DNA of 64,000 nucleotides from positions 1 to 64,000 of the forward strand of contig CAIZNN010000102.1 in NCBI GenBank assembly GCA_903934285.1. The letters run 5' to 3'. This document shows positions 1 to 64,000 of this stretch, piece after piece; the stretch's first letter is position 1; the number at the start of each line of letters is the position of its first letter. Below the pieces are notes generated by a model. The model was given only the letters and a program-made list of their open reading frames with translations, had not been told where the DNA came from and did no database searches. Both the position numbers and the translations under genes were made by a program. The stretch comes from Akkermansiaceae bacterium. GTDB lineage: Bacteria; Verrucomicrobiota; Verrucomicrobiia; Verrucomicrobiales; Akkermansiaceae.

Positions 1-189
1 AAGTCCCACATCGAAAACGGGGAGAAGGATAAGGCTTTGGAGGCTCTTGCATTCCTTCAAAAGTATCTTTCACCCATATTGACCAAAGCCGACCAAGCGG
101 GCGCTGACCAACCGGCTAGCAAGCCCGCAGACAAGCCTCCCGCGAAGGATCAACCGTCAACCCCCACGTCGAAGGATGAACCCCGGTAG
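1..189 (+). CDS. C-terminal end of a truncated CDS, Lys/Pro/Asp-rich tail, function unknown
   Basis: Frame +1 open from window edge (KSHIENGEKDKALEALAFLQKYLSPILTKADQ...SKDEPR) to TAG at 187-189. Confidence 0.6.
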   Translation, partial: KSHIENGEKDKALEALAFLQKYLSPILTKADQAGADQPASKPADKPPAKDQPSTPTSKDEPR

Positions 190-426
190 GCGGCGGCAGG
201 ACATGGACGTCGCCCCAGAAAAACTAACACAACAAGATGGCGGCAGCATACATTGAAACGACGATCCCCAGCGACTATGTGGCGAGGCCATCAAACAGCC
301 TGATACAGGCATCACGGCAGGCAAGCACCCGCGAGTGGTGAATCCTTCAATGCCTTCAATACCTCACGCAGACAGAGCCTCGCCGGGATGGAGTGACCAT
401 TTTTCCGAGCAGGTTGCGCGGGCCGG

Positions 427-1002
427 TTAGGCTTCTTCAACTTTCGGTGGTTTTGGTGACAGCTTGAGCGGTGAAGGCATGGGTGCCGCCTTCTTGGAAA
501 GCTTCTTGGAAGGGATTTTCGTCTGGCTTGGGGCCGGTTGTTTCTTGGTGCTCATTGGGTCAGCAGTTGCAATTTCAGCCCGTCCTTTACAAAATTTTTT
601 GAAGTCGCGGTCCAGAGTCACGAACTCGACGTCATGGCGGATGGCGAAGGCGGCGAGGTAGGCGTCCATCCAGAGTTTGGGTGAGGCGGTGGGGATGGCG
701 GCGAGACGTTGCCAGACGGTTTCCAACTCCGGAGGCTCTGGAAGAACCCGGATGTTGGGCTGGCGGATGAGAGTGGCGTGGAGATCCACCGCGTCGCGAT
801 TGGTGAATCCATCGGCCCGGTAGGCACGCAGCAAGGCGGGAGTGGTAGCGAGGCGCAGAAAGCTCTGCTGGGTTGCCCGGCAAAAGCAGGCCGGGCTTTG
901 AGCCGTAGCCGAGGCGAATGTCTCAACTGCGCGGCGATGGTGCGGGTGTGCGGAGAAGGTCAGCGCCACCCACAGATTCGAATCATAGAGCAAGGCCGAC
1001 AC
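427..1002 (-). CDS. PIN-domain (VapC-like) toxin with Lys/Pro-rich C-terminal extension
   Basis: MSALLYDSNLWVALTFSAHPHHRRA...KLWMDAYLAAFAIRHDVEFVTLDRDFKKF has PIN acidic motifs; overlaps upstream antitoxin-like ORF. Confidence 0.8.
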   Translation of the reverse strand: MSALLYDSNLWVALTFSAHPHHRRAVETFASATAQSPACFCRATQQSFLRLATTPALLRAYRADGFTNRDAVDLHATLIRQPNIRVLPEPPELETVWQRLAAIPTASPKLWMDAYLAAFAIRHDVEFVTLDRDFKKFCKGRAEIATADPMSTKKQPAPSQTKIPSKKLSKKAAPMPSPLKLSPKPPKVEEA

Positions 1003-1270
1003 GTTGGAGATCCTCTCGGAGTAGGATTTCTTGTTCGAGAGCGAGCAATTCTTCAGTGGTCATCCGGCTGGCTGGGGCATCCTTGCCACAGCGAATCACG
1101 GGCAAACCGTTGGCTTGGATCTCGATGCGTGGTTTCGCGGGCTTGATGGGATCGGCCAGCCCTCGTCTCAGCAGTTCGGTCGCCACATCCTTGAGCTTGC
1201 GCCCCTCATGCACGGCCCGCAACTTCACGTCGCGAACGAGGTCGGGTGGCAGGTCGAAGGTCGTTTTCAT
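983..1270 (-). CDS. VapB-like ribbon-helix-helix antitoxin
   Basis: MKTTFDLPPDLVRDVKLRAVHEGRKLKDVATELLRRGL; 20-nt overlap with the PIN toxin start. Confidence 0.75.
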   Translation of the reverse strand: MKTTFDLPPDLVRDVKLRAVHEGRKLKDVATELLRRGLADPIKPAKPRIEIQANGLPVIRCGKDAPASRMTTEELLALEQEILLREDLQRVGLAL

Positions 1271-1340
1271 GGGGGAAGTTTGCTGGTTTTCTGGCTATTG
1301 TCAAATCCCAAGCGGGCACGTGGGATTGGTTTTCGATGAA

Positions 1341-2066
1341 ACTGTGGGTGGGCAGGAGGAGTTCGCCATGGGTAATGGTTAAAAGGCGGGTCCTTGCCGG
1401 GGATTTCGCCTTGGGCGAGGATGCCGCCGCGCACCATCGGGTTGACATATTGCCAGACGGTTTCGCCGGCTGGGGTGACCTCAAACAGGTGACCTTGGTT
1501 GTTGGCGTTGCCAGCGGGTGGGCGGCGGTCCTGATTGTCAGTGGGTGGCGGCGGGCGCCCGCCATCCGGCCCCGCGCGGGTCGGCCTGGTCTGGCGCCCC
1601 CTCGGGCCGCGAGTAAACCACCCGCAGCTCGGCGGTTGCCAGGATCTTGTCCTTGATCGCATCCAACAAAACAGCGCGGCTCACCTGAGCCGGCGGCACA
1701 TCGGGTTGCGGCTCGGCCGACAGCGCATAGAGGGTATAGATATAGTTTTTGGCGCCGGGGCCCTTGGAATGTGGCGGGGCATAGCCGCCGCGGTTGTTGA
1801 CGCTGTTGCTGCGCCAGCGCCGAGTTGAGAAACGCGCGATACTCGCGGGTGGTGACGTCATTGATGCCGCTGAAAAACCCATCGAGGCGCACCTGGTGGA
1901 GCGGTGTTTCATCGCCGCCATGCTTGGGGTCCACAAAGCCGTGGTGATCGCCCATCTCAAAGGTGCCGGCGGGAATGCGCGCCATGCCCGGCGGATTGTC
2001 CTGGGCCAAGGCGCCAAGCACGGACAGTCCGAAGACCAGTGTTGGAAGCAATTGATTGCGTTTCAT
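1341..2066 (-). pseudogene. Mosaic of decayed fragments: FGE-sulfatase N-terminus, PEBP/YbhB C-terminus, arylsulfotransferase-like C-terminus
   Basis: Three family-like segments in successive frames: MARIPAGTFEMGDHHGF...REYRAFLNSAL (about 1817-2066), GGYAPPHSKGPGAKNYIYTLYALSAEPQPDVPPAQVSRAVLLDAIKDKILATAELRVVYSR (about 1570-1800), GHLFEVTPAGETVWQYVNP (about 1341-1535). Confidence 0.65.
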
Positions 2067-2281
2067 CGGCGTGAACTTAGCCCACGCTACCTTAAGACGA
2101 CGTGAAGCTGGCAAGTATTCCTGCATGACAATCCGATCTTACCGACCGCGGCGGGCTTTGGCAATTTTTCGCTTTGCCTTCATAGCAGCTTAAGGTTGCG
2201 CGGGGCAGATCGCCACCCCGGCACTTTTCCGCCTGTCCAAACCCCGCCACCAGGGAGTATGGATTGGCCGGGCATCCCCGC

Positions 2282-2635
2282 ATGAGAATTCTGCTCATCG
2301 AAGACGAAGCCGATCTGCTCGCGAGCCTGGCCAAGGCGCTGCGCGAGGAAGGCTACGCCGTGGATACGGCGGCGGACGGCGAGGATGGCCGCTTTAAAGC
2401 CCAAAGCTGGGACTACGACGCTGTTGTGCTCGACGTGATGCTGCCGCGCCTGGAAGCGGCAAATGAAACCTATCACCTTGCGCAGCGCGGACATCTGACC
2501 GCTCTTCGAGGTCATCGTCCGGGCGGTCAAGAATGCGGACTCAAGTCCGCGCTCCAGCAGCCGGTTCCCAACACAAGCTCCGGGATTTCTTCGGAAACAT
2601 CCAAAAATTCTTGGCGCAGGCGGCCAAATGAGTAA
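2282..2635 (+). pseudogene. Truncated response-regulator receiver domain
   Basis: MRILLIEDEADLLASLAKALREEGYAVDTAADGEDGRFKAQSWDYDAVVLDVMLPRLE, then family similarity stops and low-information/REP sequence follows. Confidence 0.65.
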
Positions 2636-2756
2636 TCTATCTGCAAAGGAGGTCCCCCATGAATCGCGCTTCAGCCCAGCATTGTTTCTTCCCATTCCGC
2701 GCCAAGGGGGAATTGCATGCAGTCCCGGCCATGAATTCAACAGGAGGCCAACGCAC

Positions 2757-3494
2757 GTGAAAACCCTGCTCGTGACCTCCCGGGTGACCTTCGTGCCGGA
2801 GAACTATGGCCGCCTTGTCGCGGGGCTTGCTAACAACCCGCATGTTGCGGCGGTGCTGTTTCTGGAGAACCGTGGCCTGCTAACTCCCGCCATGGGAGCG
2901 GGTCTGTGGCTCTCGCGGCTCGCCCCTGGAATCGGCGCCGAGCTCGTCAGGAACACCCTTTCCTCGCTCCACGATCCGCGCGAACACGCGATGCGCGCGG
3001 CGGGAAAATGCGTCTTTCATGCCTCACACATCAACGCGCCAGAGACCATCGCCATTCTAGCAAGGTTTGATCTGGTCATCAACGCCCGCACCCGCTTCAT
3101 CTATGGCGGGACCGCCTTGGCGGCGCCCCGCATCGGCTGTGTCAACATCCATCATGGTCTGCTTCCCGATCAACGGGGCCTGTTGTGCGACCTCTGGGCG
3201 CAAGCCGAAGGCCGGCCGACCGGCTTCACCATCCACCGGATGGCCGCCGAGCTCGACGCCGGCGAGATCATCGCACGCCACGAAGTCGAGGTCGTCCAGG
3301 GCCGCCGCTTCGTCGATCATGCGTTGGCGAGTTCAATCGAAGAACTCAGCGCCATCGAGCAGGTGCTGGACCGGGTTGGCTCCGCCGGCAGGATTGAGGG
3401 GATTCCTAACACGAAGACGCCAGCCACGCGCTATTACAGGACCCCCGGCTTGGCCGAGATGGTGGGCTTCAAGAAGAAAGGCATCCAGCTATGA
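2757..3494 (+). CDS. Formyltransferase-family protein (MTF/GART-like catalytic domain)
   Basis: GTG start preceded by AGGAGG; CVNIHHGLLPDQRG...GFTIHRMAAELDAGEIIARHEVEV keeps the N-x-H...D formyltransferase signature. Confidence 0.8.
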   Translation: MKTLLVTSRVTFVPENYGRLVAGLANNPHVAAVLFLENRGLLTPAMGAGLWLSRLAPGIGAELVRNTLSSLHDPREHAMRAAGKCVFHASHINAPETIAILARFDLVINARTRFIYGGTALAAPRIGCVNIHHGLLPDQRGLLCDLWAQAEGRPTGFTIHRMAAELDAGEIIARHEVEVVQGRRFVDHALASSIEELSAIEQVLDRVGSAGRIEGIPNTKTPATRYYRTPGLAEMVGFKKKGIQL

Positions 3495-5209
3495 CATCAG
3501 AGCGTATCGGCTTCCAGCCCGGCAGCAGCACTGGCAACAACGTCATCGCATACATTGACGCGCACCTGCGGGACTTCCCCGGGCGCGTGGCCCTGCGGTG
3601 GGCGGCCCCCGGCGCGATCAATGACTGGGACGGCAACGCGCACAGCAGCCTTGCACACCAGGAGATCAGTTATCTGGACTTCGGGCTGCGCATACGGCAC
3701 TTCGCCCAGGGTTTGCTGGATCTTGGAATTGTGCATGGCGACCGGGTCATCATCTTTCTGCCGATGGGTCTCGACATGTACACGGCGATGTTTGCCGTGC
3801 AACGCATCGGAGCCATTGCGGTGTTTCTCGATTCGTGGGCCCGCGCCAGTCACCTCGGCGCCAGCGCCGCTTGTGTCGAGCCCACGGCCATGATCTCAGC
3901 CCAGCCCGCCTTCGAACTGGTGGCCCACGTGCCCGCCTTTGCCCGGCTGCCGCTGCGAATCCTTTGGGGACCCGGCGATGGCTTCGCCCACCACTTCGAC
4001 GCGCTGCTGGCCACCCCGGGCGAAGCTGCAATCGCGCCGGTGGCAAGTGAGACCACCGCGCTCATCACCTTTACCACGGGCAGTTCCGGCACACCCAAGG
4101 GTGCCAGGCGCACCCATCGATTCCTCTCGGCACAGCATGAGGCTTTGGACAAGCTCATCCCCTACACCGCTGGCGACCGGGACCTCCCGGCATTTCCAAT
4201 CTTCTCGCTGAACAATCTGGCCGCCGGGGTCACCAGCGTGCTGCCGGCGCTCGATCTAGCAAAGCCATCGGAGCGCGACGCCGCCATTCTGGTGTCGCAG
4301 ATTCTCTCACAAAATGTCAGCTGTGCGACGCTGTCGCCCTCGATGCTGGCGGGTGTTGCCAGGCACTGCCACCAGACCGGCACACGGTTGCCGGGGCTGC
4401 GCCGCGTCGTCACCGGTGGCGCGCCGATTTCCAAAGACGACGTGCTAAGCTTTGTTGCTATCGCAGGCAATGCGGCGCTGTGGATTTTCTACGGCTCGAC
4501 GGAGGTCGAGCCGATGGCGCACATTGAGGGTCACGCGTGGCTCGCACAGAAGCCCCGCTGCAGTGATCCGGAGATGGTTGAGGAGGGCGTCAATGTCGGA
4601 CAGATTGACTCTAACCTAGAGTACAAGTTCATCCGGATCTGCACCGGCCCGATCGATCTCCAAACGACGCCTTGGAGCGAGATTGAACTCAAGCCCGGTG
4701 AGATCGGGGAGTTTATCGTGAGCGGAGATCATGTCTGCCGCGACTATTACAACAACCCGGAGGCATTCCTCCAAACCAAGATTGCCGGCGCGGACGGGCG
4801 CGTCTGGCATCGCACCGGGGATCTTGCCTACACCGACGCCGCGGGTGAACTCTGGGTCGTGGGGCGCATCCACAATGCCATTGAACGCGCCGGCAAGTAT
4901 GTGTTTCCGGTACGCCCGGAAGTTCTTCTCAAGCGCATGCCATTTGTCGAGCAAGCGGCCTTTGTCGGTCTGCCAGATGCCCGCTTGGGCGAGAAGACAT
5001 GCGTGGTGCTCAAGCTCAGGGATGGTGCCGGACCTGATAGGGTGGTCAGTGAAGTGCGGCGCATCTTCGGAAAAAACCACATCCCTGTCGACGAAATCCA
5101 CTTGGTGGCGAGCATCCCGCTGGACCCGCGCCACCACTCCAAAGTCGAGTATGCGGCGCTCAGGGACGCACTTCGGGCCGGCCACTCAACACCCCTCCTT
5201 ACAGCATGA
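3491..5209 (+). CDS. AMP-dependent acyl ligase, OleC-like
   Basis: TFTTGSSGTPKG, YGSTEVEPM, HRTGDLAY, GRIHNAIERAGKYVFPVRPE; C-terminal IPLDPRHHSKVEYAALR resembles OleC-type ends; ATGA overlap with upstream gene. Confidence 0.8.
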   Translation: MTSERIGFQPGSSTGNNVIAYIDAHLRDFPGRVALRWAAPGAINDWDGNAHSSLAHQEISYLDFGLRIRHFAQGLLDLGIVHGDRVIIFLPMGLDMYTAMFAVQRIGAIAVFLDSWARASHLGASAACVEPTAMISAQPAFELVAHVPAFARLPLRILWGPGDGFAHHFDALLATPGEAAIAPVASETTALITFTTGSSGTPKGARRTHRFLSAQHEALDKLIPYTAGDRDLPAFPIFSLNNLAAGVTSVLPALDLAKPSERDAAILVSQILSQNVSCATLSPSMLAGVARHCHQTGTRLPGLRRVVTGGAPISKDDVLSFVAIAGNAALWIFYGSTEVEPMAHIEGHAWLAQKPRCSDPEMVEEGVNVGQIDSNLEYKFIRICTGPIDLQTTPWSEIELKPGEIGEFIVSGDHVCRDYYNNPEAFLQTKIAGADGRVWHRTGDLAYTDAAGELWVVGRIHNAIERAGKYVFPVRPEVLLKRMPFVEQAAFVGLPDARLGEKTCVVLKLRDGAGPDRVVSEVRRIFGKNHIPVDEIHLVASIPLDPRHHSKVEYAALRDALRAGHSTPLLTA

Positions 5210-6108
5210 AGCGGTGGTGGATATTCATCAGGGAGCGCTTCGCGCCGGCCACACACGTGCCGATGATCGCAAGCTTCACGCTTGCCAACGGCTGCCTGGG
5301 GCTTGCGATGTTAGCAATGCCGGTGCTGAGCCGCAACCCTGAGGCCCTCCACCGGCTCCCGTTAGCCATGGCCGTTGCGCTGGCGTTTTTTCTCAGGCTG
5401 CGGATCTTCGATGAGATCAAGGACTATCAAACCGACCTGAGGGTCAATCCCGCCCGGCCCCTGGCCAGGGGACTCATCAGGATCGCCGGGGCGCAGCGGG
5501 TGATTGTCGGGCTTTGCGCATTTGAAATCCTGGCTCTTTCCCTGCTGGCACCCATGCTTGCCTGCAGCCATCTGCTTGCCATGGGCTACAGCCTGCTGAT
5601 GTACCGGGAGTTTTTCATCGGCAGCTATCTGCGGCCGCATCTCACGACCTATGCCATTCTCCACACATTTGTGTCGGTATTGAGTGCCGGCACTGTCGTG
5701 AGTGTGGTGACCGGTGTGCCATTCTGGGGGTTTTCATCCTCGATGTGGTTGCTGCTGTTGGCGAACTGGGGGTATTTCAATCTGTTTGAATTTGCCCGCA
5801 AGACCTTTGCCCCTGCCGAGGAGCGCGCGAATGTTGAAAGCTACTCGAAGGTTTTCACCGTTGTCGGGGCGGTCGCCCTGAGCCTGAGCCAGGCCATCGT
5901 GCCACTGCTCATCGTGCACCATGTCCTGGGCGCCGGACTAACGCAACTTGACAACAGCATTCTGGTGGGCTTGCTTGCCATCGTCGTCGCCCCGGCGCTG
6001 GCGTTTGCAATCCGGCCTAACACCCTTGCCGCGAAATGGTTTCGTGGGCTTGTCGGAATCTATCTTATTTTCGGATATCTGGCGCTGGCAGCAACCCTGG
6101 CCTTTTAG
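5206..6108 (+). CDS. UbiA-like prenyltransferase-family integral membrane protein
   Basis: Multiple TM segments; RIFDEIKDYQTDLRVNPARPLARGLI resembles the UbiA Asp-rich motif; ATGA overlap with upstream gene. Confidence 0.7.
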   Translation: MKRWWIFIRERFAPATHVPMIASFTLANGCLGLAMLAMPVLSRNPEALHRLPLAMAVALAFFLRLRIFDEIKDYQTDLRVNPARPLARGLIRIAGAQRVIVGLCAFEILALSLLAPMLACSHLLAMGYSLLMYREFFIGSYLRPHLTTYAILHTFVSVLSAGTVVSVVTGVPFWGFSSSMWLLLLANWGYFNLFEFARKTFAPAEERANVESYSKVFTVVGAVALSLSQAIVPLLIVHHVLGAGLTQLDNSILVGLLAIVVAPALAFAIRPNTLAAKWFRGLVGIYLIFGYLALAATLAF

Positions 6109-6117
6109 AAACCACAA

Positions 6118-8805
6118 ATGATCGTCAAAAAATCCAGCATTGAGGTCTTTGCGAAACGTGAGGCCGGAGGCAAGGGATACAACCTCTATCTTCTGAGCCA
6201 AATGGGGTTTCCCGTCCCCGCCTGGTGCGTGCTTGGCAAGCGCGTCTTTCAACAATTCCTGGATACAACCGGCACCGGCCCCAAGATCGATGCTGTCATC
6301 GACCGTCTGCAATCCTCTCAGATCGATGCCTTGGCGGCATCCCGGGAGATCGAGGAGCTATTTGTGGCGACAGAGCTTCCCGCCGCCGTGCAGGCCGTGG
6401 TCCGGCAGGGCTATGATGAGGTGCAACGCGGGCTGGTGTCGGTGCGGTCGTCGGCCGCCGATGAGGATGGCCAAAAGCATTCGTTTGCCGGCCAGCTTTC
6501 GAGTTATCTATATGTGGACAGCCTCGCCGATGTCGAGCGCTACGTCAAACTGTGCTGGGCCTCGGGCTATTCGCAGCGCTGCCTCTGCTACCGGCAGGAA
6601 CACAACCTCGCCCTCAACGGGGCGTGCGTCTCCGTCGTGCTGCAACGCATGATCGATCCGGACAAATCGGGGGTGCTTTTCACCTGTGATCCTGTGGCAG
6701 AGCACCTCGGGGAATATCTCATCTGCGCCGTTTTCGGCGTGGGCGAAGGGCTGGTGTCAGGCGGCCTTGAAGCCGATAGCTATTGGATCGACGCCGACAC
6801 CGGCACACTCAGCCGCAAGCAGGTTCCTAACAAGGAGGCCGCCTTCCGGCGGGCGGCGTCGGGCCAATGTGAGAGCGTGCCGCTTGCCGGGACGCAGCGG
6901 GATTGCGACGTGCTGAGCCAGTCTGAGCTCGCAGCGCTCCATGACCTCGGCGCGAGGATTCTCAATGCGTACAATTGGCCGCAGGACGTCGAGTGGGCGA
7001 TCGCGGATGGCAGAGTCCATGTGCTGCAGACCCGTCCTGTGACCACGCTGAAGAAGGATCTTCTGGGATACCTCAATCTATGGGACAACTCCAACATCAT
7101 TGAATCGTACGGCGGGCTCACCTCGCCCCTGTCGTTCAGCTTTGCGCTGGGAAACTACAAGGCGGTCTACATCCAGTTTTGTGAGGTTCTCAATGTTCCG
7201 CGGGAGGTCATCAAGGACATGGATGACTACCTGGGGAATATGCTTGGCTGTCTCCATGGGCGGGTGTATTACAACCTCTACAACTGGTACAAGCTCGTGG
7301 CGATTCTGCCCGGCGCGCAATCCAACCGTGGATTCATGGAAACCATGATGGGGGTGTCCGAACCCCTATCCGGTGAGGTCGCAGCCCGCATCAAGCCCCA
7401 TCCGGGCTGGCATACGGCCAAAGGCAGGTTGCTTCAGCTCAAGACCGGGCTGTCCTTTCTGTGGTATCACTTCACGATTCAAAAGGTGGTCGATAACTTC
7501 CTCGCCAGCTTCGGGCGCGACTATCTGAAGTACCGGAACCACGACTACGCACACATGCGCGGCGACCAGATCCACCGCATTTATGTGGAAATGGAGCGCA
7601 ACATGATTGGCCGCTGGAAGGCGCCGATCATCAACGACTTCCTGTGCATGGTGCATTTCGGGCTGCTCAAAAAGCTCACCGGCAAGTGGTTGGCCACGCT
7701 TGATCCGACGATTCTCAACGACCTGCTTGCCGGCGAGGGCAATCTTGAGAGTGCGGAGCCCACCAAGTCACTCATCCGCATGGCCGGCTTCATCAGCGCG
7801 CGGCCCGAACTGCGCGCGCTCATCGAAGAGACCGCCGCGGCGGATTGCATGGAGGCCTTGAACCAGTCACCTCATCAGGAGTTCTTCTCAAACGTGCTCG
7901 CCTATATCGACCGCTTTGGCTTCCGCTGCATGAATGAGATGAAGCTGGAGGAAATCGATCTCTACACCGACACCTCCTATCTATTCACCTGTCTCAAGAA
8001 CTATTTGCGCTCGGGGACCATCGATCTCGATGTGATCGAGACGCGCGAGAAGGCCTTGCGCGAGGGGGCTGAGCAAGTGCTTGCCGGGCAGCTCTCCGGC
8101 CTCAAAAAATTCGTTTACCGGTGGTCGCTGCGGCATGCCCGCAAGGCGGTCAAAAACCGCGAGAACACGCGCTTTGCACGAACCCGGATCTATGGTGTCG
8201 CCCGCTCGATGTTCCAAGCCATCGGCGCGGATCTGGCCGCGCGCGGAATCATCCCGGCACCGCGGGACATTTTTTTCATGACCCTCGCAGAGGTTGGCGG
8301 GGTGTTTGACGGCACGCTTGCCAGCTTTGATCTGGCCGGTCTCATCGCCCTGCGCAAGGCGAGCTATCAGCGCTTCGAGAGTGAGGAACCCAAAACACGG
8401 GTGGTGAGCCGTGGTCCCGTGTATTGGACCAATCCCCTTCTTGTTAGCGACGATGAGCCCCCGGCTGTTGAGACGATGGACCCCGACGCCGACCTGCAGG
8501 GACTGCCGTGCTGCCCGGGCATCGTCGAGGGCATTGTGAAAGTCGTGATGAGTGGCCAGGACGATTTGCAACTCAACGGCGAGATTCTGGTTACCCCGCG
8601 CACCGATCCCGGCTGGGTCCCGCTGTATCCGAGCTGCAGTGCGTTGTTAGTCGAGCGGGGAAGTCTGCTGTCGCATTCCGCCATCGTCGCGCGGGAAATG
8701 GGCCTGCCAGCGATCGTCTCAATCAAGCATCTCACAAAAACCCTGAAAACCGGCATGCGCGTGCGCATCGATGGCAAGCGCGGCACCATCAAAATCCTGG
8801 CCTGA
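6118..8805 (+). CDS. PEP synthase / rifampin-phosphotransferase-like dikinase
   Basis: N-terminal PPDK ATP-grasp motifs (SVRSSAADEDGQKHSFAGQ, DVEWAIADGRVHVLQTRPV) and C-terminal phosphohistidine domain (ERGSLLSHSAIVAREMGLPAIV); no C-terminal PEP-binding TIM barrel follows. Confidence 0.85.
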   Translation: MIVKKSSIEVFAKREAGGKGYNLYLLSQMGFPVPAWCVLGKRVFQQFLDTTGTGPKIDAVIDRLQSSQIDALAASREIEELFVATELPAAVQAVVRQGYDEVQRGLVSVRSSAADEDGQKHSFAGQLSSYLYVDSLADVERYVKLCWASGYSQRCLCYRQEHNLALNGACVSVVLQRMIDPDKSGVLFTCDPVAEHLGEYLICAVFGVGEGLVSGGLEADSYWIDADTGTLSRKQVPNKEAAFRRAASGQCESVPLAGTQRDCDVLSQSELAALHDLGARILNAYNWPQDVEWAIADGRVHVLQTRPVTTLKKDLLGYLNLWDNSNIIESYGGLTSPLSFSFALGNYKAVYIQFCEVLNVPREVIKDMDDYLGNMLGCLHGRVYYNLYNWYKLVAILPGAQSNRGFMETMMGVSEPLSGEVAARIKPHPGWHTAKGRLLQLKTGLSFLWYHFTIQKVVDNFLASFGRDYLKYRNHDYAHMRGDQIHRIYVEMERNMIGRWKAPIINDFLCMVHFGLLKKLTGKWLATLDPTILNDLLAGEGNLESAEPTKSLIRMAGFISARPELRALIEETAAADCMEALNQSPHQEFFSNVLAYIDRFGFRCMNEMKLEEIDLYTDTSYLFTCLKNYLRSGTIDLDVIETREKALREGAEQVLAGQLSGLKKFVYRWSLRHARKAVKNRENTRFARTRIYGVARSMFQAIGADLAARGIIPAPRDIFFMTLAEVGGVFDGTLASFDLAGLIALRKASYQRFESEEPKTRVVSRGPVYWTNPLLVSDDEPPAVETMDPDADLQGLPCCPGIVEGIVKVVMSGQDDLQLNGEILVTPRTDPGWVPLYPSCSALLVERGSLLSHSAIVAREMGLPAIVSIKHLTKTLKTGMRVRIDGKRGTIKILA

Positions 8806-8842
8806 GGCCGCGGAGCGCCAGCGACGAACACCCCGCGGGCGG

Positions 8843-9451
8843 TCAGGCGGTGGTGCCGCGGACAAAGATTTCCACGGTTTCGCGGATCCAGCCGTCGCGG
8901 TCCAAGGCCGACAAGCCGGAGCTGCGGCGCAACAAGCCGCCCATCAAGGTGGAGGTGAGCACCTCGGCAAAGGCGATCGAGTTGAGGTCGGCGCGCACCG
9001 CGCCGTCGTGCTTGCGCTGCTCGAGGTAGGCCGCGATGCTGCGATGGAACGGCTCTAACACATCACCGATCAATTCCTTGGCGAGTGTCGGGCGGCGCCG
9101 GCTTTCGCCGATCAACGCCCGGGCCATGCCCTCGCAGCGTTCCATGGCCGCGTTGTAGGCGCGCGCATAGCGGCCCAGATCTTCGCACAGGTCGCCGCTG
9201 AAGCAACCCTCGCAGTCACGCAGCGCCAAGAATTCCTTGGCGGTTTCCTGCACCACCGCGGCCAACAAGTTTTGTTTCGACTCGAAATGGCGGAACAAGG
9301 TGACCTCGTTGCAGCCGGCGCGGTCCGCGATGCCGCGCGTGGTGGCAGCATCGATCCCCTTGTCGCCGAATTCCGTCTGCGCCGCCTCCAGCAAGCGCTG
9401 GCGCATGGCGGACGGTTCGCTGGGTTTCTTGCTGGGAAGGTCGGTGCTCAC
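8843..9451 (-). CDS. TetR family transcriptional regulator
   Basis: RQRLLEAAQTEFGDKGIDAATTRGIADRAGCNEVTLFRHFESKQNLLAAV HTH; divergent from RND operon; GTG start at 9451 preferred over TTG at 9493. Confidence 0.85.
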   Translation of the reverse strand: MSTDLPSKKPSEPSAMRQRLLEAAQTEFGDKGIDAATTRGIADRAGCNEVTLFRHFESKQNLLAAVVQETAKEFLALRDCEGCFSGDLCEDLGRYARAYNAAMERCEGMARALIGESRRRPTLAKELIGDVLEPFHRSIAAYLEQRKHDGAVRADLNSIAFAEVLTSTLMGGLLRRSSGLSALDRDGWIRETVEIFVRGTTA

Positions 9452-9464
9452 GCCCGCAAGTTTT

Positions 9465-9482
9465 TGCAAGTAATCGCTTGCA
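9465..9482. promoter_or_regulatory. Candidate TetR operator palindrome TGCAAG-TAATCG-CTTGCA
   Basis: Perfect 6-bp arms with 6-bp spacer between the divergent TetR gene and efflux operon. Confidence 0.5.
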
Positions 9483-9516
9483 TACAAGTCCAAATTTACC
9501 TAAATCCGCTGCGGTC

Positions 9517-10926
9517 ATGCCGAACTGTCAGTTAATCCGCTATGTTTTGAGTTGCTGCGCATTGGTGGTGGTGAGCGGGTGTGGGCCGGTGGGGCCGACC
9601 CACGCGGTGCCTGCGATGGGGTTGCCGGCGGCATTTTCGCGCGGCGGGGTGCAATGGAAGCGCCAAACTATGGGCAGCCAGCCGCGGCCGCAGAAGTGGT
9701 GGCGCCTCTATCAGGATGGGACGCTCAATGGGTTGGTGGAGCGGGCGTTGGTGATGAATCAGGAACTGGCGGGCGCGGCGGCGCGGCTGCGCCAGGCGCG
9801 CGAGCTGAGCAATGCGACCCGCTCGCAATATTTTCCCGACGTCAATCTGGGGACCTTGGCGGAGCGCTCGAAGATCCGTTTCCGCGGGCCGGGCGGCGGC
9901 GGCGTGATTCAATCCGACAATTTTGCGGTGCCGGTGGATTTCCGTTATGAACTCGACGTCTGGGGCAAAGTGAGGCGGCAGGTGGAGTCGGCGGAAGCGT
10001 TGGAAGCGGCGACCGGGGAATCGCTCAACGCGTTGCGACTGAGTGTGGCGGGGGAAGTGGCACAGACCTACTGGGCGCTGCGGGCGGTGGACGCCAACCG
10101 CGCGGTGCTGAGCCGCACCTTGGAGATTCGCCGCAAGGCGCTCGAATTGCTCACCAAGCGCCGCGATGTGGGCAACATCAGCGGCCTCGACCTGTCGCGC
10201 GCCGAGACGGAAGTCGCCAGCGCCGAAGCCGACCGGATCCGCCTCGACCAGGACCGCCTGATATTGGTCAATGCGCTGGCGGTGCTGGCTGGCGCGACGG
10301 CCACCGGTTCCGCGGTGGCCGAGCAAACCGACTTGCCGAAACCGCCGGCGGTGCCGCTGGCGGTACCGTCCGAGGTGTTGCGGCAACGTCCGGACATTCG
10401 TGCCGCCGAGCGCCGGGTGGCCGCCGCCAACGCCGACATCGGGGTGGCGTGTGCGGCGTTTTACCCGTCGTTTTCAATCAATGCCTCCAGCGGTCTTGAT
10501 GCCGCCCGGCTGGCTGACCTATGCGATGCCTCCTCGCTGGTGTGGTCGATCGGCGCGAGCGCGCTGACGCCCATCACCAGCCAGAAATTGCTCAATGCCC
10601 GGCGCGCCGCGGCGGTGGCGGCCCATGAGGCGGCCAGCGCGGAGTACCGCCAGGCGGTGCTGGAATCGATACGCGAGGTGGAAAACGCGCTGCAAGGCGG
10701 TGCCATTCTGGAGCGGCGCCAACTCGCGCAAGACCAGGCGCTGGCCGCCGCCCGCACCACCTTTGAGCTCTCCGCCAAACGCTTCAAGGCCGGACTGGTC
10801 AGCTTCCTCGACGTGGTGGACGCCGAACGCACCCGGCTGGACGCCGAGAAAGCGGCCAACGCGGTGCGCGCCGAACGCCTCGCCGTTTCGGTCTCCCTCA
10901 TCAAGGCGTTGGGCGGGGAGTGGTAG
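9517..10926 (+). CDS. RND efflux outer-membrane lipoprotein (NodT/OprM family)
   Basis: Lipobox-like VVSGCGPVG; WWRLYQDGTLNGLVERAL; RQRPDIRAAERRVAAANADIGVACAAFYPSFSI. Confidence 0.9.
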   Translation: MPNCQLIRYVLSCCALVVVSGCGPVGPTHAVPAMGLPAAFSRGGVQWKRQTMGSQPRPQKWWRLYQDGTLNGLVERALVMNQELAGAAARLRQARELSNATRSQYFPDVNLGTLAERSKIRFRGPGGGGVIQSDNFAVPVDFRYELDVWGKVRRQVESAEALEAATGESLNALRLSVAGEVAQTYWALRAVDANRAVLSRTLEIRRKALELLTKRRDVGNISGLDLSRAETEVASAEADRIRLDQDRLILVNALAVLAGATATGSAVAEQTDLPKPPAVPLAVPSEVLRQRPDIRAAERRVAAANADIGVACAAFYPSFSINASSGLDAARLADLCDASSLVWSIGASALTPITSQKLLNARRAAAVAAHEAASAEYRQAVLESIREVENALQGGAILERRQLAQDQALAAARTTFELSAKRFKAGLVSFLDVVDAERTRLDAEKAANAVRAERLAVSVSLIKALGGEW

Positions 10927-10973
10927 GAAGACTCAAGACCCATGCCCCAAACCTCCTTTCTAACAAACATATC

Positions 10974-12149
10974 ATGAACAGAGCAACACTCCTCACCCTC
11001 GCGGGATGCCTGGTCGGCGGGACAATTCTAACAGGATGTGGCAAGCAGGGCGGGCCCGGCGGGCCGCCGCAGGGCGGGACACCGGAAGTGTCGGTGGTGA
11101 CCGTGCAATTGCAGCGCGTCGCGCTGAGCACGGAATTGCCCGGGCGGGTCTCGGCATCCCGCACGGCGGAGGTGCGGCCCCAGGTGGGAGGCATCATTCA
11201 GGAGCGCTTGTTCACGGAAGGATCCGACGTCAAGGCCGGGGCGGTGCTCTACCAGATAGATCCGGCGAGCTATCAGGCGGCTTATGACGGCGCCACCGCG
11301 GCACTGGCCAAGGCGGAGGCCAATGTGGCGCCGCTGCGGCTGAAGGCCGAGCGCTTCAAGGAATTGCTAGAGAGTGAAGCCGTCAGCAAGCAGGATTATG
11401 ATGACGCCTCGGCGGCGCAGAAACTGGCGGAGGCCGAGATTAACCTGGCCAAGGCGGCGCTGGAGACCGCCCATATCAATCTGGCCTACACCAAGGTGAC
11501 GGCGCCGATTTCCGGTCGCATCGGCCGCTCTGCGGTGACCGACGGCGCGCTGGTGACGGCGAGCCAGCCGGTGCCGCTGGCCACCATCCAACAGCTCGAC
11601 CCGGTGTATGTTGACGTCACCCAGTCGAGCAGCGAAGTGCTGCGCCTCAGGCGGGCGTTGGAAAGCGGCCAGCTCAGCAGCAACGGCGGTCAGGCCAAGG
11701 TGCAGCTGCTGTTGGATGACGGCTCACAATATCCCGAGCCGGGCACGCTCAAATTTTCCGAGGCGTTTGTAGATCCCGGCACCGGCTCGGTGACGTTGCG
11801 CACGCTGTTTCCCAATCCGAAGTTGCTGCTGTTGCCGGGGTTGTTTGTGCGCAGCGTGCTGGAAGAAGGGATCAAGGAGCAGGGGATTTTGGTGCCGCAG
11901 CGCGGGGTGACCCGCAATCCGGCCGGCCAGGCCATGGTCATGGTGGTCGGTGCCGAGGAAAAGGTTGAAGCCCGGGTGATCAAGGCCGATCGCACCGTCG
12001 GCGACGACTGGCTGGTGCAAGACGGTTTGCAGGCGGGCGACCGGGTGATTTTGGAAGGGACTCAAAAAGCGCGGCCGGGCACGGTGGTCAAAGCCGTGCC
12101 CTTCGGTGCCAAGCCCGCGCCGGCTCCTGCTGCGGCCGAAAAACAGTAA
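10974..12149 (+). CDS. RND efflux periplasmic adaptor (AcrA-like)
   Basis: Lipobox LTGCGKQ; PGRVSASRTAEVRPQVGGIIQERLFTEGSDVKAGAVLYQIDP; AYTKVTAPISGRIGRS. Confidence 0.92.
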   Translation: MNRATLLTLAGCLVGGTILTGCGKQGGPGGPPQGGTPEVSVVTVQLQRVALSTELPGRVSASRTAEVRPQVGGIIQERLFTEGSDVKAGAVLYQIDPASYQAAYDGATAALAKAEANVAPLRLKAERFKELLESEAVSKQDYDDASAAQKLAEAEINLAKAALETAHINLAYTKVTAPISGRIGRSAVTDGALVTASQPVPLATIQQLDPVYVDVTQSSSEVLRLRRALESGQLSSNGGQAKVQLLLDDGSQYPEPGTLKFSEAFVDPGTGSVTLRTLFPNPKLLLLPGLFVRSVLEEGIKEQGILVPQRGVTRNPAGQAMVMVVGAEEKVEARVIKADRTVGDDWLVQDGLQAGDRVILEGTQKARPGTVVKAVPFGAKPAPAPAAAEKQ

Positions 12150-12327
12150 CATCGCTTCGTTGCTTGGATGAACTACAAAACCAAGAAACCACTGAGGCCA
12201 CTGAAAGCCGCTGATAACACTGTTAGTTCCTTATTTTCCAGTGGTTTTCAGTGTTTCAGTGGTCAACCTGCCCCCTCTCACAAAACAAAGTCCGCTCCAA
12301 CGGCTTCAAGGTAACAACTTTCCCGCC

Positions 12328-15300
12328 ATGCCTCGCTTTTTCATCAACCGCCCGATCTTTGCCTGGGTCATCGCCATCATGATCATGCTGGCGGGCTTGC
12401 TGTCCATCAAGACGCTGCCAGTTTCCCAGTACCCGCCGATCGCCCCGCCTCAGATCACCATCAACGCCATGTACCCGGGCGCCTCCGCCCAAACGGTGCA
12501 GGATACCGTCACCCAGGTGGTCGAACAAAAACTCAACGGCATCGACAACCTGATCTATATGTCGTCGACGAGCGACTCGGCCGGGGCGGTGGCGATCAAT
12601 CTGACATTCAAGGCCGGCACCGACCCGAACATTGCGCAGGTGCAGGTGCAGAACAAGCTGCAGCTGGCCACGCCGCTGTTGCCCCAGATTGTCCAGCGCC
12701 AGGGCATCCAGGTGGTCAAGTCCACCAAGAACTTCCTGATCCTGGTGGGCCTGGTGTCCGAAGATGGCGCGATGGACCGCCATTCCCTAACCGATTACAT
12801 GGTGTCCAACGTCCAGGATATTGTCAGCCGGCTCGAAGGGGTGGGTGAGCTCCAGGTGTTCGGCTCGCAAAACGCCATGCGCATCTGGCTCAACCCGAAC
12901 AAGCTCAACAACTACCGCCTGACCACCAATGATGTGATTGCGGCGCTGCAGGCGCAAAACGCCCAGGTGTCGGCCGGCCAGTTCGGCGGCAGTCCCTCGC
13001 TGCAAGGCCAGCAGTTGAACGCCACCATCACCGCGCGCACCTTGCTGCAGACAGTGGAACAATTCGGCGCGGTGATCCTCAAGACGAACAACGACGGCTC
13101 CACCGTCAAACTCAGGGAGGTGGCCGAATGCAAGATCGGCACGGAGAATTACGACGTGCTGGGGCGTTACAAGGGCAAGCCGGTGGGGGCGATGGCCATC
13201 CGCCTGGCCGCGGGCGCCAACGCCTTGGACACCGCCAACCGGATCAAGGCGAAGATGGCGGAATTGTCGGGATTTTTCCCTGCGGGCATGAAAGTGGTTT
13301 ACCCCTATGACACGACGCCGTTCGTCAAGATCTCCATCCAGGAAGTGGTCCAGACCTTGGTGGAGGCGATCTGTCTGGTGTTCATCATCATGTTCGTTTT
13401 CCTGCAGAACATCCGGGCGACCCTGATTCCGACCATCGCCGTGCCGGTGGTGTTGCTAGGCACCTTCGGGGTGCTGTCGGTCTGCGGCTTTTCCATCAAC
13501 ACCCTGACCCTGTTTGCCTTGGTCATTGTGGTCGGGTTATTGGTGGACGACGCCATCGTGGTGGTGGAGAACGTGGAACGCATCATGAGTGAGGAAGGGT
13601 TGCCGCCCAAGGAGGCGACCATCAAGTCGATGGGCCAGATCACCAGCGCGTTGTGGGGCATCGCCACGGTGCTCACCGCGGTGTTCGTGCCGATGGCATT
13701 TTTCGGCGGTTCCACCGGGGTGATCTACCGCCAGTTTTCCATCACGATCATAGCCGCGATGATCCTCTCGGTGCTCATTGCCATGACCCTGACCCCGGCG
13801 CTGTGCGCCACCTTGCTCAAGCCGGTGGCAAAAGGCCATAGTGCAGGCGAAGCGGGCTGGTTCCGGGGGGGCTTCTACTGGTTCAATAAAGGGTTCAACC
13901 GGTGTGCCACCGGCTATCAGTCGGTTGTCGGCCGCTCGTTCAACAAGCCGGTGCGCTACCTGCTGGTCTATGGTGCCATTGTGGCGGCGATGGCGGTGCT
14001 TTTCGTGCGGCTGCCCACCGCGTTCCTGCCGGATGAGGATCAGGGGATCCTCATCTGTCTGGTCCAACTCCCTGCCGGGGCCACCCAGGAGCGCACCCTC
14101 AAGGTCGTCGAACAATTGGAACAGCATTTCCTGGTGCGGGAAGAAAAAGCTGTGGAGGCGGTCATCGCGGTGGCCGGCTTCAGTTTTGCCGGCCGGGGCC
14201 AGAACATGGGGCTGGCCTTTGTCCGGCTCAAGGATTGGAAACTGCGCAAGTCCCCCGAGCTGAAGGCCGCAGCCATCGCCGGCAGGGCCATGGCCGCACT
14301 CTCGCAAATCAAGGATGGCCAGGTGTTTGCCTTTTCGCCGCCGGCAGTCATCGAATTGGGCCAGGCCAACGGCTTTGACTTCATGCTGCAGGATCGCGGC
14401 GGCGTCGGCCATGACAAGCTCATGGCGGCCCGCAACCAGTTGTTAGGCATGGCGATGAAGAACCCGAAACTCATCGCGGTGCGACCTAACGGCCAGGAGG
14501 ACTCGCCGCAGTTCAAGCTGGACATCGATGATGTGCGGGCCGGGGCGCTGGGGGTCTCGCTCAACGACATCAACAATGTGCTGGCCACCGCGTGGGGCAG
14601 TTCCTACGTCAACGACTTCATTGAGAACGGCCGGGTCAAGAAGGTTTACCTGCAGGCCGACGCGCGGTACCGGATGCTGCCGGAGGACATCGCCAAATGG
14701 TATGTTAGAAACGGCCAGGGCGAGATGGTGCCATTTTCGGCGTTTGCCGGAGCCCGCTGGCAGTACGGCTCGCCGCGCTTGGAACGCTACAATGGCATCC
14801 CATCCGTGGAGATCATGGGACAGGCCGCGCCGGGCATCAGCACCGGTGAGGCAATGGTCGAAATGGAGAAGATGGCAGCCCAGCTCCCGCCGGGAGTGGG
14901 TTACGAATGGACCGGTCTGTCCTACGAGGAGAAGAAGGCCGGGGCACAAGCGCCGGCGCTGTATGCCATCTCGCTGCTGGTGGTGTTTCTCAGCGTGGCG
15001 GCTTTGTATGAGAGCTGGACCATCCCCTTTGTCAACCTGCTGATGCTGCCACTGGGCCTGGTGGGGGCGGTCACCGCGGTCACGCTGCGGGTGCTGCCCA
15101 ACGATGTCTACCTGCAAATCGGCCTGCTCACCACCGTCGGGCTTTCCACCAAGAATGCCATTCTCATCATCCAGTTCATCAAAGCCCAAATGCATGATGG
15201 CCATGAGCTGGTGGAAGCCACCCTCACCGCTGTTAGAATCCGGCTGCGCCCGGTGATCATGACCTCGCTGGCGTTCTTTTTCGGCACGCTGCCGCTGGCC

Positions 15301-15495
15301 CTCACCCATGGTGCCGGGGCGGCGGCACAGAACGCCATCGGCACCGCGGTGACCGGCGGGTTGCTTTCGGCCACTTTCATCGACCTGATTTTCATCCCGT
15401 TTTTCTTTGTGCTCATCTCGCGCCTGTTCGGGTCGAAGCCGCCGCCTGGCGCGGTGCCAACTGGCGGACTGGCCCCCACTGCGGCGGCCGGCTGA
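12328..15495 (+). CDS. RND efflux inner-membrane transporter (AcrB/HAE1-like)
   Basis: [43 protein letters not shown], long [21 protein letters not shown]. Confidence 0.95.
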
Positions 15496-15550
15496 TTTCC
15501 CGCACACGGGACTTGGCAAGTCCGGTTGCATGCGCGACGCTGCGCGCCGG

Positions 15551-16018
15551 ATGAAACGCGTGGTGATCCATACCGACGGTGGCTGCAAGGGCAATCCCGG
15601 CCCCGGCGGCTATGGCGCCGTGCTGGTGTGTGGCAACCATCGCATGGAACTCGCCGCCGGCTACCGGCTCACCACCAACAACCGCATGGAATTGCGCGCC
15701 GCCATCGCCGCTCTGGAATTGCTCAGCGAGCCGTGCACGGTGGAATTGCACTCGGATTCCAAATACATCATCGACGCCCTAACGAAAAAGTGGCTCGCCG
15801 GCTGGCAACGGCGCGGCTGGCAAACCGCCGCCAAACAACCGGTGAAGAACCAGGATCTGTGGCTGCGCCTGCTCGCCGCCACGGCACCGCACACCATCCA
15901 CTGGCATTGGGTGAAAGGCCACGCCGGCCATAGCGAAAACGAACGCTGCGACGTGCTGGCCAACGCCGCGGTGCAGGCCCCGCTGTTGCTGGAAGACGCG
16001 GGGTTCGGGGCGGGGTGA
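15551..16018 (+). CDS. rnhA: Ribonuclease HI
   Basis: HTDGGCKGNPGPGGYGAVL, NNRMELRAAIAAL, HSDSKYIIDAL, WVKGHAGHSENERCD. Confidence 0.95.
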   Translation: MKRVVIHTDGGCKGNPGPGGYGAVLVCGNHRMELAAGYRLTTNNRMELRAAIAALELLSEPCTVELHSDSKYIIDALTKKWLAGWQRRGWQTAAKQPVKNQDLWLRLLAATAPHTIHWHWVKGHAGHSENERCDVLANAAVQAPLLLEDAGFGAG

Positions 16019-16020
16019 CG

Positions 16021-16056
16021 GACAGGTCGGACAGGTCGGACAGGTCGGACGAGTCA
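16021..16056. repeat. 9-bp tandem repeat (GACAGGTCG)n
   Basis: Three exact units plus a degenerate fourth between convergent rnhA and accA. Confidence 0.8.
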
Positions 16057-16073
16057 GGCGGGATGCCGCCGCC

Positions 16074-17027
16074 TTACTTGTCGGCCCACTCGCCGAAACT
16101 GCGGAATTTCTGGTAGCGTTGCTCGAGGAGGACGTCGGTGGGAAGCGCGGCGAGTTCGGCGAGGTGGCGCAGCACACAATCGCGGAAGGCGCTGGCAGCG
16201 GCGTGGTGGTCGCGATGGGCGCCACCGGTGGGTTCGTCGATGACGTCGTCGATGAGGCCGAGTTGTTTGAGATCGGGAGCGACGAGCTTCATGGCGGCGG
16301 CGGCTTCCGGGGCGTGCTTGCGGTGTTTCCAGAGGATGGCGGCGCAGCCTTCCGGGCTGATCACTGAGTAATAGGCGTTTTCCATCATGATGACGCGGTC
16401 GGCCACGCCAATCCCGAGGGCCCCGCCGGAGCCACCTTCGCCGAGCACCACGGCGATGGTGGGGACGCGCAGCAACATCATTTCGCGGAGGTTGAAGGCG
16501 ATGGCTTCGGCGATGTTGCGTTCTTCAGCCCCGATGCCGGGAAAGGCGCCTGGCGTATCAATCAGGGTGATGACGGGCAGGCTGAATTTTTCCGCCAATT
16601 GCATCAGGCGCATGGCTTTGCGGTAGCCTTCGGGGTGGGCACTGCCGAAATTGCGGCGGAGGTTTTCCTTGGTGTTGCGGCCTTTTTGGTGTCCGACGAT
16701 GACGACGGGTTGGCCGCCGATGCGGGCGAAGCCGCCGGGCATGGCATGGTCGTCGCCGATGTGGCGGTCGCCATGGAGTTCACAAAAATCAGTGAACGCG
16801 TTGGCCACGTAGTCGAGCATGAAGGGCCGGTCGGTGTGGCGGGCAATCTGGACCCGCTGCCAGGGCGTCAGGTTCTGATAGATCGCGGCCCGGGTATCCG
16901 CGAGCGTCTCCTCCATCGCGGCAACATCGGCCGACAGGTCGATATTCGCCGCGGCGGCTTTGGCGCGGAGTTTGTCCAATTCGCGTTCCAGTTCGGCGAT
17001 GGGCTTTTCGAATTCGAGCACTTGCAT
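16074..17027 (-). CDS. accA: Acetyl-CoA carboxylase carboxyltransferase subunit alpha
   Basis: MQVLEFEKPIAELERELDKL; GDDHAMPGGFARIGGQPVVIVGHQKGR; LIDTPGAFPGIGAEERNIAEAIA. Confidence 0.95.
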   Translation of the reverse strand: MQVLEFEKPIAELERELDKLRAKAAAANIDLSADVAAMEETLADTRAAIYQNLTPWQRVQIARHTDRPFMLDYVANAFTDFCELHGDRHIGDDHAMPGGFARIGGQPVVIVGHQKGRNTKENLRRNFGSAHPEGYRKAMRLMQLAEKFSLPVITLIDTPGAFPGIGAEERNIAEAIAFNLREMMLLRVPTIAVVLGEGGSGGALGIGVADRVIMMENAYYSVISPEGCAAILWKHRKHAPEAAAAMKLVAPDLKQLGLIDDVIDEPTGGAHRDHHAAASAFRDCVLRHLAELAALPTDVLLEQRYQKFRSFGEWADK

Positions 17028-17108
17028 GGCGGGAGAGTTGCAGATTTTGATTTTGAGTGGCAAGGAGCAATTCCGGCGAGGCTGCCGGGGTGGCGGGCTG
17101 GATTCGTC

Positions 17109-18143
17109 TCAGCGGCCGGCATTGCGGATTTCCACGGTGTTGCCGATGCGGGTGAGCAGGAAAACCTCCTCCATGTCCGACGGGCTGAGAAAAATCCCGC
17201 GCGCCCCGGCATCCTCCGCCGCGTAGGCGCGGATTTGCACCGGGAGCTTGGCGAGTTGGATGGCTTTGCCTGGCGGCGGACCACCCTTGGCCTCCGCCTT
17301 GGCATCCGCCTTGGCTTCCGCCTTGGCCTCCGCCTTGGCCTCCGCCTTGGCATCCGCCTTGGCATCTGTCCTGGCATCTGCCCTGGCCTCCGGCTTGGTC
17401 TGCGGCTTGGTCTTGGTCTCCGCTTTGGCTTTCGGTTTGCTGTGGCGGGAGTCGAGTTGGCCGGCTTTCATCTGGATGGTGGTGCGCAGGTTGGCGAGTT
17501 TACCGGCGGCTTCGAGGTGGAGGATCGGGTATTCGCAGAGGAAGCGACCGCCGTCCCACAGTGAGAGCGCCTTGCGGCGGGGTTCGATGAGCAGGTGGAA
17601 CTCCAGGGGCATGACGATCAATTCGTCGCCAGGCAGCAGGTTCTTGAGTTCCTGCAAGCCATTGAGGTGCATGATGAAATCCAAGGTGGTCTGGTAATGG
17701 GCAGCGATGCCGAGAAACGAATCACCGCGTTTGACGATGTGGATTTGTTTGCCCGTCATTTGGGTGGTGGAGAGGATTTCATCCAGGTTCATCTCGCCGA
17801 CGATATGGCGGGCGAGCGGGGCGGAGGATGAGGTGGGGAAGATGTTGACGATGGTGGTGAGCTTTTCGCGGGCGGCGGGCAAGTGGCCCAGCGCGATGAG
17901 TTCATGGGCCTTTTGAAACGTCTTCTCGCCGGGATCAATGTCGGGCATTTCCGCGGCATCCACCATCTGGGAGAACTCCGCCTCGGGCTGCTTGCCCATC
18001 ACCACGGCTGGATTGGGGATGATTTTCTCAAACACCCCGCCCAACGGCCGCACCGCCACGTGATAGGCAAACATCCCGGTGAAGCCGATGGCCCCGATGA
18101 CGGCGGCGGCAGCAAGCAGCTTGACGAAAGTCCAAACTCTCAT
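17109..18143 (-). CDS. LysM-domain envelope protein with AKAE/AKAD repeat linker
   Basis: N-terminal TM; IHIVKRGDSFLGIAAHYQTTLDFIMHLNGLQELKNLLPGDELIV LysM; DAKAEAKAEAKAEAKAEAKADAK tract from about 12-bp repeats. Confidence 0.75.
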   Translation of the reverse strand: MRVWTFVKLLAAAAVIGAIGFTGMFAYHVAVRPLGGVFEKIIPNPAVVMGKQPEAEFSQMVDAAEMPDIDPGEKTFQKAHELIALGHLPAAREKLTTIVNIFPTSSSAPLARHIVGEMNLDEILSTTQMTGKQIHIVKRGDSFLGIAAHYQTTLDFIMHLNGLQELKNLLPGDELIVMPLEFHLLIEPRRKALSLWDGGRFLCEYPILHLEAAGKLANLRTTIQMKAGQLDSRHSKPKAKAETKTKPQTKPEARADARTDAKADAKAEAKAEAKAEAKADAKAEAKGGPPPGKAIQLAKLPVQIRAYAAEDAGARGIFLSPSDMEEVFLLTRIGNTVEIRNAGR

Positions 18144-18158
18144 GGGCTGGAGCAAGGC

Positions 18159-18695
18159 TCAGAGCAGACCACGCCGCTTGAAATCGAACGCGTTGATCTC
18201 ATGCGAGCGGATAATCATGTCAAAGGAAAACTTGAGGATCGATACCTCCCACGCGTCGTCCACCCCCTCAATCACGGCGCGGGTGGGATTGCCAGTGCGC
18301 CGCACATCCTCCAACACCCGCTCGCGCACCGCTTCTATCGAATCATGGACGATCTCTTCGTGGACCTGGCCGCGGCGGAATTGAAAGCCGTATTGCAGAA
18401 AGGCAAGGTTCTTGCCCTCATCGCGGAATTTCGCAATCAACGCGTCGATGCGCGCGCGTGCGCTGGCGTCAAACCCCTCGAGCTCGATCTCGCGGTATGG
18501 CCCCGGGCGCAGGATTCGCGGGCGCTGCGCCTCAACCTCGCCAGTGCGGATGCGGACCTGGCCGACCCGGTCCATCAACTCGCTGATGATCTGGAATTCA
18601 AAGCGGGTCTCACCAAATGTCTCGATCCGTCGATCCGGCTCGCGCAGGACGCGGGTCGTCTCCAGGGCGTATTGGATACTGTCTGGCGAGTGCAT
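18159..18695 (-). CDS. Conserved hypothetical protein
   Basis: Complete ORF in the same orientation as flanking genes, no family recognised. Confidence 0.6.
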   Translation of the reverse strand: MHSPDSIQYALETTRVLREPDRRIETFGETRFEFQIISELMDRVGQVRIRTGEVEAQRPRILRPGPYREIELEGFDASARARIDALIAKFRDEGKNLAFLQYGFQFRRGQVHEEIVHDSIEAVRERVLEDVRRTGNPTRAVIEGVDDAWEVSILKFSFDMIIRSHEINAFDFKRRGLL

Positions 18696-18792
18696 GGTCG
18701 ACTCAATGTCCGACAGATCGGGCGAATTGCAAAGAAAAGGGCGGACACCACCGGGGAGCCCACCCTTTTACAAAACAAGCCGTCGGCTGGAC

Positions 18793-19035
18793 TCAGCCTT
18801 GCTGGGAGTTGATGTAGGTGATGACATCGCCGACCGACTGGAGCTTTTCAGCTTCTTCGTCGGGCACTTCGATGTCAAATTCTTCTTCAAAAGCCATGAC
18901 GAGTTCCACGGTGTCGAGCGAATCGGCACCAAGGTCTTCAACGAACTTTGCTTCTGGGGTCACTTGATCGGCACTGACGCCGAGCTGGTCGACGATGATG
19001 TCCTTCACACGGGCTTCGATACTTTTATCAGACAT
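18793..19035 (-). CDS. acpP: Acyl carrier protein
   Basis: [34 protein letters not shown]. Confidence 0.97.
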
Positions 19036-19146
19036 AGGCTACTGTAGTGGTTATGGTTGGCGTCGGGGCTGGCTTAGCGTGTCAGGGCCTCACTTGGCAA
19101 CTCCTAAAAACGCCGCAAGCAGGAAAAATTCCAAACAGTGGGGAAA

Positions 19147-19977
19147 TCAACCGGTTTGCGGCCCCGAATCGGTGTCGCTCGCACCTGGCGCCGGGGCCAC
19201 CATGGCGTATTCCATCACTTCGCCGGAAAAACGTGAGCGAATCATCCGCATGAGTTGCTCGGCAGGCTCGCCGTCCTCCTTTTTGAAGCCGCCGTAGGTG
19301 AGCCCATCGATGCGCAGGCGGCCGCTGCCGCTGGTGCCATCGAACTCGACAAAGGCCAGGCCCTTGGTGTCCCACTTGCGCAGATCGAGGAATCGCATGT
19401 CGGCATACGGGACGCGGCGGCCGCGCTGGTCGGTCACCGCGTCGGCAGTGGCGGTGATGGTGCGGCGCAGGGTGCGCACCAGGAAGAAGGCGATGATGAG
19501 GGTAAGCGCCGCGCAAACCCAGAACACGACCCATTGTTCCTTGATTTTACGGGCATCGTAGGGCTCTTCGGGCGAGGCCTCGTTGAGCCCGCGCAGCTTG
19601 GTGTATTCGCGCCAGAGCAGGTTCCACTGCAGCGGGCGCATCCGCTCGTAGTCATGCAGAATCTCCGGCCACGGCAGCGGCGCGCGCAGGCTGGCGGGCA
19701 ACACCGAGGAGTCGGGCGGCAAGTCGACGAACTGCGCGGCCGCAAATTTTTTCCAAGTTTCCGGGGTGAGGGTTCCGGCCTGGTTCATTTTGGAGAACTC
19801 GTCATTGGCCTTTTGAAAGGCACGGTGCAGATAGAACACCTCGTTCTTGCTGCGGTACCCGCTGGCACCGTCCATATAAAACAGCACGGCAAACACCCCA
19901 AACATCAATACCATCACCCCCGCGCGGAAAAGAAACCAGCGGGTCGGCTTGCAAACAATCGTGTCGGGCTCAGTCAT
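19147..19977 (-). CDS. Hypothetical membrane protein with two TM segments
   Basis: MTEPDTIVCKPTRWFLFRAGVMVLMFGVFAVLFYM...WVVFWVCAALTLIIAFFLVRTL. Confidence 0.6.
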   Translation of the reverse strand: MTEPDTIVCKPTRWFLFRAGVMVLMFGVFAVLFYMDGASGYRSKNEVFYLHRAFQKANDEFSKMNQAGTLTPETWKKFAAAQFVDLPPDSSVLPASLRAPLPWPEILHDYERMRPLQWNLLWREYTKLRGLNEASPEEPYDARKIKEQWVVFWVCAALTLIIAFFLVRTLRRTITATADAVTDQRGRRVPYADMRFLDLRKWDTKGLAFVEFDGTSGSGRLRIDGLTYGGFKKEDGEPAEQLMRMIRSRFSGEVMEYAMVAPAPGASDTDSGPQTG

Positions 19978-20110
19978 CGTGTTCAGCACAGAGAACTCCC
20001 GCCGACAGGGGCTTGGCAAGCCACAAACCACCCGCCCCAGACAATTTTCCTGCAATTCTTTGCGATTACCGCTTGCAGCTGGCGCGCTCCTTGGATACGG
20101 AGAGCGCGTT

Positions 20111-21142
20111 ATGCCAATTGCCACCCCTGCCCAATACCGTGCCATGCTGGACGCCGCCCAACAAGGCGGCTATGCCTATCCGGCGGTCAACGTCACCTCC
20201 ATCATCACCATCAACGGGGCGCTCCGCGCGTTTGCGGAAGCCAAGTCCGATGGCATCATCCAGGTTTCCACCGGCGGCGGCAAGTTCGCCTCCGGCTCCA
20301 GCGTGGGCGATGAGGCGTTCGGCGCCATCGTGTTAGCCGAAGCCGCCCACCGCCTGGCGGAGAAATACAACGTGCTGGTGGCGCTGCACACCGACCACTG
20401 CCAGCCCGGCAAGGTCGAGTCGTTCCTGCGACCGCTGCTCGACGCCTCGCGCCAGCGCCTCGCCGAGGGCAAGGGCCCGTTGTTCCAAAGCCACATGCTG
20501 GATGCCTCCGAACTGGCGCTGGCCGACAACATGGAGCTTTCGAAGCAACTGCTCAAGGAATGCGCCGAACTGGACATCATCCTGGAAGTGGAAGCCGGCG
20601 TGGTCGGTGGTGAGGAAGACGGCCACGACACCTCCGGCACTCCCGCCGACAAGCTCTACACCACCCCGGAGGACATGCTCACCGTCTATGAGACGTTGCA
20701 ACCACTGGGCCGGTTCCTGTTTGCCGCCACCTTCGGCAACGTCCACGGCGCTTACAAACCCGGTGCCGTCAAGCTCATGCCCACCATCCTGCGCGATGGC
20801 CAGAAAGCCGTCACCGACAAACACGGTGCCGGCGCCGAAATGGACCTCGTGTTCCACGGCGGATCCGGCTCGGAACTCAGCGACATCCGCGAGACCCTCG
20901 ATTACGGCGTGGTGAAAATGAACATCGACACCGACACCCAATACGCCTTCACCCGCCCCATCGTCACCCATATCTGCCAGAACATCGAGGGCGTGCTCAA
21001 AATCGATGGCGAAGTCGGCGACAAGAAAGCCTACGACCCGCGCGGCTATCTCAAAAAGGCCGAAATCGGCCTCGCCAACCGCCTCAAGGACGCTTGCGAT
21101 GACCTGCGGTCCACCGGACGCACCATCGCCGGCACCGTCTGA
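20111..21142 (+). CDS. fba: Class II fructose-bisphosphate aldolase
   Basis: VNVTSIITINGALRAFAEAKSDGIIQVSTGGG; HTDHCQPGK; GGSGSELSDIRETLDYGVVKMNIDTDTQYAF. Confidence 0.95.
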   Translation: MPIATPAQYRAMLDAAQQGGYAYPAVNVTSIITINGALRAFAEAKSDGIIQVSTGGGKFASGSSVGDEAFGAIVLAEAAHRLAEKYNVLVALHTDHCQPGKVESFLRPLLDASRQRLAEGKGPLFQSHMLDASELALADNMELSKQLLKECAELDIILEVEAGVVGGEEDGHDTSGTPADKLYTTPEDMLTVYETLQPLGRFLFAATFGNVHGAYKPGAVKLMPTILRDGQKAVTDKHGAGAEMDLVFHGGSGSELSDIRETLDYGVVKMNIDTDTQYAFTRPIVTHICQNIEGVLKIDGEVGDKKAYDPRGYLKKAEIGLANRLKDACDDLRSTGRTIAGTV

Positions 21143-21157
21143 CCTAACATGTTTCAC

Positions 21158-21194
21158 GGGGGCGGTCCTGGCATTTGCCGGGGCCGCCCCTTTT
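21158..21194 (+). terminator. Candidate intrinsic terminator downstream of fba
   Basis: GC-rich hairpin gggggcggtcctggc-att-tgccggggccgcccc followed by tttt. Confidence 0.65.
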
Positions 21195-21284
21195 CGCATG
21201 AAACCGCTGGCGCGCGGCACCTAACATTGCATCCCGCCCTCCGAGGCCATCGTGCGCAAGAACCACCAATTTTCCCATTTGGCC

Positions 21285-21440
21285 CAACGGGCCAATATCC
21301 CTTAGCCCAGGCCATCGGCCTGGGGGGCCGCGATATGGAGGCGACCGTCGCGCCCCGTTGGGGCACATGGCACCATTAGAATGACCTAACACACCCGGGC
21401 CGGTGGGCCGGGCTAAGGACCCTGGGGCCGTTGGCCCCCA
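21285..21440. repeat. Cluster of short GC-rich hairpins
   Basis: ggcccaacgggcc, cccaggccatcggcctggg, cccgggccggtgggccggg, ggggccgttggcccc in about 150 bp. Confidence 0.65.
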
Positions 21441-21541
21441 AGCCGCCTGTTCCAGGTGCTGCCTCAAACGCGCTATCGACGGGTTTGGCTTGCCACCGCC
21501 GCCTTCGTGGCTTAGTCATCGCAGCTCCAAACCACCTACCG

Positions 21542-22318
21542 ATGTCCACTACCAAAAAAACCGACGAACACCCGCTCGCCAACATCCTGATCAATGTGAT
21601 CGTGCCGGTGGTGATCCTCAGCCTGTTCAGCAAGGATCCGGCGTTGCAGGAATTGCTCGGCAAAGCGGTCCGGCCCTGGCATCTCGGCCCGGTCAAGGCC
21701 ATCATCATCGCCCTCACCCTGCCCGTGGGCTACGGCATTTGGTATTTCGCCAAAACCCGCAAGCCGAATTTCTTCTCCGGCCTGGGCCTGCTGTCGGTGC
21801 TCCTAACCGGCGGGCTGACCCTCTACCTGTGGAATAAGGACGGCACGGTAAAACCCGATGCCGGCCTGCTGTTTGGAATCAAGGAGGCGCTCATTCCGCT
21901 GATGCTCGGCATTGCCATCCTGTGGTCCCAGCGCACGGCCACGCCGCTCATCCGGGTGTTTCTCTACAACGACACGATCTTCGACATCGCGCGAATCGAA
22001 GGCCGCATCGCCGAATTGGCGGCGCAACCCGGCTACGCGAAATTGTTAGGCGGGGCCACCCGCTTGTTCGCCGCGTCGTTTTTCCTGAGTGCGGTGATGA
22101 ACCTCGGCCTCGCGCAATGGTTCTTCCGCGGCTTCGACGCGCATGCCATCGATGCCCTTGAGGTGTACAACGGCATCATCGCCAAAATCACCGGCTGGGG
22201 CTTTGCCGTCATCGGCGTCCCCATCCTGGTGTTTTTGTTCTTCACCTTGCTGCGCCTCCTCGCCGGCTTGCGCCGTCTCACCGGCCTCGCCGATAATGAG
22301 TTGATGCTGCCACGGTAA
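21542..22318 (+). CDS. VC0807-like membrane protein
   Basis: LANILINVIVPVVILSLFSKDP...LTGGLTLYLWNKDGTVKPDAGLLFGIKEALIPL. Confidence 0.65.
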   Translation: MSTTKKTDEHPLANILINVIVPVVILSLFSKDPALQELLGKAVRPWHLGPVKAIIIALTLPVGYGIWYFAKTRKPNFFSGLGLLSVLLTGGLTLYLWNKDGTVKPDAGLLFGIKEALIPLMLGIAILWSQRTATPLIRVFLYNDTIFDIARIEGRIAELAAQPGYAKLLGGATRLFAASFFLSAVMNLGLAQWFFRGFDAHAIDALEVYNGIIAKITGWGFAVIGVPILVFLFFTLLRLLAGLRRLTGLADNELMLPR

Positions 22319-22344
22319 GAGCGCCGCGACCAGACGACCTCGGC

Positions 22345-22629
22345 TCAATCGGCGAGATTATCCACGCGCTGGGCCAATTCGATGTCGAGATTGGTCACCC
22401 CGCCCTCGTCATCGGTGGTCAGGCGCAAGGTCACCTTGGTGTGGCGGATGAGGATATCGGGGTAGTGCTGTGCCTCATCGGCAATCTCGGCAAGATCGTT
22501 GACGAAATCGATGGCGTCCATGAATTCCTCGAACTCCACAGTCCGGGTGATGGCCTTTTTTTCATACTCCCACTCGGGGCATTTTTTTAATGCGGCAGTG
22601 AGATCATCATCATCGAGCAGTTCTGACAT
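22345..22629 (-). CDS. phhB: Pterin-4-alpha-carbinolamine dehydratase
   Basis: KKAITRTVEFEEFMDAIDFVNDLAEIADEAQHYPDILIRHTKVTLRLTTDDEGGVT. Confidence 0.85.
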   Translation of the reverse strand: MSELLDDDDLTAALKKCPEWEYEKKAITRTVEFEEFMDAIDFVNDLAEIADEAQHYPDILIRHTKVTLRLTTDDEGGVTNLDIELAQRVDNLAD

Positions 22630-22764
22630 GTTGTGTTACGGGGGAGGCGGTTCGCGACAAGACTGCGGTGGCTGGTTTGCACTTGGCAAGCGCCCGTTTC
22701 AAATCTTGCGTAAAAAAATTCATCGTGGATTGCATCCGGCGCTGGGATTGGGTAAATTCCGCTC

Positions 22765-23211
22765 GTGAAACCGCTCTTCGTTGCTCTCGGGTTGGGATTG
22801 CTGGCATCGTCCTGTGCCCCGTCCACGCCGCAGACGCGCATCCAGCAACACCCGCAACAGTTTGCCGCACTCAACGCCAAAGAACAAAGTCTGGTCCAGC
22901 GCGGCGAGCTCGCCAAGGGCATGTCGCCGGATGCCGTGCTTCTGGCCTGGGGCTCGCCGTCCATGCGCTATGAGGGGTACCAGAAAGGCCGCGCGGCACA
23001 GCGGTGGGACTACACCGCCGCGCACCCGGTTTACACCAACCAGTACTTCGGCGCTTACAGCTTCGGCGGCTACGGCCACTACGGTCACTATGCCTACCCC
23101 TACTCCGGCTACGGCTTCGGCTTCGGCCCGGAGGTGGCATACCTGCCCTATTGCAAGGCCAGTGTCTGGTTCGTGGACGGCCGGGTTGATGCGTGGGAGC
23201 GCCTCCGCTAA
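22765..23211 (+). CDS. Small lipoprotein, hypothetical
   Basis: Signal with lipobox-like LLASSCAPS; GMSPDAVLLAWGSPSMRYEGYQKGRAAQRWDY. Confidence 0.7.
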   Translation: MKPLFVALGLGLLASSCAPSTPQTRIQQHPQQFAALNAKEQSLVQRGELAKGMSPDAVLLAWGSPSMRYEGYQKGRAAQRWDYTAAHPVYTNQYFGAYSFGGYGHYGHYAYPYSGYGFGFGPEVAYLPYCKASVWFVDGRVDAWERLR

Positions 23212-23284
23212 GGGCGGCCTGCCGCCACACAAGCGGCTTGCTTTTCGTTTCAGAGCGGGTACCCTCTCGCCACTTCCCCCGAAC

Positions 23285-23959
23285 ATGAGCATCAAACCAA
23301 CCCTTATCCTCGCCGCCGCCGCAGCCCTTGCCGGGTTGTCGTCATCGTGTAACATCCAACCCGGCGGATCCGGCCTCGCCGCCTATCACGCCTACGACCT
23401 GCCGACCAAGCTGCCGTCCAATCCGGGCAACGTCCGGGTCAAGGTGTCGCTGAGCAAGCAACGGGCCTACGTGATGGAAGGCGCAACGGTGCTGCTGGCC
23501 ATGCCGGTGTCCATCGGCACGACCGCCACGCCCACGCCGTCGGGCAATTTCACCATTTTCAGCAAGGAGCAGAAACACCGCGCGGCCACCCACGGCTACG
23601 CCTACAGCGGCGGCGAGGTGAAACAAACCTTCCTTGCCAAGAAGCCCACCGGCTGGTCATTCAAAGGCACGCCCATGCCGTATTGGTGCGAGTTCAAGCC
23701 CAACTACGGGTTCCATACCGGTTGGGTCAAACACCAACCCTGCACCCACGGCTGCATCCGCATGCATGAAAACCTCTCCCCCAAGTTCTTCCGCCTCGTG
23801 CGCACCGGCACCCCGGTCAATATCGCCTATTCCCAAGCCGAAGACGCCACCGTCACCGTCCCGCTGCCCCCCGATGCCGGCCCGCTGCCGGATTACCAAG
23901 GCTCGATGTATGTCGGCGATGGCTATTTCTCCCAGCACAAGGCGCCAAACTTCAATTGA
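23285..23959 (+). CDS. L,D-transpeptidase (YkuD family)
   Basis: VKVSLSKQRAYVMEGATVLLAMPVSIG...TPSGNFTIFSKEQ...HTGWVKHQPCTHGCIRMHENLSPKFF (HGCIR motif). Confidence 0.9.
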   Translation: MSIKPTLILAAAAALAGLSSSCNIQPGGSGLAAYHAYDLPTKLPSNPGNVRVKVSLSKQRAYVMEGATVLLAMPVSIGTTATPTPSGNFTIFSKEQKHRAATHGYAYSGGEVKQTFLAKKPTGWSFKGTPMPYWCEFKPNYGFHTGWVKHQPCTHGCIRMHENLSPKFFRLVRTGTPVNIAYSQAEDATVTVPLPPDAGPLPDYQGSMYVGDGYFSQHKAPNFN

Positions 23960-23983
23960 CCTAACAGCCTAGCGGCATTCTCC

Positions 23984-24018
23984 CACCACGCCCTGCCGGT
24001 CCACCGGCGGGGCGTTGT
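23984..24018. terminator. Candidate terminator hairpin between convergent genes
   Basis: caccacgccctgccgg-tcca-ccggcggggcgttgtg, then atttgtt. Confidence 0.55.
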
Positions 24019-24025
24019 GATTTGT

Positions 24026-24658
24026 TCAGCACAGCCCGCCAAGCAGCCGCAGGGCCAGCACCAGCAAAGCCAAGCCGAAGAGCGCATCGAGCCAGCGCGC
24101 CGCCGCGCGATAGCCGCGCTTGAGCGGCGGCCACTGGAGGGCCCACGCCCAGGCAATCCACAGCGTCAGCCCCTCGATCACAATCACCCCGCCCAGTGCC
24201 AACGGCCACCACCCCGGGTGGTCCGGGGTGAGAAAGGGTGCCGCCACCGCCGCAAAAAACAATGCGACCTTTGGATTCAACACGTTGCAAAAAAATCCCC
24301 GCCGCCAAAACCCCATCGCCGCGCCGCCGCTCACTCCCGCCACCCCGAGTGCCACCTCAGGCAGCGGCCGCCACGCCGCACGCAGCAATTGGCCGGCGAG
24401 CCAGCCGAGGTAAACCGCTGCCGCAGCCCGCAGCGAGCAAGCCAGCAACGACGCCCCGCCTAACAACAGCGACGCCCCGCTCATGGCCACCGCCGCGTGC
24501 AACACCAACCCGCACGCAATCCCGGTAGCGATCCAGCTGCCAGCCCGGCCACCGCTCGCCAACGACGTCCGGGTCAGCAGCAGCATGTCCGGCCCCGGGC
24601 TGAACTGCCCGAGCGCCGTCACCCCGGCAAACACCGCCAATTCCGCCACGGCATTCAC
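24026..24658 (-). CDS. LysE/RhtB family amino-acid exporter
   Basis: FAGVTALGQFSPGPDMLLLTRTSLASGGRAGSWIATGIACGLVLHA; FCNVLNPKVALFFAAVAAPF; GTG start. Confidence 0.85.
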   Translation of the reverse strand: MNAVAELAVFAGVTALGQFSPGPDMLLLTRTSLASGGRAGSWIATGIACGLVLHAAVAMSGASLLLGGASLLACSLRAAAAVYLGWLAGQLLRAAWRPLPEVALGVAGVSGGAAMGFWRRGFFCNVLNPKVALFFAAVAAPFLTPDHPGWWPLALGGVIVIEGLTLWIAWAWALQWPPLKRGYRAAARWLDALFGLALLVLALRLLGGLC

Positions 24659-25029
24659 GATGCTTTCACGGCTGCCACATAATCCACCACCGCCCGCACT
24701 TGCGCCGCCCCGATATCCGAGCTGCACTGGGTCTTGAGACAGCCCGCAGTCCAGCGGCCCACATCGATGTTGCAAGGCAGCTTGTAGGCATGGCACTCGG
24801 CACATTTCAGCATGTACACCTCATGCCCGCGCTGCAACTGGGCCAACGCTTTGCCGCTCTTGGCGGCCATCGCCGGATGCGGATTGGGCACCTCGGAAAT
24901 CCCGCCCTCGGCCGGATCGCCGCCGCCCAAATCGCCCGGATTCCCTCCCCCGCCAGCCCCCGGGCCGGCGCAGGAAATCAGCCCGGCTCCTGCCATGCCC
25001 GCCATCAGCCATAAAATCCACCGTCGCAT
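24655..25029 (-). CDS. Small c-type cytochrome-like lipoprotein
   Basis: Lipobox LISCAG; CAECH heme-binding motif. Confidence 0.7.
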   Translation of the reverse strand: MRRWILWLMAGMAGAGLISCAGPGAGGGGNPGDLGGGDPAEGGISEVPNPHPAMAAKSGKALAQLQRGHEVYMLKCAECHAYKLPCNIDVGRWTAGCLKTQCSSDIGAAQVRAVVDYVAAVKAS

Positions 25030-25229
25030 GCCGGCAGCCTACGCCACTCCACCGCCCCAGCTCAACCAAAGAAATCACGCCCTGCCCGCCACCCAAACGC
25101 TTTGACAAATCCCCCGTCCTCCCTATGCTTAGCCGCCTCACCCTGCAGCACCTTGAAATTCACCTCCCCTGCCTCCTGCCCTCTTCTCTTCGTTCATCGT
25201 TAGAAGTTCAGCGTTGAATGCTCAATGTC

Positions 25230-25397
25230 CGACCTCCGACCTCCGACCTCCGACCTCCGACCTCCGACCTCCGACCTCCGCCCTCCGACCTCCGCCCTCC
25301 GCCCTCCGCCCTCCGCCCTCCGACCTCCGCCCTCCGACCTCCGACCTCCGACCTCCGACCCCCGACCTCCGCCCTCCGCCCTCCGACCTCCGACCTC
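25230..25397. repeat. 7-bp tandem array, 24 units of CGACCTC/CGCCCTC
   Basis: 24 in-register units ending 5 bp before the acnA ATG at 25403. Confidence 0.95.
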
Positions 25398-25402
25398 CCC
25401 CC

Positions 25403-28219
<2,817 letters not shown>

Positions 28220-28229
28220 CGAAGCCACC

Positions 28230-28715
28230 TCAGCACTGCAGCTCCCTAACAAACCCGTCGGGCGTTGCCGGGGAAAGCACCACCGTGCGCTTGTCGAAGC
28301 GCAACACCACCGCGTCGTTCGGGTTGGTGACAAACGCCCGGTAATGACCCAGCGCCTTGCTCCAATACCAGCCGCTGAAGGAAAACGCGCCGCCATTGCC
28401 GCAGGTCCGCAGGCTCTTGCACATCGCATCGGGCACCACCTCAGCGGACTGCAACCCGGCGCGCGCCAGGCGCGTGGTCCAGAACAAGCGTTTGACCAGG
28501 ATGGCATCCTCGGCGATGGCATAACCGCGAATCATGAACGGCAGGCAGCCCGCCACCACGGCGACGGGCAGCCATCCCAGCACCCCACCTGACAAGCCAC
28601 CCGCCCCGCGCATCACCCAGGGCCGGGTTGCCAGCGTGATGCCAAGACACACCACGCTGAAAACCGCGGAAACCACCACCAACACTTTGCCCTGCCGGGC
28701 TTGATAGGTTTTCAT
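28230..28715 (-). CDS. Membrane protein with bacterial PH-like domain
   Basis: Two N-terminal TMs then YAIAEDAILVKRLFWTTRLARAGLQSAEVV...HYRAFVTNPNDAVVLRFDKRTVVLSP. Confidence 0.6.
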   Translation of the reverse strand: MKTYQARQGKVLVVVSAVFSVVCLGITLATRPWVMRGAGGLSGGVLGWLPVAVVAGCLPFMIRGYAIAEDAILVKRLFWTTRLARAGLQSAEVVPDAMCKSLRTCGNGGAFSFSGWYWSKALGHYRAFVTNPNDAVVLRFDKRTVVLSPATPDGFVRELQC

Positions 28716-28724
28716 GATGAGCCG

Positions 28725-29630
28725 TCACAACAAATCCCTGCCAACATAAGTACCCGGCTTGGTGGTGCGGGCCACGCCGATTTTCACCCCGGCCTCAATC
28801 GAGGTGTTGACACCTGTTCTAACACCATCGCCGAGCACCGCGCCGAACTTGAGGCGCCCGGTATTGACCGGCTGGCCATGGATCATCGAAACGTGTTGGC
28901 GGCCGTCGTGACGGTGGTTTTCGGTGCAGGTGCCCGCCCCGAGGGTGACGTGCGCACCGATGATCGAGTCGGCCACATAGCATTGGCGCGAGACGCAGGA
29001 ATTGGGATAGATGATCGAGTTTTTCACCTCCGCGCCGTTGCCGACATAACAATTCGCGCCGATGCTGGTGGCGCCGCGGATGTAGGCATTGGGACCGATC
29101 TGGCTGTTAGGACCGATGAGCACCGGCCCGTTGATGACCGTTCCGGAATGGATCACCGAGCCCTTGGCCAGACGCACATGCCCGGTGAGCGTGGCCAGCG
29201 GGCTGACCTCGCCCAGCATCGCGGTTTCATCCATCATGGCGAGGACTTCCTCATTCATGCGCAGCAAGTCCCATGGGTAAACGACCGGAAAACAACCCGC
29301 CTCGGTGACGATGCGCTCAACGCATTCGTCGGGATCGGCCCCGCCTTTCCACGCCAGGATATTACCCTCCGCATCGCAGAGCCGGGCGGAATTGGGATTG
29401 CGGGCAAGCAGAAGCATGGCACCCAATTCAATCCAATTGTCAAGCGGCACGCGGATGGTCCGCGGGCAGGCGTCTGCAGGGTCAACCAACTGGAATCCGG
29501 CGCGCGATAACTCCGCGGCGAGCAAATCGCGCATCGGCAGGTTGGCAATCAAACAGGCGCCCAGTTCACGATTCGCGGTAATCGGTGCACACAGGGCCGG
29601 ATTTCGCGGTGGCAGCAAGGTGGCTTGCAT
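28725..29630 (-). CDS. Left-handed beta-helix nucleotidyl/acetyltransferase-like protein
   Basis: Hexapeptide repeats GPVLIGPNSQIGPNAYIRGATSIGANCYVGNGAEVKNSIIYPN; GDGVRTGVNTSIEAGVKIG. Confidence 0.75.
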   Translation of the reverse strand: MQATLLPPRNPALCAPITANRELGACLIANLPMRDLLAAELSRAGFQLVDPADACPRTIRVPLDNWIELGAMLLLARNPNSARLCDAEGNILAWKGGADPDECVERIVTEAGCFPVVYPWDLLRMNEEVLAMMDETAMLGEVSPLATLTGHVRLAKGSVIHSGTVINGPVLIGPNSQIGPNAYIRGATSIGANCYVGNGAEVKNSIIYPNSCVSRQCYVADSIIGAHVTLGAGTCTENHRHDGRQHVSMIHGQPVNTGRLKFGAVLGDGVRTGVNTSIEAGVKIGVARTTKPGTYVGRDLL

Positions 29631-29672
29631 GGCTAAGGTAAATACATCACAGCTTCACCTTGGGCGCGAGGT

Positions 29673-29897
29673 TTATTTGCGGTTTTTCAGCGAAATCCCG
29701 ATCTCCCGGCCGCCGCAGGTTCGGCCTGCGATGCCCACCATCGCGGCGCGGCCGTGGATTGCCGCCCGCAAGCGCATCGGGGCGGCGCGGCTCAGCGCGT
29801 GGTCGGCGGGCGCCAACTCGGCGGTGAGTTGGAACCCGTCGCCAGCGGCGGCCACGGCATACCGGTAATGGTGAATCCCCCCCTCCGGCCACCTCAC
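29673..29897 (-). CDS. Small hypothetical ORF
   Basis: ORF only, lies between transferase and transposase on the same strand; weak. Confidence 0.3.
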   Translation of the reverse strand: MRWPEGGIHHYRYAVAAAGDGFQLTAELAPADHALSRAAPMRLRAAIHGRAAMVGIAGRTCGGREIGISLKNRK

Positions 29898-31015
29898 CCA
29901 ATCCCCTTCTGCAAATCCCTAACACTCCACAACACCCCGGCGGCGGCGGCCGCGTGGCCCCGCAGTTTCCTCGCCCCGCTCACCCGCTTCTCCCCGAACC
30001 GGTCCCGGCATGCCCGAAACACCCCGTCCACAAATGCACGACTCCCGATCACCGCCCCATCCGAAAAATACCTGACCCGCAACCGCAGCATCTTGCCCAG
30101 CGCCACATCCCGGCTCCGCTCAAGTTGTGTCAACTCCGCCTCCACTGCTTCTTTCTTCATTCCCTTCCTGACCACCTTCACTGCCAGTTTGCCGTCCCCG
30201 CCCGCCACCTCCTGCAACTTCTCCTCACCTTCCGCTAACAATAGCATCCGGTACTCCTTCGACACATTGCCCGCCCAGTGCCGCGCGTCCGCAGAATAGC
30301 CCTTATGTGCCATGATCGCCCGCACCAAGCCCGCGCGCGCCTTCTTGCCATTGCCGCGTGGCCCGCCGCCCATCGCCTCCCCATAACTGCTCCAGCGATA
30401 CTCCCCGGGATCCGCCACCATCCCCGCCCTAACCGGGTTTAAGTCGATATATGCCGCCATCGTGCGCGATGCCACCCCGTCTTCCACCAGCACGCTCTTG
30501 AACGCGTCCTCCCACAACCCGCCGCTGCGCCCGTGCTTGCGATTGTGCCATTGTGTGAAGCGCTGCAGCAACCCTTTCATGTATTCGCTCAAATCGTGCA
30601 TCCGGTAGCTGTAGCGCTCGTGCAATTCCCGCGCCAACGACTCGTTAGCCAGCCCGGCCGTCACCTGCTGCCGCACTTCCGCCAACTCCTTCGCCACCAC
30701 GCCCACCGCCGCCTGGTTGTAGATGCACCGCAGCCGTTGCAGCAACTCCCTGTCCGACAAGCCGCCCGCCGGCAACGGTGGCACCTCCAGCAGCAGGTGA
30801 AGATGATTGCACATGAAGCAATACGACAGCACCCGGCACCCGGAAAAATTTTCGTACATCCGCATGTAGGTCCGCAGTTGCTCCTTGTCCTCCTTCCCGA
30901 ACGCAAACCGCCGGTCCACCACCCGGCTCACGCAATGGTATATCACGGGCTTCTCCGTCGAGTCCTTCCACGGCGCAATGAATCGAGCACGCATGTTGTC
31001 AAACTGACATCGCAA
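29894..31015 (-). mobile_element. IS200-like/REP-associated (RAYT-type) transposase
   Basis: KPVIYHCVSRVVDRRFAFG; SYCFMCNHLHLLLEVP; MKGLLQRFTQWHNRKHGRSGGLWEDAFKSVLVEDG; AAYIDLNPVRAGMVADPGEYRWSSYGE. Confidence 0.9.
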
Positions 31016-31248
31016 GCCGCCATGTCAAGAACTTTTTCACAGCAGGAGACTTCACTAGACATCGGAGACTTCACTAGACATCTCAAACTGACATCGCAAG
31101 CCGCCATGTCAAGAACTTTTTCACAGCAGGAGACTTCACTAGACATCGGAGACTTCACTAGGCATCTTCACAGCAGGAGACTTCACTAGGCATCAGAACT
31201 TTTTCACAGTAGGAGACTTCACTAGGCATCAGAGACTTCACTAGGCAT
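30999..31248. repeat. 84-bp tandem duplication plus degenerate copies of GGAGACTTCACTAGRCATC
   Basis: Copies at 30999-31082 and 31083-31166 (one mismatch seen), then partial units to about 31248; each copy holds TGACAT...ATGTCA (31005-31027, 31089-31111). Confidence 0.9.
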
Positions 31249-31250
31249 CC

Positions 31251-31350
31251 GAAACCGGCAATGTGTAGTCGTTAGGTCTGATTCCTCGTCTTGGGTCTTG
31301 TCGTCTTGTCGTCTTGGGTCTTGTCGTCTTGGGTCTGAGGCGAAGCCCCG
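31251..31350 (+). repeat. Interspersed repeat copy A
   Basis: ccggcaatgtgtagtcgttaggtc...cgtcttggg...gtctgaggcgaagcc; inverted relative at 36427-36500. Confidence 0.7.
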
Positions 31351-31382
31351 TCGGGTGATGACGGCTGCCGGAGCCGCTGGTT

Positions 31383-34300
31383 TCAGCCGAATTCCCGGGT
31401 GGCGCTCAGCGCGTCGCGGATGTGCCGGCGATAGCCGAGCCATGACCACAGCCAGGCATTGGCCGCAATCGCCACCACCAGCAAGCCGATCCACGCCAGC
31501 GAGTTGGCGATCGCGCCGGCGGACAGGGTTGGCATGAGGGCAACCAGGGCCGCCAGCAAGCCGATGCCCAACCCCCAGCACAGGCACTGCGCGACTTCGT
31601 GCAGCACCACCCGGCGCGTCACCGCGCCGGGCACGCCCAGGGCGTGGAGGATGGCGAATTCATAACGCCGCTCCTGCAGGTTGCGCGCGGTGACCAGGCC
31701 CAGGCCGGCGCTGCCGACGAGCACCCCGAGCCCGCCTAGCAGATGGAAGATCGCGATGTAGGTGTTCTCCACCCCGTGGAACGCCGCCAGCCGCTCGCCG
31801 GTGGTCGCCACTGTCGCGCCTTGTTCCGCCAGCACCTGTTGCAGCGTGGCGCGGCCAGCCGCCAGCCCGGCGCTGCTCTCTAACAAAAATACCCGCGCCC
31901 CCCCGGCGCCTGGATAGTGTTGCAGGAAGCGTGCCTCATCGACCACCAGGCAGCCTTGGAACACGGAGCCGTCGAGGGTGCCGGCGAGCTCCACGGGAAA
32001 CTCCCGGCCCCATTCGTCCTGATAGACAAGCCGCTCGCCGAGCTTTTTTTTCAACACCCACAGCAAGGTGGTCTCATCGACGAAGGCGCGCATCACGGCG
32101 CCTTCGCGCAAGCAGTTCCAATTTTTGCTGCAGCCGGCAACCACCTGTTTGATAGGGAACGCGCCGAGCGTGGCCAGGGTGGCGGTATCCGTCGCGAGCA
32201 GGCGCGGCCGCGACACGCTGTTGAGGTTGAAGCAACTCGCATCATCCCCCGGGCCGACCCGCAACGGCAACACCCGGCCAAATTGCGCGCGCGCCGCGCC
32301 CAGCTCCAGCAGGTCATCGGCGGCTTGGGGGCGGTTGCCACGGGTCAACGCGCGGGTGGTTTCCACCCAGAAGGCAAAGCCGCCCGCGCCGCTGCCGCGC
32401 TGTTGCCAGTCCGCGCCGCCGGTCTTGCGGAACGCCGCCACCGCCACCACCAAAAACACCGCGCTCGCCAAGCTGCCCACCACCACCATGCTGCGCGTCG
32501 CCCGCCGCCCGCAATTCAACTCCGCCAGACGCCGCGGCGATAGCTCGCCGCCGCCCGTCGTCGTCGCCGCCGCCCGCCGCCGCAGCACCCACCGGAACGC
32601 CGCCAAGCCACCTAACAACAACAGGCAGCCCGCGAGAAAAAATGCCCCGGGCACCCCCAGCACCCCGCTGCCGGTTAGTGCCGCCACCCCGCCCGCGGCA
32701 CACCACCCCAGCGCCCACCACGGCAGCGCCGGCGCGGCCGTGCGCAGCACCTCTTCGGTGCCCGCGTCGAGCCGCAGGCTCACACTCTGCCGCGCTTGTT
32801 TGCGCGTCACCAGCCAGATCACGAGCATCATCACCCCCACGAAACCGGCCACGCCGCCCACCAGCGTCGCCGGCGCGCCGTGAAACCGGAACATCCGCGG
32901 CCCGCCCGGCCCGCTCCAGATGGATTCCAACAGGCCTAACAAAATCCGGGTGTAGCCCACTGCCAGCAGCGCGCCGAGGCCGCTGCCGGCGGCCACCACG
33001 CAGAGGCCCTCGAGCAGGCGCCAGCGCAACACCTTGCCGGGCGCGATCCCGAGCGCCGCCAACAAGCCGCTCTCGCGGTTGCGCTGCTCGATGTGGAAGC
33101 GAAACAACAGCGCGGTGAGCGCCACCGCCGCCGCCATCAGAAACAGGCTCATGCCTAACAACAATCCCGCGAAATCCACCGGCGACGCCGCTGCCGCCCG
33201 GCCCGCCGCGCCCACATCCTGCAGCACCAGGCCCGCCACGGCCGGGGTCATCGCGGCTAACAAGTCCGTGGCGACCGTCATGCGGGATGTTTCAAGCGGC
33301 GTTGCGGGAGCGGCGGGCACGCGCAGCGCGGTGAATTCGCCCCAGCGGTTGCCAAACAACTCGCGGCCTCGTTGCAAGGGCAGGAACAGCTTGGGCGTGC
33401 CCCGGTGCGCGTCCCAATACGCCTCATCCTTGGCGCGGATCCGCTTGAGGTCGATCGGCACCCCGGCATCCCAATCCGCGGCGTGCTCGGCATTGGCGAC
33501 GCCGGGGAAATCCGGCAGCCAGCGCTGGTCGGCCGCCAGGCCGGTTAGAGGAACCACTGCCGCCACCGGCAGTTGCGCGCTGCGTTCCACCAGGCGGTTG
33601 GCGGCATCCAGCGCGTAGTAATCGAGGCGCACTTCATCGCCCGGTTTGGCACCGAGGTCGTCGGCGGCCCAGGCGTTGAGCACCACGCCGTCCAGCGCCT
33701 GGGGGAGGAATGGGGCGGCGGCGGCGGTCACCGCCGTGACCATCGAATAGGGGGTTTGCCTGCCGTTGGCGGCGATGGTGTTGGCCATGTAGGTGATGAC
33801 CGGTTGGGTGGCGGGAATGCGTTGCTGGATGAGCGCGGCCACCGGCCGGTCAAAGAAGATGCGCGCGGTGCGGATCTCCACCGCGTTGGCCAGCGGCACC
33901 GCCTCCACCGTTAGACCGTAATCCGCCAGGGTGCAGCCACGCGCAATCCGCTCTGACAATCCGGCGGCATCCGCGGCCCCGTGGTTTTGCAGCAGCAGCA
34001 GGTTGGCCTTGCCCGCCATCCCGAGCGCCTGCTGCAAGCGCTCCAGCGGCACAAACACGGTCGCTGCTGGCAATTGCGTCGTCTCGAGGCTGAAGCGCCC
34101 GAAGCGCTCGTCGCCGCAAATCGCGCTGACCTCGCCGCGCAGCGCGACGAGCTCGGCGGCCTTGCCCGCCAGCGGCGCGTCGCGCGCAATCACGCCTGGC
34201 TTGTCAAAGCGGAGCACCAGGGTTTCGTTAGATCGGAGATCCAGGCTGCGTGCCAAATGGTCGTTGACGAAAAACTCGCGCTCGTGCGGGGCCAGCCCGC

Positions 34301-34679
34301 CGGCGGCGTTCGGGTCGGCGCGGCTGGCCGGCGCGAAATCCCCAAACCGCCGGTCCACACCCAACACCTGCACGCCACCCAGCGCCCGGCCGCTGCGCTG
34401 CACCGTGGCGGTCGCTTTCACTAACAAAACAGGCGCCGCCATCGCCTGCGGCACGGCATCAGCCAGCGCCGCGCGGAAGAACCGGTCGCCGCCGACCAGC
34501 ACCGCATCGACCTTGCCGAGGCGCGCGGCGGCCACTTGGCGCAGGCTGGCCTGCACCGAGTCGCCGGCGAGCAGCGCGCCTAGCAAAACCATGGCGCCCA
34601 GGGCGGCGCCGGCCAGCACGCCGAGATAGGACCTGCGGAAAAACCACAAGCCGCGCAGCAGGAACGCGGTGCCGGTCAT
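31383..34679 (-). CDS. ABC transporter permease, FtsX/MacB superfamily
   Basis: About 1098 aa, many TMs, two FtsX-like blocks; stop/start overlap with ABC ATPase gene. Confidence 0.85.
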   Translation of the reverse strand: MTGTAFLLRGLWFFRRSYLGVLAGAALGAMVLLGALLAGDSVQASLRQVAAARLGKVDAVLVGGDRFFRAALADAVPQAMAAPVLLVKATATVQRSGRALGGVQVLGVDRRFGDFAPASRADPNAAGGLAPHEREFFVNDHLARSLDLRSNETLVLRFDKPGVIARDAPLAGKAAELVALRGEVSAICGDERFGRFSLETTQLPAATVFVPLERLQQALGMAGKANLLLLQNHGAADAAGLSERIARGCTLADYGLTVEAVPLANAVEIRTARIFFDRPVAALIQQRIPATQPVITYMANTIAANGRQTPYSMVTAVTAAAAPFLPQALDGVVLNAWAADDLGAKPGDEVRLDYYALDAANRLVERSAQLPVAAVVPLTGLAADQRWLPDFPGVANAEHAADWDAGVPIDLKRIRAKDEAYWDAHRGTPKLFLPLQRGRELFGNRWGEFTALRVPAAPATPLETSRMTVATDLLAAMTPAVAGLVLQDVGAAGRAAAASPVDFAGLLLGMSLFLMAAAVALTALLFRFHIEQRNRESGLLAALGIAPGKVLRWRLLEGLCVVAAGSGLGALLAVGYTRILLGLLESIWSGPGGPRMFRFHGAPATLVGGVAGFVGVMMLVIWLVTRKQARQSVSLRLDAGTEEVLRTAAPALPWWALGWCAAGGVAALTGSGVLGVPGAFFLAGCLLLLGGLAAFRWVLRRRAAATTTGGGELSPRRLAELNCGRRATRSMVVVGSLASAVFLVVAVAAFRKTGGADWQQRGSGAGGFAFWVETTRALTRGNRPQAADDLLELGAARAQFGRVLPLRVGPGDDASCFNLNSVSRPRLLATDTATLATLGAFPIKQVVAGCSKNWNCLREGAVMRAFVDETTLLWVLKKKLGERLVYQDEWGREFPVELAGTLDGSVFQGCLVVDEARFLQHYPGAGGARVFLLESSAGLAAGRATLQQVLAEQGATVATTGERLAAFHGVENTYIAIFHLLGGLGVLVGSAGLGLVTARNLQERRYEFAILHALGVPGAVTRRVVLHEVAQCLCWGLGIGLLAALVALMPTLSAGAIANSLAWIGLLVVAIAANAWLWSWLGYRRHIRDALSATREFG

Positions 34680-35362
34680 CGGGCGGCCTCCCTGAGTTTG
34701 CCATGTGCCAATTCGAGGGTGCGGCCGAGTTGGCGGGCCAGCGCGGTGTTGTGGGTCACCACGATCATCGTCACGCCTTCGTCGCGGTTGAGTTGCAGCA
34801 GCAGCTCGGCCACCTGCGCGGTGGCCGCCTGGTCGAGCAAGCCGGTGGGTTCGTCGGCCAGCAGCAGCCGCGGGCGGTTGAGCAAGGCCCTGGCCACCCC
34901 GGCGCGCAGCATTTCGCCGCCGGACAACTGCCAGGGCAGGTGGTTGAGCCGGTGGTCGAGGCCAACCTTGCCCAACAAATCGCGCGCCCGCTGTGTGGTC
35001 GCCACGGCGGGTTCCTCCCAGCCGCCGGCCAGCCGCGGCAGCAGCACATTTTCCAAAACGGTGAGCTGCGGCAGCAGGTGGTGGTGTTGGAACACCAAGC
35101 CCAGCGCGCGGTTGCGGAAGCGGGCTGCCGCGGCCGCCGACAACCCGCCGATGTCCTCGCCGGCGATGCGGATGGTGCCGCCACTGGGCCGGTCCAGCGC
35201 CCCGAGCAGGTTCAGCAAGGTCGTCTTGCCGCTGCCCGAGGGCCCGACAATGGCCACCGCCTCGCCTGCGGCGACCGCCAATTCCAGGCCCTCGAGCACC
35301 CGCACCGCCCCGCCCGGGGTCTCATAGATTTTCGACAGGCCAGCCACTTCAATCATTGCCAT
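34676..35362 (-). CDS. ABC transporter ATP-binding protein (LolD/MacB-like)
   Basis: Walker A GPSGSGKTTL, LSGGEMLRAGVARAL, Walker B LLLADEPTGLLD. Confidence 0.93.
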   Translation of the reverse strand: MAMIEVAGLSKIYETPGGAVRVLEGLELAVAAGEAVAIVGPSGSGKTTLLNLLGALDRPSGGTIRIAGEDIGGLSAAAAARFRNRALGLVFQHHHLLPQLTVLENVLLPRLAGGWEEPAVATTQRARDLLGKVGLDHRLNHLPWQLSGGEMLRAGVARALLNRPRLLLADEPTGLLDQAATAQVAELLLQLNRDEGVTMIVVTHNTALARQLGRTLELAHGKLREAAR

Positions 35363-35501
35363 GGCCGTGTTCCTATGCCGGGTAGCGGGCTTGTCAATCC
35401 GATAAGCCGCGGCCGGCGGCGCCGCCGCCGACAGATTCGTGCATTTCCGAGTTGCCAAACCCTCGGGCGGCGGGCTACTTTCCGCCCGCCGCAGTGCCAA
35501 C

Positions 35502-35572
35502 AGCCTCATAGTGTAATGGTAACACACCGGATTTTGATTCCGTTATTCCAGGTTCGAGCCCTGGTGAGGCTA
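35502..35572 (+). tRNA. tRNA-Gln (TTG)
   Basis: Cloverleaf agcctca...tgaggct, anticodon loop ttTTGat, T-arm ggttcgagccc. Confidence 0.93.
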
Positions 35573-35611
35573 CTTCGCGCGGCCCTCAGCGTCAGGTTTA
35601 CTCTCTCCAAC

Positions 35612-35682
35612 AGTCCCGTGGTGTAACGGTAGCACAGCAGATTCTGAATCTGCTTGTCAAGGTTCGAATCCTTGCGGGACTA
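35612..35682 (+). tRNA. tRNA-Gln (CTG)
   Basis: Acceptor agtcccg/cgggact, anticodon loop ttCTGaa, T-arm ggttcgaatcc. Confidence 0.93.
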
Positions 35683-35694
35683 CTCTTTGCCCCC

Positions 35695-36423
35695 ATGAAA
35701 ACCGTCCCCATCCACCTGCCATGGTCGCTTGTCATGCTCGGCGCCATGCTGCTGCCCGCGGCCCGTGCCCAAGCGCCAGCGCCTGCGCCTGCCGCGCCCA
35801 TCCCGCTGCACCGCGAAGCCATCGAATGGAGCGACGCCTGGTACGCCAACGCCGACAAATCCGACAAGCCGGCGGTGCTGATCATCGGCGACTCGATCTC
35901 CAAGGGCTACGGCGGGGTGGTCGAACAAGGCCTCGCCGGCAACGCCTACATGGCGCGGCTGTCCACCTCGCGCGGCGTCTGCGACCCGTGCCTGTTGGAC
36001 GAACTGCGGGCCATGGTGCGCAACCACAGGTTTGCCGTCGTCCATTTCAACAACGGTCTGCACGGCATCGCCTACACCGCCGCCGAATACGAGGCCGGCT
36101 ACCGCAAGGTGCTAGAGGTTTTGCTAACAGAAGGGCAGGGCGCCAAGCTGGTACTGGCCGGCTCCACCTTCGTCCTGCCCGGATTCAAGGGCTGGATGGA
36201 TGATGCCGCCAATCGCACACTCATCGACTCGCGCAATGCCATCGTCAAGCGCCTGGCCGCCGAGGCGAAACTCCCCTTCAACGACCTGTGCGCCGTCACC
36301 GACGGCCATCCCGAATATTATAACAGCAGCGATAAAATCCATTTCAACGCCACCGGCTATGCCCAACTCGGCGCCAAGGTGGCCGCCGCCATCCAGGACG
36401 CATTGCGCAAGCAACCCGACTGA
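35695..36423 (+). CDS. Secreted SGNH/GDSL hydrolase
   Basis: Signal peptide; VLIIGDSISKGYGG, HFNNGLHG, DKIHFNATGYAQLG. Confidence 0.85.
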   Translation: MKTVPIHLPWSLVMLGAMLLPAARAQAPAPAPAAPIPLHREAIEWSDAWYANADKSDKPAVLIIGDSISKGYGGVVEQGLAGNAYMARLSTSRGVCDPCLLDELRAMVRNHRFAVVHFNNGLHGIAYTAAEYEAGYRKVLEVLLTEGQGAKLVLAGSTFVLPGFKGWMDDAANRTLIDSRNAIVKRLAAEAKLPFNDLCAVTDGHPEYYNSSDKIHFNATGYAQLGAKVAAAIQDALRKQPD

Positions 36424-36426
36424 CGG

Positions 36427-36500
36427 CCAGCGAGGCTGCGCCTCAGACGCAAGACGCCAAGACGAAGAATTTGACCTAACGACAACACATTGCCGGTTCA
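36427..36500 (-). repeat. Interspersed repeat copy B (inverted relative to 31251-31350)
   Basis: Reverse complement reads ccggcaatgtgttgtcgttaggtcaaattcttcgtcttggcgtcttgcgtctgaggcgcagcctcgc. Confidence 0.7.
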
Positions 36501-36724
36501 CAAGTCCTGATCCCGGTGGAAAATGATTGGGCACATTTGCGCGCGGGTCCCGGGCTTGAATGGTAATGCGGGACGAAGATGACCACGGATGAAGAGGATT
36601 ACACGGATTGCGCGGATTAAGAATTTGAGGTGGGCTAAATTGGAGTGTCGGGATAGCTCGTGGGGAAGAAACCACTGATGAAGACTGAGAAGACTGATGC
36701 CACTGATTGAAGATTTCTTCTGTG

Positions 36725-36832
36725 CTCAGTGGCCTCAGTGGCCTCAGTGGCCTCAGTGGCCTCAGTGGCCTCAGTGGCCTCAGTGGCCTCAGTGGCCTCA
36801 GTGGCCTCAGTGGCCTCAGTGGTTTCAGTGGT
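36725..36832. repeat. 9-bp tandem array CTCAGTGGC, 12 units
   Basis: 12 in-register units; last two variants CTCAGTGGT/TTCAGTGGT. Confidence 0.95.
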
Positions 36833-36891
36833 TTCTTGCTCCCGATCCACCCCACCAAGTCACCTCATCCACCCCACCCCAAGTCTTCCTC

Positions 36892-36963
36892 TTCAATCCG
36901 CTCAATCCGCTCAATCCGCTCAATCCGCGTAATCCGCGTAATCCGCGTAATCCGCGTAATCCG
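36892..36963. repeat. 9-bp tandem array CTCAATCCG to CGTAATCCG, 8 units
   Basis: 8 in-register units with a mid-array variant switch. Confidence 0.93.
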
Positions 36964-37210
36964 TGGCGGTCCCAGGCCGTCATACCCCAACGCTTGCCGG
37001 CAGGAAGAGTGCCATGTCATTTCCCGGCATGGTCGCTCAATTTCGATGCTCACTTCATCAATCAACAATCGGTAATCGGCAATCATCAATTCCTTCCGGG
37101 TCTGAGGCGCAGCCTCGCTAGACAATTGCCGGTGGGGGTGCCACCCGGTTGATGATGCGGGCGGCTCGTCTGTTTTTGTTAGTCGCGCGGCTGTGGCGCT
37201 TCAATAGGCA

Positions 37211-39586
37211 TCACTCGTACTGGAGGGTAGCGGTGGCGGTGCAATCGCAATCGGCAGCCACGCGCAGCCAGTAGGCGTTGAACGCTTCCGGAAACCGCTG
37301 CTCGGTCGCCTTGCCGGGCGCCACCTCCAGGGTCCGCCAAGTCTGCCACTGACCGGTGCCGGTAATGTCCACCTCGACGCGCACCTTGACCGCTTTGTCG
37401 GCAGACAACGTCAGCGTCTTCTTGTCGTAACCGGTCATCAAATATGGATCGCTCAGGTTGTTAGCCGTGACGGCGCTGTCTTTCCACGGGCCGCCGACGC
37501 CGCGCGGTTTGCCGAACTGCCAGAGGTCATCAAGCGCGCCGCACCAGACTGCGGCCTTGCCGTCGGCGCTGCGGATGATGTGCGGGCCATCGCCGGAGAC
37601 GCCGCTCATCACCAGCAGCCCGCGGTACGAACAGTAATCCTTGATCCGCCGGTTGTGCGTGGCAATCGGGCGAACCCGGCCAAAACCGCCGGAGATGCCC
37701 GACGGGTATTCGTAGAACGTGCCGGCGCAGTTGAACAGGTCGCGCTCCGTCGCGATTTCGCGGTCCACGCGTTCGTCTCCAAGTTCGCCTTGCGGCAGGC
37801 GCCAGCGCTTATCATTGTCGTCCACATAAATCACTGATGCGTTATCCTGGGTGAGCACGTGCGGCGTGATGGCGGCTTGCTTCTTCATGAGTTCCGCCGC
37901 CTTCGCGTCGTCGATGCGGCGCAGCTTCAACCCGCCGTCAAGCTCGTAGTAACCGGCGTCGGCGGCGACAGCAAGCGAGCGTTTGTTCCCGCCGCGGGCG
38001 TGGAGCAAGGCACCGGTGATGTTCTGATCGCCAGTCTTGGCGATGCCGCTGAAGATATCCCCACCGGTAAAGTTGCGGCCGGCGTTGGCGTATTGGAAAT
38101 AGGCCGTCGCCTTCGCGCAATCGCGATTGACCCGCACCCGGATCCACGCGCCTTTCTGCTCTGCCGGGAACTCGACCCAGGCGTAGCCGCGCACCTCGAC
38201 ATCGCGGAGTTGCGTCCACTCGTCGTTGCCATGCACGTCGACCTCAAAGGTGAAGGTGACTGGCGTGGCTGCGTCGTGTGCGAGGTGGACGCCGCGCCGC
38301 TCGTAGCCGGCAAAGAGGAATGGTTCGGACGGCTCACCGGCCTTGACGGTGTCGTTGACCCAAACCGCGCCGCGGCCCAGCGGCGTGCCGAGTTGGTCGA
38401 GGAGTTGCGGCTTCACGAACCAGAGATTCGACTGCGATTGCCCCGGCGAGGCGAGCCCGCTCTTGGATTTGTGCGTGTTCGAGAACGCCGCCTTGGCCGT
38501 GTCGTCGCAGCCGAACACGAGCCGGTCGTTCCACCGGCAGAAGTCGCCGATGACTTTCAGATAGGTCGAGCGCGGTGCGATGCCGGCGGAGTTTTTGGCG
38601 GAGAATGTTCGCGGGAATCGCCAGAACGAACCGTGCATCGTCATCAGCAAATCGGTCTCGCCGATGTCGCGGATGCGCGGCCATTCGGTATGCCAACCGT
38701 GCGTGCCGTCGTAGGTGTGGCTGGGTTTCGGCAGCCGGTAGGCGCGCCAGTGGCCGCCGTCTAGCAACATCAGGATGAGCGAGCGACTATCCCAACCCAT
38801 GCTCCAAACCGGATCGGTCGCGGGATGTTTGCTGCCATAAATGCCGCCGGGACCGGTGATTTCGGTGAACTGGGCGCGCCGGACGATGCTCCACTTGTCG
38901 GCCTTGGCGTCCCACTCGGCGAGGCAACCGGAGGGCAGGTCGAGTTTCAAGTAGTCAATCTTGTGCTCGCCGTTGTTGGCGTAAATGAGGCGGCCCTGGC
39001 CGGCATACAGCCCCTTGCCGTGATAGCCGGGCAGCTCGGCGTGCCGGCCATTCTTGAGTTGTTCGTCGGCCCAGAGTTCCGTCACGGCGAGCGTCTTCAC
39101 GTCCACCTCGTAAATGCCTTCCTCCATGGTGGCAGAGTAAATCTTGCCGGCAGGAGCGGTCAGGTGGCGCGCGTTGCCGGTTAGACGGCCGTACATTCGC
39201 GAGTGGGGGATGGTGCGGACGTTGCGCAGCGCGTCGATGGCGTAGGGGCCGATGAAGAGTTGGTTAGACTCGCGGTGGATCATCCGGTTGGCGGGCGTGC
39301 CGCCGATGCTTTCGGGGCGGATGATCTGCTGGCGGTCGGGCGTGATTTCGTATAGTTTATCGGCGGACCCCTGCGGCTTATGCGGGGCGTAGGAGATGAC
39401 CCAGAGCCGGTCAGCCCACGGCACCACCGCGCCGGTGCCGCACTCGCCGTCGTCGTTGAACATCGCAAGGTGCGGGTAGATACCGCTGATTTCGGTGTCG
39501 GCTTGTGGGGCGGGGAGACCGGCACCAGTGAGCAATGCGGCGGGGACAAGGCCAGCGAGGGTGAATGAAAGCAGCGTCCGGTTCAT
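37211..39586 (-). CDS. Large secreted protein with duplicated C-terminal module
   Basis: Signal peptide; repeated modules ending DEWTQLRDVEVRGYAWVEFP...ATAYFQYANAG and GQWQTWRTLEVAPGKATEQRFP...TATATLQYE. Confidence 0.75.
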   Translation of the reverse strand: MNRTLLSFTLAGLVPAALLTGAGLPAPQADTEISGIYPHLAMFNDDGECGTGAVVPWADRLWVISYAPHKPQGSADKLYEITPDRQQIIRPESIGGTPANRMIHRESNQLFIGPYAIDALRNVRTIPHSRMYGRLTGNARHLTAPAGKIYSATMEEGIYEVDVKTLAVTELWADEQLKNGRHAELPGYHGKGLYAGQGRLIYANNGEHKIDYLKLDLPSGCLAEWDAKADKWSIVRRAQFTEITGPGGIYGSKHPATDPVWSMGWDSRSLILMLLDGGHWRAYRLPKPSHTYDGTHGWHTEWPRIRDIGETDLLMTMHGSFWRFPRTFSAKNSAGIAPRSTYLKVIGDFCRWNDRLVFGCDDTAKAAFSNTHKSKSGLASPGQSQSNLWFVKPQLLDQLGTPLGRGAVWVNDTVKAGEPSEPFLFAGYERRGVHLAHDAATPVTFTFEVDVHGNDEWTQLRDVEVRGYAWVEFPAEQKGAWIRVRVNRDCAKATAYFQYANAGRNFTGGDIFSGIAKTGDQNITGALLHARGGNKRSLAVAADAGYYELDGGLKLRRIDDAKAAELMKKQAAITPHVLTQDNASVIYVDDNDKRWRLPQGELGDERVDREIATERDLFNCAGTFYEYPSGISGGFGRVRPIATHNRRIKDYCSYRGLLVMSGVSGDGPHIIRSADGKAAVWCGALDDLWQFGKPRGVGGPWKDSAVTANNLSDPYLMTGYDKKTLTLSADKAVKVRVEVDITGTGQWQTWRTLEVAPGKATEQRFPEAFNAYWLRVAADCDCTATATLQYE

Positions 39587-39622
39587 GTGCGTGTGGCTTG
39601 TTGCATCTTTGCGGGGAGCAGC

Positions 39623-40453
39623 TCAAGCACGAAGTCGGCCACGGCAGCCCCTTGGCGCGGCGGCGGGCGCGGCGTTGGCACTGCCGAGCCATTTTTTGAT
39701 TTCCGGTTCCAGGGCGGCCTGCCAGACGGCATAGCCTGCGGCATTCGGATGGGTGGGGTCCTTGAAGAGCGTGGCATTCTGCCTGCCATCCGGGTTCAGG
39801 AAAAGGCCGTAACTCGTGCACCGGTGGGCATCGGGAAAATCGGCGACCACCGTGTCAACCGCGGTATTCGCCTCCTTGAGGCCGCGTTTTCCAGCCGGCA
39901 TGATTTCACACACGATCACCGGGGTTCCGGGCTGTGCTGTGCTGATCGTTGCCAGCATCGATCGGACATTGGCGGCAAGGCCTTGCGGCGGGCCGCCATG
40001 GCCGGCCATGGCCTCGGAGAGATCGTTGACGCCGCACAGCAGGACTATGAGCGGCGGATGAAGATCGAGGACATCCTCCTGCAAACGGTAGAGCATCCCA
40101 CGGGTCGTATCGCCTGATATGCCGCGGTTGGCGGTCTTGAGGCCGGGAAAGGCCCGGGCCAGGTCGCAATGAAAGGAGATGGAGTCACCCAGGAACACGA
40201 CCGCCCCCTGGTCGGCATGCTTGGCCTTGGCATATTGGGCGCGGTACTTTTCCCAGCGCGCCCAGTCGCCATTGACCGGACCAGCACCCGGCGCGGTCTT
40301 GAAGATGTTTTCCCAGTACGCGGCTTTTTCCTCCCGGGCTTGCGTCAGTGGCGCCGTCTTCGAGCGTGGCCCGGCGTGCTGCGCCTGAACGGTCGACAGG
40401 CAGGCCATCGCCGCGATGAGCACGGCCTGTGACTTGCCAGATAATGGTTTCAT
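39623..40453 (-). CDS. Secreted SGNH/GDSL hydrolase
   Basis: GAVVFLGDSISFHCDLARAFPGLKTANRGISGDTTRGMLYRL; LLCGVNDLSE; FKDPTHPNAAGYAVW. Confidence 0.88.
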   Translation of the reverse strand: MKPLSGKSQAVLIAAMACLSTVQAQHAGPRSKTAPLTQAREEKAAYWENIFKTAPGAGPVNGDWARWEKYRAQYAKAKHADQGAVVFLGDSISFHCDLARAFPGLKTANRGISGDTTRGMLYRLQEDVLDLHPPLIVLLCGVNDLSEAMAGHGGPPQGLAANVRSMLATISTAQPGTPVIVCEIMPAGKRGLKEANTAVDTVVADFPDAHRCTSYGLFLNPDGRQNATLFKDPTHPNAAGYAVWQAALEPEIKKWLGSANAAPAAAPRGCRGRLRA

Positions 40454-40466
40454 ATGGCAGCCATGG

Positions 40467-41057
40467 TCACTTCTGCTGGTTGGCTAGCAGCGCAATCATT
40501 TGCCCGGCGTAACGCTGTCCCACGACACGTGCGGATGCGGTATCGTAATGGAGCTTGTCGCCCTTATGCCCCAACCCCGCGCCGGATACGCAGGCGTAGT
40601 TGCGGACGTCCAGGCCCCGCACCACGGCATTGAAGGCGGCCACGGCCTCGGCCCTGGCCGGATCTAACGGGGACAATTCGGAGGCGATGAACGGGACGTC
40701 GGGGGCGGCAAGATCCTTGCGCAGCCGTTTGCCAAAGGCAAGCCCGGGGCCGACGCCGGCCGCCGCCTTGTCGAAGTGCAGCGGATCGGTTGCCGGCACC
40801 CACGCGCGGTTTTTGTTGAGCATCAGGACGCGCAGATGCGCAACCTTGCTTTCGGCGTCAACCGGCCCGCGCCCGGCCATGTTCGACTGGCCGATGAGGA
40901 GATAAAGGTGGAACTGCCGGTCCGGCTGCGATGCGGCCGCATCCGCCAACAGTTTTCCCGGCACGGTCAGGCACCCGGCCACCCCACCTAACAAGGCGAG
41001 CGCGGTCCGGCGGGCCATGACCAGCCCTGGCATTTCCGATCGGGGTGCGTTGGTCAT
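40467..41057 (-). CDS. SASA-family (sialate O-acetylesterase-like) esterase
   Basis: FHLYLLIGQSNMAGRGPVDAES; AGLGHKGDKLHYDTASARVVGQRYA. Confidence 0.85.
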   Translation of the reverse strand: MTNAPRSEMPGLVMARRTALALLGGVAGCLTVPGKLLADAAASQPDRQFHLYLLIGQSNMAGRGPVDAESKVAHLRVLMLNKNRAWVPATDPLHFDKAAAGVGPGLAFGKRLRKDLAAPDVPFIASELSPLDPARAEAVAAFNAVVRGLDVRNYACVSGAGLGHKGDKLHYDTASARVVGQRYAGQMIALLANQQK

Positions 41058-41938
41058 TGCGGTTGCTTGGCGGCGGCGTTGGGAGCCGGCAAGGGTTTGC
41101 CAAGCAACGCCGCTTCGATGGCTGCGCCGGCCTGTCGCCCGAGAAACTCATACCCCGCCTCCTTGAAATGCACATTGTTGGGCGGTTGATACTCGCTCAG
41201 GTGGGGCGTGACGGCCGCAAACAAGTCGTCGATCGGGATTTGGTGTGTCGCCATCAATGCGGCGGCCGCCTGGTTCCGCTCGACGACGGCAGCGGCGGTT
41301 TGCTTTTGCGCGGGGTCGTCCGGAATGGGGGTGGTGCTGGCCCAAATCAACTTGGCCCCGGTCTGCTGCATCCGCTCGATGAGTTGCTCGAGCCGTTGCG
41401 TGTAGTCGGCGATGCGGGTGCCCCGGTCATGGATGCCGAAGTTGAAATGAATGACATCCCACTTGCCGTCCCCGAGCCAGACCTCGAGCTTGCCCAGTGC
41501 CCGCGACGTGCCGCCGCAATTCTCCGGTGCGCGGTGCACGTTGGCTTTGCCGGCGAGATATTTGCGCGCCGCCAGGGTGTAGCCGCGGGAAACCGAGTCC
41601 CCGATGATCAGCACGCGCGGCAGCTTGGGATCGTCCTGCACGTAGTCCCACGCGTTCGACTTGCCAGCGAGCTTGTCCGCCTGATGGGCGGGCAGATAGA
41701 AGCTCCCCAGGTTCGCCTGCAGCACCTGTTCCCATGCCTGTTGCGCGGGCGGCAGGGTGGCAGCCAGAGTCTTGTATTTCTCCGCCACCACGGCCTCGCG
41801 GGCGGTTTTGTTGGCGGCGGCTTGGGCTTTCGCCTCGGCGGTTTGGGTCGGTTCCTGCGCGGCCCGGGCATGGGTTGAGGTCAGGCAGGCCAGAACCACA
41901 ACGGTTGTCCGCAACAGGCGGTTGAGCATCGTTTCCAT
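41054..41938 (-). CDS. Secreted SGNH/GDSL hydrolase, paralog of 35695-36423
   Basis: RVLIIGDSVSRGYTLAARKYLAGKANVHRAPENCGGT; HFNFGIHD; NNVHFKEAGYEFLG. Confidence 0.87.
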   Translation of the reverse strand: METMLNRLLRTTVVVLACLTSTHARAAQEPTQTAEAKAQAAANKTAREAVVAEKYKTLAATLPPAQQAWEQVLQANLGSFYLPAHQADKLAGKSNAWDYVQDDPKLPRVLIIGDSVSRGYTLAARKYLAGKANVHRAPENCGGTSRALGKLEVWLGDGKWDVIHFNFGIHDRGTRIADYTQRLEQLIERMQQTGAKLIWASTTPIPDDPAQKQTAAAVVERNQAAAALMATHQIPIDDLFAAVTPHLSEYQPPNNVHFKEAGYEFLGRQAGAAIEAALLGKPLPAPNAAAKQPQ

Positions 41939-42102
41939 CGTGTGGGGTATTTGTGAATCTCCACCCTCTGGTCGGGGCAGGGGCCTGCTTTTCGCCGGAT
42001 CGACACTGGCCAAAGCTGCCCGAAGCACGGCGTTAATCCAGCACGATTGTCCCACGCCACGGCATTTTTTTCATCCAGTCCGGCGCTGAACCCGGAAGCT
42101 CA

Positions 42103-42183
42103 AACCCGCCGCACCCGCCGCACCCGCCGCACCCGCCGCACCCGCCGCACCCGCCGCATCCGCCGCACCCGCCGCACCCGCCG
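42103..42183. repeat. 9-bp tandem array CACCCGCCG, 9 units
   Basis: 9 in-register units with minor variants. Confidence 0.93.
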
Positions 42184-42209
42184 CAGTTGGGGGCAACGCA
42201 AGCGCCGCT

Positions 42210-42436
42210 CCTCCGGCCACCTCACCCAATCCCCTTTTGTAAATCCCTAACCGGGTTCAAATCGGTATACGCCGCCAGCGTCCGCGATGCCATCCCGTCT
42301 TCCACCAGCACGCTCTTGAACGCAACGTCCCACAACCAGCCGCTGCGCCCGGGCCTGCGTTGAACCATTGTCAAGAACTTTTCCTACAGAAGGAGACTTC
42401 ACTTGCATTGCAGAAGGAGACTTCACTTGCATTGAG
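42210..42436 (-). mobile_element. Internally deleted, non-autonomous derivative of the 29894-31250 element
   Basis: Collinear blocks matching 29883-29923, 30427-30554, and 31023 onward, ending in two AGAAGGAGACTTCACTTGCATTG units. Confidence 0.85.
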
Positions 42437-42473
42437 TCAACCGAACCGTATCGGGCATCCTGCCCGCCGCCAT

Positions 42474-43400
42474 TCACGTACCGGCCGCTTGCTTGAAGCT
42501 CGCGAGGGTGGCGGCGAGGGCTTGTTCGAGAGTGTGTTGGGGTGCCCAGCCGGCGGCGCGGAGTTTGGCGGCGCTGGCGCGGGAGTGTTTGACGTCGCCG
42601 GCACGCGCCGGGCCGTGGATGACTTGCGAGGACGAGCCGGCGGCGGCAATCAGTTGGTTGGCAAGTTGGTTGATGGTGAGCTGGCCACCATAGCCGGCAT
42701 TGAACACGCCGGTGACCCCGGGGGTGTGGGCGGCAAAGCTGAGGGCGCCGACGATGTCCTTGACGTAGATGAAATCGCGGGTTTGCTCGCCATCGCCGTA
42801 GACGCAGATGTTCTCATGGCGCAACGCCTGTTGGATGAAGATGGGCACCGCGGCGGCATAGGCACCCTTGGGATCCTGGCGCGGGCCGAACACGTTGAAG
42901 AAACGGATGGCGGCGGTTGCCAGCCGGCCTTCGCGCTGGAACAGGTCGAGGTAATATTCACCATCAAGTTTGGTGATGGCATACGGACTCTTGGGCTCCG
43001 GCAGCATCGTCTCGAGTTTGGGCACCGTCGGGTTGTCGCCATAAACCGCCGCCGAGGAGGCAAACGCGAGTTTTGTCACCCCGGCGGCGGCGGCGGCTTC
43101 CAACACGTTGAGCAGGCCGGTGACGTTGATGGCCACGCACTCGAGCGGCTTGGCCATGGATTCCGGCACGCTGACGAGGGCGGCGAGATGATAGACATAG
43201 TCCACGCCCTGCATCGCTTGCTCGACGAGCGCGCGGTCGGTAACCGAGCCTTCGATGAAGGTGTGTCTCAGCCCGTTGAGGTTGTGGCGGTAACCGGTGC
43301 GCAGATTGTCCAGCACGCGGATGTCGTCGGCGCTGTCCTGATAGTGTTCGACGAGATGGGAGCCAATGAAGCCGCAGCCGCCGGTGATGAGGATGTTCAT
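42474..43400 (-). CDS. NAD-dependent sugar epimerase/dehydratase (extended SDR)
   Basis: MNILITGGCGFIGSHLVEHYQ; VYHLAALVSVPESM; YAITKLDGEYY. Confidence 0.9.
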   Translation of the reverse strand: MNILITGGCGFIGSHLVEHYQDSADDIRVLDNLRTGYRHNLNGLRHTFIEGSVTDRALVEQAMQGVDYVYHLAALVSVPESMAKPLECVAINVTGLLNVLEAAAAAGVTKLAFASSAAVYGDNPTVPKLETMLPEPKSPYAITKLDGEYYLDLFQREGRLATAAIRFFNVFGPRQDPKGAYAAAVPIFIQQALRHENICVYGDGEQTRDFIYVKDIVGALSFAAHTPGVTGVFNAGYGGQLTINQLANQLIAAAGSSSQVIHGPARAGDVKHSRASAAKLRAAGWAPQHTLEQALAATLASFKQAAGT

Positions 43401-43446
43401 GAGGAGTTAGGGGATGGTTGTCAGATAGCAGTGGAAGAGACGCAAG

Positions 43447-43572
43447 ACAGAAGACAGAGGACAGAGGACAGAGGACAGAGGACAGAGGACAGAGGACAGA
43501 GGACAGAAGACAGAGGACAGAGGACAGAGGACAGAAGACAGAGGACAGAGGACAGAGGACAGAGGACAGAGG
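43447..43572. repeat. 7-bp tandem array ACAGAGG/ACAGAAG, 18 units
   Basis: 18 in-register units between epimerase and nucleotidyltransferase genes. Confidence 0.95.
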
Positions 43573-43670
43573 ACAAGAGGCAGACAACGCGCGTTTTTCG
43601 ATCTGCTGTTGCCGCGCCGCGGGATCCTGGAGCGAGGCGGCCTGCGGTGCGCGGCTTTGACCTGCTTGCT

Positions 43671-44582
43671 CTAACCGAGTTGCTGCGGGTATTCGCCGGC
43701 GGCGATGAGGTGTTGGATGGAGGCGACGACGTGCGGTTTGTCGGCGGGGTAGGTGACGCCGAACCAATGACTGGTGGTGGGGATGACGGCGCAATCGGCT
43801 TGGTGGGAGCGGATCAGGTCGTCGACGATGGTGGGGATGTAGTATTCGGATGTTGCGGCGTGGCCGTGGGCGTGGAGGAAGTTGATGAAGCCGGTCTCGA
43901 GTTGCTCGAAGAAACAGCGGGAGAAGGCCCAGAAGTTCATCGACACCGGGCCGGATTCGGCGATGGGCTTGCGCGAGCCGTCGAGGGCGGTGCCGCGCAC
44001 GATGCCATCGGCTTCGCGTTCGATTTTGACGTATTCCTCGACGCCGCTGAGGAGGCCGTTGGCATCGGTGGTGCAGATGCCGCGGTTGACATCGCCGTGG
44101 TCGGAGAGCGTGTTGCCCAAGGGGTAGCCGATCATGGCATAGTGGGCCTTGTCATCGGCGGCGGCACTCTGGCTGAGGAAATTCGCGGCGCGTTGATAGG
44201 CATCGCGGCCGTAGAAGTCGTCGGCATTGATGACGGCGAAGGGCTCGTTGACCACGGCGCGGGCGGCGCGCACGGCATGGGTGGTGCCCCACGGCTTGCT
44301 GCGGCCGGCGGGCACGCTGAACGGTGCGGGCAAATCGTCAAGGCGCTGGAACGCGTAGGCCACCTCGATGCGCCCGGCAAAGCGGGAACCGATGCCATGT
44401 TGGAAGGCCTCGGCGAAATCCTCGCGGATGATGAAGACGACGCGGCCAAAGCCGGCCCGGATCGCATCAAAGACCGAGTAGTCGAGGACGGTTTCGCCAT
44501 TGGGACCCATCGGGTCGATTTGCTTGAGGCCGCCGTAGCGGGAGCCCATGCCGGCGGCGAGGACGAGGAGGGTGGGTTGCAT
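43671..44582 (-). CDS. Sugar-phosphate nucleotidyltransferase
   Basis: TLLVLAAGMGSRYGGLKQIDPMGPNGETVLDYSVFDAI; FAVINADDFYGRDAY. Confidence 0.88.
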   Translation of the reverse strand: MQPTLLVLAAGMGSRYGGLKQIDPMGPNGETVLDYSVFDAIRAGFGRVVFIIREDFAEAFQHGIGSRFAGRIEVAYAFQRLDDLPAPFSVPAGRSKPWGTTHAVRAARAVVNEPFAVINADDFYGRDAYQRAANFLSQSAAADDKAHYAMIGYPLGNTLSDHGDVNRGICTTDANGLLSGVEEYVKIEREADGIVRGTALDGSRKPIAESGPVSMNFWAFSRCFFEQLETGFINFLHAHGHAATSEYYIPTIVDDLIRSHQADCAVIPTTSHWFGVTYPADKPHVVASIQHLIAAGEYPQQLG

Positions 44583-44640
44583 CGGGTGGCAGTTAGAGGT
44601 TAGGGGGTATCAGTTATTGGGAAGAAGACGCAAGACACGA

Positions 44641-44877
44641 TCACGGGTGCGCCGGCGCGGGGGCGGGCTTGGCCGGCGCGGGGGCGGGCTTGGCCGGCGC
44701 GGGGGCGGCGGGTGGGGTGTTAGGGGCCGGGGTGGTTCGTGCGGGAGTGAGCGCCGAGGTGTGGGTGTCCTTGCGGGTGAACTCGGCGGAGTAGCTCAGA
44801 TACCAGAGCAGGGCGCCGGCCCCGAAGATGGTGAGGAACACGAGCAGGATGAAGCTGAGACTGAAAAAGGATTTCAT
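44641..44877 (-). CDS. Small membrane protein with Pro/Ala/Lys repeat tail
   Basis: N-terminal TM then PAPAKPAPAPAKPAPAPAHP. Confidence 0.55.
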   Translation of the reverse strand: MKSFFSLSFILLVFLTIFGAGALLWYLSYSAEFTRKDTHTSALTPARTTPAPNTPPAAPAPAKPAPAPAKPAPAPAHP

Positions 44878-44919
44878 GCGGGGGAGTGAAGGGGATTGGG
44901 CCTGGAAAAGCCAGCTCCT

Positions 44920-47568
44920 TCAAGAGTGGGTGATTTTGAGACGGATGAATCGTTTGGCGGCGCCACTGATGGGAGTGGTGTCGGTGGCTTCGAAATGGGA
45001 GGCGGTGTTGGCGGTGATGGTGGAAGGGAACCAATTGGCTAGATTTGCGGAAACTTCCGCGTCCCAGCTCACGCCGGTAGCGGCCAGGTTTTTGGTGGCG
45101 GCAAGCGTGAGATATTGGGCTCTGGAGGTTGTAATGGCAACGGGCATGGTGCTGGCAACCGCCGGATCGAGCCCCAGCGCGTATTCCACCAGGGTGGGAA
45201 TGCCATCACCATCGGGATCCCCATCGTCGGCGGCACCAAGTGCCAGACCATGGGTCGTTTTCCATTGCTGGTAGGCCGAGAGAGTCGCCGCCTGGCCGAT
45301 GCCATCGGGCACCGAGATGGTGGCCCGCAGCACCGACTCGTCGGCGGCGAGGGTGCCGCCGTGGTTGCCCAGCACAAAATCCACGGTGCTGCCCGCCTGG
45401 ACGGTGGTTTCGAAGTTGAAGAACGATTCCGGCAAAATGCCGCTGCTGGCCGACGCTGCCACCGCGTACTTTTCGATGCCATTGACGAGGATATGGAAGT
45501 CCACGCTATCGCCATTGGGCACCAGATCGCGGATCGAACCATTGATGTTGATCGTGCCGGCGGAACTCGCGTCGGCGGTCCAGCGCGCGGTGGCGTAGGT
45601 GAATTTTGTCAGGGTGCCGCTCATATTGCCCCCGGGGTGCAACGCGATCTCGTCATTGCGCACAAAGACACCATCGCTGAAGATCGCGGCCTTGCCGATG
45701 GCCGGCAGATTGAATCCACTGGCGCCGCTAACGCCCAGCCCGGTATTGCCCGCGTTGCCCACGGTCATTTTCGCGAGATCGTCCCAAGCAGTCCCTTGTC
45801 CGCTTGCGGTATTGAGCAGCATCTGATTTGAGCCGACAAACTTCCATTGGCCGTTGCCGTTGTAGGTCGTGCTGTTGATGGCGGCGTCCACCCCGTCGCG
45901 CACGTTGGCGACCGTCTTCCAGGCGGCGCTGCCGGGCATGCCGTACCAGAACGAGGCGGCCTGCCAGGTTTGCGCGCAATCCACATGACTGAGGATTTCC
46001 TGATCGCGCTGCAGCGAGGAGTTGAAGGGGATCGCGTCGAGCCCATTCAAGCGCGAATTGACGGTGGTGCCGATGCCGCGGTTGGCAGCGCCCTGCGGTT
46101 GCCCGAAGAAGGGGTGCGACAATACCGCGTCATTGCCCGCCGCATAGTTGTAGTAGTCTTCCGCGCCGGTGCCGAAGATGCGCGGCAGCCCCTGCGGACT
46201 GCTCGCCGGGGAACTGTCGACCCAGATTTTCTCATCCCCCTCGCCCCACCAGCCGGTCGCTTGGCCGGCCGCTTTGGTTACGGCAAGCGTGTCGCCGAGG
46301 AAGACGCCCTTGCCTTTGACCCGCAAGTAGTTCCAGTCTTGACGCCGCTGGTCCGAGACCCCGGCGGTGATATTCGCCTCGCTGCGGTAGTTGGCGTGGA
46401 AATACATCGAATTGGCGTCCCACGCGTAGTCGCCCTTGTTGGCGGTGAGCGTGGCGGTCAGCTGTTGGGTGCCCTTGTTGACGACGCGAATGTCCATTGC
46501 GTTTTGATAGGGCATGGTCCAATAGGAGGTGAGGGTTTTCGTCGCCGGCTCGACGGTGCGATAGTAATCGCTGATCGGGTTGAGTTGCGCCGGGCCGGTG
46601 CCGAAGAACTGGCCGACGGGCACTTCCACGGTTTTCTGATTGTCGCAGCGGATTTCGAGCACGGTGTTTTGCAGGGCATTGGGCATGTCGGCAGCGTTGA
46701 GGGTCAATTGCAACTTGCGCACCGCGCCGCTGGCACCGTTGAAGAGTGCTTGCGCATACTGGCCGGTGGTTAGGGTGGCGGTTTTGGTGACGGTCCGCAG
46801 GTTCGCGTTGTTCTGCGGCGCGCTGGCCGGGTTCGCCAACCATTGGTTGGTGCTCGCCAGCTTGGCGGCGCTTTGGGCTGGCGTGGTGGCCGCAAACGAA
46901 GTCACCGCCGTGCCTGGCGCATACTTGCGATAGTCGGCGTTGTACCATAAATTCAAGGTCCCGGTGCCGATGTAGGTCACGACGATCTTGTTTTGATAGG
47001 GAATGGGTGCATACAGAAGGTTGGCCGGGGTGCCAACCGGGTTGGGGGTGCCCGTTGTGCTCGATAGCGGTGAGCCAAAGCTGGCGTTGGCGCCGAGCAC
47101 CTGGGTCACGTTGCCGGTGAGAATGGAAATCGGGGTCGTGCTGCCGTCGATATAGAACTTCAGGGTGTGGTTGGATATGAAGGTGTCGGCGGTCCAGAGG
47201 CGCACCAGCGCGCCGGCCCCGGTGTCCGACAACAGGATGTTCTCCCCGTTGTAGGTGCCATGAAACTGGCTGAGGTCGTAGTTGGCGAACCACGCGGCCC
47301 AGTCCGCGGTGCTGGGCCCGACGTCCGAAAGCGGATCGTGGCTGTCCGAGGCAAACAGTCCGTATGCGGGGAATTGCGCCAAGCTGTCCCGGTTGATCAT
47401 CTCGTCCAATAAGCCGTCGAAGGTGACCGCGCCGCGCACGTCGGATTTCGACCAGCACAATAACGCGATGCAGACGCAACCCGCCCGCCAAAAGTGGCTG
47501 CTGGGAAACTGCTGTTGTGGTGACGGCCGGTGGCCGGACCGGCGGTTGTTGGGGGCTTGGTTTTGCAT
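44920..47568 (-). CDS. DUF2961/GH172-like secreted protein
   Basis: GGAVTFDGLLDEMINRDSLAQFP-type start, ENILLSDTGAGALVRLWTADTF, RIFGTGAEDYYNYAAG; C-terminal LVEYALGLDP region. Confidence 0.75.
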   Translation of the reverse strand: MQNQAPNNRRSGHRPSPQQQFPSSHFWRAGCVCIALLCWSKSDVRGAVTFDGLLDEMINRDSLAQFPAYGLFASDSHDPLSDVGPSTADWAAWFANYDLSQFHGTYNGENILLSDTGAGALVRLWTADTFISNHTLKFYIDGSTTPISILTGNVTQVLGANASFGSPLSSTTGTPNPVGTPANLLYAPIPYQNKIVVTYIGTGTLNLWYNADYRKYAPGTAVTSFAATTPAQSAAKLASTNQWLANPASAPQNNANLRTVTKTATLTTGQYAQALFNGASGAVRKLQLTLNAADMPNALQNTVLEIRCDNQKTVEVPVGQFFGTGPAQLNPISDYYRTVEPATKTLTSYWTMPYQNAMDIRVVNKGTQQLTATLTANKGDYAWDANSMYFHANYRSEANITAGVSDQRRQDWNYLRVKGKGVFLGDTLAVTKAAGQATGWWGEGDEKIWVDSSPASSPQGLPRIFGTGAEDYYNYAAGNDAVLSHPFFGQPQGAANRGIGTTVNSRLNGLDAIPFNSSLQRDQEILSHVDCAQTWQAASFWYGMPGSAAWKTVANVRDGVDAAINSTTYNGNGQWKFVGSNQMLLNTASGQGTAWDDLAKMTVGNAGNTGLGVSGASGFNLPAIGKAAIFSDGVFVRNDEIALHPGGNMSGTLTKFTYATARWTADASSAGTININGSIRDLVPNGDSVDFHILVNGIEKYAVAASASSGILPESFFNFETTVQAGSTVDFVLGNHGGTLAADESVLRATISVPDGIGQAATLSAYQQWKTTHGLALGAADDGDPDGDGIPTLVEYALGLDPAVASTMPVAITTSRAQYLTLAATKNLAATGVSWDAEVSANLANWFPSTITANTASHFEATDTTPISGAAKRFIRLKITHS

Positions 47569-47595
47569 GTTTGTTAGGTGTTGGAAATGCGATTG

Positions 47596-48897
47596 TCAGA
47601 TAGGGGAGCCCGCCGCCGGCGCCTCGAGGCGTGCGGCGAAGGCACCGTCGGTGGCGTCGCGGAACGGCAGGGCCTGGCGGGTCGAGTGGAGGGTTAGGGT
47701 GGGGTGGGCGGCGAGGAAGGCCTCGATCTGGCCGAGGTTTTCGGCGTGCTCGAGGGAACAGGTCGAGTACACCAGGCGGCCGCCGGGTTTGAGGCAGGGC
47801 AGGGCGTGTTCAAGGATTTGGCGCTGGGTGAGGACGAGCGCGGCGATGTCCGGCACTTGCAGGCGCCAGCGGGCATCGACGCGGCGGCGCAGCACCCCGG
47901 TGTTGGAGCAGGGGACGTCGAGGAGGATGCCATCAAACGCGCCATGCCATTCGGGCGGGGCCGGCTGGGTCCAATCGTGGACGGCAATGGTGGCGTCTGC
48001 GGCGTTGAGGCGCGCGAGGTTTTGGCGCAGGCGGGGCAGGCGCTTTTCGTTAGAGTCGGTGCCGGTCAGGGATTGGGCGCTGCCCAGCGCGGCGGCAATC
48101 AAAAACGCCTTGCCCCCGGGCGCGGCGCAGGCGTCGAGGATGCGCTCGCCGGGTCGCGGGTCTAATAAATCGACGGCGTGGCGGGTGGCGGGGTCCTGGA
48201 TATAGATGGTGCCGGCGGCCAGCAACGCGGTGGGCAGCGCGCCGTCGAGTTTGTAGAAGCCGGGGGCGTTGGCGACGGGGGTGCCGGGGAGAGCGGCGGG
48301 GGAGGCGGGGAGGGAGGGAGACACGCGGGCTGAAGCCCGCGCTCCATCATGCGACACGAGCGGGTTGAGGCGGAAGAAGGTTTCGGCGGGTTGGTTGTTC
48401 CACTCCATCAGGGCGAGGGTGTCGGCTTTGCCAAAGGCGCTCTTCCAACGGTTGTACAGCCAGTCCGGATGCGAGTGGCGCACCGCGGGGGGCAGGTCGG
48501 GCAGCTCGTCTAACAACCGCTTGCGGGACGTGGTGGCGCGGCGCAGCACGGCATTGATCAGGCTGCGCACGTTGGCTTTGCCGGCTTCCACGGTTTCGTT
48601 GACCGCGGCGTGGTCGGGCAGATTGAGAATGAGCAGTTGGCAGAGGCCGACGCGCAGGACATCGCGGGTTTCCGGATCGAGTTTGCCATCGCGGAGTTTG
48701 CCGATCCAGTGGTCTAACAAGCGCCGGTGGCGCAGCACGCCGAAGAGGATGGCTTGCAGCAAGCCGCGGTCCGGCGAGGAGAGTTTGCGGCGCTGGGCGT
48801 GGCGTTCGATGAGGCTTTCGGCGTAATCGTGGCCTTGCGCCCACGCGTGGAGGGCGGAAACGGCGGCTTGGCGGACATGGAAGTTTTTGGCGGGCAT
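47596..48897 (-). CDS. rsmB: 16S rRNA (cytosine-C5) methyltransferase, RsmB/NOP family
   Basis: NusB-like N-terminus; DACAAPGGKAFLIAAAL; DVPCSNTGVLRRR; VYSTCSLEHAEN. Confidence 0.9.
   Translation of the reverse strand: MPAKNFHVRQAAVSALHAWAQGHDYAESLIERHAQRRKLSSPDRGLLQAILFGVLRHRRLLDHWIGKLRDGKLDPETRDVLRVGLCQLLILNLPDHAAVNETVEAGKANVRSLINAVLRRATTSRKRLLDELPDLPPAVRHSHPDWLYNRWKSAFGKADTLALMEWNNQPAETFFRLNPLVSHDGARASARVSPSLPASPAALPGTPVANAPGFYKLDGALPTALLAAGTIYIQDPATRHAVDLLDPRPGERILDACAAPGGKAFLIAAALGSAQSLTGTDSNEKRLPRLRQNLARLNAADATIAVHDWTQPAPPEWHGAFDGILLDVPCSNTGVLRRRVDARWRLQVPDIAALVLTQRQILEHALPCLKPGGRLVYSTCSLEHAENLGQIEAFLAAHPTLTLHSTRQALPFRDATDGAFAARLEAPAAGSPI
48325..48345. repeat. REP-like palindrome inside rsmB
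   Basis: GCGGGCT-GA-AGCCCGC followed by GCTCC; same pattern at 2535-2555 (GCGGACT-CA-AGTCCGC GCTCC). Confidence 0.65.
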
Positions 48898-48915
48898 AAG
48901 GGGAAAATGGGACCT

Positions 48916-49746
48916 TCAGGGGATGCTAACCGGTTGGATTTCCCTTTGGGTGAAGCGCACCACGGTGGTGTAGGTGTCCTTTTCGCGGGCGGTGCCCAAC
49001 AGGACGCTGCCGCCGCCTTCGAGGCGCCACAGGTGGGTGGCGAGGAACGCGCCGTCGGTTAGATCGGTGGGCGGCGGGTACTTGGCGTCTTGAAGAGGCG
49101 GGCCGTAGAGGGTGGCGAGCAGTTTGGCGAAGTCCTCGAGGCAGGCCTTGAGGCGGGTCGGGTAGGCGGTGGCGGGCAGCGGTTGGGTTTGCAGCGAGAC
49201 TTCGCGCATCAGGCCGCCCTCGGACCAATCGAAGAACAACAGGCAGCGCAGCCCGCCGATGTCCTTGCGGGTCTGGAAGGTGCCGTTGAAACCGAGGCGG
49301 CCGAGGAAGGTCTCGTCGACGCTGAGCTCGACGATCTTGCTGGCCTTGAGTTTGGTTAGGACGCGCTGCCGGGTGTCGCCGAAATTGAGGGTGTCGAAGA
49401 CGGCAGTGTTGTCGGGGACGGGTTCGGCGGGTTTGGCATTTGGGCGCGGATGGTTGGCATCGAGCCACTTGAGGTCGTCGGGGTGGACCTTGCCGAGCTC
49501 AAGGGTGAAGACCAGCCCGTCGTTGCGGCGGATGGTGACCTTGCGCTCATCGCGGGAGATGAATTCGCCTTGGACGGTGCGGTCGCCGGCGGGGTTTTTC
49601 CACGGGTGGGGGGCGGCCTGAAGCGGGGCGGCAGCGGCGGCGGCGAGCCACAGCACGGCCGCGAGCTTGAACCCGCAGCCTGCCGCAGGACCCGGCAGTG
49701 CTGTTAGGCTAACCGCAGGTTTGATGGATAGCGGGTAGGCGGGCAT
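48916..49746 (-). CDS. Secreted protein with SHD1/SLA1-like domain
   Basis: HPWKNPAGDRTVQGEFISRDERKVTIRRNDGLVFTLELGKVHPDDLKWL. Confidence 0.65.
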   Translation of the reverse strand: MPAYPLSIKPAVSLTALPGPAAGCGFKLAAVLWLAAAAAAPLQAAPHPWKNPAGDRTVQGEFISRDERKVTIRRNDGLVFTLELGKVHPDDLKWLDANHPRPNAKPAEPVPDNTAVFDTLNFGDTRQRVLTKLKASKIVELSVDETFLGRLGFNGTFQTRKDIGGLRCLLFFDWSEGGLMREVSLQTQPLPATAYPTRLKACLEDFAKLLATLYGPPLQDAKYPPPTDLTDGAFLATHLWRLEGGGSVLLGTAREKDTYTTVVRFTQREIQPVSIP

Positions 49747-49755
49747 GGGTGTGGC

Positions 49756-51153
49756 TCAATGTCCCTGGGGGCGTTCGCGCGGTTCCCATTCGCGGCGGGT
49801 GCGGGAGCGCACCGAGAAGATGATGGGCACGCCGGGGGCGGGATGGGCGGCGCGCATCTGGTTGGTTAGATAGGCTTCATAGCTGTTGGCCATGAGGCGT
49901 TTGTCATTGACGAAGAGGACGATGGTGGGGACAGGGATGATGCTGTATTTCTCGTTGGTGGCGGCGGTGGCGTAGTAGAGTTTGAGGCGGCGGCGCAGTT
50001 TGTTATCGATAGGTGGCGGGGTTTTGTCGAAGGCGGCGTGGAGGATGCGGTTGAGCACGCCGGTGCCGGGGATGTTTTGGGCGCCCTTGCGGATTTTGAG
50101 GGCTTCCTTGAGGACATGGTCCACCGAGCTGCCGGTTTTGGCCGAGCATGCGACAAAGGGCGCGAAGGCGAGAAAGAACAATTCGCGGCGGACGTGTTCG
50201 GCGGCGTGTTCCAAGCGGGCTTTGGCGGGGGTGTCGGGGTGATAGAGGTCGAATTTGTTGAGGGCGATGATGCAGGGTTTTTTTTCCTCGAGAATGAGTT
50301 GGGCGATCTTGCGGTCCTGCGCGGTGACGCCGGTGACCAGATCGATGACGAGCACGCAGAGGTCGGCGCGGCGGATTGCGCGTTCCGAACGCATCGCCGA
50401 GAATACTTCCACCGAATTGTCGCGCTTGCCACGGGGGCGCAAGCCGGCGGTGTCGATCAGGGTGAAGCGCTCGCCTTGGAAGGTGTAGGGCAGGTCGACC
50501 GCATCGCGGGTGGTGCCGGCGATGGTCGAGACGATGGTGCGCTCGTCATGGAGGATGGCGTTGACCAGTGAGGATTTGCCGGCATTGGGCTTGCCGACGA
50601 TGGCGAGCTTGATGCCGACGGCATCGGCGACCTCGGCGATGGCCTCGGTCTCGGCGACCAGCGGGGCGATGGCGGCATCGATTTCGTCGCAGAGGCGGCC
50701 GAAATTGCGGCCGTGTTCGGCGGAGACCAGGATGCTGGAGGTGAAGCCGAGCCGCGCGAAATCCGAGAAGACGGCCTCGTGTTTCGGGTCGTCCACTTTG
50801 TTGATCACCAACAACACCGGCGGCTTGGCCTTGCGCAACTTCTGCGCCAGCGCCTGATCCACCGGCGTCAGTCCGTCCTGGCCATCCACGACTAACAAAA
50901 TCAGGTCGGCCGTTTCCATGGCGATGTCCGCCTCGATGGCGACTTGTGCGCCAAAGCCGTCGTCGATGGTGGCGCCGATGCCGCCGGTATCAATCAGGGT
51001 GCAGGCGTGCACGGTGGCCTTGGAGGGCGCGGCAATCCGGTCGCGGGTGACGCCGGGTTGGTCATGGACGATGGCGATTTTGCGTCCGGCGAGGCGGTTG
51101 AAGAGCGCGGATTTTCCGACATTGGGACGGCCGACGATGGCAACGGTGGGCAT
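49756..51153 (-). CDS. der: Ribosome biogenesis GTPase Der (EngA)
   Basis: Two GTPase domains: GRPNVGKSALFNRLAG and GKPNAGKSSLVNAI; NKVD, NKFD; KH-like C-terminus. Confidence 0.95.
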   Translation of the reverse strand: MPTVAIVGRPNVGKSALFNRLAGRKIAIVHDQPGVTRDRIAAPSKATVHACTLIDTGGIGATIDDGFGAQVAIEADIAMETADLILLVVDGQDGLTPVDQALAQKLRKAKPPVLLVINKVDDPKHEAVFSDFARLGFTSSILVSAEHGRNFGRLCDEIDAAIAPLVAETEAIAEVADAVGIKLAIVGKPNAGKSSLVNAILHDERTIVSTIAGTTRDAVDLPYTFQGERFTLIDTAGLRPRGKRDNSVEVFSAMRSERAIRRADLCVLVIDLVTGVTAQDRKIAQLILEEKKPCIIALNKFDLYHPDTPAKARLEHAAEHVRRELFFLAFAPFVACSAKTGSSVDHVLKEALKIRKGAQNIPGTGVLNRILHAAFDKTPPPIDNKLRRRLKLYYATAATNEKYSIIPVPTIVLFVNDKRLMANSYEAYLTNQMRAAHPAPGVPIIFSVRSRTRREWEPRERPQGH

Positions 51154-51349
51154 GGGAGGAGGGGAGGAGGGATGTCGGGGGAGCGGTGAGTGAGGCAGTG
51201 AAGCAGGGGAAGGTCCGGTATTTAGCCGCAAGAGACAAGCGCGGAGAGGGAAAAGAAATGAGGGGCATGGCTTGCGCCCGGGGACACGCCGGCTGGGACC
51301 GGCGCTCCGTGCGCCGGTTGGGGCCGGCGCACGGGGCAGAGGTAAAGCA

Positions 51350-51377
51350 AAAAACCCCGCCGTTGCGGGCGGGGTTA
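51350..51377 (-). terminator. Intrinsic terminator downstream of tRNA-Asp
   Basis: On minus strand AACCCCGCC-loop-GGCGGGGTT followed by TTTT. Confidence 0.75.
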
Positions 51378-51394
51378 ATTACCGAATGGGATGG

Positions 51395-51468
51395 CGGAGC
51401 GGACGGGGCTCGAACCCGCGACCTCCAACGTGACAGGCTGGCGCTCTAACCAACTGAGCTACCGCTCC
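51395..51468 (-). tRNA. tRNA-Asp (GTC)
   Basis: ggagcggtagctcagttggttagagcgccagcctGTCacgttggaggtcgcgggttcgagccccgtccgctcc; discriminator G. Confidence 0.93.
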
Positions 51469-51552
51469 ATCCCCGTTCGGGTGGCGCGCAAGCTAGGGGA
51501 CGATCGGAACCGGTGCAACACCTAATTTGCGAAAAATGCATTTTTTTCCATC

Positions 51553-52479
51553 TCACGAGAGAGCCGCGACTGCGGCGTCGAGTGAGGCGAGGTCGTCGAT
51601 GGAATGGACGGTGAGGTCTTTGTCGATTTTGCCGAGCAAGCCGGCGATGACTTTGCCGGGCCCGAGTTCGAGGAAATGGCGGTGGCCCAACGAGATGAGC
51701 TTGTGGATCGACTCGGTCCAGCGCACCGAGCCGGTGACTTGAGCTTCGAGCGAATGGCGGATTTCGGCCGCCTCGGACACGACGCTGGCGGAGAAATTGC
51801 AGACGACAGGCAAGGTGGGCGTCTGGAGGGCAACGGTGGCGAGTTGCACGGCGAGTTGCTCTTTGGCGCTCTGCATCAAGCGGGAGTGGTAGGCGCCAGC
51901 GACGTTGAGTTTGATGGCACGGCGGATGCCGAAGTCCTTGGCTTTGGCCACGGCGGCATCAATGCCGGCCACCGTGCCGGAAAGCACGATTTGGCCCGGG
52001 GCGTTGAAATTGGCGACATCGACATCAGCGGCTGCGGCCAAGGCGCGGACCTGGTCCTCGTCGCCGCCGATCAGGGCGGCCATGGTCCCTTGGGTGGCGA
52101 GGCAGGCTGCTTCCATGAATTCGCCGCGACGCGCGACGAGGCGCAGGCCGTCGGCGAAAGAAAACGTGCCGGCGGCGACGTGGGCGGTGAATTCGCCGAG
52201 CGAGAGGCCGGCGGTGGCAACGGGTTGGAGTTGGGGCAGGCGTTCGCGGACCAGGGCCAAGGTCATCAGGCCGTGGAGAAAGAGTGCGGGTTGGCAGCGC
52301 GAAGTTTTGGTGAGTTCCACATCAGGGCCTTCAAACATGATCTCGGAGATGGAAAATCCGAGCGCTTCATCGGCTTGGCTGGCGAGACTGCGTGCGGTTG
52401 CGGAGGACTCCGCCAGATCTTTGCCCATGCCCACTCGTTGTGCGCCTTGGCCGGAAAATAAGAGAACAATTTGGCTCAT
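51553..52479 (-). CDS. fabD: Malonyl CoA-ACP transacylase
   Basis: LLFSGQGAQRVGMGKDLAESS; ATAGLSLGEFTAHVAAG; VAGAYHSRLMQ. Confidence 0.95.
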   Translation of the reverse strand: MSQIVLLFSGQGAQRVGMGKDLAESSATARSLASQADEALGFSISEIMFEGPDVELTKTSRCQPALFLHGLMTLALVRERLPQLQPVATAGLSLGEFTAHVAAGTFSFADGLRLVARRGEFMEAACLATQGTMAALIGGDEDQVRALAAAADVDVANFNAPGQIVLSGTVAGIDAAVAKAKDFGIRRAIKLNVAGAYHSRLMQSAKEQLAVQLATVALQTPTLPVVCNFSASVVSEAAEIRHSLEAQVTGSVRWTESIHKLISLGHRHFLELGPGKVIAGLLGKIDKDLTVHSIDDLASLDAAVAALS

Positions 52480-52642
52480 GTCGCCGGAGGTCTAGGGCAA
52501 GGCGCGATGCTTGAAAAGGGGGAAATGCGTCCGGGCGGGGCGGGCGATTGGAAATTTCCTCAAAAGCACGCACGAAAGTGGCAACTTTCCGGGAGTTCGC
52601 GGGTTCCGGTAATGAGTTTAGTAAACGAACCATCCATTTGCC

Positions 52643-54076
52643 ATGAAACCAACACTCCATAGTTTCCGATTGATTCCGGTTGTAGCCGCCGGGTTGCTGT
52701 TTTTTCCGATGACCGCGCCGGGGCAGGATGCGGCTGCAGAGCCCGCCCCCCCGGAAGCCCAGCGCGAGGCGCCTAACCCCGCACGGGTGGAGGCGATGAT
52801 GCGCGAACTGCAGGAACTCCACCGCGCCGGCAAGCACGAGGAAGCACGCCCGATCGCCGAACGGCTCCGGGCCCTTGCCAAGGAGCATCCTCAAATGGCC
52901 GCACGCGTCCACGAGGCCATGAAGCAACAACAAGGCCAAAAGGCCGATCCGCCCAAGGGTCCCGAGGGTCAGCAACGCCCGATGGCCCAGCCGGGACCGC
53001 AGGGACAACAGCATCCGATGGCCCAGCCGGGACCGCAAGGACAACCTCAACCGATGGCCCAGCCGGGACCGCAGGGACCGCCGCAACCGATGGCCCAGCC
53101 GGGACCGCAGGGACAACCGCAACCGATGGCCCAGCCGGGACCGCAGGGACAACAGCATCCGATGGCGCAGCCGGGACCACAAGGACAACAGCAACCGATG
53201 GCCCAGCCGGGACCTCAAGGACAGGAACGCCCGATGGCCCAGCCGAAGCGGGATAGATGGGAGCGCCGCATGGCCCAACCCAAGCCAGCTGGACCACAGC
53301 AACCGATGGCCCAAGCCCAGGCCGGGCGGGCAGGCGGATGGGGTCCGCAGATGGCGCAACCCAATGTGGCGCCAAGGCGCATGATGTTCCGGCGGTCCCT
53401 GCAAGATGGACAGGCGCAACCGATGGCCCAAGCCCAGGCCGGGCGGGCAGGCGGATGGGGTCCGCAGATGGCGCAACCCAATGTGGCGCCGGGATGCTAC
53501 ATGATGTTCCATCGGTCCCAGCAAGGTAGACAAGGGTGTCCGATGGCCCAAGCCCAGGCCGGGCGGGCAGGCGGATGGGGTCCGCAGATGGCGCAACCCA
53601 ATGTGGCGCCGGGACGCAACATGATGTTCCAGCGGCTCTTGCAAGGTGGACAGGGGGGGCGCTTGGCTCAGCCACAACCGGCCCGGCCTAACGTCGCCGC
53701 CGATGCCGCCCAGACCGATAGATCGCCAGTCGCTCGAATCCGGCATTTGCGCCAGGCTGCCGAGCATTTGGCCGCCGCTGGATATCCCGCCTATGCCGCC
53801 AAGGCCAGCAACGAAATCCGCCGCCTGGAAGCGGCACTCAAACAACCGCAGGTGGAAATGAAACAACCGCAGCCGGCCGCACCCGCCCCCTTCGACAAAG
53901 CCGCCACGCGCGCCGCCCCGCGTCGCGATTTCAACCTGCAGCAGCAGACCAAGCCGGCCGCCGGGCGAGCGCCCGATGCCAACGCCGCAATGCTGAACGA
54001 AATGCGCAAGTTGAGCAGCCAAGTCCAACAACTCGGCGCGCGGATGCAGAAGCTCGAAGCACGCGGCACCGAGTAA
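52643..54076 (+). CDS. Secreted Gln/Pro/Gly-rich modular repeat protein
   Basis: Signal peptide; MAQPGPQGQxxP repeats (about 52980-53240); three MAQAQAGRAGGWGPQMAQPNVAP blocks starting 53306, 53423, 53543; C-terminal coiled coil. Confidence 0.8.
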   Translation: MKPTLHSFRLIPVVAAGLLFFPMTAPGQDAAAEPAPPEAQREAPNPARVEAMMRELQELHRAGKHEEARPIAERLRALAKEHPQMAARVHEAMKQQQGQKADPPKGPEGQQRPMAQPGPQGQQHPMAQPGPQGQPQPMAQPGPQGPPQPMAQPGPQGQPQPMAQPGPQGQQHPMAQPGPQGQQQPMAQPGPQGQERPMAQPKRDRWERRMAQPKPAGPQQPMAQAQAGRAGGWGPQMAQPNVAPRRMMFRRSLQDGQAQPMAQAQAGRAGGWGPQMAQPNVAPGCYMMFHRSQQGRQGCPMAQAQAGRAGGWGPQMAQPNVAPGRNMMFQRLLQGGQGGRLAQPQPARPNVAADAAQTDRSPVARIRHLRQAAEHLAAAGYPAYAAKASNEIRRLEAALKQPQVEMKQPQPAAPAPFDKAATRAAPRRDFNLQQQTKPAAGRAPDANAAMLNEMRKLSSQVQQLGARMQKLEARGTE

Positions 54077-54100
54077 TCCCCGCTCAGGAGTCTGCGCGGT

Positions 54101-54352
54101 TTTGGGGTAGACCGCACAGTCCTCTGTGCGGTCTTCAGCAAATGAAGAGCGGGCCGCGAGTGATAATTCAAGCGGCCGAGCCGCATTCGATTGATGGTCC
54201 GCACAGGAACCTGCTAGCGGTTCTTTGGTTGGTGAGCTGCGGGAGGGGAGTGCGAACCGAGTGGGTTCCCGGCGTGCCGGGACGAAGACCGCACAGAGGA
54301 CTGTGCGGAGTACTTGTTAGGCCGCACAGAGGACTGTGCGGTCTACCCCAAA
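54101..54352. repeat. MITE-like element with 31-bp perfect inverted repeats
   Basis: TTTGGGGTAGACCGCACAGTCCTCTGTGCGG at 54101-54131 and its exact reverse complement at 54322-54352; third palindrome CCGCACAGAGGACTGTGCGG at 54289-54308. Confidence 0.9.
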
Positions 54353-56220
54353 CTCCGCGTGCGGATTTCCTCCTGAATCGCGGCGATGAAATCGGGCAGC
54401 GGCTTGGTCGTTAGATCCTCGTTGTCGCGATGGCGGATGGAGACGGTGCCGTCCTCCACTTCGCGGGCACCGAGAACGAGCATGTAGGGGACACGGTCGA
54501 GGCGGGCAAGGCGGATTTTGGCGCCGATTTTGTCATTGCTGCGGTCCACCGTGACGCGCAGGCCGGCGTCGGCGAGTTGAGTGGCGGTGGCTTCCGCGGC
54601 GTCGAGGGTTTTTTCCGAGATGGGAATGACGCGGACTTGCTCGGGGGCGAGCCAGGTGGGGAATTTGCCTTCGAAATGTTCGATGAGCAGGCCGGTGAAG
54701 CGTTCTAACGAACCGAACGGCGCGCGGTGGATCATGACCGGGCGGTGGGGCTGGTTGTCGGCCCCCACATACGTTAGGTCGAAGCGTTCGGGCAAATTGT
54801 AATCGACTTGGACGGTGCCGAGTTGCCACTCGCGGCCGATGATATCCTTGACCACAAAGTCGATTTTGGGGCCGTAGAAGGCGGCCTCGCCGGGTTCCTC
54901 GGTGTATTCGACGCCGAGGGTTTGCACGGCGGCGCGCAACGCGGCTTCGGCCTTGTCCCAATTGGCGGCGTCGCCGACGTACTTGTCGGACGCCGGGTCG
55001 CGCAGCGACAGGCGCACCCGGTAATCGTGCATGCCGAGGGTGCCGAGGACCTTTTTGACCAGATCGAGGCAGCCGGCCACTTCGGCGGCCACCTGGTCGG
55101 GCGTGCAGAACAAATGCGCGTCGTCCTGGGTGAAGCCGCGCACGCGGGTCATGCCGCCGAGTTCGCCGGATTGCTCCCAGCGATAGACGGTGCCGAACTC
55201 GGCGAGGCGCACCGGCAGATCGCGGTAGGAATGCGGGTCGCTGGCATAGATCTTGATATGATGCGGGCAATTCATCGGCTTGAGCAGATAGCCGTCGTAG
55301 TCGCCGTTGGCGAGGCCGTTGAGCAGTTCGCCGCAGGTGGCGTTTTCATCGGCGAGTCGTTCCAACACATCGCGTTCGGCGATGGGCGGGTACTGGCTTT
55401 CCTGATAGTAGGGGAAATGGCCGGAGGTGCGGTAGAGTTCGAGTTTGCCGATATGCGGGGTGAACACCTGCGAGTAGCCTTGTTTGTCGAGTTGCTCGGT
55501 GATGAATTCCTGCAGCGCGCGGCGCACCAGCGCGCCTTTCGGCTTCCACAGGATGAGCCCCTGGCCGACGGCCTCATCGATGTGAAAGAGGCCGAGTTCT
55601 TTGCCGAGGCGGCGGTGGTCGCGCTTTTTCGCTTCTTCGAGGCGGGTGAGGTGGTCTTGCAGCTCGGTGGAGTTTTTGAAGCAGGTGCCATAGAGGCGTT
55701 GCAGCGATTCGCGCTCCTTGTCGCCCTTGTAGTAGGAACTGGCGATGCTCATGAGCTTGAACGCCTTGCAATTGCCGGTGCGGCCCACATGCGGGCCGGC
55801 GCACAGGTCCCAGAACTCGCCGTTCTTGAAGATCGAGATCTCTTCGTCCGCGGGGATTGAATCTAGCAAATCGACCTTGAAGTGGCTGGCCACCGGGCGC
55901 TCGGCCACCGCCCCGAGTCGGCCGGCCTTGGCCAAGGCGAGCGCCTCATCGCGGGAAATGATGACGCGCTCAAAGCAGTCGTTGTCTTTGACCACGCGTT
56001 TCATTTCCTCTTCGATGCGGGGGAAATCGTCCGGAGTGATGTGGTGGGCCAGATCCATGTCATAGTAGAACCCGTTTTCCACGGGGGGGCCCGCGGCGAG
56101 TTGGACATCCGGCCAGAGGCGGCAGATGGCGGTGGCCATGACATGGGCACAGGAATGGCGGAGCCGTTCCAGATCCGTCATTTGCTGGCGTTCATCGAGG
56201 GTCTTGCGGTCGGTTGACAT
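54343..56220 (-). CDS. thrS: Threonine-tRNA ligase
   Basis: LERLRHSCAHVMATAICRLWPDVQLAAGPPVENGFYYD; GGMTRVRGFTQDDAHLFC; MNCPHHIKIY; HRAPFGSLERF. Confidence 0.97.
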   Translation of the reverse strand: MSTDRKTLDERQQMTDLERLRHSCAHVMATAICRLWPDVQLAAGPPVENGFYYDMDLAHHITPDDFPRIEEEMKRVVKDNDCFERVIISRDEALALAKAGRLGAVAERPVASHFKVDLLDSIPADEEISIFKNGEFWDLCAGPHVGRTGNCKAFKLMSIASSYYKGDKERESLQRLYGTCFKNSTELQDHLTRLEEAKKRDHRRLGKELGLFHIDEAVGQGLILWKPKGALVRRALQEFITEQLDKQGYSQVFTPHIGKLELYRTSGHFPYYQESQYPPIAERDVLERLADENATCGELLNGLANGDYDGYLLKPMNCPHHIKIYASDPHSYRDLPVRLAEFGTVYRWEQSGELGGMTRVRGFTQDDAHLFCTPDQVAAEVAGCLDLVKKVLGTLGMHDYRVRLSLRDPASDKYVGDAANWDKAEAALRAAVQTLGVEYTEEPGEAAFYGPKIDFVVKDIIGREWQLGTVQVDYNLPERFDLTYVGADNQPHRPVMIHRAPFGSLERFTGLLIEHFEGKFPTWLAPEQVRVIPISEKTLDAAEATATQLADAGLRVTVDRSNDKIGAKIRLARLDRVPYMLVLGAREVEDGTVSIRHRDNEDLTTKPLPDFIAAIQEEIRTRSLG

Positions 56221-56342
56221 GGGAGTGGGATGTTAGATTGAGGAATTCAGGGAAAAAGATGAGGTCAATGGTCATGGGTCAATGGTCATGGGTAAAGACG
56301 CTGCGGCTCTTCTTCTTCACCCATGACCCATGACTAGTGACA

Positions 56343-57659
56343 TCACCTGTCGAGCAGGGCGAATTTGAGTTCGGCTTCGGACACCACCTCGCCGTTGACC
56401 AGGCAGCGGCAGCGGGTCTGGCCGATGGAGCCGCGCATTTTGATGATGTTGCCCTCGATGACGAGGGTGTCGCCGGGCAGCACCGGGCGGCGCCATTTGA
56501 CGTTGTCGGCACTCATGAAGTAGCCGATTTTGCCGATGTTTTCGGGTTTGCGCAACATCAGCACCGAGGACACCTGGGCCATGGCTTCGAGTTGGAGCAC
56601 CCCTGGCATGATTGGATGGCCGGGGAAATGGCCGGGGAAGTACGGCTCGTTGATGGTGACGTTCTTGACGCCGATGCATTTGCTGTCGCCCTCGAAGCCG
56701 ACGATGCGATCGACCATGAGGAACGGGTAGCGGTGGGGGAGGATTTTGAGGACCTCATGGATATCGAGCACCCCCTCGCCATTGGGGATGGTGATTGGCG
56801 CGGGCACCATCGAACGCATCCGGGCATACTCGGTCTTGAGGGTGGCGGCCATTTTGGTGTTGGGCCCGTGGCCGGGCTTGATGGCAATGACGTGGCCGCG
56901 GATGCGGATGCCCGCCAACATCAGATCGCCGATGAGGTCGAGCGCCTTGTGGCGGGCGAATTCATTGGTGAAGCGCAGCGCTTCCTTGGACATGACCTCG
57001 TTGCCGCGGATGACGATGGCACTTTCCAACGAGCCGCCTTTGATCAGGCCCTTGTCTAACAGCGGTTTGACATCCTCGTAATACACAAAGGTGCGTGCCG
57101 CGCAGATTTCCTTCTCGTAGATGGCCGGGGTGATTTCGCTGGAAAAGTATTGGGTGAAGCGGCCTTGCGGGCCGACGTTGGTGACCGAGATGCGGAAGGT
57201 TTTGCAGGGGACGATGGTGATGAGGGTGCCGTCGCCGGTTTCCAGGTGCATCGGTTCACGGATTTCCCACACCTTGCGTGGGGCGGTCTGGGCGCTGATG
57301 CCGGCGTTGCGGATCAGCTGCACAAATGGTAGCGACGAGCCATCGCCGATGGGCGGCTCGTTGGCATCCATTTCGATGAGGGCATTGTCGATGCCCATGC
57401 CGGTGAGGGCGGAGATGACGTGCTCGACGGTGTGCACCTTGACCGAGCCCTCCGCCAGCGTCGTGGCGCGTTCGACGGTCTGGACTTTTTCCACATCGGC
57501 ACTGATGAACGGCTTGTCGGGCAGATCAATCCGGCGGAATTTCAGCCCGTGGCCCTCGGGCGCCGGGGTGAGCGTGAGGGAAACTTTCGCGCCGGTATGG
57601 AGCGAGGTGCCTTCGAGAGTGGCGGAGCCGGCGAGGGTGTGCTGAACAGCGTGGGACAT
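56343..57659 (-). CDS. lpxC/fabZ: Bifunctional LpxC / FabZ
   Basis: LpxC half [48 protein letters not shown]; FabZ half [38 protein letters not shown]. Confidence 0.95.
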
Positions 57660-57803
57660 GGGCGCGCAGTATCCGGGCTGCCCCGGCAACATTCAAGCCG
57701 GAATCGGCTGAAATCCGCCACAAGGCATGGAATGGCCACCGCGCCAGAGCAGGGCGGCGAGGTTTTGATTCCCATTTCCCGAAAATCCACCTATAAGCAG
57801 CGC

Positions 57804-59633
57804 ATGCCCACCTTACGCAGCAACACCACCACGCAAGGTCGCCTGATGTCCGGCGCGCGCAGCCTCTGGCGCGCCAATGGCATGCAGGAAGACCAGTTCG
57901 GCAAGCCCATCATTGCCATCGTCAACTCGTTCACCCAGTTTGTGCCGGGCCACGCCCACCTCCACGACGTCGGCCAATTTGTCAAAGGCCTCATCGAAGC
58001 GCAGGGTTGTTTCGCCGCGGAGTTCAATACCATTGCCGTCGATGACGGCATCGCCATGGGACATGACGGCATGCTCTATTCCCTGCCATCGCGCGAGGTC
58101 ATCGCCGACAGTGTGGAATACATGGTCAACGCCCATCAGGCGGACGCCATGATCTGCATCAGCAATTGCGATAAAATCACCCCCGGCATGCTCATGGCGG
58201 CGATGCGCCTCAATATCCCGGCCATTTTCGTCTCCGGCGGCCCGATGGAAGCCGGCGTGGTCGGTGACAAGAAATACGACTTGGTCGACGCGATGGTCAT
58301 GGGCGGCGACAGCGCGGTATCCGACGAATTGCTTGACAGCGTCGAGCGCAATGCCTGTCCGACCTGTGGTTCGTGCTCGGGAATGTTCACCGCCAACTCG
58401 ATGAACTGCCTCAACGAGGCGCTGGGCATGGCGTTGCCGGGCAACGGCACGGTGGTTGCGACCCACGCGAATCGGCGCAAACTGTTTGAGCAGGCAGCCA
58501 CGCGCATTGTGGAGATGGCCGTGGCCTATTACCGCGACGGCGACACCGCGGTGTTGCCCCGCTCGATCGCCTGCCGCAGTGCGTTTGACAATGCGATGGC
58601 GTTGGATGTCGCCATGGGTGGCTCAACCAATACCGTGCTCCACATCCTCGCCATCGCCCATGAGGCGGGGGTCGCCTTCGGCATGGATGATATCGATGCC
58701 ATTTCGCGCCGCGTCCCGTGCATTTGCAAAGTCGCGCCCAGCTCGCCGTACCATGTCGAGGACGTCAACCGGGCTGGCGGCATCATGCGCATCCTCGGCG
58801 AACTCGAAGCCGCCGGGCTGATCGACGGAACCGTGCCGCGGGTTGACGGCATGACCCTGGCGCAAGCCATCGCCCGCTACGACATTTCGCGGCCGACGGT
58901 GAGCCAGGAGGCGATCGAACTCTATCAAAGTGCCCCCGGCGGTGGCCGCAACCTGGTGTTCGCGTCGCAGGCGGCGAGCTTCCGCGAGCTCGACACCGAT
59001 CAGGCGCTCGGCTGCATCCGCGACGTGGCCCACGCCTACTCGCCGGATGGCGGACTGGCCGTGCTAAGCGGCAACATCGCCCGCGCCGGGAGCATCGTCA
59101 AAACTGCGGGTGTGGATGCCATGGCCTTGCAGTTCCAAGGGGCCGCCAAGGTGTTTGAATCACAGGATGCCGCCTGCGAGGCAATCTTGCAGGGCCGCAT
59201 CGTGCCTGGCGACGTGGTGGTCATCCGCTACGAAGGACCACGCGGCGGGCCCGGCATGCAGGAAATGCTCTATCCCACCTCGTACTTGAAATCCATGGGC
59301 CTGGGCAAAGTCTGCGCCCTCATCACCGACGGCCGGTTTTCCGGCGGCACCTCCGGCCTATCCATCGGCCATGTCTCACCCGAAGCCGCCGCCGGCGGTG
59401 CCATCGCGCTGGTGCGGGATGGCGACCCGATCAAAATCGTCATCGCCGAGCGCTTGATCCAGCTGCTTGTTAGCGACGACGAGCTGGCGGCCCGCGAACA
59501 AGCCGAGCTGGCCAAGGGCAAACTCGCCTACCGGCCCGCCGGCCGCAACCGCCAGGTCTCCAACGCGCTTAAAATCTACGCCCGCCATGTGACATCCGCC
59601 GACAAGGGCGCGGTGCGCGAGGAGCTCGAGTAG
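57804..59633 (+). CDS. ilvD: Dihydroxy-acid dehydratase
   Basis: [64 protein letters not shown]. Confidence 0.97.
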
Positions 59634-59681
59634 AGACCAGCCGGGCTTGAAATTGCCTGCGATTGCCTGCCAAGCCCCGCC

Positions 59682-60611
59682 ATGACTCTGCCGCTCAGTT
59701 CCCCTGCCGCCTTGCTGGTGCTCTACAGCCTGTTGGCCTTGGTGGCCGCCTTGGCGGGAGGCCTGCTGCCCACCTTGGTGACCCTGACGCACACGCGCCT
59801 GCAAGTGGCGGTGAGTTTTGTAGGGGGACTGATGCTGGGGCTGGCTCTGCTAGGCATGTTGCCGCACGCGTTGCAGCATCTGGATGCGGTGCCGCAAGCC
59901 ATGGCGTGGGTGGTGGGCGGTTTTCTGGTGATGTTTTTGCTGCAACGGTTTTTGCCGTTTCACCACCACGACGTGGCCGCCGGCAGTCCGCTGGAACCTT
60001 GTGGCCACAACCACTCGCTGGCCGCATGCTCGGCTGGCAACCTGAGCTGGGCGGGGGTGGCGCTGGGCCTGTCGCTGCACTCGGTGTTCGACGGCCTGGC
60101 CATGGCCGCGGCAGTGGCGGCAGGTGCGCCAAGCCACTCTGCTTCACTTGGCCTGGGCACGGCGCTCGCCGTTATCTTGCACAAACCATTCGGCGCGCTG
60201 GCCATCACCACCCTGATGGTCACAAGCCGGACGTCACGCAGCTCGCAGCGCCTGGTCACCTTCGCCTTCGCCCTGGTGACCCCGCTGGGCGCGCTCGCCT
60301 TTTTTGCCGGCGGGGGGCAGTTGGTCCATTCGCACCCCGCATGGGTGGGTGCGGCGCTGGCATTTTGCGCCGGCACGTTCCTGTGCATTGCCTGCGCCGA
60401 CTTGTTGCCGGAACTGCAATTCCACTCTCACGACCGCGTGAAACTCTCGCTCGCCTTGTTGGCCGGCATCGCCGTGGCCTTGCTCATTGTCCGCTTTGAT
60501 CATGACAGCCCCAAGCGCGCCCCCGCCGCAAAGCTGCCGGTTTTCCCCCGTGGAAGTGCTTGCTTGCCAACGCCACCTGCCCAACCTTCGGCCCGACATG
60601 AAATTTGCTGA
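59682..60611 (+). CDS. ZIP-family metal transporter-like protein
   Basis: GGLMLGLALLGMLPHALQHL; His-rich loop FHHHDVAAG; ALGLSLHSVFDGLAMAAAV. Confidence 0.75.
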   Translation: MTLPLSSPAALLVLYSLLALVAALAGGLLPTLVTLTHTRLQVAVSFVGGLMLGLALLGMLPHALQHLDAVPQAMAWVVGGFLVMFLLQRFLPFHHHDVAAGSPLEPCGHNHSLAACSAGNLSWAGVALGLSLHSVFDGLAMAAAVAAGAPSHSASLGLGTALAVILHKPFGALAITTLMVTSRTSRSSQRLVTFAFALVTPLGALAFFAGGGQLVHSHPAWVGAALAFCAGTFLCIACADLLPELQFHSHDRVKLSLALLAGIAVALLIVRFDHDSPKRAPAAKLPVFPRGSACLPTPPAQPSARHEIC

Positions 60612-61857
60612 TTATCTATCCGCTGAATGGCGGGCTTCCCTGGGGTGCACCGAGCCGGCAGCCATCGCGTATGCCGCAGCCATCGCGGCGAGCCACCAGC
60701 ATGGCGAGGTGAGGTTGGTGCGCCTGGTTTGTGACGCGCGCACCTATAAGAACTGCCATTCCGTGGGGATTCCCAATTCGGAGCGGCGCACCGGCTTGCT
60801 CTGGACTCTGGCCATCGGCGCGCACCTGGCGGATCATTCGCTGGGGCTGCGCTGCTTTGAGCAGACCGATGCCCGGGCCTTGCAGGCTGCCGGGCACCTG
60901 GTCCAACAACACGGAATTCATGTGGAAGTGGCCCCGGGGGAAACCGCCCTGTTCATTGATGTCACGGTGGTTAGGGAATCGGGCACCGCCCGGGTGGTGG
61001 TCACCCGCGAGCATACCCATGTCTCGCGCATCGAGGTGGATGGCCGCCAGATTGGCGGAGTGGCAAACGGCACCCTGGACACGGCGGCGCAGTCTGTTAG
61101 AGACACCCTCGCGGCGATGAGCGTTGCGGAGTTGCTGGATCTGGCCGGCAGTCTTGAGGCGGGGGACCGGGCGCTGCTGCAGGAGGGGGCGGAATTGAAC
61201 ATCGCCATGGCGCGGCACGGGCTGGGGTTGTTTCCCGCGGGTTTCATCGCTGTGGATGAGCGCAAATCACCGGCCAACCTGAGCCGCCTGGTGGCGGCCG
61301 GCGTTTTCGGGCGGATGTCCGGCGAGCCATTTACCGTCATGTCACTGGCCGGGTCCGGCAACAAGGGCATCACGGTGGCCGTGCCCTTGACGCTTTATGG
61401 CCGCGACATGCGCATGCCCGCGAAACGCATCGATGAGGCACTGGCATTGGCGTGCCTGCTTACCTCCGCCACGACCTGGCACTTGGGCACGCTTTCCGCG
61501 CTTTGTGGTGCAGCCATTGCCGGCGGAATTGGCATCGCGGCGGGCGTGGTGCACCTGCATGGTGGCAGTCTCAACCAAATCAGCCTGGCCATTGGCACGA
61601 TGGTGGGCAATTTGGCTGGTATGATTTGCGATGGTGCCAAGATCGGCTGTGCGATGAAGACCATGACGGGCGTGGACGCGGCGTTCCGCGCGGCGAATCT
61701 TGCCCTCCTCGGCATGGGGATACCGGTTACCGATGGAATCGTCGGTGCCGATGCTGAAACATCCTTGCTCAATCTCGGGCGGCTGGCCCGCTACGGCATG
61801 GCCACGGTGGATTCGGAGATTCTCACCATCATGCAGGACAAGTTGAAAAGCCGCTAG
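60598..61857 (+). CDS. UPF0597/CyuA-like L-cysteine desulfidase/serine dehydratase-alpha family
   Basis: SLGCTEPAAIAYAAAIA; SLAGSGNKGITVAVPL; GMICDGAKIGCAMK. Confidence 0.85.
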   Translation: MKFADYLSAEWRASLGCTEPAAIAYAAAIAASHQHGEVRLVRLVCDARTYKNCHSVGIPNSERRTGLLWTLAIGAHLADHSLGLRCFEQTDARALQAAGHLVQQHGIHVEVAPGETALFIDVTVVRESGTARVVVTREHTHVSRIEVDGRQIGGVANGTLDTAAQSVRDTLAAMSVAELLDLAGSLEAGDRALLQEGAELNIAMARHGLGLFPAGFIAVDERKSPANLSRLVAAGVFGRMSGEPFTVMSLAGSGNKGITVAVPLTLYGRDMRMPAKRIDEALALACLLTSATTWHLGTLSALCGAAIAGGIGIAAGVVHLHGGSLNQISLAIGTMVGNLAGMICDGAKIGCAMKTMTGVDAAFRAANLALLGMGIPVTDGIVGADAETSLLNLGRLARYGMATVDSEILTIMQDKLKSR

Positions 61858-61913
61858 ATCAGCGCCCAACGCAGCCGGCACTTGCCCGGTGCCGCGGAAA
61901 TCGCCGGCAGGCG

Positions 61914-62055
61914 GCCCGATACGGTTTACTTAGCACCCTTGGTGGTTTGAGTCGAGGCTCCGGGCAAGATGCCCGGGCCACCTGTGGCGCGGGCATCCTG
62001 CCCGCCGCCTCTGCCTGTCTCGTCCCTGTCTCGTCTTAAGTAAACTGTATTGGGC
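61914..62055. repeat. MITE-like element with 19-bp imperfect terminal inverted repeats enclosing two REP hairpins
   Basis: gcccgatacggtttactta (61914-61932) vs taagtaaactgtattgggc (62037-62055), 2 mismatches; internal ccgggcaagatgcccgg and cgggcatcctgcccg. Confidence 0.8.
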
Positions 62056-62296
62056 GAAGCGGCCAGTCCCCGGCCCCGGATAGACCCGCATGCCGGCCAA
62101 CTGGAACCTGACCACGCCCGGATGCGTGGCGGCGCGGCGCGCACCACATCCGGGCGGCTTGTCACCACGGAATGGGCGGACTTCAATGAATCTGCCTCAA
62201 TCAGGTCATGGAATGACTTGCCCGGGGTGGGGGATTCTGTAGGCTGGCAGCGGCGCCTGCACCCGGCAGGCCCTGCTTGAACCAACTGCCATTGCC

Positions 62297-62815
62297 ATGC
62301 CCGAGTCCCTGCGCGCCGCTATCCGAGATGTTGTCGATTTTCCCCAACCGGGAATCGTGTTCAAAGATATCACGCCGATTCTAGCCGATGGCAAATTGTT
62401 CGGCAAGTCCATCAGCCTGCTCTGCGACACGCTCGGCGGCGCCAAAATTGACAAGGTGGTGGGCATCGATGCGCGGGGCTTTATTTTTGCCAGCGCGGTG
62501 GCCGACCGGCTCGGGGTCGGTTTTGTGCCGGTGCGCAAGAAAGGCAAGTTGCCATGGAAGACCCGCCAGACCCCCTACGCGCTGGAATACGGCGAGGCGG
62601 TAGTGGAAATCCATGAGGACGCGCTGCAACCCGGCGAGGTGGTGTTGCTGGTGGATGATCTGCTGGCCACCGGCGGCACCGCCGCCGCCGCCGTCAAATT
62701 GATCGAGGAACTCGGGGCCAACCTCATCGGCATCTCATTTCTCATCGAGCTGGCCTTTCTGGGCGGCCGCGCCAAACTGGCCCCTCATCCCGTTCACGCA
62801 ATCCTCACTTACTAA
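62297..62815 (+). CDS. apt: Adenine phosphoribosyltransferase
   Basis: [71 protein letters not shown]. Confidence 0.96.
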
Positions 62816-62823
62816 CACCCATC

Positions 62824-64000
62824 ATGTCCTGGCAGGCCTACCAACAACAACTCCTCCGCTACCCGCAACTCGGGTTGTCTCTCGATCTATCACTTATGGG
62901 AATGCCCCCCGGCCACAGCTCCGCCCTGGAGCCGCAGATTGCCAAGGCGTTTGCCGATATGGCGGCGCTGGAAGCCGGCGCCATCGCCAATCCGGATGAA
63001 GGGCGCAGGGTCGGCCACTATTGGCTGCGCAATCCCGCGCTGGCGCCCACGCCCGAGCTCGAGGCGGCCATCCGCGAACCGCTGGCAGCGCTCAAGGCCT
63101 TTGCACAGGCGGTGCTAACCGGCTCGATCACCGCTCCCTCGGGCGCAGCCTTTGAGCAGGTGCTGCTCATCGGCATCGGCGGGTCGGCGCTGGGCCCGCA
63201 ATTGCTGGCCGATGCGCTGGGCCAGCAGGCGCAGTTGCCGCTGTATTTCTTCGACAACACCGATCCGGCCGGCATCGACTGCGTGCTCGCCCGCCTCGCC
63301 ACAACCGGCCTCGCCAAAACCTTGGTGCTCGTCATTTCCAAATCCGGGGGCACCCCCGAAACCCGCAATGGCATGCTCGAGGCGCAGGCCGCCTACACCG
63401 CCGCCGGCCTCGAGTTCGGGCCCCACGCCGTGGCGGTCACCGGCTGCGGCTCCCAGCTCGATCACTTTGCCTGCGAGCACCGCTTTATCGCCCGCTTCCC
63501 CATGCAAGATTGGATCGGCGGCCGCACCTCGGTGCTCTCCACCGTCGGGCTGGTGCCCGCCGCGCTGTTAGGGATCGATGTCGACGGCTTGCTCGCCGGT
63601 GCCGCGGCGATGGACGCGGCAACCCGCCAGCCCGCGGTTTCTAACAACCCGGCGATGCGGCTCGCCTTGGCCTGGCATGCCGCCGGCAACGGGCGTGGTG
63701 AGAAGGACATGGTGGTCCTGCCCTACAAGGATTCGCTGGTGTTGTTTTCGAAATACTTGCAACAACTCGTCATGGAGTCGCTCGGCAAGGAGCGCGATCT
63801 GGATGGCAAGCTGGTGCACCAGGGCATTGCCGTCTATGGCAACAAGGGGTCCACCGACCAACATGCCTACGTCCAACAACTCCGCGATGGCGTGAACAAT
63901 TTCTTTGTCACCTTCATCGAGGTGCGCACGGGGCGGGCTGGTGCCAGCATCGAAGTGGAGCCCGGATTTACCAGCGGCGATTACCTGCAAGGGTTTTTCC
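62824..64000 (+). CDS. pgi: Glucose-6-phosphate isomerase, 3' truncated by window
   Basis: [52 protein letters not shown]; open to window end. Confidence 0.93.

Follow-up and report, generated by a model that had tools for sequence, protein, structure and literature searches.

Phytol salvage in tocopherol synthesis employs a prenol kinase (VTE5), a phytyl-phosphate kinase (VTE6) and a UbiA-type phytyltransferase. It is this union of a kinase, a second phosphotransferase and a UbiA enzyme in one pathway that resembles the system described here; however, no homogentisate genes were recognised in our loci, the dikinase (DIK) presumably lies outside the VTE6 family, and the pathway studied here includes an acyl-adenylate ligase (LIG), a formyltransferase (FT) or a GNAT-like protein (GNAT), an HMG-CoA reductase (HMGR) and a DUF3419 protein. 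The core pathway of archaeal ether phospholipids is similar in that our UbiA-superfamily enzyme (UBI) is closest, by both profile and fold, to DGGGP synthase and that four dereplicated loci hold CarS-like and CDP-alcohol transferase genes as well as UBI, but the cluster showed no geranylgeranylglyceryl phosphate synthase, and the archaeal pathway is without counterparts of LIG, DIK, FT/GNAT, HMGR and DUF3419. The BtaA (DUF3419) family of BtaA/BtaB betaine lipid synthesis is represented in what we term module A of most lineages, where, in contrast to that synthesis, its partners are N-acylating, not N-methylating. In RPH-type dikinases a phosphohistidine passes its phosphate to small-molecule hydroxyls (PMC12167813); DIK shares with the RPH and HpeHI enzymes the ATP-grasp, middle and C-terminal phospho-histidine swivel domains and finds its best fold match among them, but it scores under the RPH cut-off and sits in a biosynthetic operon. 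The ebo operon, likewise widespread, with a UbiA-superfamily enzyme and an unknown product (PMC5133447), has nothing in common with our locus beyond that superfamily member.

The window, that is, the whole stretch of 64,000 nt analysed here, begins at base 1 of its contig (C102) and comes from a metagenome-assembled genome (MAG) of 4.8 Mb in 282 contigs (97% complete). A first-pass annotation had described a four-gene cassette in it. The open-reading-frame listing bore out the four adjacent frames at their proposed positions (Table 1), the ATGA overlaps between FT and LIG (3491-3494) and between LIG and UBI (5206-5209), and the 9-nt gap between UBI and DIK; the overlaps are compatible with a single transcription unit, as the annotation had supposed. 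The first start listed for FT is at 2628; the alternative GTG at 2757 lies 9 nt past an AGGAGG and is therefore plausible. Matches in a promoter scan were no more frequent than in shuffled sequence. The GC3 of the operon is below that of most of its neighbourhood. Upstream, the reverse-strand frame at 1206-2126 has the look of a damaged enzyme gene, and the stretch 2264-2635 looks broken, with a response-regulator receiver domain (2281 to ~2460) followed by unrelated sequence; no second copy of 2440-2660 was found in the window or in L041 (contig C211). Directly downstream of DIK, 8843-15495 holds a reverse-strand TetR gene adjoining a forward-strand outer-membrane/MFP/RND efflux set; these genes were rejected as members of the operon because TetR is convergent with DIK and by position belongs to the next unit.

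Table 1. Features of the FT-LIG-UBI-DIK operon (positions in the window).
Feature	Position	Strand	Evidence
Shine-Dalgarno-like AGGAGG, 5' of the FT GTG start	2742..2747	+	Read from sequence
FT, 10-formyl-THF-type N-formyltransferase, 245 aa	2757..3494	+	Pfam, motifs, PDB formyltransferases
LIG, acyl-adenylate-forming (ANL) ligase, 572 aa	3491..5209	+	Pfam AMP-binding and AMP-binding_C
UBI, UbiA-superfamily intramembrane transferase, 300 aa	5206..6108	+	Alignment, AlphaFold, Foldseek
DIK, RPH-type three-domain dikinase, 895 aa	6118..8805	+	Pfam, NCBIfam, Foldseek
Predicted catalytic phospho-histidine codon (His853) of DIK	8674..8676	+	Motif position; invariant in DIK alignment

FT yielded a Pfam Formyl_trans_N match (E 5.9e-13; 49 bits against a cut-off of 26), matches formyltransferases in the PDB and carries the motif LLPDQRG. 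The N-x-H...D signature ascribed to it earlier is kept as N130-I-H132 and an LDAG containing D167. Fmt, ArnA and the PRK07579 sugar N-formyltransferase were rejected as identities, the best score (47 against 238 bits) falling under the NCBIfam equivalog cut-offs. FT most likely transfers a formyl group, with an amine as the likeliest recipient, a slot filled by GNAT in other lineages. LIG matches AMP-binding (3e-39) with the C-terminal domain AMP-binding_C, and its reported adenylation motifs (TTGSSGTPKG, YGSTE, RTGD and HHSK) are present. The earlier label 'OleC-like' proved overstated: LIG reaches 210 and 188 bits against NCBI OleC cut-offs of 900 and 850. Judged from sequence, with its best NCBIfam scores under their cut-offs, LIG is a subfamily of its own, nearest to PRK09274/OleC. 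An OleC beta-lactone synthetase was discarded as its identity, since both curated OleC cut-offs are missed and no OleA/B/D set lies alongside. What recalls the OleABCD olefin/beta-lactone pathway is the resemblance of LIG to OleC and, in Bdellovibrionota, the fusion of LIG to an alpha/beta-hydrolase; however, that hydrolase has a serine nucleophile (GHSWGG) and is absent from the window, and no OleA was recognised.

The assignment of UBI to the UbiA superfamily of membrane enzymes was corroborated by structure prediction. The AlphaFold model (pLDDT 93.6) displays the multi-helix intramembrane UbiA fold; its best Foldseek match is DGGGP synthase (7bpu, E 9e-5), which is also closest by profile, and its 16 top-ranked matches, at E 9e-5 to 3e-2 and TM 0.49-0.67, all belong to the UbiA superfamily. 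No Pfam family was found at E 0.001, and an NCBIfam prenyltransferase match was weak (7e-11). Of the UbiA motifs NDxxDxxxD and DxxxD, the first is altered to DExKDxxxD (FDEIKDYQTD from residue 68 of UBI) and the second is replaced by E-x2-RK, both being invariant in 14 of 14 aligned sequences. Because the aspartate motifs are altered in this way (FDExKDxxxD; E-x2-RK), the donor of UBI need not be a prenyl diphosphate; the PRPP-using UbiA enzyme 8j8j is among its Foldseek neighbours. Plasmid carriage was rejected, with one weak match, to a gene annotated as a UbiA-family prenyltransferase.

DIK contains PPDK_N (2e-66) and PEP-utilizers (5e-23) domains. As first described, the phospho-histidine motif is kept (SHS, with His853 near the C-terminus, invariant across the DIK alignment) and the C-terminal PEP barrel is lacking: the phospho-histidine domain spans residues 820-889 of 895, and the protein ends directly after it. 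The architecture is that of the RPH type, with ATP-grasp, middle and C-terminal phospho-histidine domains and no PEP barrel. Foldseek aligned DIK over its whole length with rifampin phosphotransferase 5hv1 (E 4e-43, TM 0.49-0.52) at an rmsd of 13, as expected for a swivelling multi-domain enzyme, and its ATP domain with 5hv6 at a TM of 0.84-0.86 (normalised by target). Rifampin phosphotransferase proper (310 bits against the NCBIfam RPH cut-off of 999) and PEP synthase (PEP-binding barrel missing) were rejected as identities. DIK does pass the cut-off of NCBIfam NF004881 (1126 bits), a family named 'phosphoenolpyruvate synthase', a name without tested activity. That NF004881 and NF004883 give this name to barrel-less relatives of DIK is a likely source of wrong annotation and may mislead metabolic models.

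Queried with UBI, 241 genomes of the phylum, which we take to be Verrucomicrobiota as GTDB defines it, returned 18 matches, 14 of them strong, and the resulting loci added four families: HMGR, DUF3419, a dolichol/phytol-kinase-like membrane protein (DOLK) and GNAT. With the UBI alignment as query, species genomes yielded 406 confirmed relatives, the best 80 of which were used for loci; these derive from Bdellovibrionota, Pseudomonadota (including 11 Photorhabdus loci and two Marinobacter loci), Cyanobacteriota, Acidobacteriota, Planctomycetota, Gemmatimonadota, Bacteroidota, Spirochaetota, Omnitrophota and others. The pathway is spread over more than 10 phyla. Recurrence elsewhere, which the first-pass annotation had named as its own test, was found and goes beyond chance: FT, LIG, UBI and DIK occur together in 13 other loci, and LIG, UBI and DIK in many more. 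Profile searches of 78 dereplicated UBI loci detected DIK in 69, LIG in 59, DUF3419 in 48, GNAT in 38, HMGR and DOLK in 36 each and FT in 16 (one of these, L035, has a truncated contig on which 4.4 kb separate FT from UBI); among the 40 loci that reach 15 kb or more, DIK was present in 39 and LIG in 37. LIG, UBI and DIK are the core of the pathway, and the window has its conserved gene set and order (LIG-UBI-DIK plus FT or GNAT). The operon almost certainly belongs to this conserved pathway and represents its module B, made up of an N-acyl-transfer enzyme, LIG, UBI and DIK. The four-gene cassette accounts for half of a larger modular pathway. A search of the open-licence literature found no description of the cluster.

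Many unrelated bacteria carry versions of the pathway in which parts have been exchanged. FT and GNAT, never found in the same locus (0 of 78), are interchangeable N-acyl-transfer enzymes of the pathway; on the DIK tree their distribution needs two changes, and the window lies within a supported clade of FT-type loci. DUF3419 and CDP-alcohol transferase likewise never share one of the 78 loci, and CDP-alcohol transferase with CarS can replace DUF3419. Three kinase types occur, DOLK in 36 loci, APH in nine (mostly fused to or beside HMGR) and DAGK in six, with two types together only in L032. HMGR, DUF3419 and DOLK, found near UBI loci, make up module A; two genomes (G015 and G169) have HMGR-DUF3419-DOLK on one contig and LIG-UBI on another, and hence the pathway behaves as two modules. 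MMPL transporter genes adjoin the cluster in some lineages. A Photorhabdus locus (L087:9965-20149), with related versions in 11 Photorhabdus genomes, carries UBI, an HMGR-APH fusion, DIK, GNAT, LIG, CDP-alcohol transferase and a CarS-like gene in one run; the single run in a groundwater gammaproteobacterial MAG (L048:2925-13624) comprises HMGR-APH, a CDP-alcohol transferase-CarS fusion, FT, a hydrolase-LIG fusion, UBI and DIK.

Among the 241 genomes, pathway-class DUF3419 was present in 13 of 14 with UBI and 0 of 227 others (p 1e-20), and pathway-class HMGR in 9 of 14 and 0 of 227 (p 3e-13), p-values that are descriptive since the class borders (high-scoring for HMGR, middle-scoring for DUF3419) were placed with the data already in view, at gaps between the listed scores. 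Neither family showed an association with UBI in its other score classes in these genomes. Pathway DUF3419 (170-220 bits against >339 for a separate class) differs from BtaA/BtaB synthesis in score class as well. In the window's genome the pathway-class HMGR stands alone on contig C211 (L041:8702-10174) and reaches 561.7 bits against the pathway HMGR profile, compared with 73-82 for two Bdellovibrionota HMGRs, which lie on Bdellovibrio and Oligoflexus contigs beside genes resembling mevalonate-pathway kinases. Its HMG-CoA-binding residues are conserved relative to an HMGR of known structure, which suggests mevalonate as a building block of the product. The search of the window's genome for HMG-CoA synthase was negative; any HMG-CoA that is used there may therefore derive from leucine breakdown. 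Neither DUF3419, a further difference from betaine lipid synthesis, nor DOLK was found in this 97% complete MAG, where an assembly gap is possible. DXR of the MEP pathway is present, and a CarS match beside it on contig C87 was read as CdsA and not counted as a pathway gene. No HMGR was detected in Pontibacter, which has the cluster.

The earlier suggestion that these genes serve a small-molecule or lipid pathway is supported. The lipid-type partners that recur elsewhere (CarS, CDP-alcohol transferase, the BtaA family and an MMPL exporter), together with the likeness of UBI to DGGGP synthase, are best accounted for by an amphiphilic product. We put at roughly 45% the probability that the operon is module B of an undescribed pathway to a UbiA-assembled, N-formylated or N-acylated amphiphile (lipid), probably containing an isoprenoid. 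From the observed co-occurrence, gene order, part swaps, folds and motifs we infer substrates, an order of steps, a product and its export as follows. Module A would supply an alcohol, most likely mevalonate made from HMG-CoA by the pathway-specific HMGR, to be phosphorylated by a DOLK, APH or DAGK-type kinase, depending on lineage. DIK would then phosphorylate a hydroxyl or phosphate of the intermediate, with a swivel from ATP via phosphohistidine to substrate like that of rifampin phosphotransferase. In the membrane, UBI would link this polar acceptor to a prenyl (or alkyl) chain activated as the diphosphate, in the manner of DGGGP synthase; against this, the cluster revealed no prenyl-diphosphate synthase. 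LIG would turn a carboxylate into an acyl-AMP for coupling or CoA ligation, and FT would formylate an amine of the product, which GNAT would acylate in other lineages. Elsewhere, the polar head may come from the BtaA-like DUF3419 enzyme or from CarS and CDP-alcohol transferase, and adjacent MMPL genes suggest export in some lineages.

By analogy with phytol salvage (VTE5, VTE6 and a UbiA enzyme), the operon could instead serve a line of alcohol activation, a possibility to which we give a minor share. Here an acid would be activated by LIG and reduced to an alcohol (by HMGR or by Bdellovibrionota reductases), which DOLK, APH or DAGK would phosphorylate and DIK would convert to a diphosphate for alkyl or prenyl transfer by UBI. 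Seven Bdellovibrionota-type loci would suit such a line: each encodes C9, a protein that in part resembles an acyl-thioester reductase (PigE/AcACP_reductase matches) and shares no locus with HMGR, and in most of them an SDR (NAD_binding_4) occurs along with a DAGK-type kinase. So would the sequence signature of DOLK (D..A..G...G....KS.EGS), which we take to be that of CTP-dependent prenol kinases. However, the HMG-CoA-binding residues of the HMGR in the window's genome argue for mevalonate and not an allylic alcohol, and characterised RPH-type dikinases phosphorylate hydroxyls, and none is known to use monophosphates as substrates. In four Bdellovibrionota-type loci without HMGR (L055:1504-5584, L057, L069 and L070), a DAGK-like kinase, the NAD_binding_4 SDR and C9 were observed; C9 has 690 aa, no Pfam match and a PigE-like C-terminal part.

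It appears improbable that the pathway follows prodigiosin-type logic to a secondary metabolite that is soluble or pigment-like. DIK would then be a condensing ligase like PigC or RedH, forming a phosphate-activated C-C or C-N bond, and UBI would only decorate the product. Both PigC and RedH do match DIK over its whole length, and the Bdellovibrionota C9 resembles the N-terminal part of PigE, but the scores (350 bits for PigC, 372 for RedH) are far under the respective cut-offs of 1300 and 1350, and we rejected this identity for DIK; moreover, no pyrrole genes were recognised in the loci, and the CarS, CDP-alcohol transferase, DUF3419 and MMPL partners indicate a lipid. That the window holds a decaying or incomplete acquisition, with module B alone gained or kept beside damaged genes and the full product lost, is very unlikely: a genus-mate (G216) lacks UBI in the 241-genome search, DUF3419 and DOLK were not found in the genome, the upstream genes look broken and GC3 is low for the neighbourhood, but the four frames are open with intact catalytic motifs, a pathway-class HMGR is retained elsewhere in the genome, and G015 and G169 also have split modules.

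Taking the amphiphile reading further, we suggest with considerable reserve that the product belongs to an undescribed class of bacterial outer-membrane or exported lipids in which mevalonate or a polyol like it replaces glycerol, with an ether link made by the UbiA enzyme and an N-formyl or N-acyl group, and that it has spread horizontally through many phyla. If the proposed pathway is correct, a nameless product would be common to predatory Bdellovibrio, the nematode symbiont Photorhabdus, cyanobacteria, planctomycetes, acidobacteria and verrucomicrobia. The exchanges of FT for GNAT, of DUF3419 for CDP-alcohol transferase and among three kinase types would offer clear genetic handles on it, and culturable hosts exist.
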